Assembly: GCF_003667825.1 (NCBI RefSeq)
Contig: NZ_CP033043.1
Location: 4,472,501 to 4,536,500 of the forward strand
DNA from: Metabacillus litoralis
GTDB lineage: Bacteria > Bacillota > Bacilli > Bacillales > Bacillaceae
Length of the DNA stretch: 64,000 bases
Direction: 5' to 3'
Part shown: in pieces, positions 1-64,000 of the stretch
Position numbering within the stretch: the first letter of the stretch is position 1
Layout: each line of letters starts with the position of its first letter
Program-made: the position numbers and the translations under genes
The notes under the pieces: model-generated
Seen by the model: the letters and a program-made list of their open reading frames with translations, nothing else
Database searches by the model: none
Told to the model about the DNA's origin: nothing

Positions 1-401
<401 letters not shown>

Positions 402-474
402 AAGCGTAAGCTTAGTGAAGTTGAATTGTGAATCGTTATCTAGTTTTGAAGGAATATCCTTCAAACTAAATATT

Positions 475-590
<116 letters not shown>

Positions 591-603
591 TAAATAGAGG
601 AAG

Positions 604-633
604 AAGATCAGTAGAAAATACTGGTCTTTTTTT
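604..633 (+). terminator. rRNA operon terminator
   Basis: A ten-base stem (AAGATCAGTA with TACTGGTCTT, one G-U pair) with a short GAAAA loop, followed by a run of T. Typical intrinsic terminator closing the rRNA operon just after 5S. Confidence 0.85.
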
Positions 634-659
634 GTGCAGTATTTGTCAAATTTTGTGGA

Positions 660-733
660 ATCGCAGATAACTACTTCAAAATCGTAGATAAAACATCAAA
701 AATCGAAGATAAACCTCTCATAATCGTAGATAA
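660..733. repeat. Four-copy direct repeat array, 21-bp period (ATCGNAGATAA core)
   Basis: Four copies of ATCGNAGATAA begin at 660, 681, 702 and 723, exactly 21 bp apart, with 10-nt spacers that differ in sequence. The array fills the otherwise gene-free stretch between the rRNA terminator and fosB. The rest of 734-909 shows no clear gene. A second array with the same period but a different core lies at 31263-31355. The function is not known to me. Confidence 0.8.
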
Positions 734-909
734 AAACAATACAACCCGATTAGTTCAGTGTTTTTAAATCTCCGTGCCTGTTCTTTCAACGTCTAAGTAG
801 ATAGTTATATAAAAAAGGTCCAACAGAAATCATCTTCTAACACTTTATATAGATATGCTATATTAAATAGTATGTGAAGTTCAAAGTAAATTAAGATGAG
901 GGCAAATTA

Positions 910-1329
910 ATGATTAAAGAAGTTAACCATTTTCTGTTTTCAGTTTCCGATTTAAATCAATCAATACAATTCTATCAAAATGTATTTGGTGCAAAGTTAT
1001 TAGTAAAAGGTCGGAGTACTGCTTATTTTGATTTGAATGGATATTGGGTAGCGTTGAATGAGGAGAAAGATATTCCAAGGAATGAAATTGTAAATTCGTA
1101 TACACATATTGCTTTTTCTATAGAAGAAAAGGATTTTGATCAAGTTTACAGCAAACTAATTGAATTAAATGTAACAATACTTTCGGGGCGTCCAAGAGAT
1201 GAAAAAGATAAAAAATCGATCTATTTTACTGATCCAGATGGACATAAATTTGAATTTCATACGGGAACATTACAGGATCGTTTGGACTATTATAAGAAGG
1301 AAAAGAAACATATGGAGTTCTTTGATTAA
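910..1329 (+). CDS. fosB: FosB-type bacillithiol transferase (fosfomycin resistance)
   Basis: A 139-residue vicinal-oxygen-chelate (glyoxalase-fold) protein. FosB enzymes inactivate fosfomycin in the cytoplasm by adding bacillithiol (or cysteine) to its epoxide in a metal-dependent reaction. The three expected metal ligands are present at the family positions: His7 (EVNHFLF), His66 (YTHIAF) and Glu115 (HKFEFH). Length matches Bacillus FosB (about 140 aa). It is monocistronic, downstream of an rRNA operon and convergent with a CPBP protease gene. The ribosome binding site (GATGAGGG) is only moderate. Family assignment is secure; the resistance phenotype is inferred. Confidence 0.92.
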
Positions 1330-1413
1330 TTGTAACAATAAATTTAATAAATATAGAAAGCATTAATTAAAAGCTCAGAGCTTTAGGTTCTGAGCTTCTT
1401 CTTTAAAAGAGCA

Positions 1414-2172
1414 TTAAATGATAAATCCACTTAATACCATTCCGATATTAATGATGATATGAAAGATAATACTAGGATAGATGCTGTTGGTTTTAATTGT
1501 GATTAATGCGTAAATTACTCCTGCAGCTGAAATTAATAAACTTAGAGGCATTGAAAAGCCGATTGCTAGATGGAGAAGTCCAAATCCGACACTTGTAATA
1601 AAAATAGCAAATCCTGTAGATGTATATTCCTTAAGACTGGAAATCATGATTCCTCTCCAAATAATTTCCTCAAAAACAGCATTGATTAGTGAAAAAGTTA
1701 AGCAAAACAATAGAAGTGATTGAATATATTCAATATCTTTTTGAATGATAAAGAACAAGTATACTACCCCATTAACAGTGATTCCAATTACCCAAAACCA
1801 AAATGTATTAACTTTATGAAATGGTAGGATAATTGGATTTTGCCAATCTGGTTTATTGTTGTACCAAGAAATGGTCTTATGGAAAAAAAGATGAATTAAA
1901 ATGATGCCTATAATGATAAAAACCAGAAAAATACGATTAAGGATAACCTTTATCTCTTTTGGTATATTTATTGTTTCAATGAAATTATTAGTAACCATAA
2001 ATACAACAAAGCCAATTAAAAATGATAACAGTAGAGAAATAACAAATTTTCTTTCTTTATTAGTTGATAGCATCATTAATAATCCAATAATAACAATTGC
2101 GGAGAACACGATTTGTTGATAAGCAATAGAAATAATTCCTAAAAAAAACAAAACGGCAATAGTGATTAACAA
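1414..2172 (-). CDS. CPBP family intramembrane metalloprotease
   Basis: A very hydrophobic protein of 252 aa with about seven or eight predicted membrane segments. In the C-terminal half it carries the CPBP (Abi/CAAX protease-like) motifs: EEIIWRG (the EExxxR motif), HLAIGF and IIFHIIINIG. These supply the glutamates and histidines of the presumed intramembrane metal site. Translation starts at a TTG at 2172, chosen because AAAGGAGG lies 8 nt upstream (2181-2188). Members cleave prenylated proteins or act in bacteriocin self-immunity, but no bacteriocin gene is adjacent, so the substrate is unknown. The gene is convergent with fosB. Confidence 0.85.
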   Translation of the reverse strand: MLITIAVLFFLGIISIAYQQIVFSAIVIIGLLMMLSTNKERKFVISLLLSFLIGFVVFMVTNNFIETINIPKEIKVILNRIFLVFIIIGIILIHLFFHKTISWYNNKPDWQNPIILPFHKVNTFWFWVIGITVNGVVYLFFIIQKDIEYIQSLLLFCLTFSLINAVFEEIIWRGIMISSLKEYTSTGFAIFITSVGFGLLHLAIGFSMPLSLLISAAGVIYALITIKTNSIYPSIIFHIIINIGMVLSGFII

Positions 2173-2486
2173 AGAAAAGCCCTCCTTTAAAATGGAGTAA
2201 CAAAACCTCCTTTAATTAATGTTTCGAAAAAATTTAGCTAGCATAGTAATGTTACCATAAATACCCAACGTGTATTATGGAAGGTTGTTCCCCATTAAAT
2301 AACGAATACACGCATGGTAATGACCAAAATCACACCCTAGTTAGTACCTATCCATCCAATTTTCTACTTTTATATAGTATATGTGTAGTAAAATTACCCG
2401 AAAATAATAAGTAGAGGTATTAAAATAGTGGTAAAATGATAGTACTTTTTTAATGAATAGGGATTGTACTTTATGGAGGTTGAAGA
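2173..2486. other. Intergenic region between divergent CPBP protease and yebG genes
   Basis: About 310 bp of AT-rich sequence that must hold both divergent promoters. I see the CPBP ribosome binding site (2181-2188) and a GGAGG site before yebG, but no convincing structured RNA, repeat or additional reading frame. Confidence 0.4.
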
Positions 2487-2687
2487 ATGACAAGTAAGCC
2501 AAAAAAGAAAAAATTTATAGTAGAAGATAATGAAACGATAGATGATTGTTTAGATAGAATGAGTAAGGAAGGGTACTTTCCTGTCAGAAGAACGGAGCAA
2601 CCTATCTTTAAGGAAGAAAAACGAGATAATGTTGTTGAACATGTTCCTTGTGGTAGAAGTATTACATTTGAAGGTAAATTAATGTAA
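2487..2687 (+). CDS. yebG: NETI-motif protein YebG
   Basis: A basic 66-residue cytoplasmic protein with the NETI motif (EDNETIDDCLDRM, about residues 13-25) that names the family. The C-terminal half contains PCGRSITFEGKL. YebG of B. subtilis has the same length and the same position just upstream of purE, which makes the identification strong. A TGGAGG site lies 8-9 nt before the ATG. The stop codon overlaps the first PurR-box-like site of the purine operon. Function has not been established as far as I know. Confidence 0.88.
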   Translation: MTSKPKKKKFIVEDNETIDDCLDRMSKEGYFPVRRTEQPIFKEEKRDNVVEHVPCGRSITFEGKLM

Positions 2688-2762
2688 AACACGAACATTA
2701 ATGTGTCAATAAAATAAATCGTTCGATTTTACGTTGACATCGAAAAGCTTCATTGTTAATAT
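2687..2762 (+). promoter_or_regulatory. pur operon promoter with two PurR-box-like sites
   Basis: TTGACA (2734-2739), a 17-bp spacer and TATAAT-like TAATAT (2757-2762) form a near-perfect sigma-A promoter. Just upstream are two oppositely oriented sites with the CGAAC core of the Bacillus PurBox (consensus AWWWCCGAACWWT): forward AAACACGAACATT at 2687-2699, and AAAATCGAACGAT read on the minus strand of 2718-2730. They are 18 bp apart, close to the 16-17 bp of the B. subtilis purE operator. This predicts repression by PurR relieved by PRPP. Box matches are imperfect. Confidence 0.8.
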
Positions 2763-2791
2763 AAAACATGTAAATAATTGATGAACGATAA

Positions 2792-2862
2792 ACCTCATAT
2801 ATAATTGGGAATATGGCCCAGAAGTTTCTACCCGATGACCGTAAATCACCGGACTATGAGGG
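2792..2862 (+). promoter_or_regulatory. Purine (guanine-type) riboswitch aptamer
   Basis: The G-box consensus is easy to read: CCTCATAT, ATAATTGGGAATATGGCCC, AAGTTTCTACCC and CCGGACTATGAGG, with P1 formed by CCTCATA and TATGAGG. The specificity base in GGACTATG is C, the guanine/hypoxanthine version (U would mean adenine). It sits in the roughly 280-nt leader of the purine operon, ahead of a strong terminator. Guanine binding should therefore cause premature termination, as in B. subtilis pur and xpt leaders. Confidence 0.95.
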
Positions 2863-2902
2863 AAAGTCATGTATATACGATTCGGAAATAGACCAATAAT
2901 CC

Positions 2903-2962
2903 GAGCTCGATATACTGAACTTTCTCTATGGATTAGAGAGAGTTTAGATATCGAGCTTTTTT
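2903..2962 (+). terminator. Riboswitch-controlled leader terminator
   Basis: A long hairpin in which AGCTCGATAT (2904-2913) pairs with ATATCGAGCT (2948-2957), extended inward by a mostly paired stretch, then a T run. It lies between the guanine aptamer and purE and is the expression platform of the riboswitch. Confidence 0.9.
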
Positions 2963-3048
2963 AGTATCAGAGTTTATTAAAAATAAGGCTTTCGCCTTTG
3001 TATTTAGCGACAAGCCGAGTTTTCTAGTTTTGTAAAGGTGGGGAAAAG

Positions 3049-3537
3049 ATGGAGCCGGTTGTAGGAGTGATCATGGGAAGTACGTCTGACTGGGAAACAA
3101 TGAAAGCTGCATGTGATATTCTTGATGAGTTGAATGTTCCTTATGAAAAGAAGGTTGTTTCAGCGCATCGTACACCAGATTACATGTTTGAGTATGCTGA
3201 TAATGCTAGAAAAAGAGGTTTAAAGGTTATTATTGCTGGTGCAGGAGGTGCTGCACATTTACCAGGTATGGTAGCAGCAAAAACATCTTTACCAGTCATT
3301 GGAGTTCCAGTACAGTCAAAGGCTCTAAATGGACTTGATTCATTGTTATCGATTGTTCAAATGCCAGGAGGGGTTCCAGTTGCAACGGTTGCGATAGGAA
3401 AAGCAGGTGCAACGAATGCAGGTTTATTAGCCGCTGAGATTCTTTCAACAGGTGATCAATCTCTTGCAGATAAATTAGATACAAGAAGAGAAGAGCTTCG
3501 ACAAAAGGTGTTAGAAAGCAGTGATGAACTTGAATAA
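3049..3537 (+). CDS. purE: N5-carboxyaminoimidazole ribonucleotide mutase PurE
   Basis: 162 aa, the class I PurE length. It moves the carboxyl group of N5-CAIR to C4 to give CAIR in de novo purine synthesis. The N-terminal [14 protein letters not shown] phosphate loop, SAHRTP (the catalytic His region) and [12 protein letters not shown] are all present. It is the first gene of the purine operon, starting 87 bp after the leader terminator behind AAAGGTGGGG. It overlaps the start of purK by a few codons. Confidence 0.98.
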
Positions 3538-4654
3538 CCAAACGATATTGCCTGGAGGAACAATTGGGATAATCGGTGGAGGTCAGCTTGGTCGAATGAT
3601 GGCCATTGCAGCTAGACAGCTTGGTTATCGTATCGCGGTATTGGATCCAACAGAAGATTGTCCTTGTGGTCAAATTGCAGATATAGAGATTACAGCAGGT
3701 TATGATGAGTTAGATGCAATTAAGAGACTTGCTGAGGTTAGTGATGTTATTACCTATGAATTCGAGAACATCGATTACACAGCACTCCGTTGGTTAGAAG
3801 AAAATGCGAATTTACCACAGAAAAGCTCATTGCTTCTTTTAACACAGGATCGTGAAACAGAAAAAGCAGCCATAGAGAAAGCGGGTTGTGAGGTAGCACC
3901 TTATCAAATTATCCATAATGATGAAGAGTTATATAAGGCAGTTGCAAAGCTTGAATATCCAAGTGTGTTAAAGACATGTAGAGGTGGTTACGACGGTAAA
4001 GGACAAAGAGTACTCCGTAGTGATCAAGATCTAGAGGAAGCGAAACAATTACTATCTCATGGAACATGTATATTAGAAAAGTGGGTTGCTTTTGAAAAGG
4101 AAATATCCGTTATTGTGACACGTTCTGTTAGTGGTGAGACAAAGACGTTTCCAGTAGCTGAAAATGTTCATAAAGACAATATTCTGTATCAAAGCATTGT
4201 ACCTGCAAGAGTGTCAGATGAAGTGATTCAAAAAGCAGAACAGCTAGCTATTAAACTATCAAATAGTTTTGAGCTTGTCGGAACACTTGCAGTTGAAATG
4301 TTTTTAACGAAAAATGGAGATATTTATATTAATGAGCTTGCACCTCGCCCACATAACTCAGGTCATTATACAATCGACTTATGTGAAACAGATCAATTTG
4401 AACAACATATCCGTGCTGTCTGTGGTCTGCCTTTAGGGCGAACAACATTACTTCAAAGCGGTATGATGGTGAATCTATTAGGCGAAGATTTATCAATAGT
4501 GAGTGATCAACTCTCATTACTTAAAGATGCAAAGCTTCACCTATATGGAAAGAAGGACCCTGTTGCAAAACGCAAAATGGGACATATCACGTTTATTAGT
4601 GAAACAATAGAAAAAGATATAAATAAAGTAAATCAAATTTGGGGTTATAAATAG
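3524..4654 (+). CDS. purK: 5-(carboxyamino)imidazole ribonucleotide synthase PurK
   Basis: An ATP-grasp enzyme of about 376 aa. It makes N5-CAIR from AIR, ATP and bicarbonate, feeding PurE. Visible are the N-terminal [12 protein letters not shown] loop, YEFENID, the ATP-grasp loop [10 protein letters not shown] and [14 protein letters not shown] near residues 270-283. A GTG at 3521 directly precedes the ATG at 3524; I chose the ATG. The gene overlaps purE by 14 nt, suggesting translational coupling. Confidence 0.97.
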
Positions 4655-4669
4655 AACGGAGGCAAAAAC

Positions 4670-5962
4670 ATGATTGAACGCTATACAAGACCAGAGATGG
4701 GTGCGATTTGGACGGAGGAAAATAAATTTAAAGCTTGGTTAGAGGTAGAAATTTTAGCATGTGAAGCATGGGCAGAGCTTGGAGTGATTCCAATAGAAGA
4801 TGTTGCACTTCTTCGTAAGAATGCATCGTTCGATGTAAACCGTATTAACGAAATTGAATTAGAAACTCGTCATGATGTTGTTGCCTTCACTAGAGCGGTT
4901 TCGGAAACTCTTGGTGAAGAACGTAAATGGGTACATTATGGCTTAACGTCAACTGATGTTGTAGATACTGCTTTATCTTATTTACTTAAGCAAGCAAACG
5001 ATATTCTGTTAAAAGATATTGAAAACTTTATTCAAATTTTAAAAGAAAAAGCACAAGAGCATAAATACACAGTAATGATGGGACGTACTCATGGTGTACA
5101 TGCTGAACCAACAACTTTTGGTTTAAAGCTTGGATTATGGTATGAAGAAATGAAACGTAATTTAGATCGCTTTAAGCGTGCTGCAGAAGGTGTTGAATAC
5201 GGAAAGATCTCTGGTGCTGTTGGAACTTATGCAAACATTGATCCTTTTGTTGAATCATATGTGTGTGAAAAGCTAGGAACAAAACCTGCTCCAATTTCAA
5301 CACAAACTTTACAGCGTGACCGACACGCAGATTATATGGCTTCTATTGCATTAGTTGCAACGTCAATAGAGAAGTTCGCTGTAGAAATTCGTGGTCTACA
5401 AAAGAGTGAAACACGTGAAGTGGAAGAATCGTTTGCAAAGGGTCAAAAAGGATCTTCAGCAATGCCTCATAAACGTAACCCAATCGGTTCAGAAAACATG
5501 ACAGGTCTTGCACGTGTTATTCGTGGGTATATGCTAACAGCTTACGAAAATGTTCCATTATGGCATGAAAGAGATATTTCTCACTCTTCAGCTGAACGTA
5601 TTATCCTACCAGATGCTACGATTGCTCTTAACTATATGTTAAATCGCTTCGGAAATATCGTGAAGAACTTAACGGTATTCCCTGAAAACATGAAGCGTAA
5701 TATGGACCGTACTCAAGGTCTTATCTACTCTCAACGAGTGCTATTAGCGCTAATTGATACGGGTATGACAAGAGAAGAAGCGTATGATCTTGTTCAACCA
5801 AAAGCAATGGAAGCATGGGAAAAACAAGTACCTTTCCGTGGATTAATAGAAGCAGAAGAAAAGATTACTTCTCGTCTTTCAGCAGAAACAATTGCTGACT
5901 GCTTCGATTATAACTACCACTTAAAAGGTGTCGATACTATTTTCGAACGTCTAGGATTATAA
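4670..5962 (+). CDS. purB: Adenylosuccinate lyase PurB
   Basis: 430 aa of the fumarase/aspartase superfamily. It cleaves SAICAR to AICAR plus fumarate and adenylosuccinate to AMP plus fumarate, so it acts twice in purine synthesis. Signature segments: the flexible loop [11 protein letters not shown] with its catalytic Ser (about residues 261-271), [10 protein letters not shown], and [10 protein letters not shown]. An ACGGAGGC site precedes the ATG. It follows purK by 15 bp and ends 7 bp before a hairpin in the purB-purC gap. Confidence 0.98.
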
Positions 5963-5969
5963 AAAGCAA

Positions 5970-5998
5970 ATAGCAAGGGCTAAAAAGTCCCTTGCTAT
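5970..5998 (+). other. Intercistronic hairpin between purB and purC
   Basis: ATAGCAAGGG (5970-5979) pairs perfectly with CCCTTGCTAT (5989-5998) around a 9-nt loop, and flanking CAAA and TTTG can extend it. No T run follows, so it is more likely an RNA-processing or stability element than an efficient terminator. The gap to purC is 124 bp, unusually wide for this operon. Confidence 0.6.
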
Positions 5999-6086
5999 CT
6001 ATTTGATAAAAAAATATGGTTAGAAAATCTAACAAATAGTTTGTATATACTTAAGGTTCCCAATATTCAGTTTAGGAGGGCTTTCA

Positions 6087-6818
6087 TTGAGTACAGAAAA
6101 GCTTGAATTACTATATGAAGGTAAAGCAAAAAGAATTTATAAAACAAACGAACCTACTATTTTATGGGTCTCGTACAAAGATTCTGCAACAGCCTTTAAT
6201 GGTGTGAAGAAGGAAGAGATCACAGGTAAAGGTCGTTTAAATAATGAAATTTCTACATTGATTTTTGAGAAGTTAACAGCAAACAACATTGAAAATCATT
6301 TTGTAAAAAGACTTTCAGCTACTGAGCAACTTGTCAAAAAGGTAGAAATTATTCCTTTAGAAGTAGTAGTAAGAAATGTTGTGGCTGGCAGCCTTTCTAA
6401 ACGAATTGGAATTGAAGAGGGAACAGAAATTAAACATCCATTAGTAGAGTTTTACTACAAAGATGATGATTTAGGTGATCCATTAATTACGGAAGATCAT
6501 ATCGCACTATTAGAAGTTGCAACGCCAGAACAAGTTGAAACATTAAAAACTCTAGCTAAAAAGGTGAATGAAGTGCTTAAAGCTCATTTCCTTGCATGTG
6601 ACATCCGCCTAATTGATTTTAAATTGGAATTTGGCTTAACAGAGGATGGGAACATTATACTTGCTGATGAAGTATCACCAGATACATGTCGTTTATGGGA
6701 TATCAACACAAATGAGAAGTTCGATAAAGATGTTTTTCGTCGAGAAATTGGTAGTTTAACAGATGCATATGAAGTTATTTTAACTAGACTTGGAGGCCAA
6801 TCAACATGTATAAAGTAA
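6087..6818 (+). CDS. purC: SAICAR synthetase PurC
   Basis: 243 aa; condenses CAIR with aspartate using ATP to form SAICAR. Recognisable are LLYEGKAKRIYKT at the N-terminus, PLEVVVRNVVAGS (about residues 91-103), DPLITEDHI, LIDFKLEFGL and the ADEVSPDTCRLWD signature. Translation starts at a TTG (6087) placed behind TAGGAGGG with good spacing; no upstream ATG fits. It overlaps purS by 13 nt. Confidence 0.97.
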   Translation: MSTEKLELLYEGKAKRIYKTNEPTILWVSYKDSATAFNGVKKEEITGKGRLNNEISTLIFEKLTANNIENHFVKRLSATEQLVKKVEIIPLEVVVRNVVAGSLSKRIGIEEGTEIKHPLVEFYYKDDDLGDPLITEDHIALLEVATPEQVETLKTLAKKVNEVLKAHFLACDIRLIDFKLEFGLTEDGNIILADEVSPDTCRLWDINTNEKFDKDVFRREIGSLTDAYEVILTRLGGQSTCIK

Positions 6819-7060
6819 AAGTTTATGTCACGTTAAGAGAAAGTGTATTAGATCCACAAGGAAGCGCAGTGAAAAGTGCTTTACACAGCATGGATTACAA
6901 AGAAGTTCAAGATGTACGTATCGGAAAGTATATGGAACTTACAATTGAAAAATCAGACCGTGATTTAGATGTAGCTGTTCGTGAAATGTGTGAAAAATTA
7001 CTTGCTAATACAGTGATTGAAGACTTTAGCTACGAGGTACAGGAGGTTGTCACAAAGTGA
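6806..7060 (+). CDS. purS: FGAM synthase subunit PurS
   Basis: 84 aa, the usual size. PurS is the small scaffold that joins glutaminase PurQ and synthetase PurL into the three-part phosphoribosylformylglycinamidine synthase of Gram-positive bacteria. The pattern [17 protein letters not shown] is typical. GGAGG lies ahead of the ATG inside purC. The stop codon overlaps the GTG start of purQ (GTGA), so the three subunits are probably translationally coupled. Confidence 0.97.
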
Positions 7061-7740
7061 AATTCGCTGTGATCGTTTTCCCAGGGTCTAACTGTGATGT
7101 TGATATGTACCATGCAATTAAAGATGAGCTTGGTGAAGAAGTAGAATATGTTTGGCATGATGAAACTGACTTAAGTGGGTTTGATGGCATTCTTCTACCA
7201 GGTGGATTTTCTTACGGAGACTACTTACGCTCAGGTGCGATTGCGCGCTTCTCAAATGTAATGAAGGAAGTTGTAAAAGCAGCAGAAGCTGGTAAGCCTG
7301 TTCTTGGTGTATGTAATGGATTCCAGATTTTATTAGAAGTTGGTTTACTGCCAGGTGCAATGAAGAGAAATGAAAACTTAAAGTTTATGTGTCGACCAGT
7401 TCATTTAAAGGTTGCAAACAACGAAACAGCCTTTACTTCAGCTTATGAAAAGGATGAGGTTATCTCAATTCCGATTGCACATGGAGAAGGGAATTATTAT
7501 TGTGATGAGCAAACACTTCAAACGCTTAAAGAAAACAATCAAATCGTGTTTACGTACGAAAAAAATCCAAATGGCAGCTTAGTAGATATTGCAGGCATTA
7601 CAAACGAGCGCGGAAATGTATTAGGGATGATGCCTCACCCTGAGCGTGCAGTTGATGAATTATTAGGAAGTGCTGACGGATTAAAATTATTTCAATCGAT
7701 CGTAAAAAACTGGAGGGAATCTCATGTCACTACTGCTTGA
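7057..7740 (+). CDS. purQ: FGAM synthase glutaminase subunit PurQ
   Basis: 227 aa, class I glutamine amidotransferase. It releases ammonia from glutamine for PurL. The nucleophile elbow GVCNGFQ (Cys near residue 86) and the MMPHPERA motif carrying the catalytic His/Glu pair are visible, together with [15 protein letters not shown] start at 7057 overlapping the purS stop; its 3' end overlaps the purL start by 17 nt. Confidence 0.97.
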
Positions 7741-9952
7741 ACCAACAAACCAGATGATAAAAGATGAAAAAATCTACAGACAAATGGGTGTAAGTGATGA
7801 CGAGTTTGCCCTGATTGAAAAAATTATTGGACGTCTTCCAAACTACACAGAAATCGGTATTTTTTCGGTTATGTGGTCGGAGCACTGCAGCTACAAAAAC
7901 TCTAAACCAATTCTAAAGAAGTTCCCTGTTACAGGTGAAAAAGTATTACAAGGTCCTGGTGAGGGAGCAGGGATCGTTGATATTGGAGACAATCAAGCGG
8001 TTGTATTCAAGATTGAGAGTCATAACCATCCTTCAGCAATTGAGCCTTACCAAGGTGCAGCAACTGGTGTAGGTGGGATTATCCGTGATGTATTCTCTAT
8101 GGGAGCTAGACCTATTGCGATTTTAAATTCTTTACGTTTTGGAGAACTAAAAACTCCTCGTGTGAAATATTTATTTGAAGAGGTTGTTGCAGGGATTGCT
8201 GGGTACGGTAACTGTATTGGTATTCCAACTGTTGGTGGAGAGATCCAATTTGATGATTCTTACGAAGGAAATCCACTTGTTAATGCAATGTGTGTTGGGT
8301 TAATTAACCATGAAGATATTAAAAAGGGTCAGGCAAAAGGTGTTGGCAACACAGTTATGTATGTTGGTGCTAAAACTGGTCGTGACGGAATTCATGGTGC
8401 AACATTTTCTTCTGAAGAATTAACCGACGATTCTGGTGCAGATCGTTCTGCTGTACAGGTTGGCGATCCATTCATGGAGAAGCTTTTATTAGAAGCTTGT
8501 TTAGAAGTGATTAAGAATGACGCTTTAGTTGGAATTCAAGACATGGGTGCAGCTGGATTAACAAGCTCATCAGCAGAGATGGCTAGTAAAGCTGGTTCTG
8601 GTATTGAAATGGACTTAGATCTCATTCCACAACGTGAAACAGGCATGACAGCTTATGAAATGATGCTTTCTGAATCACAAGAAAGAATGCTGCTTGTTAT
8701 TGAAAAAGGAAGAGAGCAAGAAATCGTTGACCTTTTTGAGAAATATGATTTAGAAGCTGTTTCAGTTGGTAAAGTAACAGATGATAAAATGCTTCGTCTT
8801 TTCCATAATGGTGAAGTGGTATGTGAGCTACCAGTTGACGCTTTAGCAGAAGAAGCACCTGTTTACCACAAACCATCTAAAGTACCTGCTTATTATGAAG
8901 AGTTCCAACAAATGAACGTAGCTCCTCTTCAAGTAGATAACTATAAAGAAACACTTGTGAATCTATTAAAGCAACCAACAATTGCATCTAAAGAATGGGT
9001 TTATGATCAATATGATTATATGGTTCGTACAAATACAGTTGTAGCACCAGGTTCTGATGCAGCAGTAGTACGTATTCGGGATACGAAAAAAGCTTTAGCG
9101 ATGACAACTGACTGTAACTCTCGTTATCTTTATTTAGATCCTGAAGTTGGTGGGAAAATTGCGGTAGCAGAAGCAGCTCGTAACATCGTATGTTCTGGTG
9201 CAACACCACTTGCAATTACAGATAACTTGAACTTCGGTAACCCTGAGAAACCAGAAATTTTCTGGCAAATTGAAAAAGCGGCTGATGGAATTAGTGAAGC
9301 TTGCCGAGTATTAAATACACCAGTTATCGGCGGTAACGTGTCTTTATATAACGAAACAAATGGAACAGCAATCTATCCAACACCTGTTATTGGTATGGTT
9401 GGATTAATTGAAGATACAGATTATATTACAACTCAAGACTTTAAAGCAGCTGGAGATCTAATCTACCTAGTTGGTGAAACAAAGCCGGAGTTTGGTGGTA
9501 GTGAGCTTCAAAAGCTAACACAAGGTGAAATCTTTGGTCAATCACCAGAGCTAGATTTAGAGAATGAAAGCAAAGTTTTAGGACAGATTTCTGCTGCGAT
9601 TCGTGCGAAGTCAGTAGCATCTGCTCATGATGTATCTGAAGGTGGTGTAGCGGTTGCGTTAGCTGAACCATTATTCGGTCGTGAAGGACTAGGAGCTTCT
9701 GTTACTCTTCAAGGTGATGCAACAGCAGCATTATTTAGTGAATCTCAAACAAGATTTATCCTTTCTGTGAAAAAGGAAAACAAAGAAGCATTTGAAAGTT
9801 TAGTAGATGCAGTTTGTATTGGAGAAGTAACAGATACTGGCAAACTTATCATTTCAAATGAGAAGAACGAAACACTTGTCGATGCATCTGTTGAAGAATT
9901 AAAGGATGCATGGAAAGGAGCAATCCCATGCTTGCTGAAATCAAGGGATTAA
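7724..9952 (+). CDS. purL: FGAM synthase large subunit PurL
   Basis: 742 aa, the size of the small type of PurL that works with separate PurS and PurQ. It converts FGAR to FGAM with ATP. Landmarks: [14 protein letters not shown] near residue 50, [39 protein letters not shown], and in the second half [10 protein letters not shown] and [17 protein letters not shown]. The start ATG at 7724 has GGAGGG upstream. The end overlaps the purF start by about 25 nt. Confidence 0.98.
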
Positions 9953-11340
9953 ACGAAGAATGTGGCGTCTTTGGAATTTGGGGTCATCCTGAAGCAGCAC
10001 AAATCACTTATTATGGTCTTCACAGCCTACAGCACCGTGGACAAGAAGGCGCTGGGATTGTAACAAGTGATGGCGAAAAGCTTACAGGAATGAAGGGATT
10101 AGGCCTCATTAACGAAGTATTCGCTGACGGAAAATTAAATGAACTATCCGGTAAAGCAGCAATTGGTCACGTTCGTTATGCAACAGCTGGCGGAGGCGGA
10201 TATGAAAATGTCCAGCCTTTGCTTTTTAAATCACATAGCGGCGGATTAGCTCTTGCTCATAACGGTAACTTAGTAAATGCTACACAGCTTAAGCATCAGC
10301 TTGAGAGCCAAGGAAGTATTTTTCAAACAACTTCTGATACAGAGGTTCTTGCCCACCTTATTAGAAGAAGTGGTTTTCAAGATTTGAAGGAAGCAGTGAA
10401 AAATGCCCTAACGATGATTAAAGGAGCGTATGCCTTTTTAATCATGACAGAAACAGAAATGATGGTTGCTCTAGATCCTAATGGCTTACGTCCATTATCG
10501 ATCGGAGTGATGGGTGATGCATATGTAATTGCATCTGAAACTTGTGCTTTTGATGTTGTTGGAGCGAAATATGAAAGAGATGTTCAGCCTGGTGAACTGC
10601 TTATTATCAATGATGAAGGTATTCGTTCTGAGCGTTTTTCAATGAATATTAATCGTTCTATTTGCAGTATGGAATATATTTATTTCTCTCGTCCGGATAG
10701 TAATATTGATGGAATTAATGTTCATACTGCCCGTAAAAATCTAGGAAAACGATTAGCTGTTGAATCTGAGGTAGATGCAGATGTTGTAACAGGTGTACCT
10801 GATTCAAGTATCTCCGCTGCGATTGGTTTTGCTGAGTTAACAGGTATTCCTTATGAATTAGGATTAATTAAAAACCGTTATGTAGGTCGTACGTTTATTC
10901 AACCATCTCAATCTCTTCGTGAACAAGGGGTTAAAATGAAGCTTTCTGCTGTACGTGGTGTTGTTGAAGGAAAGCGCGTTGTGATGGTTGATGATTCGAT
11001 CGTTCGAGGAACAACAAGTCGACGTATAGTTAATATGCTTCGTGAAGCAGGTGCAACCGAGGTTCACGTGCGAATCAGTTCACCACCAATTGCAAATCCA
11101 TGTTTCTATGGAATTGATACGTCAACACATGAAGAGCTCATTGCCTCTAACCATTCAGTGGAAGAGATCCGTCAAATCATTGGAGCAGACAGCTTAGCAT
11201 TCCTAAGTGTTGAAGGTTTACTCGAAGGACTAGGCCGCCCATATGAAGGTGAAACAAGAGGTCAATGCTTAGCATGCTTCACAGGACGCTACCCAACTGA
11301 AATTTACGCGGACACGGTATTGCCGCATGAGAAGGCGTAA
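9928..11340 (+). CDS. purF: Amidophosphoribosyltransferase PurF
   Basis: 470 aa; catalyses the first committed step of purine synthesis, PRPP plus glutamine to phosphoribosylamine. I place the start at ATG 9928 (behind GGAG), not at an in-frame ATG at 9910. This gives an 11-residue propeptide [11 protein letters not shown] before catalytic Cys12, as in the B. subtilis enzyme. The N-terminal Ntn glutaminase domain is followed by a phosphoribosyltransferase domain with the PRPP loop [15 protein letters not shown]. Cysteines near CSMEY and QCLACF match the known Fe-S cluster ligands. Confidence 0.97.
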
Positions 11341-11355
11341 ATAGAAAATGCTGAT

Positions 11356-11378
11356 AGGAATCGAGTGTTTCGATTCCT
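11356..11378 (+). other. Intercistronic hairpin between purF and purM
   Basis: AGGAATCGA (11356-11364) pairs perfectly with TCGATTCCT (11370-11378) around a 5-nt loop, followed by GTCTTGTTTT. It resembles a weak intrinsic terminator, so it could lower transcription of purMNHD relative to the upstream genes. Confidence 0.6.
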
Positions 11379-11404
11379 GTCTTGTTTTCGGTACGTGTTT
11401 TTTG

Positions 11405-11435
11405 AGGTGCCTGGCACCGCCCGAATTTTGTCGAA
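11405..11435 (+). repeat. GGTGCCTGGCACC palindrome plus CCGAATTTTGTCGAA element in the purF-purM gap
   Basis: A 13-bp palindrome (11405-11417) is followed within a few bases by CCGAATTTTGTCGAA (11421-11435). The same 15-mer occurs exactly at 31225-31239, upstream of the second 21-bp array. From memory, GTGCCTGGCAC palindromes recur as dispersed elements in Bacillus genomes. Its presence between two operon genes suggests insertion of a REP-like element. Confidence 0.55.
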
Positions 11436-11455
11436 TTATAAGGAGGATCACACAC

Positions 11456-12493
11456 ATGTCTGACGTTTATAAGCAAGCTGGTGTTGATATAGAAGCAGGA
11501 TATGAGGCTGTTTCAAGAATGAAAAAGCATGTTGCCAAAACAATGCGCACAGGTGTATTAGGTGGCCTTGGTGGCTTTGGTGGGATGTTTGATTTAAGTG
11601 AATTAAATTATAAAAAGCCTGTACTTGTTTCAGGTACAGATGGTGTTGGGACAAAATTAAAGCTTGCTTTTATGGCTGATAAGCATGATTCAATTGGAAT
11701 TGATGCAGTTGCAATGTGTGTGAATGACATCTTAGCTCAAGGAGCTGAGCCTTTATTTTTCTTAGATTATTTAGCCCTTGGAAAAGCAAAGCCTGAAAAA
11801 ATTGAACAAATTGTAAAAGGGATCGCGGATGGCTGTGAACAATCTGGTTGTGCATTAGTCGGTGGAGAAACAGCGGAAATGCCTGGACTATATGAAGAGG
11901 ATGAATATGATGTTGCTGGTTTCTCTGTTGGTGTTGTTGAAAAAGATAATATTGTAACAGGTGAGAACATTAAGCCAGGACATGTATTAATCGGACTTGC
12001 ATCAAGCGGTATTCATAGTAACGGATTTTCTCTAGTTCGTAAAATTCTTCTTGAAGATCAAAAGCTTGATTTGAATGAGGTATATGCGCCGTTTACACAA
12101 AGCTTAGGAGAGGTATTATTAACTCCAACAAAAATTTACGTAAAGCCTGTACTTGAAGTAATTAAAAAGTATCAAGTAGATGGAATGGCTCATATTACTG
12201 GTGGTGGATTTATTGAAAACATTCCTAGAATGCTGCCGGAAGAAACAGGTGTTGAAATCGATCTTGGTGGTTGGCCAATGCTTGATATTTTTGACTTCTT
12301 GAAGGAAAAAGGACAATTAAGCAGTGACGATATGTATAATGTGTTCAATATGGGAATCGGTTTTGTGCTTGCTGTAAAAGAAGAGCTTTTACAAGATGTT
12401 ATGCAGGAGTTAGAAGCTAACAATGAAAAAGGCTATTGTATTGGGCGTGTTGTAGAAGGCTCTGGTGTTACGTTTAATGGAGGAGCACGTTAA
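11456..12493 (+). CDS. purM: AIR synthetase PurM
   Basis: 345 aa; closes the imidazole ring by converting FGAM to AIR with ATP. An open frame extends upstream, but the start is ATG 11456: it follows AAGGAGGA at the right spacing and gives [19 protein letters not shown], which matches B. subtilis PurM. Conserved segments include [38 protein letters not shown] and [15 protein letters not shown]. The gap from purF (115 bp) carries a hairpin and a repeat. The stop overlaps the purN start. Confidence 0.97.
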
Positions 12494-13059
12494 TGAAGAA
12501 AATAGCCATATTTGCGTCAGGGAATGGCAGTAATTTTCAGGCAATCCTTGATCAAGTGAAGCTTGGTGTAGTAGATGCTGAGATTGGTTTTGTTTTTTGT
12601 GATAAGCTTAAAGCAGGTGTCATTGAGCGTGCAAAATCAGCAAACATTCCTGTTATTAGTTTTGTACAAAAAGACTTTGAAAACAAAGCACAATTCGAAG
12701 AGGAAATCTTGACTCATTTACGTGATCACCAAATAGATTTCATTATCCTAGCAGGTTATATGAGATTAATTGGGGATACGTTACTGAATGCCTACGAAAA
12801 TAAAATTGTGAATATTCATCCATCTTTACTACCATCTTTTCCTGGTAAAGATGCGATAGGACAAGCTTATCGTGCAGGAGTGAAGGTAACTGGTGTTACC
12901 GTTCATTATGTGGATGCAGGAATGGATACAGGGCCGATTATCGCTCAACAAGCAGTCGAGGTTGCTTATGGTGATACAGAAGATATGATTGCAGAAAAAA
13001 TCCATAAAGTTGAACATGTTTTATATCCGAAAGTCATTCAAGAATTAGTATCAAAATAA
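12493..13059 (+). CDS. purN: Phosphoribosylglycinamide formyltransferase PurN
   Basis: 188 aa; transfers the formyl group of 10-formyltetrahydrofolate to GAR. The N-terminal FASGNGSNFQAI loop, LAGYMRLIG, NIHPSLLPSFPG (active-site Asn and His) and GVTVHYVDAGMDTGPII with its catalytic Asp are all in place. It overlaps purM by one nucleotide (TAATG). Confidence 0.98.
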   Translation: MKKIAIFASGNGSNFQAILDQVKLGVVDAEIGFVFCDKLKAGVIERAKSANIPVISFVQKDFENKAQFEEEILTHLRDHQIDFIILAGYMRLIGDTLLNAYENKIVNIHPSLLPSFPGKDAIGQAYRAGVKVTGVTVHYVDAGMDTGPIIAQQAVEVAYGDTEDMIAEKIHKVEHVLYPKVIQELVSK

Positions 13060-13078
13060 TGTGTAGAGGTGAAAATTG

Positions 13079-14617
13079 ATGGCAGTGAAACGTGCGCTAG
13101 TTAGTGTGTCAGATAAAGAGAATCTTGTCCCATTTGTAAAGGAATTGATTGAATTAGGCGTTGAAGTGATTTCTACTGGCGGAACCAAAAAATTACTTGA
13201 GGAAAATGGCTTAAATGTTATTGGAATTTCTGAAGTAACAGGATTTCCGGAAATCATGGATGGTCGTGTAAAAACACTTCATCCAAACATTCATGGTGGT
13301 TTACTAGCGGTACGTAATAACCCTAGTCATATGAATCAATTAAAAGAAAATAACATTGAAACAATCGATATGGTTGTTGTAAACCTTTATCCTTTTAAAG
13401 AAACAATTTCTAAGCCGGACGTTCAATTCCAAGATGCGATTGAAAATATCGATATTGGCGGACCATCAATGCTTCGTTCTGCAGCAAAAAATCATGAAGA
13501 TGTAACCGTTCTTGTTGATCCGCAAGATTACAGTACTGTTTTAGAAGAGCTAAAAGCTTCAGGTGAAGTTTCTCTAGCTCAGAAACAACGTTTAGCTGCA
13601 AAAGTTTTCAGACACACAGCTGCTTATGATGCTTTAATTGCAGAATTTTTAACAAAAACAATTGGTGAAGAAGATCCTGAAACAGTTACTTATACATTTG
13701 AGAAAAAGCAATCTCTTCGTTATGGGGAAAACCCTCATCAAAGTGCTACTTTCTATCAAAAGCCATTCGTTCCAGTAGCATCTATTGCAAATGCGGAGCA
13801 GCTTCATGGAAAAGAGCTTTCTTTTAATAATATTAAAGATGCGGATGCAGCTCTTCAGATTGTACGTGAATTTACAGAGCCAGCTGCAGTAGCAGTTAAA
13901 CATATGAACCCTTGTGGAGTAGGGGTAGGTACTTCTACATTAGAAGCGTTCACTCGTTGCTTCGAAGCAGATCCAACGTCAATTTTCGGTGGTATTGTTG
14001 CACTGAATCATGAAGTTGATGTAGAAACAGCTAAAAAGCTACATGAAATCTTCCTTGAGATTGTTATTGCCCCATCATTCAGTCAAGAGGCATTAGATGT
14101 TTTAACAGCTAAGAAAAACCTTCGTTTATTAACAATTGATGTTTCAGCAGCTTCTAAGCCTGAAAAAGTTCTTCAATCTGTTCACGGTGGCTTACTTGTT
14201 CAAGATGAAGACACACTTTCTTTAGATGATGTGGAAGTAACAATCCCAACAAAGCGTGAGCCATCAGAAGATGAATGGAAAGATTTAAAATTAGCTTGGA
14301 AAGTTGTTAAGCATGTAAAATCAAACGCAATTGTATTAGCAAAAGATGAAATGACAGTTGGAGTTGGTGCAGGGCAAATGAATCGTGTTGGAGCTGCTAA
14401 AATTGCAATTGAGCAGGCTGGTGAAAAAGCACAAGGTAGCGCAATGGGCTCTGATGCTTTCTTCCCAATGTCAGACACAGTTGAAGCAGCTGCAAAAGCA
14501 GGTGTAACAGCAATCATCCAACCTGGTGGCTCAATCCGTGATGAAGATTCTATCCGCATGGCTGATGAATACGGAATCACAATGGTGTTCACAGGAGTAC
14601 GTCATTTTAAACATTAA
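13079..14617 (+). CDS. purH: Bifunctional AICAR transformylase/IMP cyclohydrolase PurH
   Basis: 512 aa; performs the last two steps to IMP. The N-terminal IMP cyclohydrolase domain (to about residue 200) shows VSVSDK, STGGT and [18 protein letters not shown]. The C-terminal formyltransferase domain shows [25 protein letters not shown] and QPGGSIRD. An in-frame TTG precedes the ATG at 13079; the ATG gives [10 protein letters not shown] as in relatives and is well spaced from AGAGGTGA. Confidence 0.98.
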
Positions 14618-14629
14618 AATACTTAATCT

Positions 14630-14654
14630 AGCAATTGGCTGTTTGCCAATTGCT
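14630..14654 (+). other. Intercistronic hairpin between purH and purD
   Basis: AGCAATTGGC (14630-14639) pairs perfectly with GCCAATTGCT (14645-14654) around TGTTT. A short T-rich stretch follows, too weak for a confident terminator. The purH-purD gap is about 150 bp, so some attenuation or RNA processing before purD is possible. Confidence 0.6.
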
Positions 14655-14734
14655 TCTATTCTAACCTCTGATATCTAATTTCTGTAGAACAAGATATGAA
14701 CAAGAGGATAATAGCTTTTAGCATATAAACATAA

Positions 14735-16121
<1,387 letters not shown>

Positions 16122-16144
16122 TTTATACACCTCCTGTTAAACAA

Positions 16145-16176
16145 GGGACTGGCTACTAATGGCCAGTCCCGTTTTT
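16145..16176. terminator. Terminator of the purine operon, bidirectional
   Basis: GGGACTGGC (16145-16153) pairs with GCCAGTCCC (16162-16170) and is followed by GTTTTT. It stops the purine operon on the plus strand. In the other direction it can separate the DUF2892 gene from the small membrane-protein gene, although the T run there is poorer. Confidence 0.85.
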
Positions 16177-16191
16177 CTATTTTTAGAGTCA

Positions 16192-16470
16192 TTATGAAGG
16201 GTTGTACGTAACAGCATCTTCTTCATCGTCAAAGTAATCTTCTTCATCATCATCAAAGAAGAGAGTTGATGATGAGTTTTCAAATAAATAGGTGATCGGA
16301 CAAAAGCGTAAAATTCCTTCACCAACCTTCATTGCACCTAGGATGATGGCAATAAGGTAAGAATCTCTCCATGGCTTTTTACAATATTTTGAAGTAGCCC
16401 ATGATAAAACAGAAAGACCACATGTTATACGAATTAAAGCATTAACGATACCTATATTTGGTCGTACCAT
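16192..16470 (-). CDS. DUF2892 (YgaP-like) membrane protein
   Basis: 92 aa. The N-terminal MVRPNIGIVNALIRITCGLSVLSW followed by a second hydrophobic segment (about residues 39-57) matches the DUF2892 two-helix membrane domain. The C-terminal quarter is strikingly acidic (FDDDEEDYFDDEED), which is unusual for the domain alone. GGAGG lies about 12 nt before the ATG. It is convergent with the purine operon and divergent from yerA. The specific function is unknown. Confidence 0.75.
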   Translation of the reverse strand: MVRPNIGIVNALIRITCGLSVLSWATSKYCKKPWRDSYLIAIILGAMKVGEGILRFCPITYLFENSSSTLFFDDDEEDYFDDEEDAVTYNPS

Positions 16471-16586
16471 AATAAATCACAACCTCCAATATTTGTCATT
16501 AAATTGAAATAAAACTTTAATGCGTTAATAAATATCCTGTGTTAACATAGTATTTAAATAGTCTTACAAAAATTGGGGGGATTTTT

Positions 16587-18329
16587 ATGCCCGAGCAAAA
16601 ATTTCTATGGAAAAACAGTCAAATACGTAAGCAGATAGATGTTTTATCAAACAAATTATCACCTACAACAATTTTGAAAAACGTCACATATCTTAACTCA
16701 TATTTAAGACAATGGATTAAAGCTAATATCTGGATCTACGATGATCGCATTGTTTATGTGGGAGACAATTCACCTGAAAAAACAACAGAAACAGAAGTGA
16801 TTGATTGTTCTGCCAAAGTGGTTGTACCAGGATATATTGAGCCACATGCTCATCCATTTCAGTTATATAATCCCCACACATTAGCAAAGTATGTGTCACA
16901 AACGGGTACAACAACCTTAATAAGTGATAACCTTTTTCTGCTATTACGTTGCAACAAAAAGAAAGCGCTTACTTTTATCGATGAAATGGATAAGTTGCCT
17001 TACCATTTTTATTGGTGGGCAAGATTCGATCTACAAACAGAAGTGCATTCTGAAGAAAAAATTTTTTCACATGATTTTGTGAAAAAATGGCTAGAGCATC
17101 ATTCGGTCTTACAGGGTGGTGAATTAACGGGCTGGCCTAAGCTTAGAGATGGTGATGATTGGATTCTCTATTGGTTACAGGAAACAAAACGAAAAGGGAA
17201 AAGACTCGAAGGCCATTTTCCAGGTGCTTCGGAAAATACATTAACAAAAATGAAATTATTTGGTGTTGATAGTGATCATGAATCAATGACTGGAAAGGAT
17301 GTTATGAACCGGTTAAAAATGGGGTACACAGCAGCATTAAGGCAATCATCCATAAGACCAGACTTAAGTAAGCTGATAAAAGAGGTTCAGGATGAGGGGC
17401 TCACAACTTACGATCATTTATACTACACAACGGATGGAGCAAACCCCGACTTTTATGAAAAAGGTATGATTAACCGTTGTATTGAAATAGCGCTTGATAG
17501 CAATGTTCCTGCAATTGATGCTTATAATATGGCGGCCTTTAATGTTGCAAAATACTATCAAATAGAAGATAGAATCGGTGTCATTGCTCCAGGAAGGGTG
17601 GCAACGCTGAATATTCTTGAATCAATAGACCGTCCTGATCCAATATCGGTCATGACAAAAGGAAAATGGATCATGCAAGATGGAGTACCTCAACAAGAGG
17701 ATCATGAGGTCGATTGGAATCAATATGGTCTTGAACCGGTTGATTTTAAATGGGATTTAACAATGGACGATTTACAATTTTCTATGCCATTAGGTATGAA
17801 AATGCGAAATGCGGTCATCATGGAACCATACTCTGTTACAATTGATAGTTCAGCAAATGATTTATCAGAACAACACGATGAGAGCTTTTTAGCCTTAATT
17901 GACCGTAATGGTGAGTGGCGAATCAATACAGTGATAAAAGGCTTTGCCAACCATGTTCAAGGCTTTGCGAGCTCCTATTCAACAACGGGAGATATAATTA
18001 TTATAGGGAAACGAAAAACAGAAATGCTTGCTGCTTTTGAAAGAATGAAGGAAATTGGTGGCGGTATTGTCCTGACAGAAAACAGTGACGTGATTTTTGA
18101 AATGTCTTTACAATTAAATGGTGGAGCTTCAAATGAAGAGCTTACACATGTGATTGATAAGCAAGCAAAATTGACCTCTTTATTACAAGAAAGAGGATAC
18201 AGTTTTGATGATCCTATTCATTCCTTGCTATTTCTGTCATCTACTCATTTACCGTATATACGAATTACACCAAGAGGGATTTTTGATGTGATGAAAAAAA
18301 CGGTACTCTTTCCATCTATAATGCGTTAA
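16587..18329 (+). CDS. yerA: Adenine deaminase-like amidohydrolase YerA
   Basis: 580 aa, the same length and chromosomal position as B. subtilis YerA. It belongs to the amidohydrolase superfamily: PGYIEPHAHPFQ (about residues 84-95) carries the metal-binding HxH, LEGHFPGAS contains another metal-site His, and a C-terminal adenine-deaminase-type domain follows. True adenine deaminases make hypoxanthine from adenine, but YerA is a divergent paralogue, so its substrate is uncertain. Its place after the purine genes fits a purine-salvage role. Start ATG behind GGGGGG. Confidence 0.88.
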   Translation: MPEQKFLWKNSQIRKQIDVLSNKLSPTTILKNVTYLNSYLRQWIKANIWIYDDRIVYVGDNSPEKTTETEVIDCSAKVVVPGYIEPHAHPFQLYNPHTLAKYVSQTGTTTLISDNLFLLLRCNKKKALTFIDEMDKLPYHFYWWARFDLQTEVHSEEKIFSHDFVKKWLEHHSVLQGGELTGWPKLRDGDDWILYWLQETKRKGKRLEGHFPGASENTLTKMKLFGVDSDHESMTGKDVMNRLKMGYTAALRQSSIRPDLSKLIKEVQDEGLTTYDHLYYTTDGANPDFYEKGMINRCIEIALDSNVPAIDAYNMAAFNVAKYYQIEDRIGVIAPGRVATLNILESIDRPDPISVMTKGKWIMQDGVPQQEDHEVDWNQYGLEPVDFKWDLTMDDLQFSMPLGMKMRNAVIMEPYSVTIDSSANDLSEQHDESFLALIDRNGEWRINTVIKGFANHVQGFASSYSTTGDIIIIGKRKTEMLAAFERMKEIGGGIVLTENSDVIFEMSLQLNGGASNEELTHVIDKQAKLTSLLQERGYSFDDPIHSLLFLSSTHLPYIRITPRGIFDVMKKTVLFPSIMR

Positions 18330-18367
18330 AATATAAAAGTGTAATAAAAAGATAAGGTTGTGTTAGT

Positions 18368-19420
18368 TTGATTAAGGGTAAGTATTCATTGGTTATCGTA
18401 TCATTGCTTGTTTTCTTAAGCGCATGTAATCAAAACGAGGACCAAGCCGAAAGCATTGTTAAAAAAGATGATGTTGTTCAGCAAGAAGATGAACCAGTCG
18501 TTGCAGAGGTTAAAGCTGAAGAAAGCGTTATCTATCCCCTAACCGGAATTGCAACAGAAGAGCAGAACATTATACAACGTCCAGTTGCTGTGATGATTAA
18601 TAATCATCCTAAGGCGAGACCGCAGTCAGGACTAACGAAAGCTGATGTTGTATATGAAGTACTTGCAGAAGGAAATATTACAAGGTTTTTAGCTGTATTT
18701 CAAAGTGAAGTACCTGATATAATAGGACCGGTTAGAAGTGCTAGGGATTATTATATTGATATAAGCAAGGGATTTCATGCTCTATATATTAGCCATGGAT
18801 GGAGTCCTTCAGCAAAAGAGAGGCTTGTAAGTAATGAGGTTGATCATATAAACGGTATGTTACACGATGGCACTCTTTTTTGGAGGGCAGATCATCGTAA
18901 CGCACCTCATAATTCATATATCTCAAAGGACAATATCTTACAAGGTGCAGAGTTAAAACAATATACTATGACGGAAGATGTTATCCCATTCGATTTTCTT
19001 ACTGAAGAAGAAATGAAGGAGATAAAGGGAGAGCAGGTAAACAAGTTTGTTATAAAATATGACAAATCTGAAACATGGCAAAGCACATACGAGTATAATC
19101 AAACTGAACAGACCTATAAAAGATATAGTGGTAATGAAGACACGGTTGACTTAGAAAGTGGAGATTCTGTAGAACTAACAAATATCTTTGTTGTTCAAAT
19201 GAAACATAAGGTGATTGATAAAGAAGGCAGACGTACAATCGACATGACATCAGGAGGTAAAGCTCTACTGATGCAAAAGGGTATGATGCAGGAGGTAGAA
19301 TGGGAGAATCATGATGGTCGAATTCTACCGGTAAAAGATGGGGAAGTTGTTAAGCTAGTACCGGGAAGAACATGGGTGAATGTCGTCCCATCTTTGGATC
19401 AATATCTAATTCAATCGTAA
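18368..19420 (+). CDS. yerB: DUF3048 lipoprotein YerB
   Basis: 350 aa beginning at a TTG. The N-terminus is a lipoprotein signal peptide with the lipobox LSAC (Cys about residue 20), then an acidic linker and a DUF3048 region with AVMINNHPKARPQSGL and GPVRSARDYY. It should be anchored on the outer face of the membrane. It occupies the yerB position between yerA and yerC, probably co-transcribed with both (38 and 24 bp gaps). Biochemical function is not known. Confidence 0.88.
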   Translation: MIKGKYSLVIVSLLVFLSACNQNEDQAESIVKKDDVVQQEDEPVVAEVKAEESVIYPLTGIATEEQNIIQRPVAVMINNHPKARPQSGLTKADVVYEVLAEGNITRFLAVFQSEVPDIIGPVRSARDYYIDISKGFHALYISHGWSPSAKERLVSNEVDHINGMLHDGTLFWRADHRNAPHNSYISKDNILQGAELKQYTMTEDVIPFDFLTEEEMKEIKGEQVNKFVIKYDKSETWQSTYEYNQTEQTYKRYSGNEDTVDLESGDSVELTNIFVVQMKHKVIDKEGRRTIDMTSGGKALLMQKGMMQEVEWENHDGRILPVKDGEVVKLVPGRTWVNVVPSLDQYLIQS

Positions 19421-19444
19421 TAGTAAAAGGAGAATGAATAGATT

Positions 19445-19756
19445 ATGCAAATAGAAAAGCTTCGTGGAAAAGAATTAGATCAACTTTTTCAATCTATTTT
19501 GTCATTAAAAGATTTAGAGGAATGCTATCGTTTCTTTGATGATTTATGCACTGTAAACGAAATCCAATCACTTGCACAACGACTAGAAGTAGCTAGAATG
19601 CTGCGTGATGGATATACGTATCATAAAATTGAAACAGAGACTGGTGCAAGTACAGCAACGATTTCCCGCGTAAAACGTTGCTTAAATTATGGAAATGATG
19701 CTTACACAATGGCTCTGGAACGTGTTCATGGAGAAAAGGAAATAGAAGAAGAATAA
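19445..19756 (+). CDS. yerC: TrpR-like transcriptional regulator YerC
   Basis: 103 aa, entirely helical, with LAQRLEVARMLRDGYTYHKIE leading into the helix-turn-helix TGASTATISRVKRCLNYG (about residues 61-78). This is the TrpR/YerC/YecD family fold. It lies in the yerA-yerB-yerC order seen in B. subtilis and ends just before a strong terminator. Regulated genes are unknown. Confidence 0.9.
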   Translation: MQIEKLRGKELDQLFQSILSLKDLEECYRFFDDLCTVNEIQSLAQRLEVARMLRDGYTYHKIETETGASTATISRVKRCLNYGNDAYTMALERVHGEKEIEEE

Positions 19757-19760
19757 AGTA

Positions 19761-19791
19761 AAAGCACCGATTATAACGGTGCTTTTATTTT
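19761..19791 (+). terminator. Terminator after yerC
   Basis: AAAGCACCG (19761-19769) pairs with CGGTGCTTT (19777-19785) and is followed by a T-rich tract. Classical intrinsic terminator. Confidence 0.9.
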
Positions 19792-19804
19792 TTACTATAA
19801 AATA

Positions 19805-19854
19805 AGAAACCTAAGGCTTTCACCATTATGACTTGGTGAAAGCCTTAGGTTTCT
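19805..19854. repeat. Perfect 20-bp inverted repeat downstream of yerC
   Basis: AGAAACCTAAGGCTTTCACC (19805-19824) and its exact reverse complement (19835-19854) flank a 10-nt loop. It lies only 14 bp after the yerC terminator, has no T run, and is perfect over 20 bp. It is therefore probably a palindromic insertion unit rather than a second terminator. Confidence 0.65.
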
Positions 19855-19892
19855 AAAAAGGTAAGAAAGTATAAAATTTTGTACGTAGTTTT

Positions 19893-20042
19893 AGTGTCTA
19901 GCTCCAGCAGTCTGACTTTTTGGCAAAAAGTCAGATGCCTAGCCCCTCGAGGTCATAAGCCAATTTGGAATATAAGGCAAAGAGCGCCTTCTATTCCAAA
20001 TCGTCTTATTGCCCGAGGCTGACCAAGGCGCTTGCGCTTTTC
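19893..20042. repeat. Dispersed palindromic Bacillus repeat element (about 150 bp)
   Basis: The stretch contains GTGTCTAGCTCCAGC, GCCTAGCCCCTCGAGGTCAT, a hairpin formed by GGAATATAAGGC and GCCTTCTATTCC, and the end GACCAAGGCGCTTGCGCTTT. I recall this composite as a noncoding repeat found many times in Bacillaceae genomes. This copy appears to hold an extra 28-bp hairpin (about 19908-19937) between the CCAGC and GCCTAG parts. No reading frame. It sits between yerC and pcrB. Confidence 0.65.
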
Positions 20043-20139
20043 TAATCTTCAAGTATCTTCCTTCTCCTTTTAGTTTTTTGCCTTCATGTAATTTGTTATA
20101 ATAGGAAAATGGATGTTTTTGAATGGAGGAGTCCAGTAA

Positions 20140-20841
20140 ATGTATGATATTACCGAGTGGAAACATGTTTTTAAACTCGATCCTGATAAAGATATAAGTG
20201 ATGAAGACTTAGAAAAAATATGTGAGTCTGGAACAGATGCGATTTTAGTTGGTGGAAGTGATAATATAACAGAAGATAATGTGTTAAACCTAATGTCCCG
20301 GGTTCGTCGTTATCTTATTCCATGTGTGTTGGAGGTTTCTACAACAGAATCTATTATTCCTGGTTTTGATCTATATTTTATTCCTACAGTCTTAAATAGT
20401 CGTAAAACGACATGGATGATGGACCTTCATCAAGAAGCTGTGAAGGAATATGGAGATATCATGAACTGGGATGAAATTATTGTAGAGGGATATTGCATCC
20501 TAAATCAAGACTGTAAGGCTGCAGCCTTAACAGATGCTAATACCGAGCTTTCGATTGAAGATGTAAAAGCTTATGCCCGTGTAGCGGAAAATCTGTTTCA
20601 TCTTCCAATCTTTTACCTTGAATACAGTGGGATGTTAGGGGACCTTGCGGTTGTTGAAGCAACAAAAAAGGTACTTTCCAATACAAAGCTATTTTATGGT
20701 GGAGGAATTACCTCACCAGAAGAAGCTGAAAACTTTGCTAAATATGCTGATGTAGTGATCGTAGGGAATGTTATCTATAATGACTTAAAGTCAGCACTAA
20801 AAACAGTTAATGCAGTGAAAGAAGCGAAAGAAGCGAAATAA
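20140..20841 (+). CDS. pcrB: Heptaprenylglyceryl phosphate synthase PcrB
   Basis: 233 aa, TIM barrel. PcrB joins heptaprenyl diphosphate to sn-glycerol-1-phosphate, giving an archaeal-type ether lipid precursor in Bacillaceae. The glycerol-phosphate site is recognisable at ILVGGSDN (about residues 36-43), and the C-terminal phosphate-binding stretch [12 protein letters not shown] is typical. GAATGGAGGAG precedes the ATG. It is upstream of pcrA as in B. subtilis. Confidence 0.95.
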
Positions 20842-20924
20842 ATTTCTCCGTCAACATGATTGAATGATGATAGAGATGACGATAAAATAGAACATATGTT
20901 TTTAAAAAAAGGGTGGTGGATTGG

Positions 20925-23153
20925 TTGCAATTTTTATCAAATCAGTTACTTGAAGGTTTGAATGATAGGCAACAACAAGCGGTAAAAACAACAGATGGTC
21001 CTTTATTGATTATGGCTGGAGCTGGAAGTGGGAAAACAAGAGTATTAACTCATCGAATTGCTTATTTAATGACAGAAAAGCAAATAGCTCCGTGGAATAT
21101 ACTAGCCATTACGTTTACAAATAAAGCAGCAAGAGAAATGAGAGAGAGAATTCAAGGAATTCTTGGTTCTGGCGGAGATGAAATCTGGATTTCTACGTTT
21201 CACTCTATGTGTGTAAGAATTTTACGTCGAGATAGTGACAGAATGGGAATTAATCGTAACTTTTCTATTCTTGATACGACAGATCAATTGTCGGTTATTA
21301 AAACCATTTTAAAAGAGAAAAACCTCGATCCAAAAAAACATGATCCTAGAAGCTTACTAGGGTCCATTAGTAGTGCCAAAAATGAACTGATTACACCTGA
21401 AGAATTTGAAAAACAAGCGGGTAGTCACTATGAACAAATTGTTAGTGATATTTATAAGGATTATCAAAAGAAGCTACGTAAAAACCAGTCACTAGATTTT
21501 GATGACCTCATTATGACAACTATTCAATTATTTCAACGTGTACCAGAAGTACTTGAATCGTATCAAAGAAAGTTTCAGTATATTCATGTTGATGAGTATC
21601 AAGATACGAATAGAGCCCAATATATGCTTGTAAAGCTATTAGCTGCTCGTTTTCAAAATCTATGTGTTGTCGGTGACTCGGATCAATCGATTTATCGCTG
21701 GCGTGGAGCTGACATTGCTAACATCCTTTCATTTGAAAAGGATTATCCTCAAGCAAATGTGATCTTACTAGAACAAAACTATCGTTCTACACAGTTGATC
21801 CTACAAGCAGCAAATGAAGTGATCAAACAAAATTCAAACCGTAAAGCAAAAAATCTATGGACAGAGAATCAGCCGGGCTCCAAAATTACCTATTACCGTG
21901 CTGAGAGTGAATCGGCAGAAGGCCAGTTCGTTGCAGGAAAGATTAAGCAGTTAGTGGATTCCGGTCAAAGAAAGCTTTCTGACATTGCGATTTTATATCG
22001 TACTAATGCTCAATCTCGTATTATTGAGGAAGTTCTGCTGAAGTCGAACTTAAATTATACAATTGTTGGAGGCATTAAGTTCTACGATCGTAAAGAGATT
22101 AAAGATTTACTTGCTTACCTTCGATTAATTGCTAATCCAGATGATGACATAAGCCTAGCTCGGGTTATTAATGTGCCAAAACGTGGTGTAGGTTCAACGT
22201 CATTTGATAAAATCGCGAATTACGCGATCGACCATGATATATCCATTTTTCAGGCTTTAGATGAAATTGAACAAATTGGTGTGAGTGCAAGAGTGATCAA
22301 TGCTCTTACAGATTTCCGGGAAATGATCCGTAATCTTGGGAATATGCAGGATTATCTATCAGTAACAGAGCTTGCAGAAGAAATCATTGAGAAGAGCGAA
22401 TATAGAGAAATGCTGAAGCAGGAAAAAACGTTAGAGGCACAAAGTCGCTTAGAGAATATTGATGAGTTCTTATCTGTTACCCAAACATTCGAAAAGCAAA
22501 ATGAAGATAAAAGTCTTGTTGCTTTTTTAACTGATTTAGCACTTGTTTCAGATATTGATAAACTAGATGAAGATGAGCAAGAGCAAAGTGATGCCCTTGT
22601 CTTAATGACGCTTCACTCTGCGAAAGGTCTTGAATTCCCTGTTGTGTTTTTAATCGGTCTTGAAGAAGGTGTTTTCCCACATAGTCGTTCCTTAATGGAA
22701 GAAGATGAGATGGAAGAGGAGCGCCGTCTTGCCTATGTAGGGATTACAAGAGCGGAGCAGGAGCTTTTCCTTTCTAATGCCCAAATGCGTACGTTATTTG
22801 GTAAAACGAATATGAATCCAGAATCCCGTTTTATTAGAGAAATTCCAAGCGAATTAATCGAAAATCTGAATGAACAAGCAAAGAAATCTGTTTCATCCTT
22901 CAGTGCAGCTCGTCGTCAAGAACGCCAAGAAAAGCGACCACCGGTATCTCGACCTGTAGTCACACCTTCATCAACAGGAGGAGAAGCTATTTCTTGGGCT
23001 GTTGGTGATAAAGCTGAACATAAAAAATGGGGAATTGGTACAGTTGTAAGTGTAAAAGGCTCCGGAGAAGGAAAGGAATTAGATATTGCTTTCCCAAGCC
23101 CAGTCGGAATAAAACGACTATTAGCTGCATTTGCACCTATTAATCGGGTTTAA
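20925..23153 (+). CDS. pcrA: ATP-dependent DNA helicase PcrA
   Basis: About 742 aa, UvrD/Rep family 3'-5' helicase for DNA repair, rolling-circle plasmid replication and removal of RecA filaments. Helicase motifs in order: Q-motif LNDRQQQAV, Walker [60 protein letters not shown] and YVGITRAEQ, then the C-terminal [12 protein letters not shown] domain that binds RNA polymerase. Start uncertain: GTG codons lie at 20913 and 20916. I prefer TTG 20925, which gives [12 protein letters not shown] aligned with B. subtilis PcrA and suits the GGGTGGTGG site. Confidence 0.95.
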
Positions 23154-23185
23154 TGATATAGAACCTAGAAATCAATTTTCGGTAG

Positions 23186-25225
<2,040 letters not shown>

Positions 25226-25271
25226 CAAACAGTCCTAGCGAAATGTATAAAATAAGAGGTGTGGACTTAAA

Positions 25272-26462
25272 TTGAAAAAGAAACTATTTATGGTGTTAAC
25301 AAGCATGTTTCTATTAACTGCCTGTGCACCTAACTTTGGAGAGCAAGAGGAAATCGTGCAGGAAACAGAGGATGAATCAAAGGAAACAGCGATTATCCCC
25401 AAATATAATATTTCAGATTCTTACTACAAAATGATACTACCTTTCAAGGCAGGGGAAGCGAGAGGACTTGTTTCACAGCAGTTAAACACACGCTTAGATA
25501 TTGATGAATTTGAAACGGGATTAATGAGAGTGGCGCAGGATACATTCCCAACTGAAAAGGAATATTTATATCAAGAGGGACAGTATTTAAAAGGTGATGT
25601 AATAAACAGCTGGTTAAAAAGAAAGCTAACCGGAAAAGCACTAGAAGAAGCACAAGCTGCAGCCAAAGAAGATGAAAAAGAATATGTAGAGCTTGGCTTG
25701 AACCCAGCACTTCCTGAGGGAAATGACAATCTGGAACAAAAAAATAAAGAAAACCCAATCTATTTAGCTCATATGCTTGAGCATAACTACTTAATTCGTA
25801 ATGACGATACAGTGGAATTAGGTGGTGTTGTGATCGGTTTAGCGATGAATTCTGTTTACTATTTTAAACAAGAAGACGGATATGCTAGGGAGCATAAAAT
25901 AAGTAGGGAAGAAATTTTATCCAAAGGAAACGAAATAGCGCAGGAAGTTATTAATCGAGTGAGAAAAACAAAAGGATTAGAAAATGTTCCAATTGTGTTT
26001 GCTTTATATGAACAAGAGGAAAAATCCTCGATTGTACCTGGTAACTTTATTGCGAAAAACGTCGTAAAACAAGGCAGTAATTCTTTAGGGAAATGGGAAG
26101 AAATTGATGAAGAATATTACTTTTTCCCATCAACAGAAGGAACGAAAGCTTACCGTGATGATGCACAAATGTTTAATCGATTTAAACAGGATATTGAAGA
26201 GTTTTTCCCTAATTACACTGGGGTAATCGGAAAAGCTTTCTATAAAAATGGTGAATTAAACTATCTGGATATTGAAATTCCAATGCAATTCTATGGAAAA
26301 GCTGAGGTTGTCGCTTTTACTCAATTTGTTACAGGCAAGGTCATGGATTACTTCCCAGACTACATTTCTCTTGAAGTGAATATTATGTCTAACTCTGGAC
26401 AAGAAGCTCTTGTTCTAAAGGAACCAAATCAAGAAATACCAACAGTTCATATATATAAATAA
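25272..26462 (+). CDS. CamS family sex-pheromone lipoprotein (YerH)
   Basis: 396 aa with a TTG start behind AAGAGGTG. A short lipoprotein signal ends in the lipobox LTAC (Cys about residue 18). The mature part matches the CamS family, whose enterococcal and staphylococcal members release a pheromone heptapeptide from the signal peptide. B. subtilis YerH occupies the same place after ligA. Role in bacilli unknown; it is expected to be membrane-anchored outside. An intrinsic terminator follows at once. Confidence 0.9.
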   Translation: MKKKLFMVLTSMFLLTACAPNFGEQEEIVQETEDESKETAIIPKYNISDSYYKMILPFKAGEARGLVSQQLNTRLDIDEFETGLMRVAQDTFPTEKEYLYQEGQYLKGDVINSWLKRKLTGKALEEAQAAAKEDEKEYVELGLNPALPEGNDNLEQKNKENPIYLAHMLEHNYLIRNDDTVELGGVVIGLAMNSVYYFKQEDGYAREHKISREEILSKGNEIAQEVINRVRKTKGLENVPIVFALYEQEEKSSIVPGNFIAKNVVKQGSNSLGKWEEIDEEYYFFPSTEGTKAYRDDAQMFNRFKQDIEEFFPNYTGVIGKAFYKNGELNYLDIEIPMQFYGKAEVVAFTQFVTGKVMDYFPDYISLEVNIMSNSGQEALVLKEPNQEIPTVHIYK

Positions 26463-26499
26463 AAAAACAAGCTAAGATTCGTTCTTAGCTTGTTTTTTT
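26463..26499 (+). terminator. Terminator after the camS-type gene
   Basis: AACAAGCTAAGA pairs with TCTTAGCTTGTT around a short loop and runs into seven T. It ends the pcrB-pcrA-ligA-camS transcript. The preceding A run may let it work in both directions. Confidence 0.92.
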
Positions 26500-26648
26500 C
26501 TGCTCAACATTAGATTTGAGGTATTAATCATTTCTATATATTTAGCTGCATACGAATGAAGCATGAATGGTTAAAGACATGGAAATGTTTTTAACTATTC
26601 TTTTTTGGTCTAAACCTTTCAATTAAATTTTCGGGGAGGCGAAGGAAT

Positions 26649-28196
26649 ATGGTAGTACCTTACAAGCACGAACCGTTTACTGATTTTTCTGTGGAAGGAA
26701 ATAAACAGGCACTAGAGGATGGCCTTCATGTTGTTCAATCTTATTTGAATAATGATTATGATTTAGTGATTGGTGGAAAGCGCTATTCTACAAAAGATAA
26801 GATCGTTTCCGTGAATCCAGCCAATAAGCAGGAAGTGATAGGCACGGTCTCAAAGGCAACGAGGGAACATGCAGAGAAAGCGATGCAAATTGCAGATCAA
26901 ACATTTAACACATGGCGTAAAACAAAGCCTGAAATGAGAGCGGATATTTTATTTCGTGCAGCAGCTATTGTTCGCAGACGAAAGCATGAGTTTTCTGCAT
27001 TATTAATAAAAGAAGTAGGAAAACCATGGAATGAAGCTGATGCTGATACAGCTGAAGCCATTGATTTTATGGAATATTACGGACGGCAAATGCTAGATTT
27101 AAAAGATGGTATTTCTGTAGAAAGTCGCCCAATTGAATACAACCGTTTTAATTACATACCACTTGGTGTTGGTATCGTGATTTCTCCATGGAATTTTGCC
27201 TTTGCTATTATGGCAGGAATGACAGCAGCAGCTCTTGTTTCTGGTAACACAGTATTGTTGAAGCCTGCAAGTACAACACCTGTTGTTGCGGCAAAGTTTA
27301 TTGAGGTGCTAGAGGAAGCTGGCTTACCCGCTGGTGTTGTTAACTACGTACCTGGAAGTGGTTCAGAGGTTGGTGACTATTTAGTCGATCATCCTCGTAC
27401 TAGATTCATTAGCTTTACAGGCTCTAGAGATGTAGGTGTGAGAATTTATGAACGAGCGGCCAAAGTACATGAGGGGCAAAAATGGCTCAAGCGTGTGATC
27501 GCCGAAATGGGTGGTAAAGATACAATCGTTGTTGATCAGTCAGCTGATTTAGAATTGGCTGCACAATCCATTGTGGCATCTGCATTTGGCTTTTCCGGAC
27601 AAAAATGTTCTGCATGTTCTCGGGCAGTCATCCTTGAAGATGTATACCAACCTGTATTAGATAGGGTGATTGAACTCACTAAAAATCTATCAGTAGGGGA
27701 AACAAAAGATCGTTCTGTGTATATGGGGCCTGTTATTGATCAAGCAGCCTACGATAAGATTATGAGTTATATAGATATTGGTAAAGAAGAAGGACGTTTA
27801 GTAGCCGGGGGAAAAGGTGATGACTCAAAGGGCTATTTCATTGAGCCAACAGTATTTGCCGACGTAGATGAAAATGCGCGACTTATGAAGGAGGAAATCT
27901 TTGGCCCTGTTGTTGCTTTCTGTAAGGCTAAGGATTTTGATCATGCCCTTGAAATTGCTAATAACACTGATTATGGTCTAACAGGTGCAGTGTTAACAAA
28001 TAATCGAGAGCATATTGAAAAGGCACGAGAAGATTTTCATGTTGGAAATCTTTATTTTAACCGTGGCTGTACAGGAGCCATTGTTGGTTATCAACCGTTT
28101 GGTGGATTTAATATGTCTGGTACAGATTCTAAAGCAGGTGGACCAGATTATTTACTTCTTCATATGCAAGCAAAAACAACATCTGAATTGTTATAA
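26649..28196 (+). CDS. pruA: L-glutamate gamma-semialdehyde (P5C) dehydrogenase
   Basis: 515 aa of the aldehyde dehydrogenase family, subgroup RocA/PutC. It oxidises glutamate semialdehyde to glutamate with NAD, the last step of proline and arginine breakdown. Seen: [30 protein letters not shown]-like [17 protein letters not shown], the catalytic Glu in IAEMGGKD, the catalytic Cys in [12 protein letters not shown], and EEIFGPVVA. It stands alone between two terminators, with a proline symporter gene downstream, which supports proline use. rocA would be an equally fitting name. Confidence 0.93.
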
Positions 28197-28201
28197 AAAC
28201 A

Positions 28202-28234
28202 AAGGGGCTGTCCAATTCTACTGGACGCCCCTTG
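28202..28234. terminator. Bidirectional terminator between pruA and the membrane-protein gene
   Basis: AAGGGGCTGTCCA pairs with TGGACGCCCCTT with one mismatch, around TTCTAC. It lies between two converging genes and can serve both. Confidence 0.75.
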
Positions 28235-28249
28235 TTATTGTCTATATTA

Positions 28250-28669
28250 TTATCCATTCCAATAAAGTCGTTCTTCTCGGTTCTCTTGTTGAGGATAGGG
28301 CTCATATTCCTCAGTCTCATCTTTTTCCTCTTTTAACTGTGGTTGTACTTGTTTGTTGGTCGTTCTTGTTTCTTCTATAGGGGCTAATCTTTGTGTTGAA
28401 ACAGCTCTAATAAGTTCAGAGGTAAGCTCACTACGCTTTTGATACTCAATAATAAACGCAGCAAGGGCAATGATTATTCCGCCACCTACTAAACAAGTTA
28501 AGTATGGTCCAAGGGAGCCAATCAATTGTAACAGCATAAATTGAACAGAGCCGCCGTACATCTCTCTTTCTTCCTCTACAGCTTTAAATGCCATGGATAC
28601 ATGATTTATGATGCCGCCTGCTCCAAGCAGGATTAATAACCCACCAAAGCCAATTAAAAATTTTTTCAA
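28250..28669 (-). CDS. Hypothetical two-span membrane protein
   Basis: About 139 aa. I do not recognise a family. Two hydrophobic segments (residues about 2-23, FLIGFGGLLILLGAGGI, and about 50-75, LTCLVGGGIIIALAAFII) are followed by a hydrophilic, Gln/Glu-rich cytoplasmic-type tail. TTG 28669 is preferred as the start since AGGAG lies 8 nt upstream; a GTG at 28678 is possible but too close. It is convergent with pruA, with no informative partner. Confidence 0.6.
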   Translation of the reverse strand: MKKFLIGFGGLLILLGAGGIINHVSMAFKAVEEEREMYGGSVQFMLLQLIGSLGPYLTCLVGGGIIIALAAFIIEYQKRSELTSELIRAVSTQRLAPIEETRTTNKQVQPQLKEEKDETEEYEPYPQQENREERLYWNG

Positions 28670-28679
28670 TGATATCACT

Positions 28680-29117
28680 CCTGACGGAAATTATCCTTGT
28701 CCAATTTTATCACGAATGGAGAGTTTCCTCCAGAAATTCAAAAAAGCCCCATTTAAAGAAAAGGAAAAAACGAAAAAATTTCTTTTATAAATCTAACTAA
28801 ATTAGAAATGGGATAGACAATTCTCATCAAAAACCATGTGCAAAACCTCGAGTTTTGCGAACTTAATTTTATGAATTTTTATGAATAGATATAATCTATA
28901 GTAGGATATTTTGCCTATTTGATACGTTTTTGTGAATATTTATTCATTTTCCATTTTTGTTACAATCGGAAAATTTGTTCGGTTTGTCAAACTATGTTAC
29001 GATATTATACGAGTTTTGCGTTTGGTTGTCCTTTTAAACTATTTTATTCATTCATCATGAAATTGCATAAGCCTGCATAAGGATTTGGTGATAGCTCATT
29101 TAGGAGGTGAAGCATTC
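28680..29117. other. Regulatory gap upstream of the proline symporter operon
   Basis: About 440 bp, very AT-rich in the middle. It must contain promoters for the small protein and symporter genes. Candidate -10 elements exist (GATATAAT near 28890; TATTATAC near 29004), but none has a convincing -35 at the correct distance. I found no clear sigma-B promoter of the type known for B. subtilis opuE. No reading frame with a good ribosome binding site apart from the one at 29118. Confidence 0.35.
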
Positions 29118-29219
29118 ATGGAACATGCATTATCTGGAGCAACGTGGTTTTGGTTATTTGTCCCAATGTTAGCATTAGTGGCACTATCAATCATTACAAA
29201 CTTTACTGAAAGGGAGTGA
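29118..29219 (+). CDS. Small membrane protein preceding the sodium/proline symporter (33 aa)
   Basis: A 33-codon frame with an excellent site AGGAGGTG before its ATG: MEHALSGATWFW, then one membrane segment (LFVPMLALVALSIIT) and a short polar tail NFTERE. It ends 7 nt before the GTG start of the symporter gene, whose ribosome binding site overlaps its last codons, so the two are very probably translationally coupled. It resembles the small accessory proteins annotated beside sodium:solute symporters. Whether it is a needed subunit is an inference. Confidence 0.75.
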   Translation: MEHALSGATWFWLFVPMLALVALSIITNFTERE

Positions 29220-29226
29220 GGAATTA

Positions 29227-30690
29227 GTGGAAACAGGTGTTTTAGTAACATTTATCATTTATTTAGTTGGTATGTTAGGAATCGGGATCGCTGCGTACAA
29301 AATGACTAGTGATCTATCAGACTATGTTTTAGGTGGGAGACGACTTGGACCTGGTGTTGCTGCACTTAGTGCCGGTGCATCGGATATGAGTAGTTGGTTA
29401 CTACTAGGTTTACCTGGTGCAGTGTATGCATCTGGTGGTATGAACCAAATTTGGATTGCAGTAGGTTTAGCAATTGGTGCGTATTTAAACTGGCAATTCG
29501 TTGCGAAACGTCTTCGTTCGTATACAGAAGTTGCAAATGACTCAATTACGATTCCAGATTTCTTTGAAAATCGTTTTAAAGATGGCTCTAAGCTATTACG
29601 TGTTATCTCTGCATTAGTTATTTTGTTATTCTTTACGTTCTATACTTCATCAGGCATGGTTGGGGGAGCGAAGTTGTTTGAAGCTTCATTCGGCCTATCT
29701 TATACACAAGCACTTTGGATTGGTGCAATTGTTATCATTTCTTACACATTCCTTGGAGGTTTCTTAGCAGTAAGCTGGACTGATTTTATTCAAGGAATTC
29801 TAATGTTCTTAGCATTAATTATTGTTCCAATTGTTGCAGTTAACAAACTAGGTGGCTGGGGTGAAACAGTAAACTCAGTTGGTGAAATTGATCCAATTTA
29901 TCTTGATGCATTTTCTGGTATGTCAGCATTAGCGATTATTTCTTTACTTGCATGGGGATTAGGATACTTTGGTCAGCCTCATATCTTAACTCGTTTTATG
30001 GCATTACGTTCTAAAAAAGATGTACCAAAAGCACGTATGATCGGTACAGTTTGGATGGTATTTGCTTTATTCGGAGCGATCTTCACAGGATTTGCTGGTA
30101 TTGCTTACTTTGCAGATGCACCAATTGCAGATGGAGAGCAAGTATTTATCATGTTCACACAAGTTCTATTTGATCCGTGGGTATCTGGTATTCTATTAGC
30201 TGCGATCTTAGCTGCTATTATGAGTACAATTGATTCTCAGCTATTAGTATCATCAAGTGCTGTAGCAGAGGATTTCTATAAAGCTATTTTAAGAAAAGAA
30301 GCTTCTGAAAAAGAACTAGTATGGGTTGGTCGTATCTCAGTTGCGGCTATTGCATTGATTGCTATTTTACTAGCTTCAAATCCAGACAGCTCTGTATTAG
30401 ATTTAGTAAGTTATGCTTGGGCAGGATTTGGCGCTGCATTTGGTCCTGTAATCATTCTCTCCCTTTTCTGGAAACGAATGAATCGTTGGGGAGCATTGGC
30501 TGGAATGATCGTAGGAGCAGTTACAGTTGTGGTATGGAAACAATTAACGACTTCAGGGGCTATTCCATTTAGCCTTTACGAAATCGTACCAGGTTTCATC
30601 TTAGCATGGATCGCTGTCCTAATTGTCAGCCTAGCGACAGGAGCTCCTTCTAAAGAAATCGAAGAAGAGTTCGAACAAGCAAAAGCATAA
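29227..30690 (+). CDS. Sodium/proline symporter (PutP/OpuE family)
   Basis: 487 aa, about 13 membrane segments, SSS family. Imports proline with sodium. The typical YVLGGRRLGPGVAALSAGASDMSSWLLLG stretch (residues about 33-61) includes the sodium-site Ser/Asp region of PutP; GGFLAVSWTDFIQG and MSTIDSQLLVSSSA follow. GTG start at 29227. The position matches B. subtilis opuE (osmoprotective proline uptake), but the neighbouring P5C dehydrogenase gene also suits nutritional uptake (putP). Confidence 0.92.
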   Translation: METGVLVTFIIYLVGMLGIGIAAYKMTSDLSDYVLGGRRLGPGVAALSAGASDMSSWLLLGLPGAVYASGGMNQIWIAVGLAIGAYLNWQFVAKRLRSYTEVANDSITIPDFFENRFKDGSKLLRVISALVILLFFTFYTSSGMVGGAKLFEASFGLSYTQALWIGAIVIISYTFLGGFLAVSWTDFIQGILMFLALIIVPIVAVNKLGGWGETVNSVGEIDPIYLDAFSGMSALAIISLLAWGLGYFGQPHILTRFMALRSKKDVPKARMIGTVWMVFALFGAIFTGFAGIAYFADAPIADGEQVFIMFTQVLFDPWVSGILLAAILAAIMSTIDSQLLVSSSAVAEDFYKAILRKEASEKELVWVGRISVAAIALIAILLASNPDSSVLDLVSYAWAGFGAAFGPVIILSLFWKRMNRWGALAGMIVGAVTVVVWKQLTTSGAIPFSLYEIVPGFILAWIAVLIVSLATGAPSKEIEEEFEQAKA

Positions 30691-30698
30691 ATCTTTTA

Positions 30699-30735
30699 AA
30701 AAAGTAGGGGCCTCAGTCAGGCTCCTACTTTTTTC
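30699..30735 (+). terminator. Terminator after the proline symporter gene
   Basis: AAAAGTAGGGGCCT pairs with AGGCTCCTACTTTT around CAGTC, followed by T. Strong intrinsic terminator. Confidence 0.92.
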
Positions 30736-30798
30736 TTTAGGGGCAATTTTCTCATTTTTTCATAGGATATAGTAATGATGATTTGAGGAGGGTGTGCC

Positions 30799-31185
30799 GT
30801 GAGGAATAATGATCCAATGAGGATGATGAATGAGTTTTTTCAAAGTCGTCCAAAGCGTACACTTTTAGATTCCATTGATGATGCGTTTCGTAAAACAGCA
30901 TCAAAAGCAGGCTTTTCAGTTGATGTAAAAGAAACATCTGAACACTTCAACATTCTTGCTGAATTGCCTGGTGTGCCTAAGGAAGATATTAATGTAGAAA
31001 TTCGGGGTGACGATGTTGTGATTGAAGTAAAAGAACAAGGTCACCAAGACAGGAGCATCGGTGGAGTTCAAAGTGTATCATTGCCCCATTATGTATTGAG
31101 ACGAAATATGAAGGCTAGTTATAAACATGGCTTGCTGAAAATTCAGCTAGATAAAAAGAAGCCGAAGAAGATTGAGATTGAATAA
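30799..31185 (+). CDS. Small heat-shock protein, Hsp20/alpha-crystallin family
   Basis: 128 aa. An N-terminal arm (about 35 residues) precedes an alpha-crystallin domain: VDVKETSEHFNILAELPGVPKEDINVEI, then YVLRRNMKASYKHGLLKIQL containing the conserved G-L-L motif. Such proteins are ATP-independent holdases. The canonical C-terminal I-x-I motif appears as KIEIE at the extreme end. GTG start behind GAGGAGGG. It is not part of the usual B. subtilis order here. No CIRCE or CtsR operator is evident. Confidence 0.85.
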   Translation: MRNNDPMRMMNEFFQSRPKRTLLDSIDDAFRKTASKAGFSVDVKETSEHFNILAELPGVPKEDINVEIRGDDVVIEVKEQGHQDRSIGGVQSVSLPHYVLRRNMKASYKHGLLKIQLDKKKPKKIEIE

Positions 31186-31193
31186 TATTTGAG

Positions 31194-31221
31194 CCGCTGG
31201 CGTGGTGCTAGCGGTTTGTTT
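31194..31221 (+). terminator. Terminator after hsp20
   Basis: CCGCTGGC (31194-31201) pairs with GCTAGCGG (31207-31214), one G-U pair, then TTTGTTT. Confidence 0.7.
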
Positions 31222-31224
31222 GTG

Positions 31225-31239
31225 CCGAATTTTGTCGAA
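31225..31239. repeat. Copy of the CCGAATTTTGTCGAA element
   Basis: Exact second copy of the 15-mer at 11421-11435. Here it precedes the 21-bp array that starts at 31263. Confidence 0.6.
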
Positions 31240-31262
31240 AATCTAATATAATAAGGAATTTA

Positions 31263-31355
31263 GCAAATAAAAGTACTCAACTAGCAAATAAAACTCTCAA
31301 AATGGCAAATAAATCGTTAAAAACAGCAAATAAATTTTAGAAATTGGCAAATAAA
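31263..31355. repeat. Five-copy direct repeat array, 21-bp period (GCAAATAAA core)
   Basis: GCAAATAAA begins at 31263, 31284, 31305, 31326 and 31347, always 21 bp apart, with variable 12-nt spacers. The period is identical to that of the array at 660-733, but the core differs (GCAAATAAA versus ATCGNAGATAA). It lies in the gap between hsp20 and gatC. Confidence 0.8.
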
Positions 31356-31479
31356 TGAAAGGGGAGACAACTTTGCCTCAACTGTGGTTGCTTTTCACTA
31401 CAATTGTTGATTAACTATATGTTCATTTGGTATCATCAGAGTATTGTGATTGTACGATTTTGTGGAGGTGAGAGGAAAG

Positions 31480-31770
31480 ATGTCTAGAATTTCGACAGAT
31501 CAAGTAAAACACGTTGCAAATTTAGCTCGTTTAGCCATTACTGAAGATGATGCAGAGCTTTTTGCCAAGCAATTAGATGCCATTATTACGTTTGCTGAGC
31601 AGTTAAACGAAGTAGATACAGAAAATGTGAAACCAACATCACATGTGTTAGACATGAAAAATGTGATGAGAGAAGATGTTCCGAAAAAAGGTTTAGACAA
31701 TGAAGAAGTTGTTAAAAATGCGCCAGATCATGAAGATGGATATATTCGTGTACCATCTATCTTAGAATAA
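31480..31770 (+). CDS. gatC: Asp-tRNA(Asn)/Glu-tRNA(Gln) amidotransferase subunit C
   Basis: 96 aa, identical in length to B. subtilis GatC. ATG 31480, preceded by GAGAGGAAAG, gives [20 protein letters not shown]. GatC is the small helical clamp that stabilises GatA on GatB in the enzyme that corrects Glu-tRNA(Gln) to Gln-tRNA(Gln). First gene of gatCAB; 13 bp before gatA. Confidence 0.97.
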
Positions 31771-31783
31771 GGGAGGGACAAGC

Positions 31784-33241
31784 ATGGCACTTTTTGATCA
31801 CAAAATATCAGAATTAAAAGAACTTTTACATAAAAAAGAAATCACTGTTTCTGATTTAGTTGACGAATCTTATAAACGAATTCAAGAAGTTGACGATAAA
31901 GTTGGTGCGTTTCTTGCGTTAAATGAAGATCAAGCACGTACATATGCAAAAGAATTAGATGAAGCATTAAATAGCCGAAATGAGTTCGGGTTATTATTTG
32001 GTATGCCAATTGGTGTAAAAGATAATATCGTTACGAAAGGCCTACGCACAACCTGTGCAAGTAAAATCTTAGAAAACTTTGATCCTATTTATGATGCAAC
32101 AGTTGTAAAGCATCTTCAAAATGCAGAGGCTGTTACAATTGGAAAATTAAATATGGACGAGTTTGCAATGGGCTCTTCAACAGAAAACTCTAGCATAAAG
32201 ACAACACGTAATCCATGGAATCTTGAAACTGTTCCAGGTGGATCAAGCGGTGGTTCTGCGGCGGCGGTTGCAGCAGGAGAGGTACCGTTCTCATTAGGAT
32301 CTGATACAGGTGGTTCCATTCGTCAACCTGCAGCATTTTGTGGAGTTGTTGGCTTAAAGCCTACATATGGACGTGTGTCTCGTTTTGGTTTAGTAGCATT
32401 TGCGTCATCACTAGATCAAATTGGACCTGTAACACGTTCTGTTGAAGACAACGCATTTCTTTTACAAGCCATTTCTGGAGTTGATGAAATGGATTCAACA
32501 TCAGCAAATGTAGAAGTACCAGATTTCCTTTCATCTTTAACAGGTGATGTAAAAGGCTTAAAAATCGCTGTGCCGAAAGAATACCTAGGCGAAGGTGTTA
32601 CCGAAGAAGTAAAGCAATCTGTTCTTGATGCTCTAAAAGTATTAGAGGGACTTGGTGCAACATGGGAAGAGGTATCGTTACCACATTCAAAATATGCACT
32701 GGCGACTTATTACTTATTATCTTCATCAGAAGCATCTGCCAACTTAGCTCGTTTTGATGGTGTTCGTTATGGCCATCGTTCAGATAATGCAGAGAACTTA
32801 ATTGAATTATACAAGCAAAGCCGTGCAGAAGGCTTCGGTAATGAAGTAAAGCGTCGTATTATGCTTGGAACATATGCATTAAGCTCTGGATACTATGATG
32901 CTTATTATAAAAAGGCACAAAAAGTCCGTACATTAATTAAAAAAGATTTTGAAGATGTGTTTGAAAAATATGATGTGATTATCGGACCTACTACTCCAAC
33001 ACCTGCGTTTAAAATTGGTGAAAACGTCAAAGATCCAATGACAATGTATGCAAACGATATTTTAACGATTCCTGTTAACTTAGCAGGTGTGCCGGGAATC
33101 TCTGTTCCTTGTGGATTATCAAATGGATTACCACTAGGATTACAAATTATCGGAAGGCATTTTGATGAAAGCACAGTTTACCGCGTTGCACATGCGTTTG
33201 AGCAAGCAACAGATCATCATAAAGCAAAACCTGAATTGTAA
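31784..33241 (+). CDS. gatA: Glu-tRNA(Gln) amidotransferase subunit A
   Basis: 485 aa, amidase-signature enzyme that releases ammonia from glutamine. The Ser-cisSer-Lys triad is visible at Lys79 (IGVKDN), Ser154 (PGGSSGGS) and Ser178 (TGGSIRQ), all at the family positions. GGGAGG precedes the ATG. The middle gene of gatCAB, 14 bp before gatB. Confidence 0.98.
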
Positions 33242-33255
33242 GGGGTGAGAAAATA

Positions 33256-34686
33256 ATGGAATATGAAACGGTCATAGGACTTGAAGTTCACGTTGAGTTA
33301 AAAACAGATTCTAAAATCTTTTCAAGTGCACCTAACCACTTTGGTGCAGAACCAAATACAAACACAACAGTTGTCGAGCTAGGATACCCTGGTGTTTTAC
33401 CTGTTTTAAATAAAAAAGTAGTTGATTTCGCAATGAAGGCTTGTATGGCTTTAAATTGTGAGGTTGCGACTGAAACAAAATTTGATCGTAAAAACTACTT
33501 TTATCCAGATAACCCAAAAGCTTATCAAATCTCTCAATTTGATAAACCGATCGGTGAAAACGGCTGGATTGATATTGAAGTAAACGGTGAAACGAAGCGT
33601 ATCGGGATTACTCGTATCCATATGGAAGAAGATGCGGGTAAATTGATTCATTCAAATGATGGTTACTCTTTAGTTGATTTGAACCGTCAAGGCACACCTC
33701 TAATTGAGATCGTATCTGAGCCAGATATCCGTACACCAGAGGAAGCATATGCTTATTTAGAAAAGCTCAAAGCAATCATCCAGTATACTGAGGTTTCTGA
33801 TTGTAAAATGGAGGAAGGCTCACTTCGTTGTGATGCAAACATTTCCTTGCGTCCTGTTGGTCAAGAAGAATTCGGAACAAAAACGGAGCTTAAGAACCTA
33901 AACTCCTTTGCGTTCGTTCAAAAAGGATTAGAATATGAAGAAAAGCGTCAAGAGAAGGTCCTTCGTTCAGGTGGTGTGATTGAACAAGAAACACGCCGTT
34001 ATGATGAAGCAACAAAGAAAACAATCTTAATGCGTGTAAAAGAAGGTTCTGATGATTACCGTTACTTCCCGGAACCAGATCTTGTTGAGCTCTACATCGA
34101 TGATGAGTGGAAGGAAAGAATTCGTGCTTCCATTCCTGAGCTTCCAGATGCACGTCGTAAACGTTATATTGATGACCTAGGATTGCCTGAATATGATGCT
34201 CAAGTATTAACGATGACAAAAGAAATGTCCGATTTCTTTGAAGCAACATTAGCCGTTGGTGCTGAAGCAAAACAAGCTTCAAACTGGGTAATGGGTGAAG
34301 TATCTGCTTATCTAAATGCTGAAGGAAAAGAGCTAAACGATGTAGCTCTTACACCAGAAGGTTTAGCTGGGATGATTAAACTCATTGAAAATGGAACCAT
34401 TTCTTCAAAAATTGCGAAACAAGTTTTCAAAGAGCTAATCGAAAACGGTGGAGATCCGGAGCAGATTGTAAAAGATAAAGGCTTAGTACAAATTTCTGAT
34501 GATGAAACTCTACGTAAATTTGTAAACGAAGCAATCGATGCCAATCCACAATCTGTTGATGACTTCAAAAACGGTAAACAAAAAGCAATTGGCTTCTTAG
34601 TTGGACAAATTATGAAAGCAACTAAAGGTCAAGCAAACCCACCAATGGTAAACAAACTGTTAATGGAAGAAATTCAAAAAAGATAA
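33256..34686 (+). CDS. gatB: Asp/Glu-tRNA amidotransferase subunit B
   Basis: 476 aa. Carries the kinase-like cradle that activates the mischarged tRNA ([40 protein letters not shown]) and a C-terminal YqeY-like helical tail ([18 protein letters not shown]) that grips the tRNA. AGGGGTG precedes the ATG. Ends at a bidirectional terminator. Confidence 0.98.
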
Positions 34687-34692
34687 GAAAGA

Positions 34693-34725
34693 AGAGAGAT
34701 CTACAACAAAGTAGATCTCTCTTTT
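34693..34725. terminator. Bidirectional terminator between gatB and the AAA ATPase gene
   Basis: AGAGAGATCTAC pairs perfectly with GTAGATCTCTCT around AACAAA, then TTT. It overlaps the last base pairs of the convergent ATPase gene. Confidence 0.85.
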
Positions 34726-35485
34726 AATTGGAATCATCATGAAATAAGTGGTGAAGAAGTCTTTCTTTATTCGTGAAAAATTGCTTCATTATTGAATAAT
34801 GGTGTGTGTTTTCAAGTGTTGTCTCATGGATTCCTTCTTCCGTTAATTCAAGAATTTTTGCGGAAGGATAGGCCATAATCAACGGTGAATGAGTAGCAAT
34901 AATAAATTGAGATTGATCTTTGACGAGCTCATCAATTCGTGTGATCATAGATAGCTGACGCAGTGGGGAAAGAGCTGCTTCTGGTTCATCCAATAAATAA
35001 ATGCCTTGTCCGCGAAATCGATTCATAAAGGTAGCGAAAAAGGATTCGCCATGTGATTGCTCGTGAAGGGATACACCACCAAAGGAATCAATAATATGAG
35101 GGCCACGACCTTCTCTATCCATTTCTTCAATACTTGAAGCAACGTTATAAAAGCTTTCAGCACGAAGGAAGAAGCTATCTTTAGGTTTAACAGTCCCTTT
35201 AATTAGCTTAAGGTAGTGATCTAGTTCAGAGTGAGAATCATAGGTAGAAAAGTTAAAGTTAAGCGAACCACCCTCAGCATTAAACCCAATTGCAAGGGCA
35301 ATAGCTTCTAATAGAGTAGATTTACCCATTCCATTTTCTCCAACTAAAAAGGTAACATGAGGATGAAGCTCTAACTCATCAAGAGATTTTACACTAGGAA
35401 GGTTGAATGGATACTTTCTAAATGAAGGAACTTCCTCTCTTTTTAATTGAATCCGGCGTATATATTGATCATTTAATCCATCCAT
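34724..35485 (-). CDS. AAA-type ATPase (SMC/ABC-like, COG3910 type)
   Basis: 253 aa. Walker A GENGMGKST (about residues 49-57), a short insert with SFGGVSLHEQSHGESFF resembling an ABC signature (SHGES), Walker B GIYLLDEPEAALS, and the switch His in IATHSPLIM. This is the compact AAA_21-like ATPase group related to OLD and RecF heads, without coiled coil or nuclease. The cellular role is unknown. It is monocistronic and convergent with gatCAB. Confidence 0.8.
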   Translation of the reverse strand: MDGLNDQYIRRIQLKREEVPSFRKYPFNLPSVKSLDELELHPHVTFLVGENGMGKSTLLEAIALAIGFNAEGGSLNFNFSTYDSHSELDHYLKLIKGTVKPKDSFFLRAESFYNVASSIEEMDREGRGPHIIDSFGGVSLHEQSHGESFFATFMNRFRGQGIYLLDEPEAALSPLRQLSMITRIDELVKDQSQFIIATHSPLIMAYPSAKILELTEEGIHETTLENTHHYSIMKQFFTNKERLLHHLFHDDSN

Positions 35486-35709
35486 AAATTTCCCTTCTTT
35501 CCGGCTTTAATTGCTTTATATTGTAACAAGTTTACAATGATTTAGCATGAAAAACTTTACTTTTTATATAAAACATGGTGATAATGGTAGTTGGGTTATC
35601 ATGTTTCGATAGCATAGAAATGGGAGACAATGATAACAGAACATAATCATAAATGAATTTAACTTATATAAATATCGATACATTTCTTTGAAAATAGGAT
35701 GATGTGTGA

Positions 35710-36621
35710 ATGAAAAGAGCAAGAATTATTTATAACCCTACCTCAGGGAGAGAGCTGTTTAAAAAACATTTGCCAGAGGTGCTACAAAAATTTGAACAAG
35801 CTGGCTATGAAACCTCTTGTCATGCAACAACAGGTGAAGGTGACGCGATACAAGCAGCAAAGGCAGCGACTGAACGTGGCTTTGACTTAATTGTTGCAGC
35901 AGGTGGAGATGGGACAATCAACGAGGTTGTGAATGGGATCGCTGAATTAGATAATCGCCCACAGCTTGCAGTTATTCCGGTAGGAACAACTAATGACTTT
36001 GCAAGAGCAATTGGTATTCCATTAAATAATGTGATTGCAGCAGTAGATGTTATCTTAGAGGGTGCGCCTAAGAAGATTGATATCGGAAAGGTCAATGACC
36101 ATTACTTTATCAATATTGCCGGTGGAGGTCGTCTTACTGAGTTAACATACGAGGTGCCTAGTAAGCTGAAAACAATGGTTGGACAGCTGGCTTATTATTT
36201 AAAAGGAATGGAAATGTTACCATCCATACGCCCTGCTGAGGTAGAAATTGAATATGATGGTAAGCTTTTTCAAGGTGAAATCATGTTATTTCTTGTTTCA
36301 CTAACGAACTCAGTCGGTGGCTTTGAAAAGCTTGCACCTGATTCAAAATTAGATGACGGGATGTTTGACCTTCTTATTTTGAAAAAGGCAAATCTAGCAG
36401 AGTTCATCCGTATTGCAAGCCTAGCTCTAAGAGGCGACCATATAAACGATGAACATATTATCTACACAAAGGCAAATCGAGTAAAAGTAATAAACAAAGA
36501 TAAAATGCAATTGAATTTAGATGGTGAATACGGTGGCATGCTACCGGGCGAATTCGTCAACATGTATCAGCATATTGACGTGATCATGTCAGCTGAAAAA
36601 GTAAGACAAATGGAAGAATAG
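35710..36621 (+). CDS. dgkB: Diacylglycerol kinase DgkB
   Basis: 303 aa; soluble lipid kinase that phosphorylates diacylglycerol released during lipoteichoic acid synthesis, returning it to phospholipid synthesis. IYNPTSG at the N-terminus and AAGGDGTINEVVNG (about residues 65-78) are the kinase signature; PVGTTNDFAR and the late LNLDGEYGG fit. The position between gatB and rlmCD equals that of B. subtilis yerQ/dgkB. Confidence 0.96.
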   Translation: MKRARIIYNPTSGRELFKKHLPEVLQKFEQAGYETSCHATTGEGDAIQAAKAATERGFDLIVAAGGDGTINEVVNGIAELDNRPQLAVIPVGTTNDFARAIGIPLNNVIAAVDVILEGAPKKIDIGKVNDHYFINIAGGGRLTELTYEVPSKLKTMVGQLAYYLKGMEMLPSIRPAEVEIEYDGKLFQGEIMLFLVSLTNSVGGFEKLAPDSKLDDGMFDLLILKKANLAEFIRIASLALRGDHINDEHIIYTKANRVKVINKDKMQLNLDGEYGGMLPGEFVNMYQHIDVIMSAEKVRQMEE

Positions 36622-36622
36622 A

Positions 36623-36656
36623 AACTTGGCAGAACATAATAGCCAAGTTTTTTTTA
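36623..36656 (+). terminator. Terminator after dgkB
   Basis: AACTTGGC pairs with GCCAAGTT, followed by eight T. Confidence 0.85.
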
Positions 36657-36711
36657 TTGAAATTGTTATGGTAAAATGAATGAAATAATTTGTACGAAAA
36701 GGAAGAACAAC

Positions 36712-38109
36712 ATGGCGAAAATTCAAGCACCTGTTATGAAAAATGAATATTACGATGTGACCTTTGAGGACTTAACGCATGAAGGTGCGGGTGTCGCAAA
36801 GGTAGAAGGCTTTCCGATCTTTGTTGAAAATGCACTGCCGGATGAACGAGCAAAAATAAAGGTAATCAAAGTAAACAAAGGCTTCGCGTTCGGACGACTA
36901 ATTGAGCTCCATGAACAAAGTAAAAACCGAATTGATGCACCTTGCCCAATCTATTCTCAATGCGGAGGCTGCCAGCTACAGCATCTTAGCTATGAAGGAC
37001 AGCTTGATTTTAAACGAAAACAAGTGGAGCAGGTCCTTGCTAGAATAGGCAAACTAGATTTAAACCAAGTAACTGTACATCCGACTTTAGGAATGGAGAA
37101 TCCTTGGAATTACCGAAACAAAGCTCAGGTTCCAGTAGGTGAACGTGAGGGCGGTCTAGTAGCTGGCTTTTATCAAAAAAGAAGCCATGACATCATTGAT
37201 ATGGAAAGATGTCTCATTCAGCAAGCTGAGAACGATGACGTTGTTCAAGCGGTGAAAACCATTTGTGAAAAACATGGCATTCGTGCTTATAACGAAGAAA
37301 AGCATAAAGGCTGGCTTCGTCATATTATGGTTCGGTATGGACTTGTGACAAAGGAAATCATGGTTGTATTTGTAACAAGAACGGCTGACTTTCCACATAA
37401 AAATGAGGTTATCACTGAAATAACAAATCAACTACCGCAAGTGAAGTCAGTTGTGCAAAATATTAATAACAAAAAAACAAATGTTATCTTTGGCGATGAA
37501 ACAAATGTGCTTTGGGGAGAAGAGTATATTTACGACAAAATTGGCGACGTAAAATTTGCCATATCTGCACGCTCTTTTTATCAAGTAAACCCAGAGCAAA
37601 CAAAGGTGCTATATGAAAAAGCATTAGAATACGCTGAATTAACAGGTGAAGAATCTGTAATCGATGCTTACTGCGGAATTGGGACGATTTCTTTGTTTCT
37701 TGCCCAAAAAGCCAAGAGAGTTTTTGGTGTGGAAATAGTTCCAGAAGCAATAGAAGATGCTAAGCGAAATGCAGAGCTAAACGGCATTTCTAATGCAGAG
37801 TTTGCAGTTGGTGAAGCAGAAGTTGTTATTCCTGAATGGTACAAGCAAGGCAATCAGGCAAACGTGATTGTCGTGGATCCTCCGCGTAAGGGCTGTGATG
37901 AAGCATTGTTGAAAACAATCTTGGATATGAAACCAAAGAAGGTTGTTTATGTTTCATGTAATCCTGGAACGCTTGCGAGGGATTTGCAGGTGTTGGAGTT
38001 AGGTGGATATAAGACGGTTGAAGTGCAGCCGGTGGATATGTTTCCGCATACGACGCATGTTGAGGTAGTATCGCAGATGATTTTAAAAGAAGAAGCAGGT
38101 TCCCGGTAA
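36712..38109 (+). CDS. rlmCD: 23S rRNA m5U methyltransferase RlmCD
   Basis: 465 aa, RumA/TrmA family. In B. subtilis this enzyme methylates U747 and U1939 of 23S rRNA. An N-terminal TRAM domain is followed by the iron-sulphur cysteines [14 protein letters not shown] (about residues 82-95), SAM-binding [14 protein letters not shown], and the catalytic region [11 protein letters not shown]. The start ATG 36712 (MAKIQAPV) follows AAAAGGAAG; an upstream in-frame ATG at 36676 lacks such a site. Its stop lies within the terminator stem. Confidence 0.95.
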
Positions 38110-38126
38110 GGGAAAAACCTGCTTCT
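38091..38126 (+). terminator. Terminator overlapping the end of rlmCD
   Basis: AGAAGCAGGT (38091-38100) pairs with ACCTGCTTCT (38117-38126), with an inner TCCC/GGGA pairing. Followed by only a moderate T tract. Confidence 0.7.
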
Positions 38127-38238
38127 ATTCTCAAATGTTGGGGCGGCAAATCAGTAATGAATCACCGGAGTGCAGTCTTCTTTTAAATCAATTCGATTGA
38201 TTAGGTATGTAAAATTTCCGATGTTGCCAGACCCCTAG

Positions 38239-39297
38239 TTAATAAAACTTCTTATTCTCAAAATTGGATTTAAGCTGGTAACATAACTCAGTCCTGTTTC
38301 GTACCCCTAATTTAGTATAAATATTTTGGAGATGACGTTTTACAGTATTTGTACTAATGAACAATGTTTCTGCTATCTTATAATTGGTGTAACCTTTCAT
38401 AAGTAAATCTGAAATCTCTACCTCTCTTAATGTTAATAGTCCTAACATTTTGGATTTTTTCTCCAAGGACTGTTCGGACGGAATGAGGAAAATAACAAAT
38501 TGCTTACTGCGCTCCATCCGGTAAATTTTAATAAAGATATTAGGTAGTTTCGGAAGCTCCGCAGTGAAGTTGTCTGTCAAATCTGGAACATAATCAAGAG
38601 TATGCTGGACAAACTCTTGAATAGTATACTTATGGCTACTATTATAATCATTACAAATATCCTCTGCTTGCTTATTGTAGTAACAAATATGATTGAAATC
38701 ATCCATAATGATTATTCCAAGACGAAGGAGATTTGCATATTCTTTAATTGCGTGAAAATGAAGCTCACTCTCTTCAAGTCTATTAGAAGTTGCAAATAGT
38801 TTCGATATATATTTAGATAAAAATAGCATCCTGGTTTTGTCCAACGTTGTAAATTGTTCTTCCTCGATCGACCTCAGAAAACTAATTATTCCCGTTAGGC
38901 GTTGCCCGTCGTTTAAGCAAATTAAAATGATGTCTTTATTTTTATTCTTTCTAAGAAAATGATAATATTCTGTTTGTTTATATTCTTTATCAGGAAGAAT
39001 ATCACTATAGCATATAACATTGTTCTTAATAAATGAATCTTGATATTTAAGGATTGGATCGCGTAATCTGTATCGCTCTGTATATTCTTTCATTTCTTCA
39101 TTTCCAATATTAAATAAAATTGGATTAGTAGAATTAATTCCTGTTTCAGTTATACGCCAAAAAACACTTTTTTGATAGCCGAAAAGTTGATTGAAGGAAG
39201 TGAGCACTTGTTCTCGAAAGTCTTTTTGTGGGTTCATTATTTCTTCAATAAATTGAAACCTTTTTTCATTTTCAGAAAGTACTTTCCTGCTTAACAT
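38239..39297 (-). CDS. LuxR-family transcriptional regulator with sensory N-terminal region
   Basis: 352 aa. The C-terminal 60 residues form a LuxR/GerE helix-turn-helix: LTLREVEISDLLMKGYTN, then KIAETLFISTNTVKRHLQNIYTKLGV. The first 180 residues look like a GAF-type ligand domain, then a short PAS-like part (about residues 190-280); no receiver domain is present. It is transcribed divergently from the amidase gene across a 235-bp gap, so it is probably the local regulator of the amidase-MFS-DUF3237 genes, answering to a small molecule. This is inference from position. Confidence 0.82.
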   Translation of the reverse strand: MLSRKVLSENEKRFQFIEEIMNPQKDFREQVLTSFNQLFGYQKSVFWRITETGINSTNPILFNIGNEEMKEYTERYRLRDPILKYQDSFIKNNVICYSDILPDKEYKQTEYYHFLRKNKNKDIILICLNDGQRLTGIISFLRSIEEEQFTTLDKTRMLFLSKYISKLFATSNRLEESELHFHAIKEYANLLRLGIIIMDDFNHICYYNKQAEDICNDYNSSHKYTIQEFVQHTLDYVPDLTDNFTAELPKLPNIFIKIYRMERSKQFVIFLIPSEQSLEKKSKMLGLLTLREVEISDLLMKGYTNYKIAETLFISTNTVKRHLQNIYTKLGVRNRTELCYQLKSNFENKKFY

Positions 39298-39465
39298 TCC
39301 TTGGATACATCCCCTTCCATTAATATCATGTAATAAATGTTATCGTTAAAGAGAAGAAAAATCCACACATTTTTCTGAATAATGCAAATATTAAACGAAA
39401 AAGTATTTAAAATATTACCCTTTTGGGTGATATCCTTAATTGTCTAAGTGATGCAATAATTACTT

Positions 39466-39479
39466 TGTAAGCGTTTTCT
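39466..39479 (+). promoter_or_regulatory. Candidate CcpA binding site (cre) and promoter of the amidase gene
   Basis: TGTAAGCGTTTTCT matches the cre consensus TGWAANCGNTNWCA at 13 of 14 positions. It overlaps a possible -35 TTGTAA (39465-39470); a TATAAT lies at 39490-39495 with a long 19-bp spacer. Together they predict glucose repression of the catabolic genes. Confidence 0.6.
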
Positions 39480-39532
39480 ATAAAGTGGTTATAATCCTTA
39501 CCAATTAATTTTACTAAAGGAGTGTACTGTAA

Positions 39533-40996
39533 ATGTATCCAAAAAAAGAAGAAAAACTCAATACTATACCAGCAAAAAATAGACAAGATGCTCTTTGGAG
39601 CTGGTCAGCAAGTGACATGGCTTACGGAATTCGCACCGGATTGTTTTCTTCACGCGAAACAGTTAAAAGCTGTCTGGAACGCATTAATCAAGTCAACCCA
39701 AAAATTAATGCTATTGTCGAAGTCCTTGCTGATGAAGCACTTAGGGAGGCTGATGCCGCTGATCATGCTGTTTTGCGCGGTGAAAAAATCGGACCTCTCC
39801 ATGGTGTGCCAATTGTCAGTAAGATTAATACGGATCATGCGGGCCACGCTACAACAGACGGGGTAGTTGCTTATAAAGGGCATATTGCTTCACAAGACAG
39901 CCCTCCAATAGCTAATTTACGGAAAGCGGGGGGGATTTTTGTTGGCAGAACGAACGTACCCTCATTTAGTTTAAGGTGGTTTTCGAATAATGATTTACAT
40001 GGATGTACGTTAAACCCGTGGGATTCTACAAGAACTCCAGGAGGCTCTAGCGGAGGCTCTAGCTCTGCTGTAGCAAGTGGGATGGTACCTATTGCACATG
40101 GCAATGATATCGCTGGGTCGATCCGTTACCCTGCATATGCATGTGGAGTAACGGGTATAAGACCTACTGTTGGACGCGTCCCTGGCTCAGGTCCTATAAA
40201 CGTGGACTCATCACTGGCTGTTCAGATGATGGGTGTACAAGGACCACTGGCTCGCAAGGTAAAGGATTTAAGAATAGCTCTTGAAGCCATGTCAGCTCCT
40301 GACACTCGTGATCCTATATATGCACAAGTACCTCTGATCGGTGAACCTCTCAAAGGGCCTGTTCGAGTAGGGTTATTACGTGATGTAGGAGTTGCTAAAC
40401 CAGATCCACTCGTAAACCAAGAACTAGATGCAGCAGCATCGTATTTAAAAGATGCCGGTTATATTGTGGAAGAAGTAGAACTTCCATTATTCTATGAAGC
40501 ATATAAACTATGGTTTTTAATTCTCTTAGAGGATTTACGTGGAATTTTACCAATGATTGGAGAATTTGGGGACAAAGCAGCTAATGTGAATTTAGAGTAT
40601 GTCTATAAAGTTTCTGAAGAATTATGGGGTAAACCTAGTCTTGAAAAATACAAACAAGGATATGCTCGTCGAGGTACACTTATTGCCCAGTTGCAGCAGT
40701 TCTTAGAAGAATATCCACTCATTCTTTTCCCTAGTTCAACGGAGCAAGCATTTCTCCAAGATGAAGATATAGAAAGTGTTTCTGCGAGTAAACGCTTATT
40801 AAATGCCCAGTGGCCAATGGTGTCTGTTCCTGTATTAGGATTCCCAGCTATTTCAGTACCTACCTCTGTAACAAGTGGATTACCGAATGGTGTCCAACTT
40901 TTAGGGAGACGTTTTCGTGAAGATACTTTATTTGATGCTGCGGAGATAATAGAAGCACGGTCAAACATGGCAACTCCGATTGACCCTAAATTTTAA
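39533..40996 (+). CDS. Amidase (amidase-signature family)
   Basis: 487 aa. The Ser-cisSer-Lys triad is clear: Lys97 (GVPIVSKIN), Ser172 ([11 protein letters not shown]) and nucleophile Ser196 (NDIAGSIRYP). It differs strongly from GatA in this window and lacks GatB/C partners, so it should hydrolyse a free amide in the cytoplasm rather than act on tRNA. The divergent LuxR regulator, downstream transporter and DUF3237 genes suggest uptake and breakdown of an amide-containing nutrient; the substrate cannot be told. AAAGGAGTG precedes the ATG. Confidence 0.88.
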   Translation: MYPKKEEKLNTIPAKNRQDALWSWSASDMAYGIRTGLFSSRETVKSCLERINQVNPKINAIVEVLADEALREADAADHAVLRGEKIGPLHGVPIVSKINTDHAGHATTDGVVAYKGHIASQDSPPIANLRKAGGIFVGRTNVPSFSLRWFSNNDLHGCTLNPWDSTRTPGGSSGGSSSAVASGMVPIAHGNDIAGSIRYPAYACGVTGIRPTVGRVPGSGPINVDSSLAVQMMGVQGPLARKVKDLRIALEAMSAPDTRDPIYAQVPLIGEPLKGPVRVGLLRDVGVAKPDPLVNQELDAAASYLKDAGYIVEEVELPLFYEAYKLWFLILLEDLRGILPMIGEFGDKAANVNLEYVYKVSEELWGKPSLEKYKQGYARRGTLIAQLQQFLEEYPLILFPSSTEQAFLQDEDIESVSASKRLLNAQWPMVSVPVLGFPAISVPTSVTSGLPNGVQLLGRRFREDTLFDAAEIIEARSNMATPIDPKF

Positions 40997-41053
40997 CAAA
41001 AGCAAATGTGTATTTTTAAAATAAGTTAGCTAGAAAAGAAAGGAAGGTAGAGG

Positions 41054-42309
41054 ATGAAAAATCAACTGTCAAATTCATCACGTCTCTATGAGTATCGACT
41101 AGTCATTCTTATCTTTTTTGCATGGGGTTTCTTATTTTTAGATAGATCAGCATTGTCCTATATAATCCCTGCTATGGTGGGAGATTTGGAATTAACAACT
41201 GGGCAAGTTGGACAAATCAATATGTGGCAAACAATCGGATTTGCTATTTCAGGGCCTATAATTGGTATGATTTCTGACAAAACTGGAAAAAGAAAGCCAT
41301 TATTAATTGCAGCTATCCTGGCAACCGCTGTATTTTCTGCATTATCAGGGCTTGCAAACTCGTATCATTCTCTGTTAATCATACGATTCTTGGTCGGTGT
41401 ATGTGAAGGACCAATTTATCCGTTGGCTATGTTAATGATCGCTTCTGCATCTTCCCCGGGACGCTTTGGACGAAATGCAGGCATCGTCAATGCGGGAGTC
41501 GCTGTTATCGCTGTTGCTCTTGGTCCAATTCTTGTGACTCAGACTATTTCTATGCTTAATTGGCATTGGGCGTTTGTCATCATAAGTATTCCTAGTTTAA
41601 TTTTAGGATTACTAGTATATCTGTTTACTAATGAAATAAGTCCTGACAAAATCCACCAAACTGAGCAAAAGCAAAAAACAAGTTTTACCGACATTTTCAA
41701 ATATAGAAATATGTTCTCTGCATGCTTATTGCAATTTTTGGTATGGGAGGTATTTGGATTTTCTATTCATATGTACCACTATTTTTGACTTCGGTAGGGC
41801 AGATGTCTATTGAAAGAATGGGAATGATAATGTCTGCAATGGGGCTTTTGGGAATCCTTACAACGATTGGTATACCAATGTTTTCAGATTATTTTGGTAG
41901 AAAAAAGACATTGATTATTTTCGCCCTTTTAGGAGTATTAGCTCCACTTGGTTTATACTTTTTCCCGGTCAGTACTTTCGGGATTATCCTCTTAATGTTA
42001 TTCGGTGGAATGTTGGGAACTCTAACGCCTATTTTTTTTAATGTCATTCCTCAAGAAACGGTACCACCACATCTAACTGCAACTTCAGTCGCTATTATTA
42101 TTGGAGTGGGCGAAATCTTTGGTTCCTTTATTGTAGGGGGTTCAGGTGCTTTAGCTGACGTCCATGGTTTCTCTTTCGTCATGATTGTATCCGCGATAGC
42201 GACTTTCCTCGTAGCTATCATAAGTTTTGGACTTATTGAGACTAATCAAAGAGTCAAGAAATCCAGCATATCTACCGTTACCGTTGAAAAAATAGCCGAA
42301 ACAAAATAA
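41054..42309 (+). pseudogene. MFS transporter gene interrupted by a frameshift
   Basis: Two adjoining frames together encode one twelve-helix major facilitator. The first part (from ATG 41054, behind GAAAGGAAGG) contains helices 1-6 with the loop GMISDKTGKRKPLL; the second resumes in the -1 frame with IFGMGGIWIFYSYVPLFLTS and helices 7-12. The break maps to a T5 run at 41735-41739. One extra T would restore LLQFFGMGGIWIF without interruption. It is either a true inactivating deletion in a homopolymer or a sequencing error. The likely cargo is the substrate or product of the neighbouring amidase. Confidence 0.8.
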
Positions 42310-42438
42310 CAAGCACTTGGCAAAGGGTCAGGACTGCCTGTCGGGTAAGGTCCTTATGAACTAAGAGGGCTACGGCTTGTACTCTATTAAAAGCGAGGGT
42401 CTATTTCATAATAGTTAACTAGGAGGAGTTGATTCATC

Positions 42439-42903
42439 TTGTCATCGATTGGATTAGAATTTGTATTTCATGCGTATGTGACGATTAGCAAAGAATTAGA
42501 GATTGGCCCAGTCTCAACCGGTATTCGGAATATAGCACCGATAACAGGAGGAACTTTCGAAGGAAAAAACCTAAAAGGAATAGTTGTTCCAGGTGGAGCT
42601 GACTGGCAGTTAATTAGGGCAGATGGAATAATGGAAGTAGAAGCTAAATATACACTAAAGACAGATGACAACGCACTTATCTACGTAATGAACAACGGGA
42701 TCATAAACTTACAAGAACTTCCACCTACTGGTTATGCTAGAACTTGCCCAAAGTTTGAGGTTTCACATGACAAATACACTTGGCTGTGCAAATCACTGTT
42801 TGTAAGTACGATTACCCCTATGGTAGATGAAGCTACACCTATGACACTAGAAAATAAATCTATGCTAAGTGCCGTGTCTGTTAATTTTTACCGTGTAACG
42901 TAA
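42439..42903 (+). CDS. DUF3237 domain protein
   Basis: 154 aa, TTG start behind AGGAGGAG. The sequence GTFEGKNLKGIVVPGGADWQ, then LIRADGIMEVEAKYTLKTDD and a following VMNNGI, is typical of DUF3237, a small beta-barrel family often found beside catabolic genes for aromatic or lactone compounds. No catalytic activity is proven for the family as far as I know. It is probably co-regulated with the amidase and transporter genes; a terminator follows 210 bp later. Confidence 0.82.
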   Translation: MSSIGLEFVFHAYVTISKELEIGPVSTGIRNIAPITGGTFEGKNLKGIVVPGGADWQLIRADGIMEVEAKYTLKTDDNALIYVMNNGIINLQELPPTGYARTCPKFEVSHDKYTWLCKSLFVSTITPMVDEATPMTLENKSMLSAVSVNFYRVT

Positions 42904-43111
42904 AATGAGATATTTAACGGCGATGATACATCCATGTATTCAAGAAGGGTTGTAAATTAGTAGATCTTCAATTAGACAGTAATGTTTTAATAGTTTAATG
43001 TAACACTGTTTGCTTTGAAATGTAACATCTCTTTAGTTACCTCGGTTTGATTAGCAAAACAGCTTAAAGTGGATACGCACAATTCAATATCTTCTTGAAT
43101 GTTCTCTTTAT

Positions 43112-43140
43112 GGAGTGTAGCTTGATGCTCACTCCTTTTT
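43112..43140 (+). terminator. Terminator of the amidase module
   Basis: GGAGTGTAGC pairs with GCTCACTCC with one bulge around TTGAT, then TTTTT. The rest of the 42904-43310 stretch shows no gene. Confidence 0.75.
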
Positions 43141-43309
43141 ACTTTTAATGCATAATCATTTCAGAAGATTCATCTACAGCATCTATACCATAACCCGGAA
43201 GGTGTCCCAAAATCTATACTTATGACACCTTCGTTTATTTATCGGAATATTCAGTATTATTATTTCCGTATACCAATTATGAGAAAAGTATGATATATTA
43301 CTTAGGGCT

Positions 43310-43405
43310 ATATATCTAATTTAATATAGGCAAACTATTTGAAAAAATAGGACGCAAAACTATAGGGACTAAATACTAGACATAAGTATAAGTCAGCCAG
43401 TTGCA
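43310..43405 (+). promoter_or_regulatory. Cyclic di-GMP-I (GEMM) riboswitch aptamer
   Basis: The GEMM consensus is present in order: GGCAAAC, a hairpin CTATTT-GAAA-AAATAG closing a GNRA tetraloop, GACGCAAA, a tetraloop-receptor-like segment, a second stem (GACT with AGTC and ATACT with AGTAT) and CAGCCAGTTGC. A terminator hairpin follows at 43445-43474, and the next gene encodes a chemoreceptor. Boundaries are approximate. Whether ligand binding turns expression on or off cannot be read without folding. Confidence 0.9.
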
Positions 43406-43444
43406 TTTCATTCAATTACTACGGGGATTGTGTGATTCTTTTGG

Positions 43445-43474
43445 GCTACTTCTTATTGAAGTAGCTTTTTATTT
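43445..43474 (+). terminator. Expression-platform terminator of the c-di-GMP riboswitch
   Basis: GCTACTTC (43445-43452) pairs perfectly with GAAGTAGC (43458-43465) around TTATT, followed by TTTTTATTTTT. It is 40 nt after the aptamer. Confidence 0.88.
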
Positions 43475-43616
43475 TTAGGCTATTTTATAGCTTTATGTTG
43501 ATTTTTCTACTTTGTTGATTGAAGTGAATGGTATTAGACTCCCTGACTGTCAGCAAAAACGATTTCCTTCAGTGAAAGCACCAACCAAGTTTAACAAAGA
43601 TTATTTTTAAAAGAGT

Positions 43617-43643
43617 TAAGCAATTTGATGATATAGCCGATAG
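43617..43643 (+). promoter_or_regulatory. Candidate sigma-D (motility) promoter of the chemoreceptor gene
   Basis: TAAG (43617-43620), exactly 15 bp, then GCCGATAG (43636-43643). The sigma-D consensus is TAAA-N15-GCCGATAT, so there are two mismatches and perfect spacing. It lies between the riboswitch terminator and the chemoreceptor gene, providing a start that bypasses the riboswitch. Confidence 0.68.
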
Positions 43644-43712
43644 AATACTTGTAGCAATTTTTTGTTATTTCGCAATAGAATTTGATTAATAAGTTAAGGG
43701 AAGTGTACAACA

Positions 43713-45464
43713 ATGAAGAAATGGTATTCTAATATATCATTAAAAACAAAAAGTATTTTATTTAGTATCATCACGACTACTTTAGTTGCTATTTTAGTAA
43801 CGGGGGTAAGTTACTTTGTTAATTCTAAGTTTATGTTACAGAATCTTGTAACAGATGCTGAACAAACTGTTGAAACGTGGTCACAGGATATTGATCCTAA
43901 AGATGTAATGGAAGTAATGGAAACAGATGATGAGAGTAGTGAAGCTGCTCAGCGTTTGATCAGTCATTTTGATCAATTATCAAATTACCAACCTTCAGTT
44001 GCACAAGGTTATATCTTTGGTACCGAGCTGGAAAATGGTTCAGAAACGAGTTTAGTTGCTTCACCAACAGAATTATTAGACATACTTAAAGCGGAAGCGG
44101 ATTTAACAGTTGGGGATATGTATGGTCAGCCTGATAATATTGTCAAGCTAGTAAAGAAGCTTACGGCTGAAAAGGAAATAGTGGTTTCTGATATTTACTC
44201 AGATGGTTTAGGAACTTGGATTACAGTTGCCAAACCATATGTGGATGAAAATGGTGAGGTTTATGCTTATTACGGAATGGACTTTAATGCACAAAGCTTT
44301 GTCGATAGCCAAAGAAATATCTTAATGACTGTAGGAATTATTCTATTAATTGTCGTTTTAGTTATTGCTGTGCTGGAATATTTCTTATTAGGAAAACTAT
44401 ATAAACCGATCGGTGAGCTTGCTAGTGGGATCGAATCTGTCACAGCAGGTAATTACGATGTGAGATTAAAAGAGTCGAATGATGAGATAGGTAGGGTAGC
44501 AGTAAGCTTTAATGTGATGGTTGATAATATAAGAAGTTTAATTAATTCGATTGGATCTGCTTCGAAGAATACGTCAAGTAACTATGACTCATTGTTCACT
44601 TCTGTAAGTAATACTAGTGAAAAAATGGATCGTATTACTACTGACGTGTCAGAAATGTCAGGAAGATTTGAATCTCAAAGTGGATCTGCTTATGAGATTT
44701 CCTCTTCATTACAACAATTGTCTGCTGGAGTAGAGACAGTGGCTCGTAATATTTCTAATGTTAGTGAAGGATCGAAAGAAACTGAGAGTCTTGCAATGAA
44801 AGGGAGTGACTCAGTTGATCAAGTAGGAAAACAAATGGGATTGATTAATCAATCGTCTCAAAACTCCGAAAAACTTATTCGAAATCTTAATGAACGTTCT
44901 AATGAAATTCATTCGATTGTTGGTCTGATTACAAGTATTTCTGAGCAAACAAGTCTTTTATCCTTAAATGCTTCCATTGAAGCAGCAAGAGCAGGGGAGC
45001 ATGGGAAAGGATTTGCAATTGTTGCTGATGAAGTGAAAAAGCTAGCTGAACAATCAAAAGGTTCTGCAGAAAAAATTAAATCATTGATAGATTATATACA
45101 ACAAGAAACAGAAGAAGCTGTTATTTCAATTAATGATGGGGTCAAATACGCGAACGCTGGTGTGTCTCTTGTAAAAGAGACAGGAATTCTTTTTGCTGAT
45201 ATTCTTGATTCTGCGCGCAATGTGTCTGCTCAAATGGATGAAATATCTGCAGCAACAGAACAAATGTCTGCAGAAAATCAACAAATTACAGCTACTTTTG
45301 AACAGTTTACAGATTTAACAACACAAAATAGCGATACAGTTATTTCATTAACAGATAGTATCAAGGCCCAGAAGGTTTCATTTGATACAATTGTTGATTC
45401 GGCACAGGATATGAAAAAGGTAATTGATACTCTTGAAGAAGCTGTATCAACTTTAAAAGTATAG
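43713..45464 (+). CDS. Methyl-accepting chemotaxis protein
   Basis: 583 aa. Membrane helix 1 (about residues 12-34), an extracellular Cache-like sensing domain (about 35-205, with [10 protein letters not shown] and [20 protein letters not shown]), helix 2 (about 207-230), a HAMP domain and a long cytoplasmic coiled coil. The hairpin tip [19 protein letters not shown] binds CheA and CheW. It acts as a membrane chemoreceptor; the ligand is unknown. Upstream lie a c-di-GMP riboswitch with terminator and a sigma-D-like promoter; downstream is a terminator. Confidence 0.93.
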
Positions 45465-45492
45465 TACTTAAAATTCTTTATTATTCACTAGG

Positions 45493-45522
45493 CCTATAGG
45501 GAAAAAGTCTCTATAGGTTTTT
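45493..45522 (+). terminator. Terminator after the chemoreceptor gene
   Basis: CCTATAG (45493-45499) pairs with CTATAGG (45511-45517), then TTTTT. It separates the chemoreceptor gene from the synthetase gene, so the latter likely has its own promoter or depends on read-through. Confidence 0.75.
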
Positions 45523-45599
45523 GGTGCTAAAAACTTTGCAGAGGGATCATTTTAAAAACTAAGGTTATTTTCAAATAAATAAGTAGGATGTGTTTATAG

Positions 45600-48500
45600 A
45601 TGACAACATTAGTCAAACAAAAGCCTGTGAAGGTACTATCAGTAGAGGATGAGAACTTATGGTCAGGAATTAATCATACAGACCAATTTTTCCCTACTAA
45701 TATAGGCTTACATAATGTTTTTGTGGAAACAGCTACCATGTATCCAGAGCATATAGCTGTTTCAGATGGTCGAGATCGAACAATTACGTTTAAGGCTTTA
45801 GACGAGAAATCGAATATGGTTGCTAATTATCTGATTTCACAAGGAATTCGAATTGGCGATTACATTTCGGTTTTTATGGATCGAAGTATTGAAGCAATTA
45901 TTGCGATGCTAGGAGTTATGAAGTCTGGGGCAGTGTATGTGCCATTAACACCAGAAAATCCTGAGGAACGTAATCAATATATTATTAAGGATTCCTCGAG
46001 TAAGCTTGTACTAACATCTAAAGAACAAAAAGATATTTTAGCTAATTTAATGATAGAATCAGCCGTTCCTTATCTATCTATTGAAGATATTTCAGAAGAG
46101 AATACTGCGCCAACGGTCGTTGTTGAAAATTCTAACCTTGCTTATATTATATATACTTCAGGATCAACTGGTACGCCAAAAGGAGTAAAAATTCGCCATG
46201 AAAGCATTGTTAATTTTGGTTATGCATTGAAACGTGAATTTGCTATTTCTCCATCGGATGTATTAGCACAATTTTTTATGTTGTCTTTTGATGCCTCTTT
46301 TATTGAAGTGTGCACAATGATCTATAATGGCGCAAGATTACATTTCTTAACAAAAGAGGAACGTGTTGATGTGTCTGCATTTGCTGAAACTGTGCAGAAA
46401 TATGGAATTACCCATGTTATGGCTTTTCCAGTCACTGCATTAAAACAGTTTTCTACTTATGCAAATGAAGATGATACGAAAAAAACTCACTCCTTAAAAA
46501 TGATTGGTGTTGGAGGTGAAGCATTAACAGGTGAAGTGGTTCGCTTATTTCATAACAAATTTAAGCATGTTCAACTTGTTAATTTATATGGACCCACAGA
46601 AGCAACTGCTGCTGCCTCTTACTATCGAGTAGACGGGGAAAAGGATAGTAAAGTAGAAAATGTACCGATTGGAAAACCTTTTTCAAATTATAAGTTTTAT
46701 GTTGTAAATGATGATTTGGAGTTGAATCCAGTTGGGGTTGAAGGAGAATTGTTAATTGACTCCATTTCTGTTTCAGAAGGATATCATAACTTACCTGAAA
46801 AAACAGAAAAAGCATTTGTTAAAGTTCCTTATTCCGATCGAGTTGTTTATCGCACTGGTGATAGAGTGAAATTATTGCCATCTGGTGATATTGAGTTCTT
46901 AGGACGTGTTGATCTGCAAGTCAAAATAAGAGGCTATCGGATTGAATTAGGAGAAATAGAGAATAGAATGTTTAGAGCCGATTTTATTGAGGAGGGGGCA
47001 GTGGTTCCAAAGGAAGTAAATGGTGATAAAGTCCTTGTTGCTTACTACTCAATAAAAGAAGGTCATCGTGCTACAAAGAAAGAAGTTATAGATATTATTT
47101 CAGACGGTCTACCAAGCTATATGATTCCTACTTATTTTATTGAATTGCCTTTTATTCCATTGTCTCCTACACTTAAAGTCAATCGCAACCATTTAATTAC
47201 GTTACCACTAGAGAATTCAGCTTCATATGATGAGGATAAGAAGAAGCCTTCTAATAAAGTAGAAGCTAAGCTCCTGAAAGTGTGGCAAGAGGTCTTAGGG
47301 ATAATGAATATTGGGGTTGACGAAAACTTCTTTGAGTTAGGTGGTCATTCCCTTAAGGTATTAGGTGCGTTAACTCTTCTGAAGAAAGATTATAAATCAT
47401 TGAAAATAAATGATTTCTTTACGAATCCTACTATTGAGTCATTATCACAGTATATTTTAACAAATCAAACGAATGAAACGAACGTAAATGACTCTTTACA
47501 ATTTAATAAAAAAATTAAACTTATTGAGCATCCAATAACTTTATCTACAAATAAACAAGTTCAACTGAAAGAACAAACAACTATTCTTTTAACTGGAGCT
47601 ACAGGGTATTTGGGGTCTCATATTTTATTAGATTTGTTAAATGCTTCTACACATGTGATCTATGTATTAGTAAGAGCATCTAGCGAAGAAGAGGGATGGT
47701 CTAAGGTTCAATCAACATTAAATTACTATGCTACAACGGGATCACTGGATGATGAGAATATTCATAAGAGAATAAAGCTCCTTGTTGGAGATTTTAGTAA
47801 AGAGAATTTAGGGTTAAATGTGAAAGATCATAATAAATTGGGACAAATTGATTCAATTATTCATTGTGGTGCAGATGTACGCCATTTTGGGAGTGAAGAA
47901 TCTTTTACAATGTCCAATGTTGTAGGAACAGAAAATCTACTGCAAATTGCTAAAGATCAAGGATGTCGTTTCCACTATGTTTCAACGATCGGAATTCCGG
48001 AAGAACTGGCTTTAGAGGGATATTGGGACAAATTCATAACGTCTGAAAATATTTCAGATGCACCTGATCTTCCAAATCTTTATACGAACAGTAAATTAAA
48101 GTCTGAGAAACTAGTAGAAAAGTTTTATCATGAAGGCATACCAGTGACAATCTATCGACCAGGTAACGTAACTTGTCATTTTGAATCAGGTAAGTTCCAG
48201 ACAAACATTAATTCTAATGCTGTCTATCGCATGATTAAGAGTTTTATATTACTAGGTAAAGCTCCAAAGGTAGATGCAAATATGGATTTTGCGATGGTTG
48301 ATATTGCTAGTAAATCAATTGTTGCATTAGCTTTAGATGATCAATCTGTTGGAAAGGTTTTTCATATTTGTAATCCTCATAATGTGTCATATGCAGACAT
48401 GTTAAGCAGTATTAAGTCGTTTGGTTATCCTATTGAGCTAGTTGATCTAAACGTCTATGAGGACTGGTTATATAATGATAATCCGAAAAATCAAGAGGGA

Positions 48501-48695
48501 TTAGAGTTGGCGATGGCAGGATTAGAGGGTGATGGAGCAAAGAATTCACCTTTAGTATATGCATGTCCTGCTACAACAAATGCGCTTAATAAAAAGGGCA
48601 TTATCTTTCCTATTCCTGATGAGGATTTCATACATCGTATGTTAACACATGCGGTCGAAGTAGGTTTTTTACCTATTCCCAAAGAGATGGAATAG
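45600..48695 (+). CDS. Single-module NRPS-like carboxyl reductase (adenylation-carrier-thioester reductase)
   Basis: 1031 aa. Domains: adenylation (about 30-520) with A3 YTSGSTGTPKGV, A5 NLYGPTEAT, A7 YRTGDRVKL, A8 GRVDLQVKIRGYRIELGEIE and an A10-like TLKVNR lysine; carrier domain with NFFELGGHSLK (phosphopantetheine Ser584); NAD(P)H reductase domain starting ILLTGATGYLGSH (about 661-673) with a later YTNSKLKSE catalytic Tyr/Lys. No condensation domain. It should activate one carboxylic or amino acid, hold it as thioester and release it as aldehyde or alcohol, like alpha-aminoadipate or carboxylic acid reductases. Asp in FDASFIEVC hints at an amino acid substrate. Its transferase partner gene follows 1 bp later. 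Confidence 0.9.
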   Translation: MTTLVKQKPVKVLSVEDENLWSGINHTDQFFPTNIGLHNVFVETATMYPEHIAVSDGRDRTITFKALDEKSNMVANYLISQGIRIGDYISVFMDRSIEAIIAMLGVMKSGAVYVPLTPENPEERNQYIIKDSSSKLVLTSKEQKDILANLMIESAVPYLSIEDISEENTAPTVVVENSNLAYIIYTSGSTGTPKGVKIRHESIVNFGYALKREFAISPSDVLAQFFMLSFDASFIEVCTMIYNGARLHFLTKEERVDVSAFAETVQKYGITHVMAFPVTALKQFSTYANEDDTKKTHSLKMIGVGGEALTGEVVRLFHNKFKHVQLVNLYGPTEATAAASYYRVDGEKDSKVENVPIGKPFSNYKFYVVNDDLELNPVGVEGELLIDSISVSEGYHNLPEKTEKAFVKVPYSDRVVYRTGDRVKLLPSGDIEFLGRVDLQVKIRGYRIELGEIENRMFRADFIEEGAVVPKEVNGDKVLVAYYSIKEGHRATKKEVIDIISDGLPSYMIPTYFIELPFIPLSPTLKVNRNHLITLPLENSASYDEDKKKPSNKVEAKLLKVWQEVLGIMNIGVDENFFELGGHSLKVLGALTLLKKDYKSLKINDFFTNPTIESLSQYILTNQTNETNVNDSLQFNKKIKLIEHPITLSTNKQVQLKEQTTILLTGATGYLGSHILLDLLNASTHVIYVLVRASSEEEGWSKVQSTLNYYATTGSLDDENIHKRIKLLVGDFSKENLGLNVKDHNKLGQIDSIIHCGADVRHFGSEESFTMSNVVGTENLLQIAKDQGCRFHYVSTIGIPEELALEGYWDKFITSENISDAPDLPNLYTNSKLKSEKLVEKFYHEGIPVTIYRPGNVTCHFESGKFQTNINSNAVYRMIKSFILLGKAPKVDANMDFAMVDIASKSIVALALDDQSVGKVFHICNPHNVSYADMLSSIKSFGYPIELVDLNVYEDWLYNDNPKNQEGLELAMAGLEGDGAKNSPLVYACPATTNALNKKGIIFPIPDEDFIHRMLTHAVEVGFLPIPKEME

Positions 48696-48696
48696 T

Positions 48697-49368
48697 ATGA
48701 GGGATGTAACAAACCCATTAATTTATACGGCAGAAGCAACCTATAGTAAGATGATATATGATGAGTTATACCGTCATGCCTCTTTTTATGAAAAGAAGTA
48801 TCTTGAGAAATATCAGCTTTTTAGGCAAAAATATGATTCATTATTAGGAATCTTTTTACTTAAAATGATTCAAAAAGATGAGTTAGATAGCTCGTATCCT
48901 ATAACACATACAGATAGAGGGAAACCGTATTTTGTTGGATATAGTGGGGAGATCTCGATTTCCCATAGTGACGGTACCGTTGCAGTAGGTCTGTCATCTG
49001 GTAAATTAGGCATTGATATTGAAAGTGAATTAGTGGATATTGATGGTAGTTTATTTTTATCAGAGCATGAGCAAATTATCATCCAGCAACAAAAAGACAG
49101 GGATCTGTTAACAGAGCTATGGGTGTTAAAAGAGTCCTATGTTAAAGCATTAGGCTGTGGCTTCCTTTTAGATCCAACAACGATTTCTTTCTATATGATA
49201 GATAATGAATGGCATGTTAATGGAAGTAATTTCTCCTTTTCCTTGACAACTTTACCGAATGAAAAGATACTTTCTATTTGTAAAGAGCTTAAAACGGATG
49301 ATCGAGTTGTTGCTATAGATGAGGAAGAGTTATTAGATTGGATCGTAGGAACTAGGTATAGATTTTAG
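48697..49368 (+). CDS. Sfp-type 4'-phosphopantetheinyl transferase
   Basis: 223 aa. The superfamily motifs are present: GKPYF, ISISHSDGTVAVGLSSGKLGIDIE (magnesium-binding Asp and Glu in GIDIE) and LWVLKESYVKALGCGF (Glu and Lys of the third motif). It transfers phosphopantetheine from CoA to the carrier serine of the preceding synthetase, with which it forms a two-gene operon (1-bp gap). The N-terminal half is diverged from B. subtilis Sfp, consistent with a dedicated partner. Confidence 0.9.
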   Translation: MRDVTNPLIYTAEATYSKMIYDELYRHASFYEKKYLEKYQLFRQKYDSLLGIFLLKMIQKDELDSSYPITHTDRGKPYFVGYSGEISISHSDGTVAVGLSSGKLGIDIESELVDIDGSLFLSEHEQIIIQQQKDRDLLTELWVLKESYVKALGCGFLLDPTTISFYMIDNEWHVNGSNFSFSLTTLPNEKILSICKELKTDDRVVAIDEEELLDWIVGTRYRF

Positions 49369-49609
49369 GGGAAGCATAGGGACGTTCTCATAATCATTTT
49401 TAATAACTGTAAGTAGATGCTAAATGGGAGCTAATCCCTGAGATAAAGAAATATCTTGATGAGGTGACACCATGCACTTCTGACGATCAATGGAGTTATC
49501 GATCCACTTGCTTAAAGCTGCTAAACTACCATCGCGACCCAAGCTATGTGGAGTGTGTGGCGCAACTTATTTTGAAAGAAGGCAACTACCCCTTTGGGTG
49601 TTGCCTTTT
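49369..49609 (+). other. Unexplained intergenic stretch ending in a terminator
   Basis: This 240-bp stretch contains several small inverted repeats (GGGA-GCTAA-TCCC; AGATA-AAGAAA-TATCT) and ends in a solid terminator, AAGGCAAC-T-ACCC-CTTT-GGGT-GTTGCCTT (49579-49607). A GTG-started frame at 49464-49661 (65 codons, DDQWSYRSTCLKLLNYHRDP) has a poor ribosome binding site and runs through the terminator. It starts close to AGGGACGTTCTC, reminiscent of a dispersed Bacillus repeat. It could be the synthetase operon's 3' end, a decayed gene or a small RNA. Confidence 0.35.
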
Positions 49610-49772
49610 GGTCTTTAAAAGGTGTAACAAGCAGAAATGGATTTTGATGAATTATATATAGGTCGTTGACAAAATTAGCCAACCATGAAACTATAAAGAC
49701 AACCTCATATTGCCTCTATATTTACATACACCTATTAAAAATAGACTAAGTATTTGAAAGGAATGCTGTAAA

Positions 49773-50693
49773 ATGATTCTTAAACCTCGAAAAATCCCCG
49801 AGCCCTTACAATTACGTTACTACTTAAAGCCCCGAATGACGTTCACGGATGGAGAATTAAAAAAGTTCCAAGCTGATGAAAAAGGCTTCGAAGGTGAGTG
49901 TCACTTTGACGAACTAATCAATCAATCCCCTGTCTCCACTTATCTTCAGCTAAATGATCTTCTTCTAGAATGGCGGAATACAACTTTTCAAATTGATACA
50001 CTGCTCATTTCTCCATACAAAATTTATCTTTTCGATATCAAAAATTATGAAGGAGAATTTTATATCGAAGGTAATCGATGGTATTTATCATCTGGCATTG
50101 AGATAAAAAATCCTATCCCTCAGATACAGCGATCAGAATCCTTTCTTAGACCACTAACTCAAACTTTAGGTCTTAATCTTCCCATAGAAGCAAGTGTTAT
50201 TTTTGTTAATCCCGACTTCACGCTCTATCAGGCAACTAGACAGCTACCAATCATCTTACCTACACAGATTAACTCTTTTATAAAAAGATTAGGTTCCCTT
50301 TCTATGAATTCAAACGGACATATGATAGATTTAGCAAAGAAATTGGCCTCTCTTCACATTGAAGATTCTCCTTACAATAGTATGCATATCCCTGAATATA
50401 CCTATGATTCTTTGAAAAAGGGTGTTTCATGCTTAAATTGTGGGTCACTCTCGATTCGCTTAGATGGTAGAGGTCTTATGTGTGAGAGGTGTGGGGGAAA
50501 AGAGGAACTACATGTTGGTATAATGCGGACGATTGAAGAATATAGGGCGCTTTTTCCGAAAAGACAAATCACCGTTTCCGCTGCAAATGATTGGTGTAGG
50601 CTTGGCATGACTAGGCTTAGAATGCAAAAAATATTGAAAGAGCATCTTGTGATGGATAAGGCTGGGAAGTCTACGTATTACAGCTTTAGGTAA
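49773..50693 (+). CDS. NERD domain protein with zinc ribbon
   Basis: 306 aa. The N-terminal NERD (nuclease-related) domain shows GFEGECHFDELI, FQIDTLLISPYKIYLFDIKNYEGEFY: an Asp followed by D-x-K, like the active site of Holliday-junction-type nucleases. A C-terminal CLNCGSLSIR...CERCGG zinc ribbon (about residues 223-242) follows, then a basic helical tail (LGMTRLRMQKILKEH). It may cut or bind DNA; the actual role is unknown. AAAGGAATG precedes the ATG. It lies next to a satellite-like repeat array, which may be chance. Confidence 0.83.
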   Translation: MILKPRKIPEPLQLRYYLKPRMTFTDGELKKFQADEKGFEGECHFDELINQSPVSTYLQLNDLLLEWRNTTFQIDTLLISPYKIYLFDIKNYEGEFYIEGNRWYLSSGIEIKNPIPQIQRSESFLRPLTQTLGLNLPIEASVIFVNPDFTLYQATRQLPIILPTQINSFIKRLGSLSMNSNGHMIDLAKKLASLHIEDSPYNSMHIPEYTYDSLKKGVSCLNCGSLSIRLDGRGLMCERCGGKEELHVGIMRTIEEYRALFPKRQITVSAANDWCRLGMTRLRMQKILKEHLVMDKAGKSTYYSFR

Positions 50694-50743
50694 TAGTTTT
50701 GGGTATGAAAAGTGTAGAATGCAAAAGTTAAAGGGGAATTTGT

Positions 50744-51540
50744 ATGCTTTTATAAAGGTAGGCAGTGTAAAAGTATACGAAAAATCCAAAAAAAGGTAAG
50801 ATTGACCACGAAAAGGACCAAAATTGCAAGAGATATCCACTTGTGTATCGTTTTTCAGTGAAAAAGTGACAAAAGCATGCGTAAAAGAGAAATGTGAATG
50901 CTTTTATAAAGGTAGGCAGTATAAAAGTATACATTAAATCCAAAAAAAGGTAAATATGACCACGAAAAGGACCAAAATTGCAAGAGATATCCACTTGTGT
51001 ATCGTTTTTCAGTGAAGAAGTGACAAAAGCATGCGTAAAAGAGAAATGTGAATGCTTTTATAAAGGTAGGCAGTATAAAAGTATACGTTAAATCCAAAAA
51101 AAGGTAAAAATGAAAGCGAAAGGGATAAAAATTGTAAAAAACACCCATTTACGTATCGTTCTTCAGTGAAAAAGTTATAATTGCATACGAAAAAGAGAAA
51201 TGTGAATGCTTTTATAAAGGTAGGCAGTATAAAAGTATACGTTAAACCCAAAAAAAGGTAAAAATGAGGGCGACAGGGATAAAAATTGTAAAAAACACCC
51301 TTTTTCGTATCGTTTTTCAGTGAAAAAGTGATAATTGCATACGAAAAAGAGAAATGTGAATGCTTTTATAAAGGTAGGCAGTAGGCAGTATAAAAGCATA
51401 CACATAAACTCCAAAAAAAAGGAAAAGTTAACCACATAAAGGACTAAAATTGTAAAAAACATCCATACGCGTATCGTTTTTCAGTAAAAAAGTGACAAAA
51501 GCATACGAAAAAGAGAAATGTGAATGCTTTTCTATAGAAA
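50744..51540. repeat. Tandem array of 154-bp repeats (five units plus a partial sixth)
   Basis: The marker ATGCTTTTATAAAGGTAGGC starts units at 50744, 50898, 51052, 51206 and 51360, each 154 bp apart; a shortened start lies at 51524. The last interval is 164 bp because GTAGGCA is duplicated and a few bases are added. Conserved blocks: unit start, CCAAAAAAAGGTAA, GTATCGTTTTTCAGTGAAAAAGTG and GCATACGAAAAAGAGAAATG. Units 1 and 2 are closest to each other, as are 3 and 4. The length is not a multiple of three, so any frame shifts each unit: noncoding. Confidence 0.95.
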
Positions 51541-51884
51541 GGTATTACTAAACCATACACAAAATTCATTATAAGAGCAAAAAAGTCAGACTTACTCCGA
51601 TTTCTTTAAAATGCTCTAACAAATTCGGGGACTTTTTCCTGTTAACTCGAAATCACTGAGTATTTTCCCGATACCCTCCCCCTTAATTTTGCCAAACTTT
51701 AAAGTAACAGAACCACTAAACCCTAGTAGACAGACAAAATAATATAGAAGTAAAAATTAACAAATCAAATCAATTTGATAAAAAGTACTCAAGCATGGTA
51801 TAAGTGTTAAAGGAGCAGAACCATTTGCTTTTTTAATTTTGGGATAAGAGGTAAACTATCATCCCATAATGAGAGGATTTGAGT
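51541..51884 (+). other. Gap before the dihydrouridine synthase gene with a possible promoter
   Basis: No gene. TTGATA, an 18-bp spacer and TATAAG (about 51775-51804) could be the promoter of the downstream gene. AGAGCA and TGCTCT flank a loose stem near 51577-51619. Nothing else is recognisable. Confidence 0.4.
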
Positions 51885-52865
51885 TTGAAGATGACTGAAA
51901 ATTTTTGGCGTGATTTACCACGGCCATTTTTTATACTAGCACCAATGGAAGAAGTGACGGATGTTGTTTTTCGTCATGTAGTGAGTGAAGCAGCAAGACC
52001 GGATGTGTTTTTTACGGAGTTTACAAATTCGGAGAGTTATTGTCATCCAGAGGGAAAAAAAAGTGTTCGTGGGCGTTTGACTTTTACAGAGGATGAACAA
52101 CCGATTGTAGCCCATATATGGGGGGACAAGCCTGAGTACTTCAGGCAAATGAGTATTGGTATGGCGGAACTTGGATTTAAGGGAATCGATATCAATATGG
52201 GTTGTCCAGTACCTAATGTGACGCAGCACGGAAAGGGAAGTGGCCTGATTCGTCGGCCAGATGTTGCAGCAGATTTAATACAAGCTGCAAAAGCAGGGGG
52301 ATTGCCTGTTAGTGTAAAGACAAGGCTTGGATTCTCGGAATTAGACGAATGGCGTGAATGGCTAACGCATATATTAAAGCAAGATATTGCCAATCTTTCC
52401 ATTCATCTGCGTACAAGAGACGAAATGAGCAAAGTACCTGCTCACTGGGAGCTAATTCCGGAAATTAAGAAACTTCGTGACGAGGTGGCTCCAGATACAC
52501 TCTTGACGATCAATGGGGATATCACAGACTATCAAACTGGCTTAAAGCTTGCTCAAGAATATGGTATTGATGGTGTTATGATTGGACGAGGTATATTCCA
52601 TAATCCATTTGCCTTCGAAAAAGAGCCGAGAGAACATAGTAGTGAAGAATTGCTAGATCTCTTAAGATTGCATATGGATCTTCATGATCAATATTCAGGT
52701 TTAGAGCTTCGTCCGTTCACGGCTCTTCATCGCTTTTTTAAGATCTATGTCAAAGGGTTTCGAGGGGCAAGTGAGTTAAGAAATAGATTAATGAATACAA
52801 AGTCAACAGATGAGGTTCGTGCATTGCTCGATAACTTCGGATCAGAGAATTTTGATGAAATATAA
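51885..52865 (+). CDS. tRNA-dihydrouridine synthase (Dus family)
   Basis: About 326 aa, FMN-dependent TIM barrel that reduces uridine to dihydrouridine in tRNA D-loops. Shown by [15 protein letters not shown], the active-site region [23 protein letters not shown] with its catalytic Cys, [16 protein letters not shown] and [16 protein letters not shown] codons at 51879 and 51885 and an ATG at 51891 are all in frame; TTG 51885 best suits the AGAGG site. The sequence is closer to the DusC-like group than to the usual Bacillus DusB next to folate genes. Confidence 0.9.
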
Positions 52866-52873
52866 AAACATTG

Positions 52874-52905
52874 ATAACGGAATCAGGTGATACTGGTTCC
52901 GTTAT
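52874..52905 (+). terminator. Terminator after the dihydrouridine synthase gene
   Basis: ATAACGGAATCA pairs with TGGTTCCGTTAT with minor mismatch around GGTGATAC, followed by TTGTATT. Confidence 0.75.
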
Positions 52906-53006
52906 TTGTATTGTAAATGACTCATTGCTCTAAGAAAAAACATGTAAGCTTTCCTAACACCCTTGTTGAGAAGGTTTAGTTATTGCTATATTTTTAGATT
53001 GTAGCG

Positions 53007-53100
53007 ATGTTTTCTAGGGTTCCGCAATGAAGAATTGGCTGGTCCAAGAGAAAACACATGTGGATACACATGTACACGGAGGGATAAAAGCCCGGGAGGA
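53007..53100 (+). promoter_or_regulatory. Guanidine-I (ykkC) riboswitch aptamer
   Basis: The ykkC consensus reads clearly: TCTAGGGTTCCGCA, then CTGGTCCAAGAG, a variable stem (ACATGTGGATACACATGT), and ACACGGAGGGATAAAAGCCCGGGAGGA. The downstream genes resemble those of guanidine-I rather than the ppGpp or PRPP subtypes, which control amino acid or purine genes. The 3' end overlaps the terminator stem, so guanidine binding should permit read-through. Confidence 0.92.
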
Positions 53101-53130
53101 GATATAATATTTCCTCTCGGGCTTTTATTT
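53087..53130 (+). terminator. Expression-platform terminator of the guanidine riboswitch
   Basis: AAAGCCCGGGAGGA (53087-53100) pairs with TCCTCTCGGGCTTT (one G-U), followed by T. Its left arm is the conserved 3' end of the aptamer, so the two structures exclude each other. Confidence 0.9.
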
Positions 53131-53160
53131 TTTATCAAAACTAAAAAGGGGGAATCTTCC

Positions 53161-54144
53161 ATGAAGAAGTGGATAGGAATGTTAGGTTTTGTTTTAATCA
53201 TTAGTTTGTTGTCAGCGTGTGGAGGGGGTGAACCTGCTGCTGTTGAAAAGAAGACGAAAATAAAACTTGGTTATAATGTTTGGGTTGGAAGTGCAGGAGT
53301 ATTTGTAGCTGATGCTAAAGGTTACTTTCAAGAGCAGGGGCTTGATGTTGAATTAGTGGAATTTGCGAATCCAACAGAAGCTGCACAGGCATTACTTTCT
53401 GAACAAGTGGATATCACGATTACAACATTAGATACACTAGTTGTTTTAAAGGGTAGTGAAGATGAAGAAAATCCATTAAATATATTTCACGCATTAGATG
53501 TATCAAATGGAGCGGATGGAATTATTGCAAAAGCTGAAATTGAGTCTTTAGCAGATTTAAAAGGGAAAAATGTCGCAGCCACTGTTGGTGCAGTCAATCA
53601 TTTCTTACTTAACTATGCGTTAAAAGAGGTAGGGTTAACAGATGCAGATGTGAATTTAATTAACATGGACCCTGATGCTGCAGGAGCTGCTTTAATAAGT
53701 GGACAAGTGGATGCGGCTGTTACGTGGGAACCATTTCTATCTGAAGCACAAGCTCAAGGAGATAAACTCCTTTATTCAACCGCAGATGCTCCAGGGGTTA
53801 TTGTCGATGTCATGGCAACAAGTGAAAAGATGATAAAAGAACATTCAGATGAACTTAAAAAGCTGGTTGATGCAATTGATCAAGGTGTCGAGGCATTTCA
53901 AGGTGAAGAGGAAGGGACAGCAAAAATTGTTGGAGAAGTTATTGGTGTAGAGGCTCAAGAAGTAGGTCTATATATGGATGGAATTGAATTGTTCAAGAAA
54001 GCTGAAGCAGAAGAGTTATTAATTACAAATCAGTCTGAGACGGAAAAAATGATTAAAGAAATTTCAGCCTTTTTTGTAGAAAATGAACATATGGAAAAAG
54101 AGATTGATCCCACTACAGTTATTAATCCATTAATCTTTGAATAA
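53161..54144 (+). CDS. ABC transporter substrate-binding lipoprotein, NitT/TauT (SsuA-like) type
   Basis: 327 aa. ATG 53161 behind AAAGGGGG gives a lipoprotein signal ending in LSAC (Cys about residue 20). The mature protein has the two-lobed SsuA/THI5-like fold: GYNVWVGSAGVFVADAKGYF near the N-terminus, LKGKNVAATVGAVNHFLL and SGQVDAAVTWEPFLSEA. First gene after the guanidine-I riboswitch, so it probably binds guanidine or a related nitrogen compound outside the cell. Permease and ATPase genes are missing nearby; it must share membrane parts encoded elsewhere. Confidence 0.88.
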   Translation: MKKWIGMLGFVLIISLLSACGGGEPAAVEKKTKIKLGYNVWVGSAGVFVADAKGYFQEQGLDVELVEFANPTEAAQALLSEQVDITITTLDTLVVLKGSEDEENPLNIFHALDVSNGADGIIAKAEIESLADLKGKNVAATVGAVNHFLLNYALKEVGLTDADVNLINMDPDAAGAALISGQVDAAVTWEPFLSEAQAQGDKLLYSTADAPGVIVDVMATSEKMIKEHSDELKKLVDAIDQGVEAFQGEEEGTAKIVGEVIGVEAQEVGLYMDGIELFKKAEAEELLITNQSETEKMIKEISAFFVENEHMEKEIDPTTVINPLIFE

Positions 54145-54158
54145 GGAGGCTAATGAAC

Positions 54159-54740
54159 ATGGCAAACGTCCAAGAGAAAGCTGCACTTTTGATTATTGAT
54201 GCACAAAAGGGATTTATGGATTCAGTTTTTGATGTTGAAAATGCGGTTAACATCATTAAAAATCTAGTGGATGCTGCAAGAGAAGCGAGCATTCCAATCA
54301 TTTATACTCAGGAAATGCACAGAAAAGAGCGAGTTGACTTTGGTAGAGAGTTAGATGGATCAGAAGGCATTCATTGTTTGGAAGGGACAGACGATGTAGA
54401 GCTAATTGACGGTCTGTCTCCTCAAAACGGAGAATATATAATAAAAAAACGTAGATACAGTTGTTTTTTTGCAACAGATCTAGAAATCTTGTTAAAGGGC
54501 CTTGATGTAAACACTTTGATTATATGTGGTTTTTTAACCGATGTATGTGTGCATTATACATGTGTGGACGCACATCAACATGATTACCATGTAAAAGTTG
54601 TATATGACGGAGTAAGGGGCTCAACAGAGGATGCCCATCACGCAGCATTAAAAGCAATTAAGTACTTGCAAAAAGATTCAGAAATATATTCTGATCCATG
54701 GATTCGTACTTTGCGGAATCAAGTAATACAATCGAAATAA
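54159..54740 (+). CDS. Isochorismatase-family cysteine hydrolase
   Basis: 193 aa. The catalytic triad of the family is present: Asp14 (LLIIDAQKGF), Lys97 (KKRRYSCFF) and Cys130 (GFLTDVCVHYT). Relatives hydrolyse C-N bonds in nicotinamide, biuret, ureidoacrylate or N-carbamoyl compounds. Under a guanidine-I riboswitch, an amide or ureido derivative of guanidine breakdown is a reasonable but unproven substrate. ATG 54159 is preferred to ATG 54153 because it is 9 nt after AGGAGG. Gap to the lipoprotein gene is 14 bp. Confidence 0.87.
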   Translation: MANVQEKAALLIIDAQKGFMDSVFDVENAVNIIKNLVDAAREASIPIIYTQEMHRKERVDFGRELDGSEGIHCLEGTDDVELIDGLSPQNGEYIIKKRRYSCFFATDLEILLKGLDVNTLIICGFLTDVCVHYTCVDAHQHDYHVKVVYDGVRGSTEDAHHAALKAIKYLQKDSEIYSDPWIRTLRNQVIQSK

Positions 54741-54759
54741 ACTGGAAAGGAGTATCCTA

Positions 54760-55575
54760 ATGATCATTCATAAATCAAACAATGTGACCGTGTTTCAAAG
54801 TGCCGTTTTTCAATTGAATACAACAGTTGTCGCAACAGAAGACTTAATACTTGTTGTTGACCCTGGATATCTTCCATACGAAATTGAACAAATTCGTATA
54901 TATGTTGATAAGATAAAAGATGATCGTCCTATCTATCTCTTCTTTACACATTCTGATTTTGATCATATTGTGGGTTACGGAGCATTTCCTGATGCTAAAA
55001 CAATAGCAAGTGAGCAATTTGTAACGAATAATCTAAAAGGAAGTCAATTACAAGCAGCGATCAATTATGACGATGAATTTTATATTGTTCGTCCCTATCA
55101 ATTGGAATACCCTAGAATAGATTTTATGATTAAAGAGGATGGCGAACAATTTCAGGTAGGTAAAACATTGTTCAATTTTCACTATGCTTTTGGGCATAAT
55201 CACGATGGTCTCATCGTAACAGTGGAATCTGAAAATCTAGCGATTGTAGGAGATTATCTTTCAGACATCGAATTTCCTTTTGTCTACTTTAGTTTTGAAC
55301 AATATGGTCGAACATTAAAAACCTTGAAAAGTATATTCGAAAAGAATAGTGAACGGACTTTGATCACAAGTCATGGCACAGTGACAAGTGATCAAAGCCA
55401 AATAACTAAACGGATAAGTGATTCATACGAGTATTTAGAGTTTGTAAAAATTCAAGGTTCAGGGGAACAATTTGAGCAGTTTATGGTAGAGAAAAAATAT
55501 ATATTTTCAACTATTTTCAGAAAAAGACATCAGGATAATATAATGGTGTATGAGCGGGAGTGTGAGCACAGTTAA
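54760..55575 (+). CDS. Metallo-beta-lactamase-fold hydrolase
   Basis: 271 aa. The metal motif appears as THSDFDH (residues 63-69), in which the second His of HxHxDH is replaced by Asp (D66); AFGHNHDG, VGDYLS and the final SHG segment supply the remaining ligands. Third gene of the guanidine-regulated operon, 20 bp after the cysteine hydrolase gene with GGAAAGGAG before the ATG. Substrate unknown: it may hydrolyse a cyclic or ester-like intermediate, or detoxify a product. Confidence 0.83.
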   Translation: MIIHKSNNVTVFQSAVFQLNTTVVATEDLILVVDPGYLPYEIEQIRIYVDKIKDDRPIYLFFTHSDFDHIVGYGAFPDAKTIASEQFVTNNLKGSQLQAAINYDDEFYIVRPYQLEYPRIDFMIKEDGEQFQVGKTLFNFHYAFGHNHDGLIVTVESENLAIVGDYLSDIEFPFVYFSFEQYGRTLKTLKSIFEKNSERTLITSHGTVTSDQSQITKRISDSYEYLEFVKIQGSGEQFEQFMVEKKYIFSTIFRKRHQDNIMVYERECEHS

Positions 55576-56044
55576 AGTACTTTTTAAAAGTACTTGTTGC
55601 CAGCCATTTTGTATATAAAAGAATAGAACTGCTGGAAACAGTGATACTTATATTTCTATCCCCTCTTTTTTATTGTTTCTCCTAAAGTAGTTGGAAAAAT
55701 ACTTAACTAGTTGTTGATTGCTAATGATTTATAAGTTAAATACTTAAGCTCCTGGTTTCAAAGGAAGATCGTTTTTGTGAACTAAATAATGAATGAGAAA
55801 AGAGTTAGTAATGCTGACTCTTTTTTTGTATCAAAAAACACTTTCGTATAAAATCACTTTTTATAAAACTTCTCATAGATAAAATAGAAGCTAGCCATTC
55901 TACCGATAATCCTCTAGCTTTTATACCAAAAATAAAATACTTTCAAACTTACCATCAATAGGAAAAAAGATGGCCTATTAGTGATATTATAGTAGGGGAC
56001 TAAATCTTATGAAAATTAAAGCGAAAGTGAGGTAGCAAAGCTTC
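55576..56044. other. Gap between guanidine operon and histidine kinase gene
   Basis: Contains a clear terminator at 55799-55828 (AAAGAGTTAG with CTGACTCTTT, then T), a small hairpin AAGTACTTTT/AAAAGTACTT right after the metallo-hydrolase gene, and AGAAGCTAG/CTAGCTTTT near 55890-55925. The kinase promoter must lie after about 55930; I see no consensus one. No reading frame. Confidence 0.5.
55799..55828 (+). terminator. Terminator upstream of the histidine kinase gene
   Basis: AAAGAGTTAG pairs with CTGACTCTTT around TAATG, followed by seven T. Probably ends the guanidine operon transcript. Confidence 0.82.
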
Positions 56045-58714
56045 GTGAACTTTAAAACAACTTTATACATCGGTTTTGGAGTTGTGATTATTGCAATGGG
56101 GATTATCACAAGTATTATTATTAATACCTATCAAAACCAGACACAGCAGATGAATGAACTTGTGAATGATCGTTATATTAAGATTGAACATGCGAATAAT
56201 ATTCGTTATGAAATGAGTTCTATTGATTTAGATAACATAAGTGAAAGAAATGAGATTGATCAACAATCCATTCAATTGTCCGAGAAGGCCTTTCAAAGGG
56301 CGAATCAGAAATTAGTAGAGTTAGAGAAGTTAATAGATATTCAACAGGCAAAGGATATATTTGCAAAACTCTCTAACAACTATGATTCTTTTCGATTTAG
56401 TTATGATGAGTTAATATCGAATCAAGCAAGTGATAGCGGCTCAAACTTGCTAGAACGTGTAAAAGAAGATAAAGCAAATCTAACTGATACTGTAGAAGAA
56501 CTAATAAACTTTCAAGAAAAGGTCATGCAGGATACTTTAAAGCAAACAGAGGAAGCATATAGTAATGTGTTAAAAAACATATTGATGGCTGGGGCGATTG
56601 GTCTTCTCTTTGCTTTAACAATTACGTTTATCGTTGTAAATAATATAACAAAACGGTTACGAAAGTTTAAGAGTGTATTAGTCACATTAGCAGATGATCA
56701 TTATGGGTATACGAGAGTAGATATTCATTCGAATGACGAAATCGGTCAGATTGCAAACGCTTATAATGAATTAGTCAGTACTTTAGAAAAACAAGAACAA
56801 ATTGAACAGCAATATCGAATAAAAATAGAAGATCAGAACTGGTTAAAAACAAGCATTGCCGAATTATCTGTCCTCATACAAGGGGTTAATGATTTAAACT
56901 TAGCAGGCGAACGTTACATACAGAAACTCTCCCAAACCATTGGGGCTAGTTATGGTGTCCTATATTTATTACATGTGGATGAGGAGAATCCTTATTTAGA
57001 AAAGCTTTCTTCTTACGCGTATACTACACCAAAAAGTAATAAACTTGCACTCAATAGAATTCATATTGGTGAAGGCTTAGTTGGTCAATGTGCAAAATCA
57101 AAAGAGATGATTTTGTTAGAAAACATTTCTCATGATTACATTCAAATCTCTTCAGGGCTAGGCCATACCAATCCAACGAGGATTGTCATTGTGCCTATTG
57201 TTCTTGAGGATGAGTTGTTAGGTGTGATAGAGCTTGCAACACTTCAACCAGTTACAGATCTTCATCAGGATTTTCTTGTGCAGGCAAATGAAATGCTGGG
57301 AGCTACCTTTAGCAGAATTTTTAAGCATCAACAGGTAGAAAAGCTTCTAGAGGAATCACAGATTTTAAATGAAGAACTTCAAACACAATCTGAAGAATTA
57401 CAGTTGCAGCAGGAAGAATTGCGTACGATGAATGATGAAATTGAGGCACAATATCGAAGTGCTGAGTTAAAAACAAAAGAATTAGAAGAGATAAAAGATA
57501 GACTTGAGCAAAAGACAAAAGAGATTATAGCGAGTTCAACATATAAATCTGAATTTCTAGCAAACATGTCTCATGAGCTTAGAACACCTTTGAACAGTTT
57601 ATTAATCTTATCGCAGATGTTGCTCGAAAACAAAGAACAAAATCTTACGGATAAACAACTAGAATATGTTAATACAATTTTTACATCTGGTCATGATCTC
57701 CTTCAATTGATTAATGATATCTTAGATCTTTCAAAAATTGAATCTGGCAAAATGGAGATAGTTGAGGGTGAGGTGTTTATTACAGATATCGTCAGTTCTC
57801 TTCAACGTCAGTTCATGCCTATCGCTAAGAAAAAAGGCTTAGAATTTATGTTTGAATATGATGTGGATTTACCAGATATCATTTTTACAGATGAACACAG
57901 AGTAAATCAGATTTTAAAAAACCTTTTATCCAATGCCTTTAAATTTACTGAAAAAGGACATGTACAATTACAGATTGCTTCAACGACTCAAAAGAATGAA
58001 AAATTCATCGCATTTTCGGTCACTGATACTGGAACAGGAATTGCAAAGGACAAGATTTCTGCTATTTTTGAAGCCTTTACTCAAGCTGACGGGACAACGA
58101 GCCGGAAGTATGGCGGAACAGGACTTGGTCTATCGATTTCCCAGGAGCTTGCTAGACTTATAAATGGGACGATCTCCTGTGAAAGTATAGAGAATCAAGG
58201 AAGCACCTTTACTCTCTATATACCCCAAGGTGAAGAACTGAAACAAAATGAAGTAGAAAGTGATGTGACCGTTTCGATACCGGCAGATTCTACAGATTCT
58301 TCCGAGCATGAAGTGGCGACTACAAACGAACAGCCTCTACTGATTGGCAAAAAGGTACTAGTTGTAGACGATGATATGAGAAATATTTTTGCGTTAACAA
58401 GCTCTCTAGAAGCAGCTGGTATGGAAGTGAGCTTTGCAGAGAATGGAAGAGATGCAATTAAAATTCTGCAAGAAGAAGAGGATCCAGATATTGTGTTGAT
58501 GGATATTATGATGCCTGAAATGGACGGGTATGAAGCGATGAGAGTGATCAAGAATATGAAGGGGTATGAAAACCTTCCAATCATTGCCTTAACCGCAAAG
58601 GCTATGAAGGATGATCGACAAAAGTGTATTGATGCCGGTGCATCTGATTATATTAGTAAACCTGTTAATCTTGAGCAATTGTTTTCAATTATTCGAGTTT
58701 GGTTACATCATTAA
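56045..58714 (+). CDS. Hybrid sensor histidine kinase/response regulator, RsbK-like
   Basis: 889 aa, GTG start. Order: membrane helix (about 7-28), extracytoplasmic CHASE3-like four-helix part (to about 175), second helix (about 177-200), HAMP, GAF (about 270-420), coiled coil rich in Glu/Gln (about 430-495), HisKA with SHELRTPLNS (His510), HATPase (GTGIAKD, GGTGLGLSIS), and a C-terminal receiver with phospho-Asp820 (VLMDIMMPEMDG). Architecture and length closely match B. cereus RsbK, which activates sigma-B through RsbY. The following CheR-type gene supports this. Orthology is inferred, not proven. Confidence 0.88.
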   Translation: MNFKTTLYIGFGVVIIAMGIITSIIINTYQNQTQQMNELVNDRYIKIEHANNIRYEMSSIDLDNISERNEIDQQSIQLSEKAFQRANQKLVELEKLIDIQQAKDIFAKLSNNYDSFRFSYDELISNQASDSGSNLLERVKEDKANLTDTVEELINFQEKVMQDTLKQTEEAYSNVLKNILMAGAIGLLFALTITFIVVNNITKRLRKFKSVLVTLADDHYGYTRVDIHSNDEIGQIANAYNELVSTLEKQEQIEQQYRIKIEDQNWLKTSIAELSVLIQGVNDLNLAGERYIQKLSQTIGASYGVLYLLHVDEENPYLEKLSSYAYTTPKSNKLALNRIHIGEGLVGQCAKSKEMILLENISHDYIQISSGLGHTNPTRIVIVPIVLEDELLGVIELATLQPVTDLHQDFLVQANEMLGATFSRIFKHQQVEKLLEESQILNEELQTQSEELQLQQEELRTMNDEIEAQYRSAELKTKELEEIKDRLEQKTKEIIASSTYKSEFLANMSHELRTPLNSLLILSQMLLENKEQNLTDKQLEYVNTIFTSGHDLLQLINDILDLSKIESGKMEIVEGEVFITDIVSSLQRQFMPIAKKKGLEFMFEYDVDLPDIIFTDEHRVNQILKNLLSNAFKFTEKGHVQLQIASTTQKNEKFIAFSVTDTGTGIAKDKISAIFEAFTQADGTTSRKYGGTGLGLSISQELARLINGTISCESIENQGSTFTLYIPQGEELKQNEVESDVTVSIPADSTDSSEHEVATTNEQPLLIGKKVLVVDDDMRNIFALTSSLEAAGMEVSFAENGRDAIKILQEEEDPDIVLMDIMMPEMDGYEAMRVIKNMKGYENLPIIALTAKAMKDDRQKCIDAGASDYISKPVNLEQLFSIIRVWLHH

Positions 58715-58739
58715 CTAATTTTCTTTTTTAGGTGATGCT

Positions 58740-59624
58740 ATGACATATATGAAGGAAGATCAACATGAATCAGCTTCAACAATGACTACACCAGAAGACT
58801 GTACAGATTTAGAACGTATTGAAATACAATTACTTTTAGAAGGAATTTTCTTGAAGTACGGGTTTGATTTTCGGAACTATACATTTAGCTCTATTCGGAG
58901 GAGAATTTGGCATCGTATAAAGATAGAAAAGCTTCAAACAGTAACTGCTTTACTAGAGAGAGTTTTACATGATCCTGCAACAATGGAGCGGCTATATGCG
59001 GATTTTTCAATCAATGTTACTGAAATGTTTCGTGATCCTACCTTTTTTAAAGCCTTTCGAGAAAAGATTGTTCCCGTACTAAAGAATTTGCCTTCCATTC
59101 GAATCTGGCATGCAGGATGCTCGACTGGAGAAGAAGCCTTCTCCATGGCCATCCTATTACATGAAGAGGGCCTTTATAAAAAAACGAGAATTTATGCAAC
59201 TGATATGAATGGCAAGGTCCTTGAAAAGGCTCGAACAGGGAAATTTCCGTTATATCGAATGAGGACTTATACGAGTAATTACATCAACTCTGAAGGGAAA
59301 AATGCATTTTCCGAATATTATACAACCAAGGATGAGTATGCATGCTTTCATTCCTATTTAGCAGAGAATATCGTTTTTGCACAACATAACCTTGTGACTG
59401 ACGGATCTTTTAATGAGTTTCACGTAATCATATGTCGCAATGTCCTCATTTACTTTGACCGTGATTTACAAGAACGTGTTCATCAGTTGTTTTATGACAG
59501 TTTAGCCACTTCAGGAATACTAGGTCTCGGAAATCGAGAAGGCCTTTCTTATTTAAATTATGATAACCGATATATTGATCTAGATAAAAAAGAGAAGCTT
59601 TACCAAAAGCAAAGTCTTTCTTAG
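58740..59624 (+). CDS. CheR-type protein-glutamate methyltransferase, RsbM-like
   Basis: 294 aa. N-terminal CheR helical domain (FSSIRRRIWHRI), INVTEMFRDPTFF, the SAM-binding HAGCSTGEEAFSMA (about residues 124-137) and HVIICRNVLIYFD (catalytic-site NVLIYF). Chemotaxis CheR methylates chemoreceptors; but this one sits directly behind a hybrid kinase gene without cheB, as RsbM does in B. cereus, where it methylates RsbK and dampens sigma-B activation. Gap to the kinase gene is 25 bp, same operon. Confidence 0.88.
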   Translation: MTYMKEDQHESASTMTTPEDCTDLERIEIQLLLEGIFLKYGFDFRNYTFSSIRRRIWHRIKIEKLQTVTALLERVLHDPATMERLYADFSINVTEMFRDPTFFKAFREKIVPVLKNLPSIRIWHAGCSTGEEAFSMAILLHEEGLYKKTRIYATDMNGKVLEKARTGKFPLYRMRTYTSNYINSEGKNAFSEYYTTKDEYACFHSYLAENIVFAQHNLVTDGSFNEFHVIICRNVLIYFDRDLQERVHQLFYDSLATSGILGLGNREGLSYLNYDNRYIDLDKKEKLYQKQSLS

Positions 59625-59659
59625 ATAAACATAAAAAATATGATAAGGGCGAGGTGCTT

Positions 59660-61291
59660 ATGGAAAAACCGATTATTAACATCTTAATGGTAGATGACAG
59701 ACCAGAGAATTTACAAGCCCTTGAAGCAGTGTTAGGTTCTTCTGGTTATCAATTAACAAAAGCCTACTCGGGTGAAGAAGCACTAAAATGGCTGTTAAAA
59801 AAAGAATTTGCCATCATCCTTCTTGATGTACAGATGCCTGGTCTGGATGGTTTTGAGACAGCTAAGCTAATACGGGCTCGAAAAAAATCAAAGGAAATTC
59901 CTATTATCTTTATAACGGCGCTCACACAAACACAGGATTATGCAATTAGTGGGTATGACGCAGGTGCAATTGACTTCCTGTTTAAACCATTCAATCCCTA
60001 TATCTTAAAAAGTAAGATAGAAGGCTTTGTTAAAATATATGAGACGAAGTGGCAGCTTCAGATGCAAAACGAGCTCTTACAAAAGCAGGCGAAGCAGTTA
60101 GATGAGGCACATTCAAGACTTGAGCAATTAGTAGAGAAGCGTACACAAGAGCTTCGTCATACAAATGATAGTCTACAAAAGGAAATAGTAGAAAAACAAC
60201 GTATTCTTCAATTAGCACAAGATAATGAAGCTAAATACAGGCATCTTGTTGAAGATTCACCTGTGGCTATTATTCTTCATGAATTACATAAAGAAAACTG
60301 GACTTTTATCAATGAGACTGGAATGAAAATGTTAGGTGGGCTTCATGTACAAGATATTCTCTCAAGAACGCTATATACCTTTGTTCATCCTGATGAACAT
60401 GAAGTGGTAAAGAAACGGATTCAACGGGCACTTCATGGAGGGAAAGTTGAGGATAACGAATTAAAGCTAGTGGGTCTTGATGGGGAAATTATTCTTGCGG
60501 CAGTTACAATTATTCCTTTTGAATATCTTGGAAATCCCTCTGTACATATTGTTGCAAGAGACATTACAGATATGAAAAAGACAGAAGAATATATTTCTCA
60601 ATCTGAAAAGCTTTCAGTAGTAGGAGAGCTTGCTGCTGGTATTGCACACGAAATTCGAAATCCACTAACAAGCTTAAAGGGCTTCACGCAATTATTAGAT
60701 TATAAAGATGGTACAGATAATCCGTATATACCGATTATGTTAGAAGAAATTGATCGTATTAACACAATTGTAAGTGAACTATTGTTGTTAGCTAAACCAA
60801 ATGAGGGAGACTTCAGGAAAGTCAAAATGACTGAGCTTCTACAAAATGTAGTAATACTTATGAATGCTCAAGCTAATTTGCAAAACATTGAAATTAAATT
60901 TCATAATCTTGTAGATCAGGAGCATGATTATATTGATGGTTTAGAAAATAAACTCAAGCAAATTTTTATTAATCTCTTAAAAAATGCAATGGAAGCAATG
61001 AAAACAGGCGGCGAAATCAATATTAACATGATGATAGAGGAAAACCTATTAAGAATTCAGTTTTGTGATCAAGGCTGTGGGATCTCAGAAGAGCACCTGG
61101 CCAAAATCGGGCAGCCTTTCTTCACAACAAAGGAAAAAGGAACTGGATTAGGGTTAATGGTTTGCAAAAGTATTATAGATAGTCATCACGGATATATGGA
61201 TATTGAAAGTAAGGTTGGGGTTGGAACAACCATTACGTTAACATTTCCATTATGTGATGTTTATAGTGAGACAGAGTTAGAGAATGTTTAA
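59660..61291 (+). CDS. Response regulator-PAS-histidine kinase fusion
   Basis: 543 aa from ATG 59660 (a GTG at 59654 is in frame but too close to GAGG). Domains: receiver (about 5-120; Asp56 in ILLDVQMPGLDG), coiled coil (about 125-185), PAS (about 190-305), HisKA with GIAHEIRNPLTSL (His330) and HATPase with DQGCGISEE and GTGLGLMVCKS. Soluble. Third gene of the operon; it may receive phosphate from the hybrid kinase and relay to an unknown partner. In B. cereus the RsbK output is a receiver-phosphatase (RsbY); no phosphatase domain is present here. Confidence 0.87.
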   Translation: MEKPIINILMVDDRPENLQALEAVLGSSGYQLTKAYSGEEALKWLLKKEFAIILLDVQMPGLDGFETAKLIRARKKSKEIPIIFITALTQTQDYAISGYDAGAIDFLFKPFNPYILKSKIEGFVKIYETKWQLQMQNELLQKQAKQLDEAHSRLEQLVEKRTQELRHTNDSLQKEIVEKQRILQLAQDNEAKYRHLVEDSPVAIILHELHKENWTFINETGMKMLGGLHVQDILSRTLYTFVHPDEHEVVKKRIQRALHGGKVEDNELKLVGLDGEIILAAVTIIPFEYLGNPSVHIVARDITDMKKTEEYISQSEKLSVVGELAAGIAHEIRNPLTSLKGFTQLLDYKDGTDNPYIPIMLEEIDRINTIVSELLLLAKPNEGDFRKVKMTELLQNVVILMNAQANLQNIEIKFHNLVDQEHDYIDGLENKLKQIFINLLKNAMEAMKTGGEININMMIEENLLRIQFCDQGCGISEEHLAKIGQPFFTTKEKGTGLGLMVCKSIIDSHHGYMDIESKVGVGTTITLTFPLCDVYSETELENV

Positions 61292-61317
61292 ATTTTAGAA
61301 TAAACTTGCTTGATTAT

Positions 61318-61377
61318 AAAAAAGACGAGTAGAAAGTAGGTGTGGGACTCCTACTAATCTTCTCGTCTTTTTTATTT
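61318..61377. terminator. Bidirectional terminator between kinase operon and FNT gene
   Basis: AAAAAAGACGAG pairs with CTCGTCTTTTTT, with an inner stem GTAGG/CCTAC. A and T runs on both sides let it serve both converging transcripts. Confidence 0.88.
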
Positions 61378-61393
61378 AGTAAGAATGTTATTA

Positions 61394-62248
61394 CTATTTA
61401 ATCTTATTTTGAATCTCGTCATTATACGCAAATGAGAATAGCAATGCGACCATAATCGCTCCACCAATAATATTTCCAATACTAGCTGGAATTAAATTAT
61501 AAAAAAATTGATACCAATTGTACGTATGATTACTGAAAACTCCAATACTAAAATATCCCATATTTGCTGCACTATGTTGAAAATTTCCGGCAACAAATAA
61601 GATAACAGGGAGTAATGTACCGATAATTTTACCGGTAATATCACGGGCAGCGGTTGTTAGAAAAGCAGCCATACCAATGAGCCAGTTGGCCAGGATACCT
61701 GAAATCATAATCTCAAAAAATCCCCATGTCCCATCTGATAAAAAGCTCATTTTATTATGATTGATGTAGTGATTTAAATCTTGAAAGAATTCTGGGGAGA
61801 GTGATTTTGATAAAACGATAAGTGTCCCAACAAATAAAGCTCCTATGATATTCCCGAGGTAAGTCGCTAGCCAAAATTTTATAATCTTTAAGCTCATAAG
61901 GGAAGGTTTCTGAAATAAATAACTTGGTAATAAAACGTTGACCTCAGTAAAGAGAATGGCTCCTGAAAGAAATACCATCGCATACCCTGTTGCAAATCCC
62001 ACACCTGCCATCAAATGAGATACTCCCTTTATGTCAATTCCCATTGATAGCAAAATAGAAAAAGCAGCACCAAAAGCCATAAACGCCCCGGCTTGTAGAG
62101 ATAATATAAATTGGGAGCTCGTTTTTCTATTAAGGTGGTCTCGTCCCTTTTGACTAAAATTATGTACAATTTGAGCTGGGTTAAAGTATTGTCGTGATGG
62201 CTCGTGGAACGCTTCATTCTCTTGTTTCTTAGTGTTGTTTTCAATCAT
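61394..62248 (-). CDS. Formate/nitrite transporter (FNT) family channel
   Basis: 284 aa, six membrane segments. ATG 62248 follows AAAGGGG on the minus strand and is preferred to an upstream TTG. The FNT features are readable: QAGAFMAFGAAFS in helix 1, NIIGALFVG after the third segment, NWLIGMAAFLTTAARDITGK (the constriction region), and FQHSAANMGYFSIG with the central pore His. Such pentameric channels move formate, nitrite, hydrosulfide or lactate. Its substrate is not evident. Convergent with the kinase operon. Confidence 0.9.
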   Translation of the reverse strand: MIENNTKKQENEAFHEPSRQYFNPAQIVHNFSQKGRDHLNRKTSSQFILSLQAGAFMAFGAAFSILLSMGIDIKGVSHLMAGVGFATGYAMVFLSGAILFTEVNVLLPSYLFQKPSLMSLKIIKFWLATYLGNIIGALFVGTLIVLSKSLSPEFFQDLNHYINHNKMSFLSDGTWGFFEIMISGILANWLIGMAAFLTTAARDITGKIIGTLLPVILFVAGNFQHSAANMGYFSIGVFSNHTYNWYQFFYNLIPASIGNIIGGAIMVALLFSFAYNDEIQNKIK

Positions 62249-62564
62249 ATTTTGTCGCCCCTTTGTCAAAGGTTGTTTCTACCTTATACCCGTTTGGGCG
62301 TTATTTTAACGTAATTTTTGTTTTGTGTAATGAAGTTGAAATATAAAATCATCTAGCTTCTATTTAAAAATGGTAAGAAAAAAGGTATACAAACGAATTG
62401 ATTATCATACCAAACAATGTCCTAATTGCAGGACATCTGTTTTTAAATAGGGACAGTGTACCTGTCCCTATTTACGTTCTAAAATATCAACCATTAAATC
62501 CCAAACTTTATCATATGAATGTTATGATGGTAGTAGCGATTTTAATGTTAAGGAGATATTAATA
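62249..62564. other. Gap between FNT and rsbQ genes with two palindromes
   Basis: Besides the 62446-62474 palindrome it has GTCCT-AATTGC-AGGAC (62420-62435). The promoters of both divergent genes must be here; none is clear. No reading frame. Confidence 0.45.
62446..62474. repeat. AAATAGGGACAG palindrome (dispersed repeat type)
   Basis: AAATAGGGACAG (62446-62457) and its exact reverse complement (62463-62474) around TGTAC. I remember this GGGACAG-TGTAC-CTGTCCC unit as recurring in Bacillaceae intergenic regions. As it lacks a T run, it is not a typical terminator. Confidence 0.6.
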
Positions 62565-63380
62565 ATGTCAACAGATGCTCTAACTCGAAACAATGTTACA
62601 GTTAAAGGGAAAGGGACGAAGCGGGTGATTTTTGCACCTGGTTTTGGTTTTGATCAAAAAGTTTGGGAAGCTGTTTCTGAATCATTTGAAGACGAGTTTC
62701 AAGTGATTTTATTTGATTATGTTGGCTTTGGAAATTCAGATCTATTGGCTTATACTCCTAAGAAATATAGTTCTATATATGGATATGTGGAAGATTTATT
62801 GACCATATGTAATGATATGGATATAAGTAATGCCACCTTTGTGGGGCACTCAGTTGGTGGAATGATCGGTATGTTAGCATCTATTCAGCAGCCAGAGTTG
62901 TTTTCGAACCTGATCATGATTGGGCCGTCACCCTCCTTCTTGAATGAAGCACCAGAGTACAATGGAGGGTTTGATAAAGAGGAGCTTGATTCTTTATTAA
63001 ATCTGTTGGTGAAAAATTACTTTGACTGGACTACAACCATTTCTGAATCGATTATGAATGGTTCTGAACAAACTGAAATGAAGATGGAGATAGAAGACCA
63101 CTTTCGTAAGAATCATCCTAATATTACATACCGCTTTGCTGAGGTTTGTTTTTTTACAGATTACCGAAAGCATTTACCAAACGTTTCGGTTCCAACTTAC
63201 ATTATACAAAGTGCAAACGATGTTTTTGTGCCCAAAGAAGTTACCGACTATATGAAAGAGCAGATTCCAGAATGTGCAGTTAGCTATTCGACAGCTATAG
63301 GTCATTGTCCGCATATTAGTCATCCGAAAGAAATTTCCCATTTAATCAAAAGTCATCTGAATACCTATGGTGTTATGTAA
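62565..63380 (+). CDS. rsbQ: Alpha/beta hydrolase RsbQ, energy-stress sensor
   Basis: 271 aa. The Ser-Asp-His triad lies at Ser96 (FVGHSVGGM), Asp219 (QSANDVF) and His247 (AIGHCPH), numerically identical to B. subtilis RsbQ as I remember it. N-terminal RNNVTVKGKGTKRVIFAPGFGFD also fits. RsbQ is needed for the phosphatase RsbP to activate sigma-B when energy runs low, probably by making a small ligand for the RsbP PAS domain. It overlaps rsbP by one base (TAATG). Confidence 0.94.
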   Translation: MSTDALTRNNVTVKGKGTKRVIFAPGFGFDQKVWEAVSESFEDEFQVILFDYVGFGNSDLLAYTPKKYSSIYGYVEDLLTICNDMDISNATFVGHSVGGMIGMLASIQQPELFSNLIMIGPSPSFLNEAPEYNGGFDKEELDSLLNLLVKNYFDWTTTISESIMNGSEQTEMKMEIEDHFRKNHPNITYRFAEVCFFTDYRKHLPNVSVPTYIIQSANDVFVPKEVTDYMKEQIPECAVSYSTAIGHCPHISHPKEISHLIKSHLNTYGVM

Positions 63381-64000
63381 TGGAAACGAATGTAAATAAC
63401 ATACCAGGCGGGTATTTGACTCTTTCACCTAATTTCAAAATTTTGTCAGTTAATCAAACATTACTGCAATTCATTCACTATGATAGTGAACAATTGATTG
63501 GAAAGAGTATTCGCTCCATCCTTTCAAAATCCGCACAAGCATTCTTTCAATTTGCTTTTTACCCGCTTATTATCCAGAATAAACGAGTAAATGAAATGTT
63601 TTTAGAGTTGATGTCTCATACCGGTGAAGAAATACCATTCCTTATGTATGCCACCAAAGAGAATGGAATCATCACATGTATGTTTGTGCCTAACAAGAAA
63701 AGAAATGAATACGAAAATCAATTACTGGAAGCAAAGAGGATTGCTGAGGAAAGATTAGTAGAAAAAGAGAAGATGAATGCTGATTTAAAGAAAGTCTTGC
63801 TAAAACTAGAAGAGAAACAAAATGAAATAATAATGATGAGTAAAGAAAATGATAAATATAAAATAGATACCCAAAGTGAGCTAAAGTTAGCCAAAAAAAT
63901 ACAGGAGACTACTTTAACGGAAGCGATAAATAACAAAGATCTTCAAATTGAATCCTATTATCGCGCTTCTAATGAATTGTCTGGTGACATATATGGATTT
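63380..64000 (+). CDS. rsbP: RsbP-like PAS-PP2C phosphatase, 5' part (cut by window end)
   Basis: The frame opens at ATG 63380 and runs without a stop to the window end (207 codons). A PAS domain (about residues 8-110, with FKILSVNQTLLQFIHYDSEQLIGKSI split around the core), a coiled-coil helix (about 112-185) and the beginning of a PP2C/SpoIIE-type phosphatase (ASNELSGDIYGF, with the metal Asp) follow RsbP order. RsbP dephosphorylates anti-anti-sigma RsbV to release sigma-B. Coupled to rsbQ; the catalytic domain lies mostly beyond the window. Confidence 0.9.
   Translation, partial: METNVNNIPGGYLTLSPNFKILSVNQTLLQFIHYDSEQLIGKSIRSILSKSAQAFFQFAFYPLIIQNKRVNEMFLELMSHTGEEIPFLMYATKENGIITCMFVPNKKRNEYENQLLEAKRIAEERLVEKEKMNADLKKVLLKLEEKQNEIIMMSKENDKYKIDTQSELKLAKKIQETTLTEAINNKDLQIESYYRASNELSGDIYGF

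Follow-up and report, generated by a model that had tools for sequence, protein, structure and literature searches.

A Predicted c-di-GMP-I Riboswitch and a Conserved Sigma-D-like Promoter in Series ahead of a Chemoreceptor Gene of Metabacillus litoralis

Introduction

Riboswitches that respond to c-di-GMP are found ahead of motility and chemotaxis genes in several bacteria. Among the closest described systems is Bc1-mcpE of the Bacillus cereus group, in which, as in the locus reported here, a c-di-GMP-I aptamer is followed by termination and then by a gene for a methyl-accepting chemotaxis protein (MCP). According to the available part of that report, Bc1 is frequently found before MCP genes, but its leader has two terminators, and from their reporter data the authors conclude that no further promoter lies in the 5' UTR (PMC11218506). 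The locus from M. litoralis, in contrast, has one terminator that could be found and a conserved sigma-D box behind it.

Inner promoters that bypass a riboswitch are known from tfoY/Vc2 of Vibrio cholerae, where the P1 and P2 transcripts carry the riboswitch and the inner promoters do not depend on it. In the accessible text, however, Vc2 is described as switching translation OFF, and VpsR, an activator that binds c-di-GMP, acts at the inner promoters (PMC7371385); the present locus has a transcription terminator and a flagellar sigma factor in these two roles. The cmrRST operon of Clostridioides difficile also combines a c-di-GMP riboswitch transcript with independent downstream promoters, but the excerpted account gives a class II riboswitch, an invertible promoter, and a CmrR-activated promoter, and the genes encode response regulators and a kinase instead of a chemotaxis-type receptor (PMC8844915). 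In the flgB leader of the same organism a c-di-GMP riboswitch lowers read-through into motility genes; an invertible switch follows, and the portion of the source at hand names no sigma-D promoter after the terminator (PMC8844915). In Bdellovibrio the flagellar sigma programme and a c-di-GMP riboswitch take part in one lifestyle switch, but merRNA is described in the extract as an RNA made in massive amounts, with no gene conserved downstream of it, and no FliA promoter is listed for it there (PMC3627812).

A search of the full-text literature, which took in few subscription papers, returned no description of a flagellar sigma factor serving as a bypass directly behind the terminator of a chemoreceptor riboswitch. 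The parts themselves (the RF01051 aptamer, c-di-GMP-I riboswitches before MCP genes, and inner bypass promoters) are known, and the flagellar sigma bypass would be the unreported element. Here we describe this locus in a 64-kb stretch of M. litoralis DNA (the window), compare it with its relatives, and weigh the ways in which it may operate.

Results

The features of the locus, in window coordinates, are the following.

43291-43299, + strand: probable upstream promoter, extended -10 TGATATATT, no -35 recognised
43319-43408, + strand: predicted c-di-GMP-I (GEMM-I) riboswitch aptamer, RF01051 74.1 bits, E 1.1e-12
43390-43398, + strand: candidate antiterminator strand, the aptamer 3' strand AAGTCAGCC, complementary to the terminator 5' arm
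43408-43435, + strand: linker hairpin in the aptamer-terminator interval, 8 of 9 pairs in the own leader
43443-43477, + strand: predicted intrinsic terminator with T-rich tail, stem 43443-43467
43590-43616, + strand: A/T-rich conserved stretch directly 5' of the -35 box, 22 of 27 columns invariant in four leaders
43617-43643, + strand: predicted sigma-D (FliA) promoter TAAG-N15-GCCGATAG, start predicted near 43650
43696-43703, + strand: Shine-Dalgarno-like AAGGGAAG, in a conserved block (43690-43712, 20 of 23 columns)
43713-45464, + strand: MCP of 583 aa, ATG at 43713, PF00015 160.8 bits, PF00672 (HAMP) 48.2 bits
45493-45522, + strand: terminator-like hairpin behind the MCP gene, from the fold of 45480-45530

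Receptor Gene and Its Neighbours

The signalling domain (PF00015) and the HAMP domain (PF00672) of the MCP both score over their cut-offs; for its N-terminal (sensor) part there was no Pfam match at an E-value of 0.001 and no PDB sequence match at an E-value of 1. Close orthologs are found in M. crassostreae (91% over residues 1-230), in R. marisflavi (Rossellomorea, 86%), and in B. suaedae (Bacillus, 91%). A further relative, G458 (L113), appears to have lost much of the sensor part internally; the match stops at residue 97 and the open frame is 402 aa. The receptor is patchy in the genus, its N-terminal part being matched in 3 of 21 genomes.

The segment 45480-45530 folds at -19 kcal/mol (z -4.6; none of 200 shuffles equalled it), and the hairpin within it suggests that the MCP gene is a one-gene unit, although the consensus terminator scan did not flag 45493-45522. 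Cotranscription of the MCP with the NRPS-like gene at 45600 was considered and rejected because this hairpin lies between them. The NRPS-like protein (adenylation, carrier, and thioester reductase domains) and a phosphopantetheinyl transferase occupy 45600-49368 directly behind the MCP gene. The same pair is behind the MCP in M. crassostreae (L076) and is absent from the roughly 5 kb behind it in R. marisflavi and B. suaedae. In these two species (L074, L075) the leader and MCP stand behind a gene that we take to be RlmD/RumA-like, with no intervening ORF of 100 aa. A similar gene is found in the window at 36676-38109, where LuxR, amidase, MFS, and DUF3237 genes intervene before 43713. Elsewhere in the window are an MFS transporter frame split into two overlapping ORFs by a frameshift or sequencing error (41054-42309), a tandem repeat of period 154 with 5.1 copies and 87% matches (50730-51531), a purine riboswitch aptamer (2775-2876, 84.0 bits), and a guanidine-I riboswitch aptamer (53003-53100, 82.6 bits).

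Aptamer and Upstream Promoter

A GEMM aptamer had been proposed in the first-pass annotation, and a covariance search with RF01051 bears this out: the match at 43319-43408 covers model positions 1-87 fully and scores 74.1 bits, where the gathering score is 35. In the alignment to RF01051 the core is intact, with GGCAAAC (including GGCAAA), a GAAA tetraloop of the GNRA type, GACGCAAA, and AGCCAGTTGC. Judged by its sequence, 43319-43408 is a c-di-GMP-I aptamer, with c-di-GMP as the predicted ligand. The ligand-specificity position is G20 in Vc2 numbering, an A at this position going with cGAMP; the GGC of GGCAAAC, in which the equivalent position would probably lie, is intact. The orthologous leaders score 67.8 (M. 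crassostreae), 66.1 (R. marisflavi), and 69.7 bits (B. suaedae).

In the leader alignment, which comprises the own sequence, R. marisflavi, B. suaedae, and M. crassostreae (entered twice, under two ids), TGATATATTAC (43291-43301) is unchanged, and the sequence just 5' of it varies. The motif resembles an extended -10 of the housekeeping type and would probably be recognised by sigma-A.

Terminator and Candidate Antiterminators

The hairpin that had been called a perfect terminator is present at 43443-43467, with 10 pairs (4 of them G-C), a loop of 5, and a T-rich tail, but it is not perfect, as 2 of the 10 pairs are G-U. It was the one terminator found in a scan of 42900-44000, against a shuffle mean of 0.2. 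Across all five orthologs 8 of the 10 pairs are standard, and one of these has changed on both sides. One pair of the linker hairpin has likewise changed on both sides (U-G to A-U); this hairpin is broken in G458.

The candidate antiterminators vary among the orthologs, and covariation supports none of them throughout. The duplex between AAGTCAGCC and the terminator 5' arm has a predicted energy of -8.8 kcal/mol, and its pairing is only partly kept in the orthologs. Another candidate, AT-b, is complete (9 of 9 pairs) in R. marisflavi, B. suaedae, and G458, but it is interrupted in the own leader and M. crassostreae, where 6 of 9 pairs form. AT-c, in which the linker pairs with the terminator 3' arm, was rejected as a general antiterminator; one of its pairs has changed on both sides, but no more than 3 of the 6 are formed in every one of the five sequences.

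Sigma-D Box

The sigma-D consensus of B. subtilis is TAAA-N15-GCCGATAT. A TAAG-N15-GCCGATAG element had been noted just before the chemotaxis gene, and it lies where described: TTAAG at 43616-43620 is followed after 15 nt by GCCGATAG at 43636-43643, 69 nt 5' of the MCP gene. The published FliA consensus for Bdellovibrio, as given in the excerpt, is TTAAG-N16-CCGATA (PMC3627812). This string occurs once in the window, at the promoter, with 0.02 occurrences expected from shuffles; with one mismatch allowed there is 1 match against 1.21 expected. Across the 5.23-Mb genome the looser motif TAAR-N14-16-GCCGATA gives 14 matches and the reversed control also gives 14. Genome-wide motif enrichment was thus discarded as evidence, and conservation among orthologs was used instead. 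Eight of the 14 matches are within ORFs of at least 150 aa and six are outside; four of these six have a gene start at most 200 nt downstream. The genes are those for a CheW-receiver protein (CheV-like), yvyF (assigned by TIGR03826, 168.9 bits against a cut-off of 124.15), an N-acetylmuramoyl-L-alanine amidase, and the MCP of the window, all four of which are, by analogy with B. subtilis, genes of the sigma-D type.

Boxes were also scored with our own weights on the B. subtilis consensus, to a maximum of 18 points. From 30 MCP loci of the genome, 28 upstream regions were scored (two starts were outside the locus, and 6 of the 28 regions are shorter than 300 nt). Five reach 15 points, the MCP of the window and L056 being highest at 16.5; in another of the five, L072, the box is 292 nt upstream. 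One of four flagellin-domain genes has a box that reaches 15 points (L077, 15.0). The genome encodes FliA/SigD (TIGR02479, 276.1 bits, cut-off 189.6), as do all 11 of the 11 relatives tested, above the cut-off. By motif alone, the case for a sigma-D promoter would be weak to moderate.

Conservation carries the assignment further. In four leaders (own and three orthologs) TAAG is invariant in 4 of 4 columns, GCCGATA in 7 of 7, and the -10 box in 7 of 8, against 5 of 15 in the spacer, the length of which is kept at 15 nt in all four. When a 4+15+7 design was moved along these leaders from the terminator to the start codon, 1 of 202 placements was wholly invariant, and this was the promoter itself. 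The background at 43483-43589 has 43 of 107 columns invariant. The more conserved A/T-rich stretch at 43590-43616 is possibly an UP element or a regulator site. In the alignment of G458 there is a gap at the original TAAG -35, and TAAC stands exactly 15 nt before GCCGATAT; this box scores 17.0 of 18 points. None of 400 shuffles reached the observed score in the own leader or in any of the four relatives. Exact TAAG-N15-GCCGATA is found in 11 of 254 loci examined; ten are copies of the four leaders, and the other (L033) is inside an ORF. The sigma-D promoter proposed at first pass is therefore supported beyond the motif, the conservation of its boxes in orthologs being the evidence that it exceeds chance.

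Distribution among Relatives and in the Genus

The upstream regions of the own receptor and 19 relatives were compared, a strong box being one for which 0 of 400 shuffles are as good and a weak box one for which 16 to 22 of 400 are. An aptamer and a strong sigma-D box are found together in 5 of 20 regions (own, M. crassostreae, R. marisflavi, B. suaedae, and G458). Five have the aptamer without a strong box (L016, L083, L084, L086, L089), two a strong box without the aptamer (L087, L091), and eight neither; the weak boxes are those of L083, L018, and L090. Thus, among the ten family members with an aptamer, the sigma-D box is missing in four and weak in one. Standing outside this set, as more distant matches, are L019-L021 (no aptamer), L095-L108 (where the pattern found no aptamer core and the best box scored 13.0), L109-L112, and L114-L118. 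The five regions with both elements look like one group of close orthologs and may have a single origin. In G458 decay has brought the aptamer down to 39.1 bits, yet a sigma-D box as good as the others is still present.

RF01051 has 13 matches in the own genome and 168 summed over 21 genomes of the genus. From the 149 of these 168 loci that were examined, 14 had no core by regular expression, 19 had no downstream ORF by our rule, and 116 were scored, in 3 of which the region was too short to score. Among the 116 leaders, that of the window is the sole one with a strong sigma-D site (16.5 of 18; the next reaches 14.0), and although an MCP-like gene is downstream in 7 of the 116, the strong box is found only in that of the window. 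The M. crassostreae ortholog is outside this set; seen apart (L015, L076), it has a strong sigma-D box. Within the genus, as scored, the stacked arrangement is therefore a trait of this receptor rather than of the riboswitch class.

Four of the 13 matches in the own genome stand before genes with c-di-GMP turnover domains, EAL (L005) or GGDEF (L007, L008, L013), pointing to feedback on that turnover. A second MCP, this one with a dCache domain, lies behind the match at L012. At L011 (positions 1501-2200; genome C1:2451422 onward) a c-di-GMP-I riboswitch is followed by two genes. The first is SinI-like, exceeding the cut-off of PF08671 with 46.3 bits but falling short of that of the NCBIfam SinI model; the second is SinR-like and has both an HTH_3 and a SinI domain. 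Similar SinR-like genes are behind c-di-GMP-I matches in L131, L223, and L225. A c-di-GMP riboswitch before sinI is already listed for Bacillus methanolicus in the part of that source available (PMC4342826).

Folding Calculations

The direction of switching was calculated from partition functions in which the helices of aptamer and terminator were forced and a ligand bonus (kcal/mol) was added, a treatment that describes equilibrium only. The probability of the terminator, P(terminator), rises from 0.159 without ligand to 0.998 at 12 kcal/mol in R. marisflavi, and from 0.010 to 0.845 with the ligand bonus in B. suaedae. It is flat in M. crassostreae (0.998 to 0.997) and in the own leader, where equilibrium folding gives no ligand-dependent switching (0.995-0.996 whatever the bonus). 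In G458, with its degenerate aptamer, it is 0.000, and 0.006 at 15. Where equilibrium folding shows switching among these five orthologous leaders, the modelled direction is OFF. As P(terminator) in the own leader and in M. crassostreae exceeds 0.99 whether or not ligand is present, switching in these two would need to be kinetic. When the own leader was folded as a growing prefix, the aptamer 3' strand paired transiently with the terminator 5' arm and was displaced once the 3' arm was made; in this model the pairing is OFF wiring, but of a kinetic kind.

A cruder automatic ON/OFF test was applied to 21 leaders, 19 with a terminator found and two without. The 19 gave ON-like, OFF-like, and flat outcomes. 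The rise in R. marisflavi was repeated (0.324 to 0.989), and L012, the other riboswitch-MCP leader of the genome, rose from 0.140 to 0.981; for B. suaedae a different hairpin was chosen and the change was from 0.004 to 0.067 only. ON-like results were obtained for L009 (0.53 to 0.25) and L003 (0.80 to 0.37, its terminator call being doubtful), and so the folding method is not bound to answer OFF. The automatic picking of terminators is unreliable, having selected the linker hairpin for the own leader and an aptamer-overlapping hairpin for L003.

Discussion

Sequence analysis identifies a c-di-GMP-I aptamer, a terminator, a conserved sigma-D box, and a receptor gene in a row, in a genome that encodes FliA. 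The explanation that we tentatively prefer, at somewhat under an even chance, is that the gene has two starts, one sigma-A-like and gated OFF by c-di-GMP, the other used by sigma-D and bypassing the gate. The two starts, the OFF direction of the gate, and the effect on regulation are proposals, which run as follows. Transcription from about 43307 would produce a leader with aptamer and terminator; binding of c-di-GMP to the aptamer would favour the terminator at 43443-43467, and transcription would stop. Transcription from about 43650, 3' of the terminator, would produce a short leader with neither element. As this start is placed past the terminator, the receptor would be independent of c-di-GMP in sigma-D-active cells and made at any c-di-GMP level; with the flagellar sigma factor inactive, it would be made only at low c-di-GMP.

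We count in favour of OFF the rise of P(terminator) in R. marisflavi, in B. suaedae, and, by the automatic test, in L012. Counted against it, or against two starts, are the flat results for the own leader and M. crassostreae, the ON direction of the Bacillus precedents, the absence of the box from 4 of the 10 aptamer-bearing family members and its weakness in one, and the single box among four flagellin genes. For the own species we rank OFF at somewhat less than one half, ON at a quarter, and an inert switch at about a fifth.

The first alternative, an ON switch, is doubtful but has precedent. Here c-di-GMP would open the terminator, sigma-D would serve swimming cells, and the riboswitch would serve cells with high c-di-GMP. 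Bc1, before mcpE, is said in the available text to turn on a B. subtilis reporter, its first terminator unfolding as c-di-GMP rises (PMC11218506), and Bc2 is reported, in the part of the source at hand, to be ON in B. thuringiensis (PMC4933901); ON-like outcomes are also within reach of the automatic folding test in the own genome (L009, L003). The five orthologous leaders, however, give no ON behaviour, two being flat, two OFF, and the degenerate one practically never terminated, and among the candidate antiterminators only AT-c, a weak linker pairing, does without aptamer strands; pairing through such strands, as in the others, is OFF wiring. This bears on the two layers of control that the first-pass annotation had read from the locus. 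Their anatomy stands; the suggested production of the receptor in both swimming and sessile cells would need an ON switch, whereas folding points to OFF in two orthologs and the precedents to ON. If the direction is OFF, both layers would point the same, motile way.

A slightly less probable alternative is that the riboswitch is nearly inert in the own species, the terminator forming regardless of ligand and sigma-D providing the working promoter. The constant P(terminator) of the own leader fits this account, as does G458, where the aptamer has decayed and the sigma-D box is kept; for the genes behind Bc1, the excerpted report gives expression unchanged by c-di-GMP in the native host (PMC11218506). 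On the other hand, the own aptamer scores 74.1 bits with its core intact and is retained in close orthologs, and equilibrium folding ignores co-transcriptional kinetics. It is very improbable that the sigma-D-like box arose by chance or serves another factor: the loose motif equals its reversed control and one-mismatch matches in the window are at chance, but the boxes and their spacing are conserved while the spacer changes, G458 has an equivalent box despite loss of the old -35, and the fit to the published FliA consensus is exact where 0.02 is expected.

Both c-di-GMP and the flagellar sigma factor are main inputs to the decision to swim or settle, and here they appear to meet in series within one 400-nt leader, so that the dominant input could be read with one reporter. 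The relatives of this receptor provide natural versions with one input, the other input, or both.
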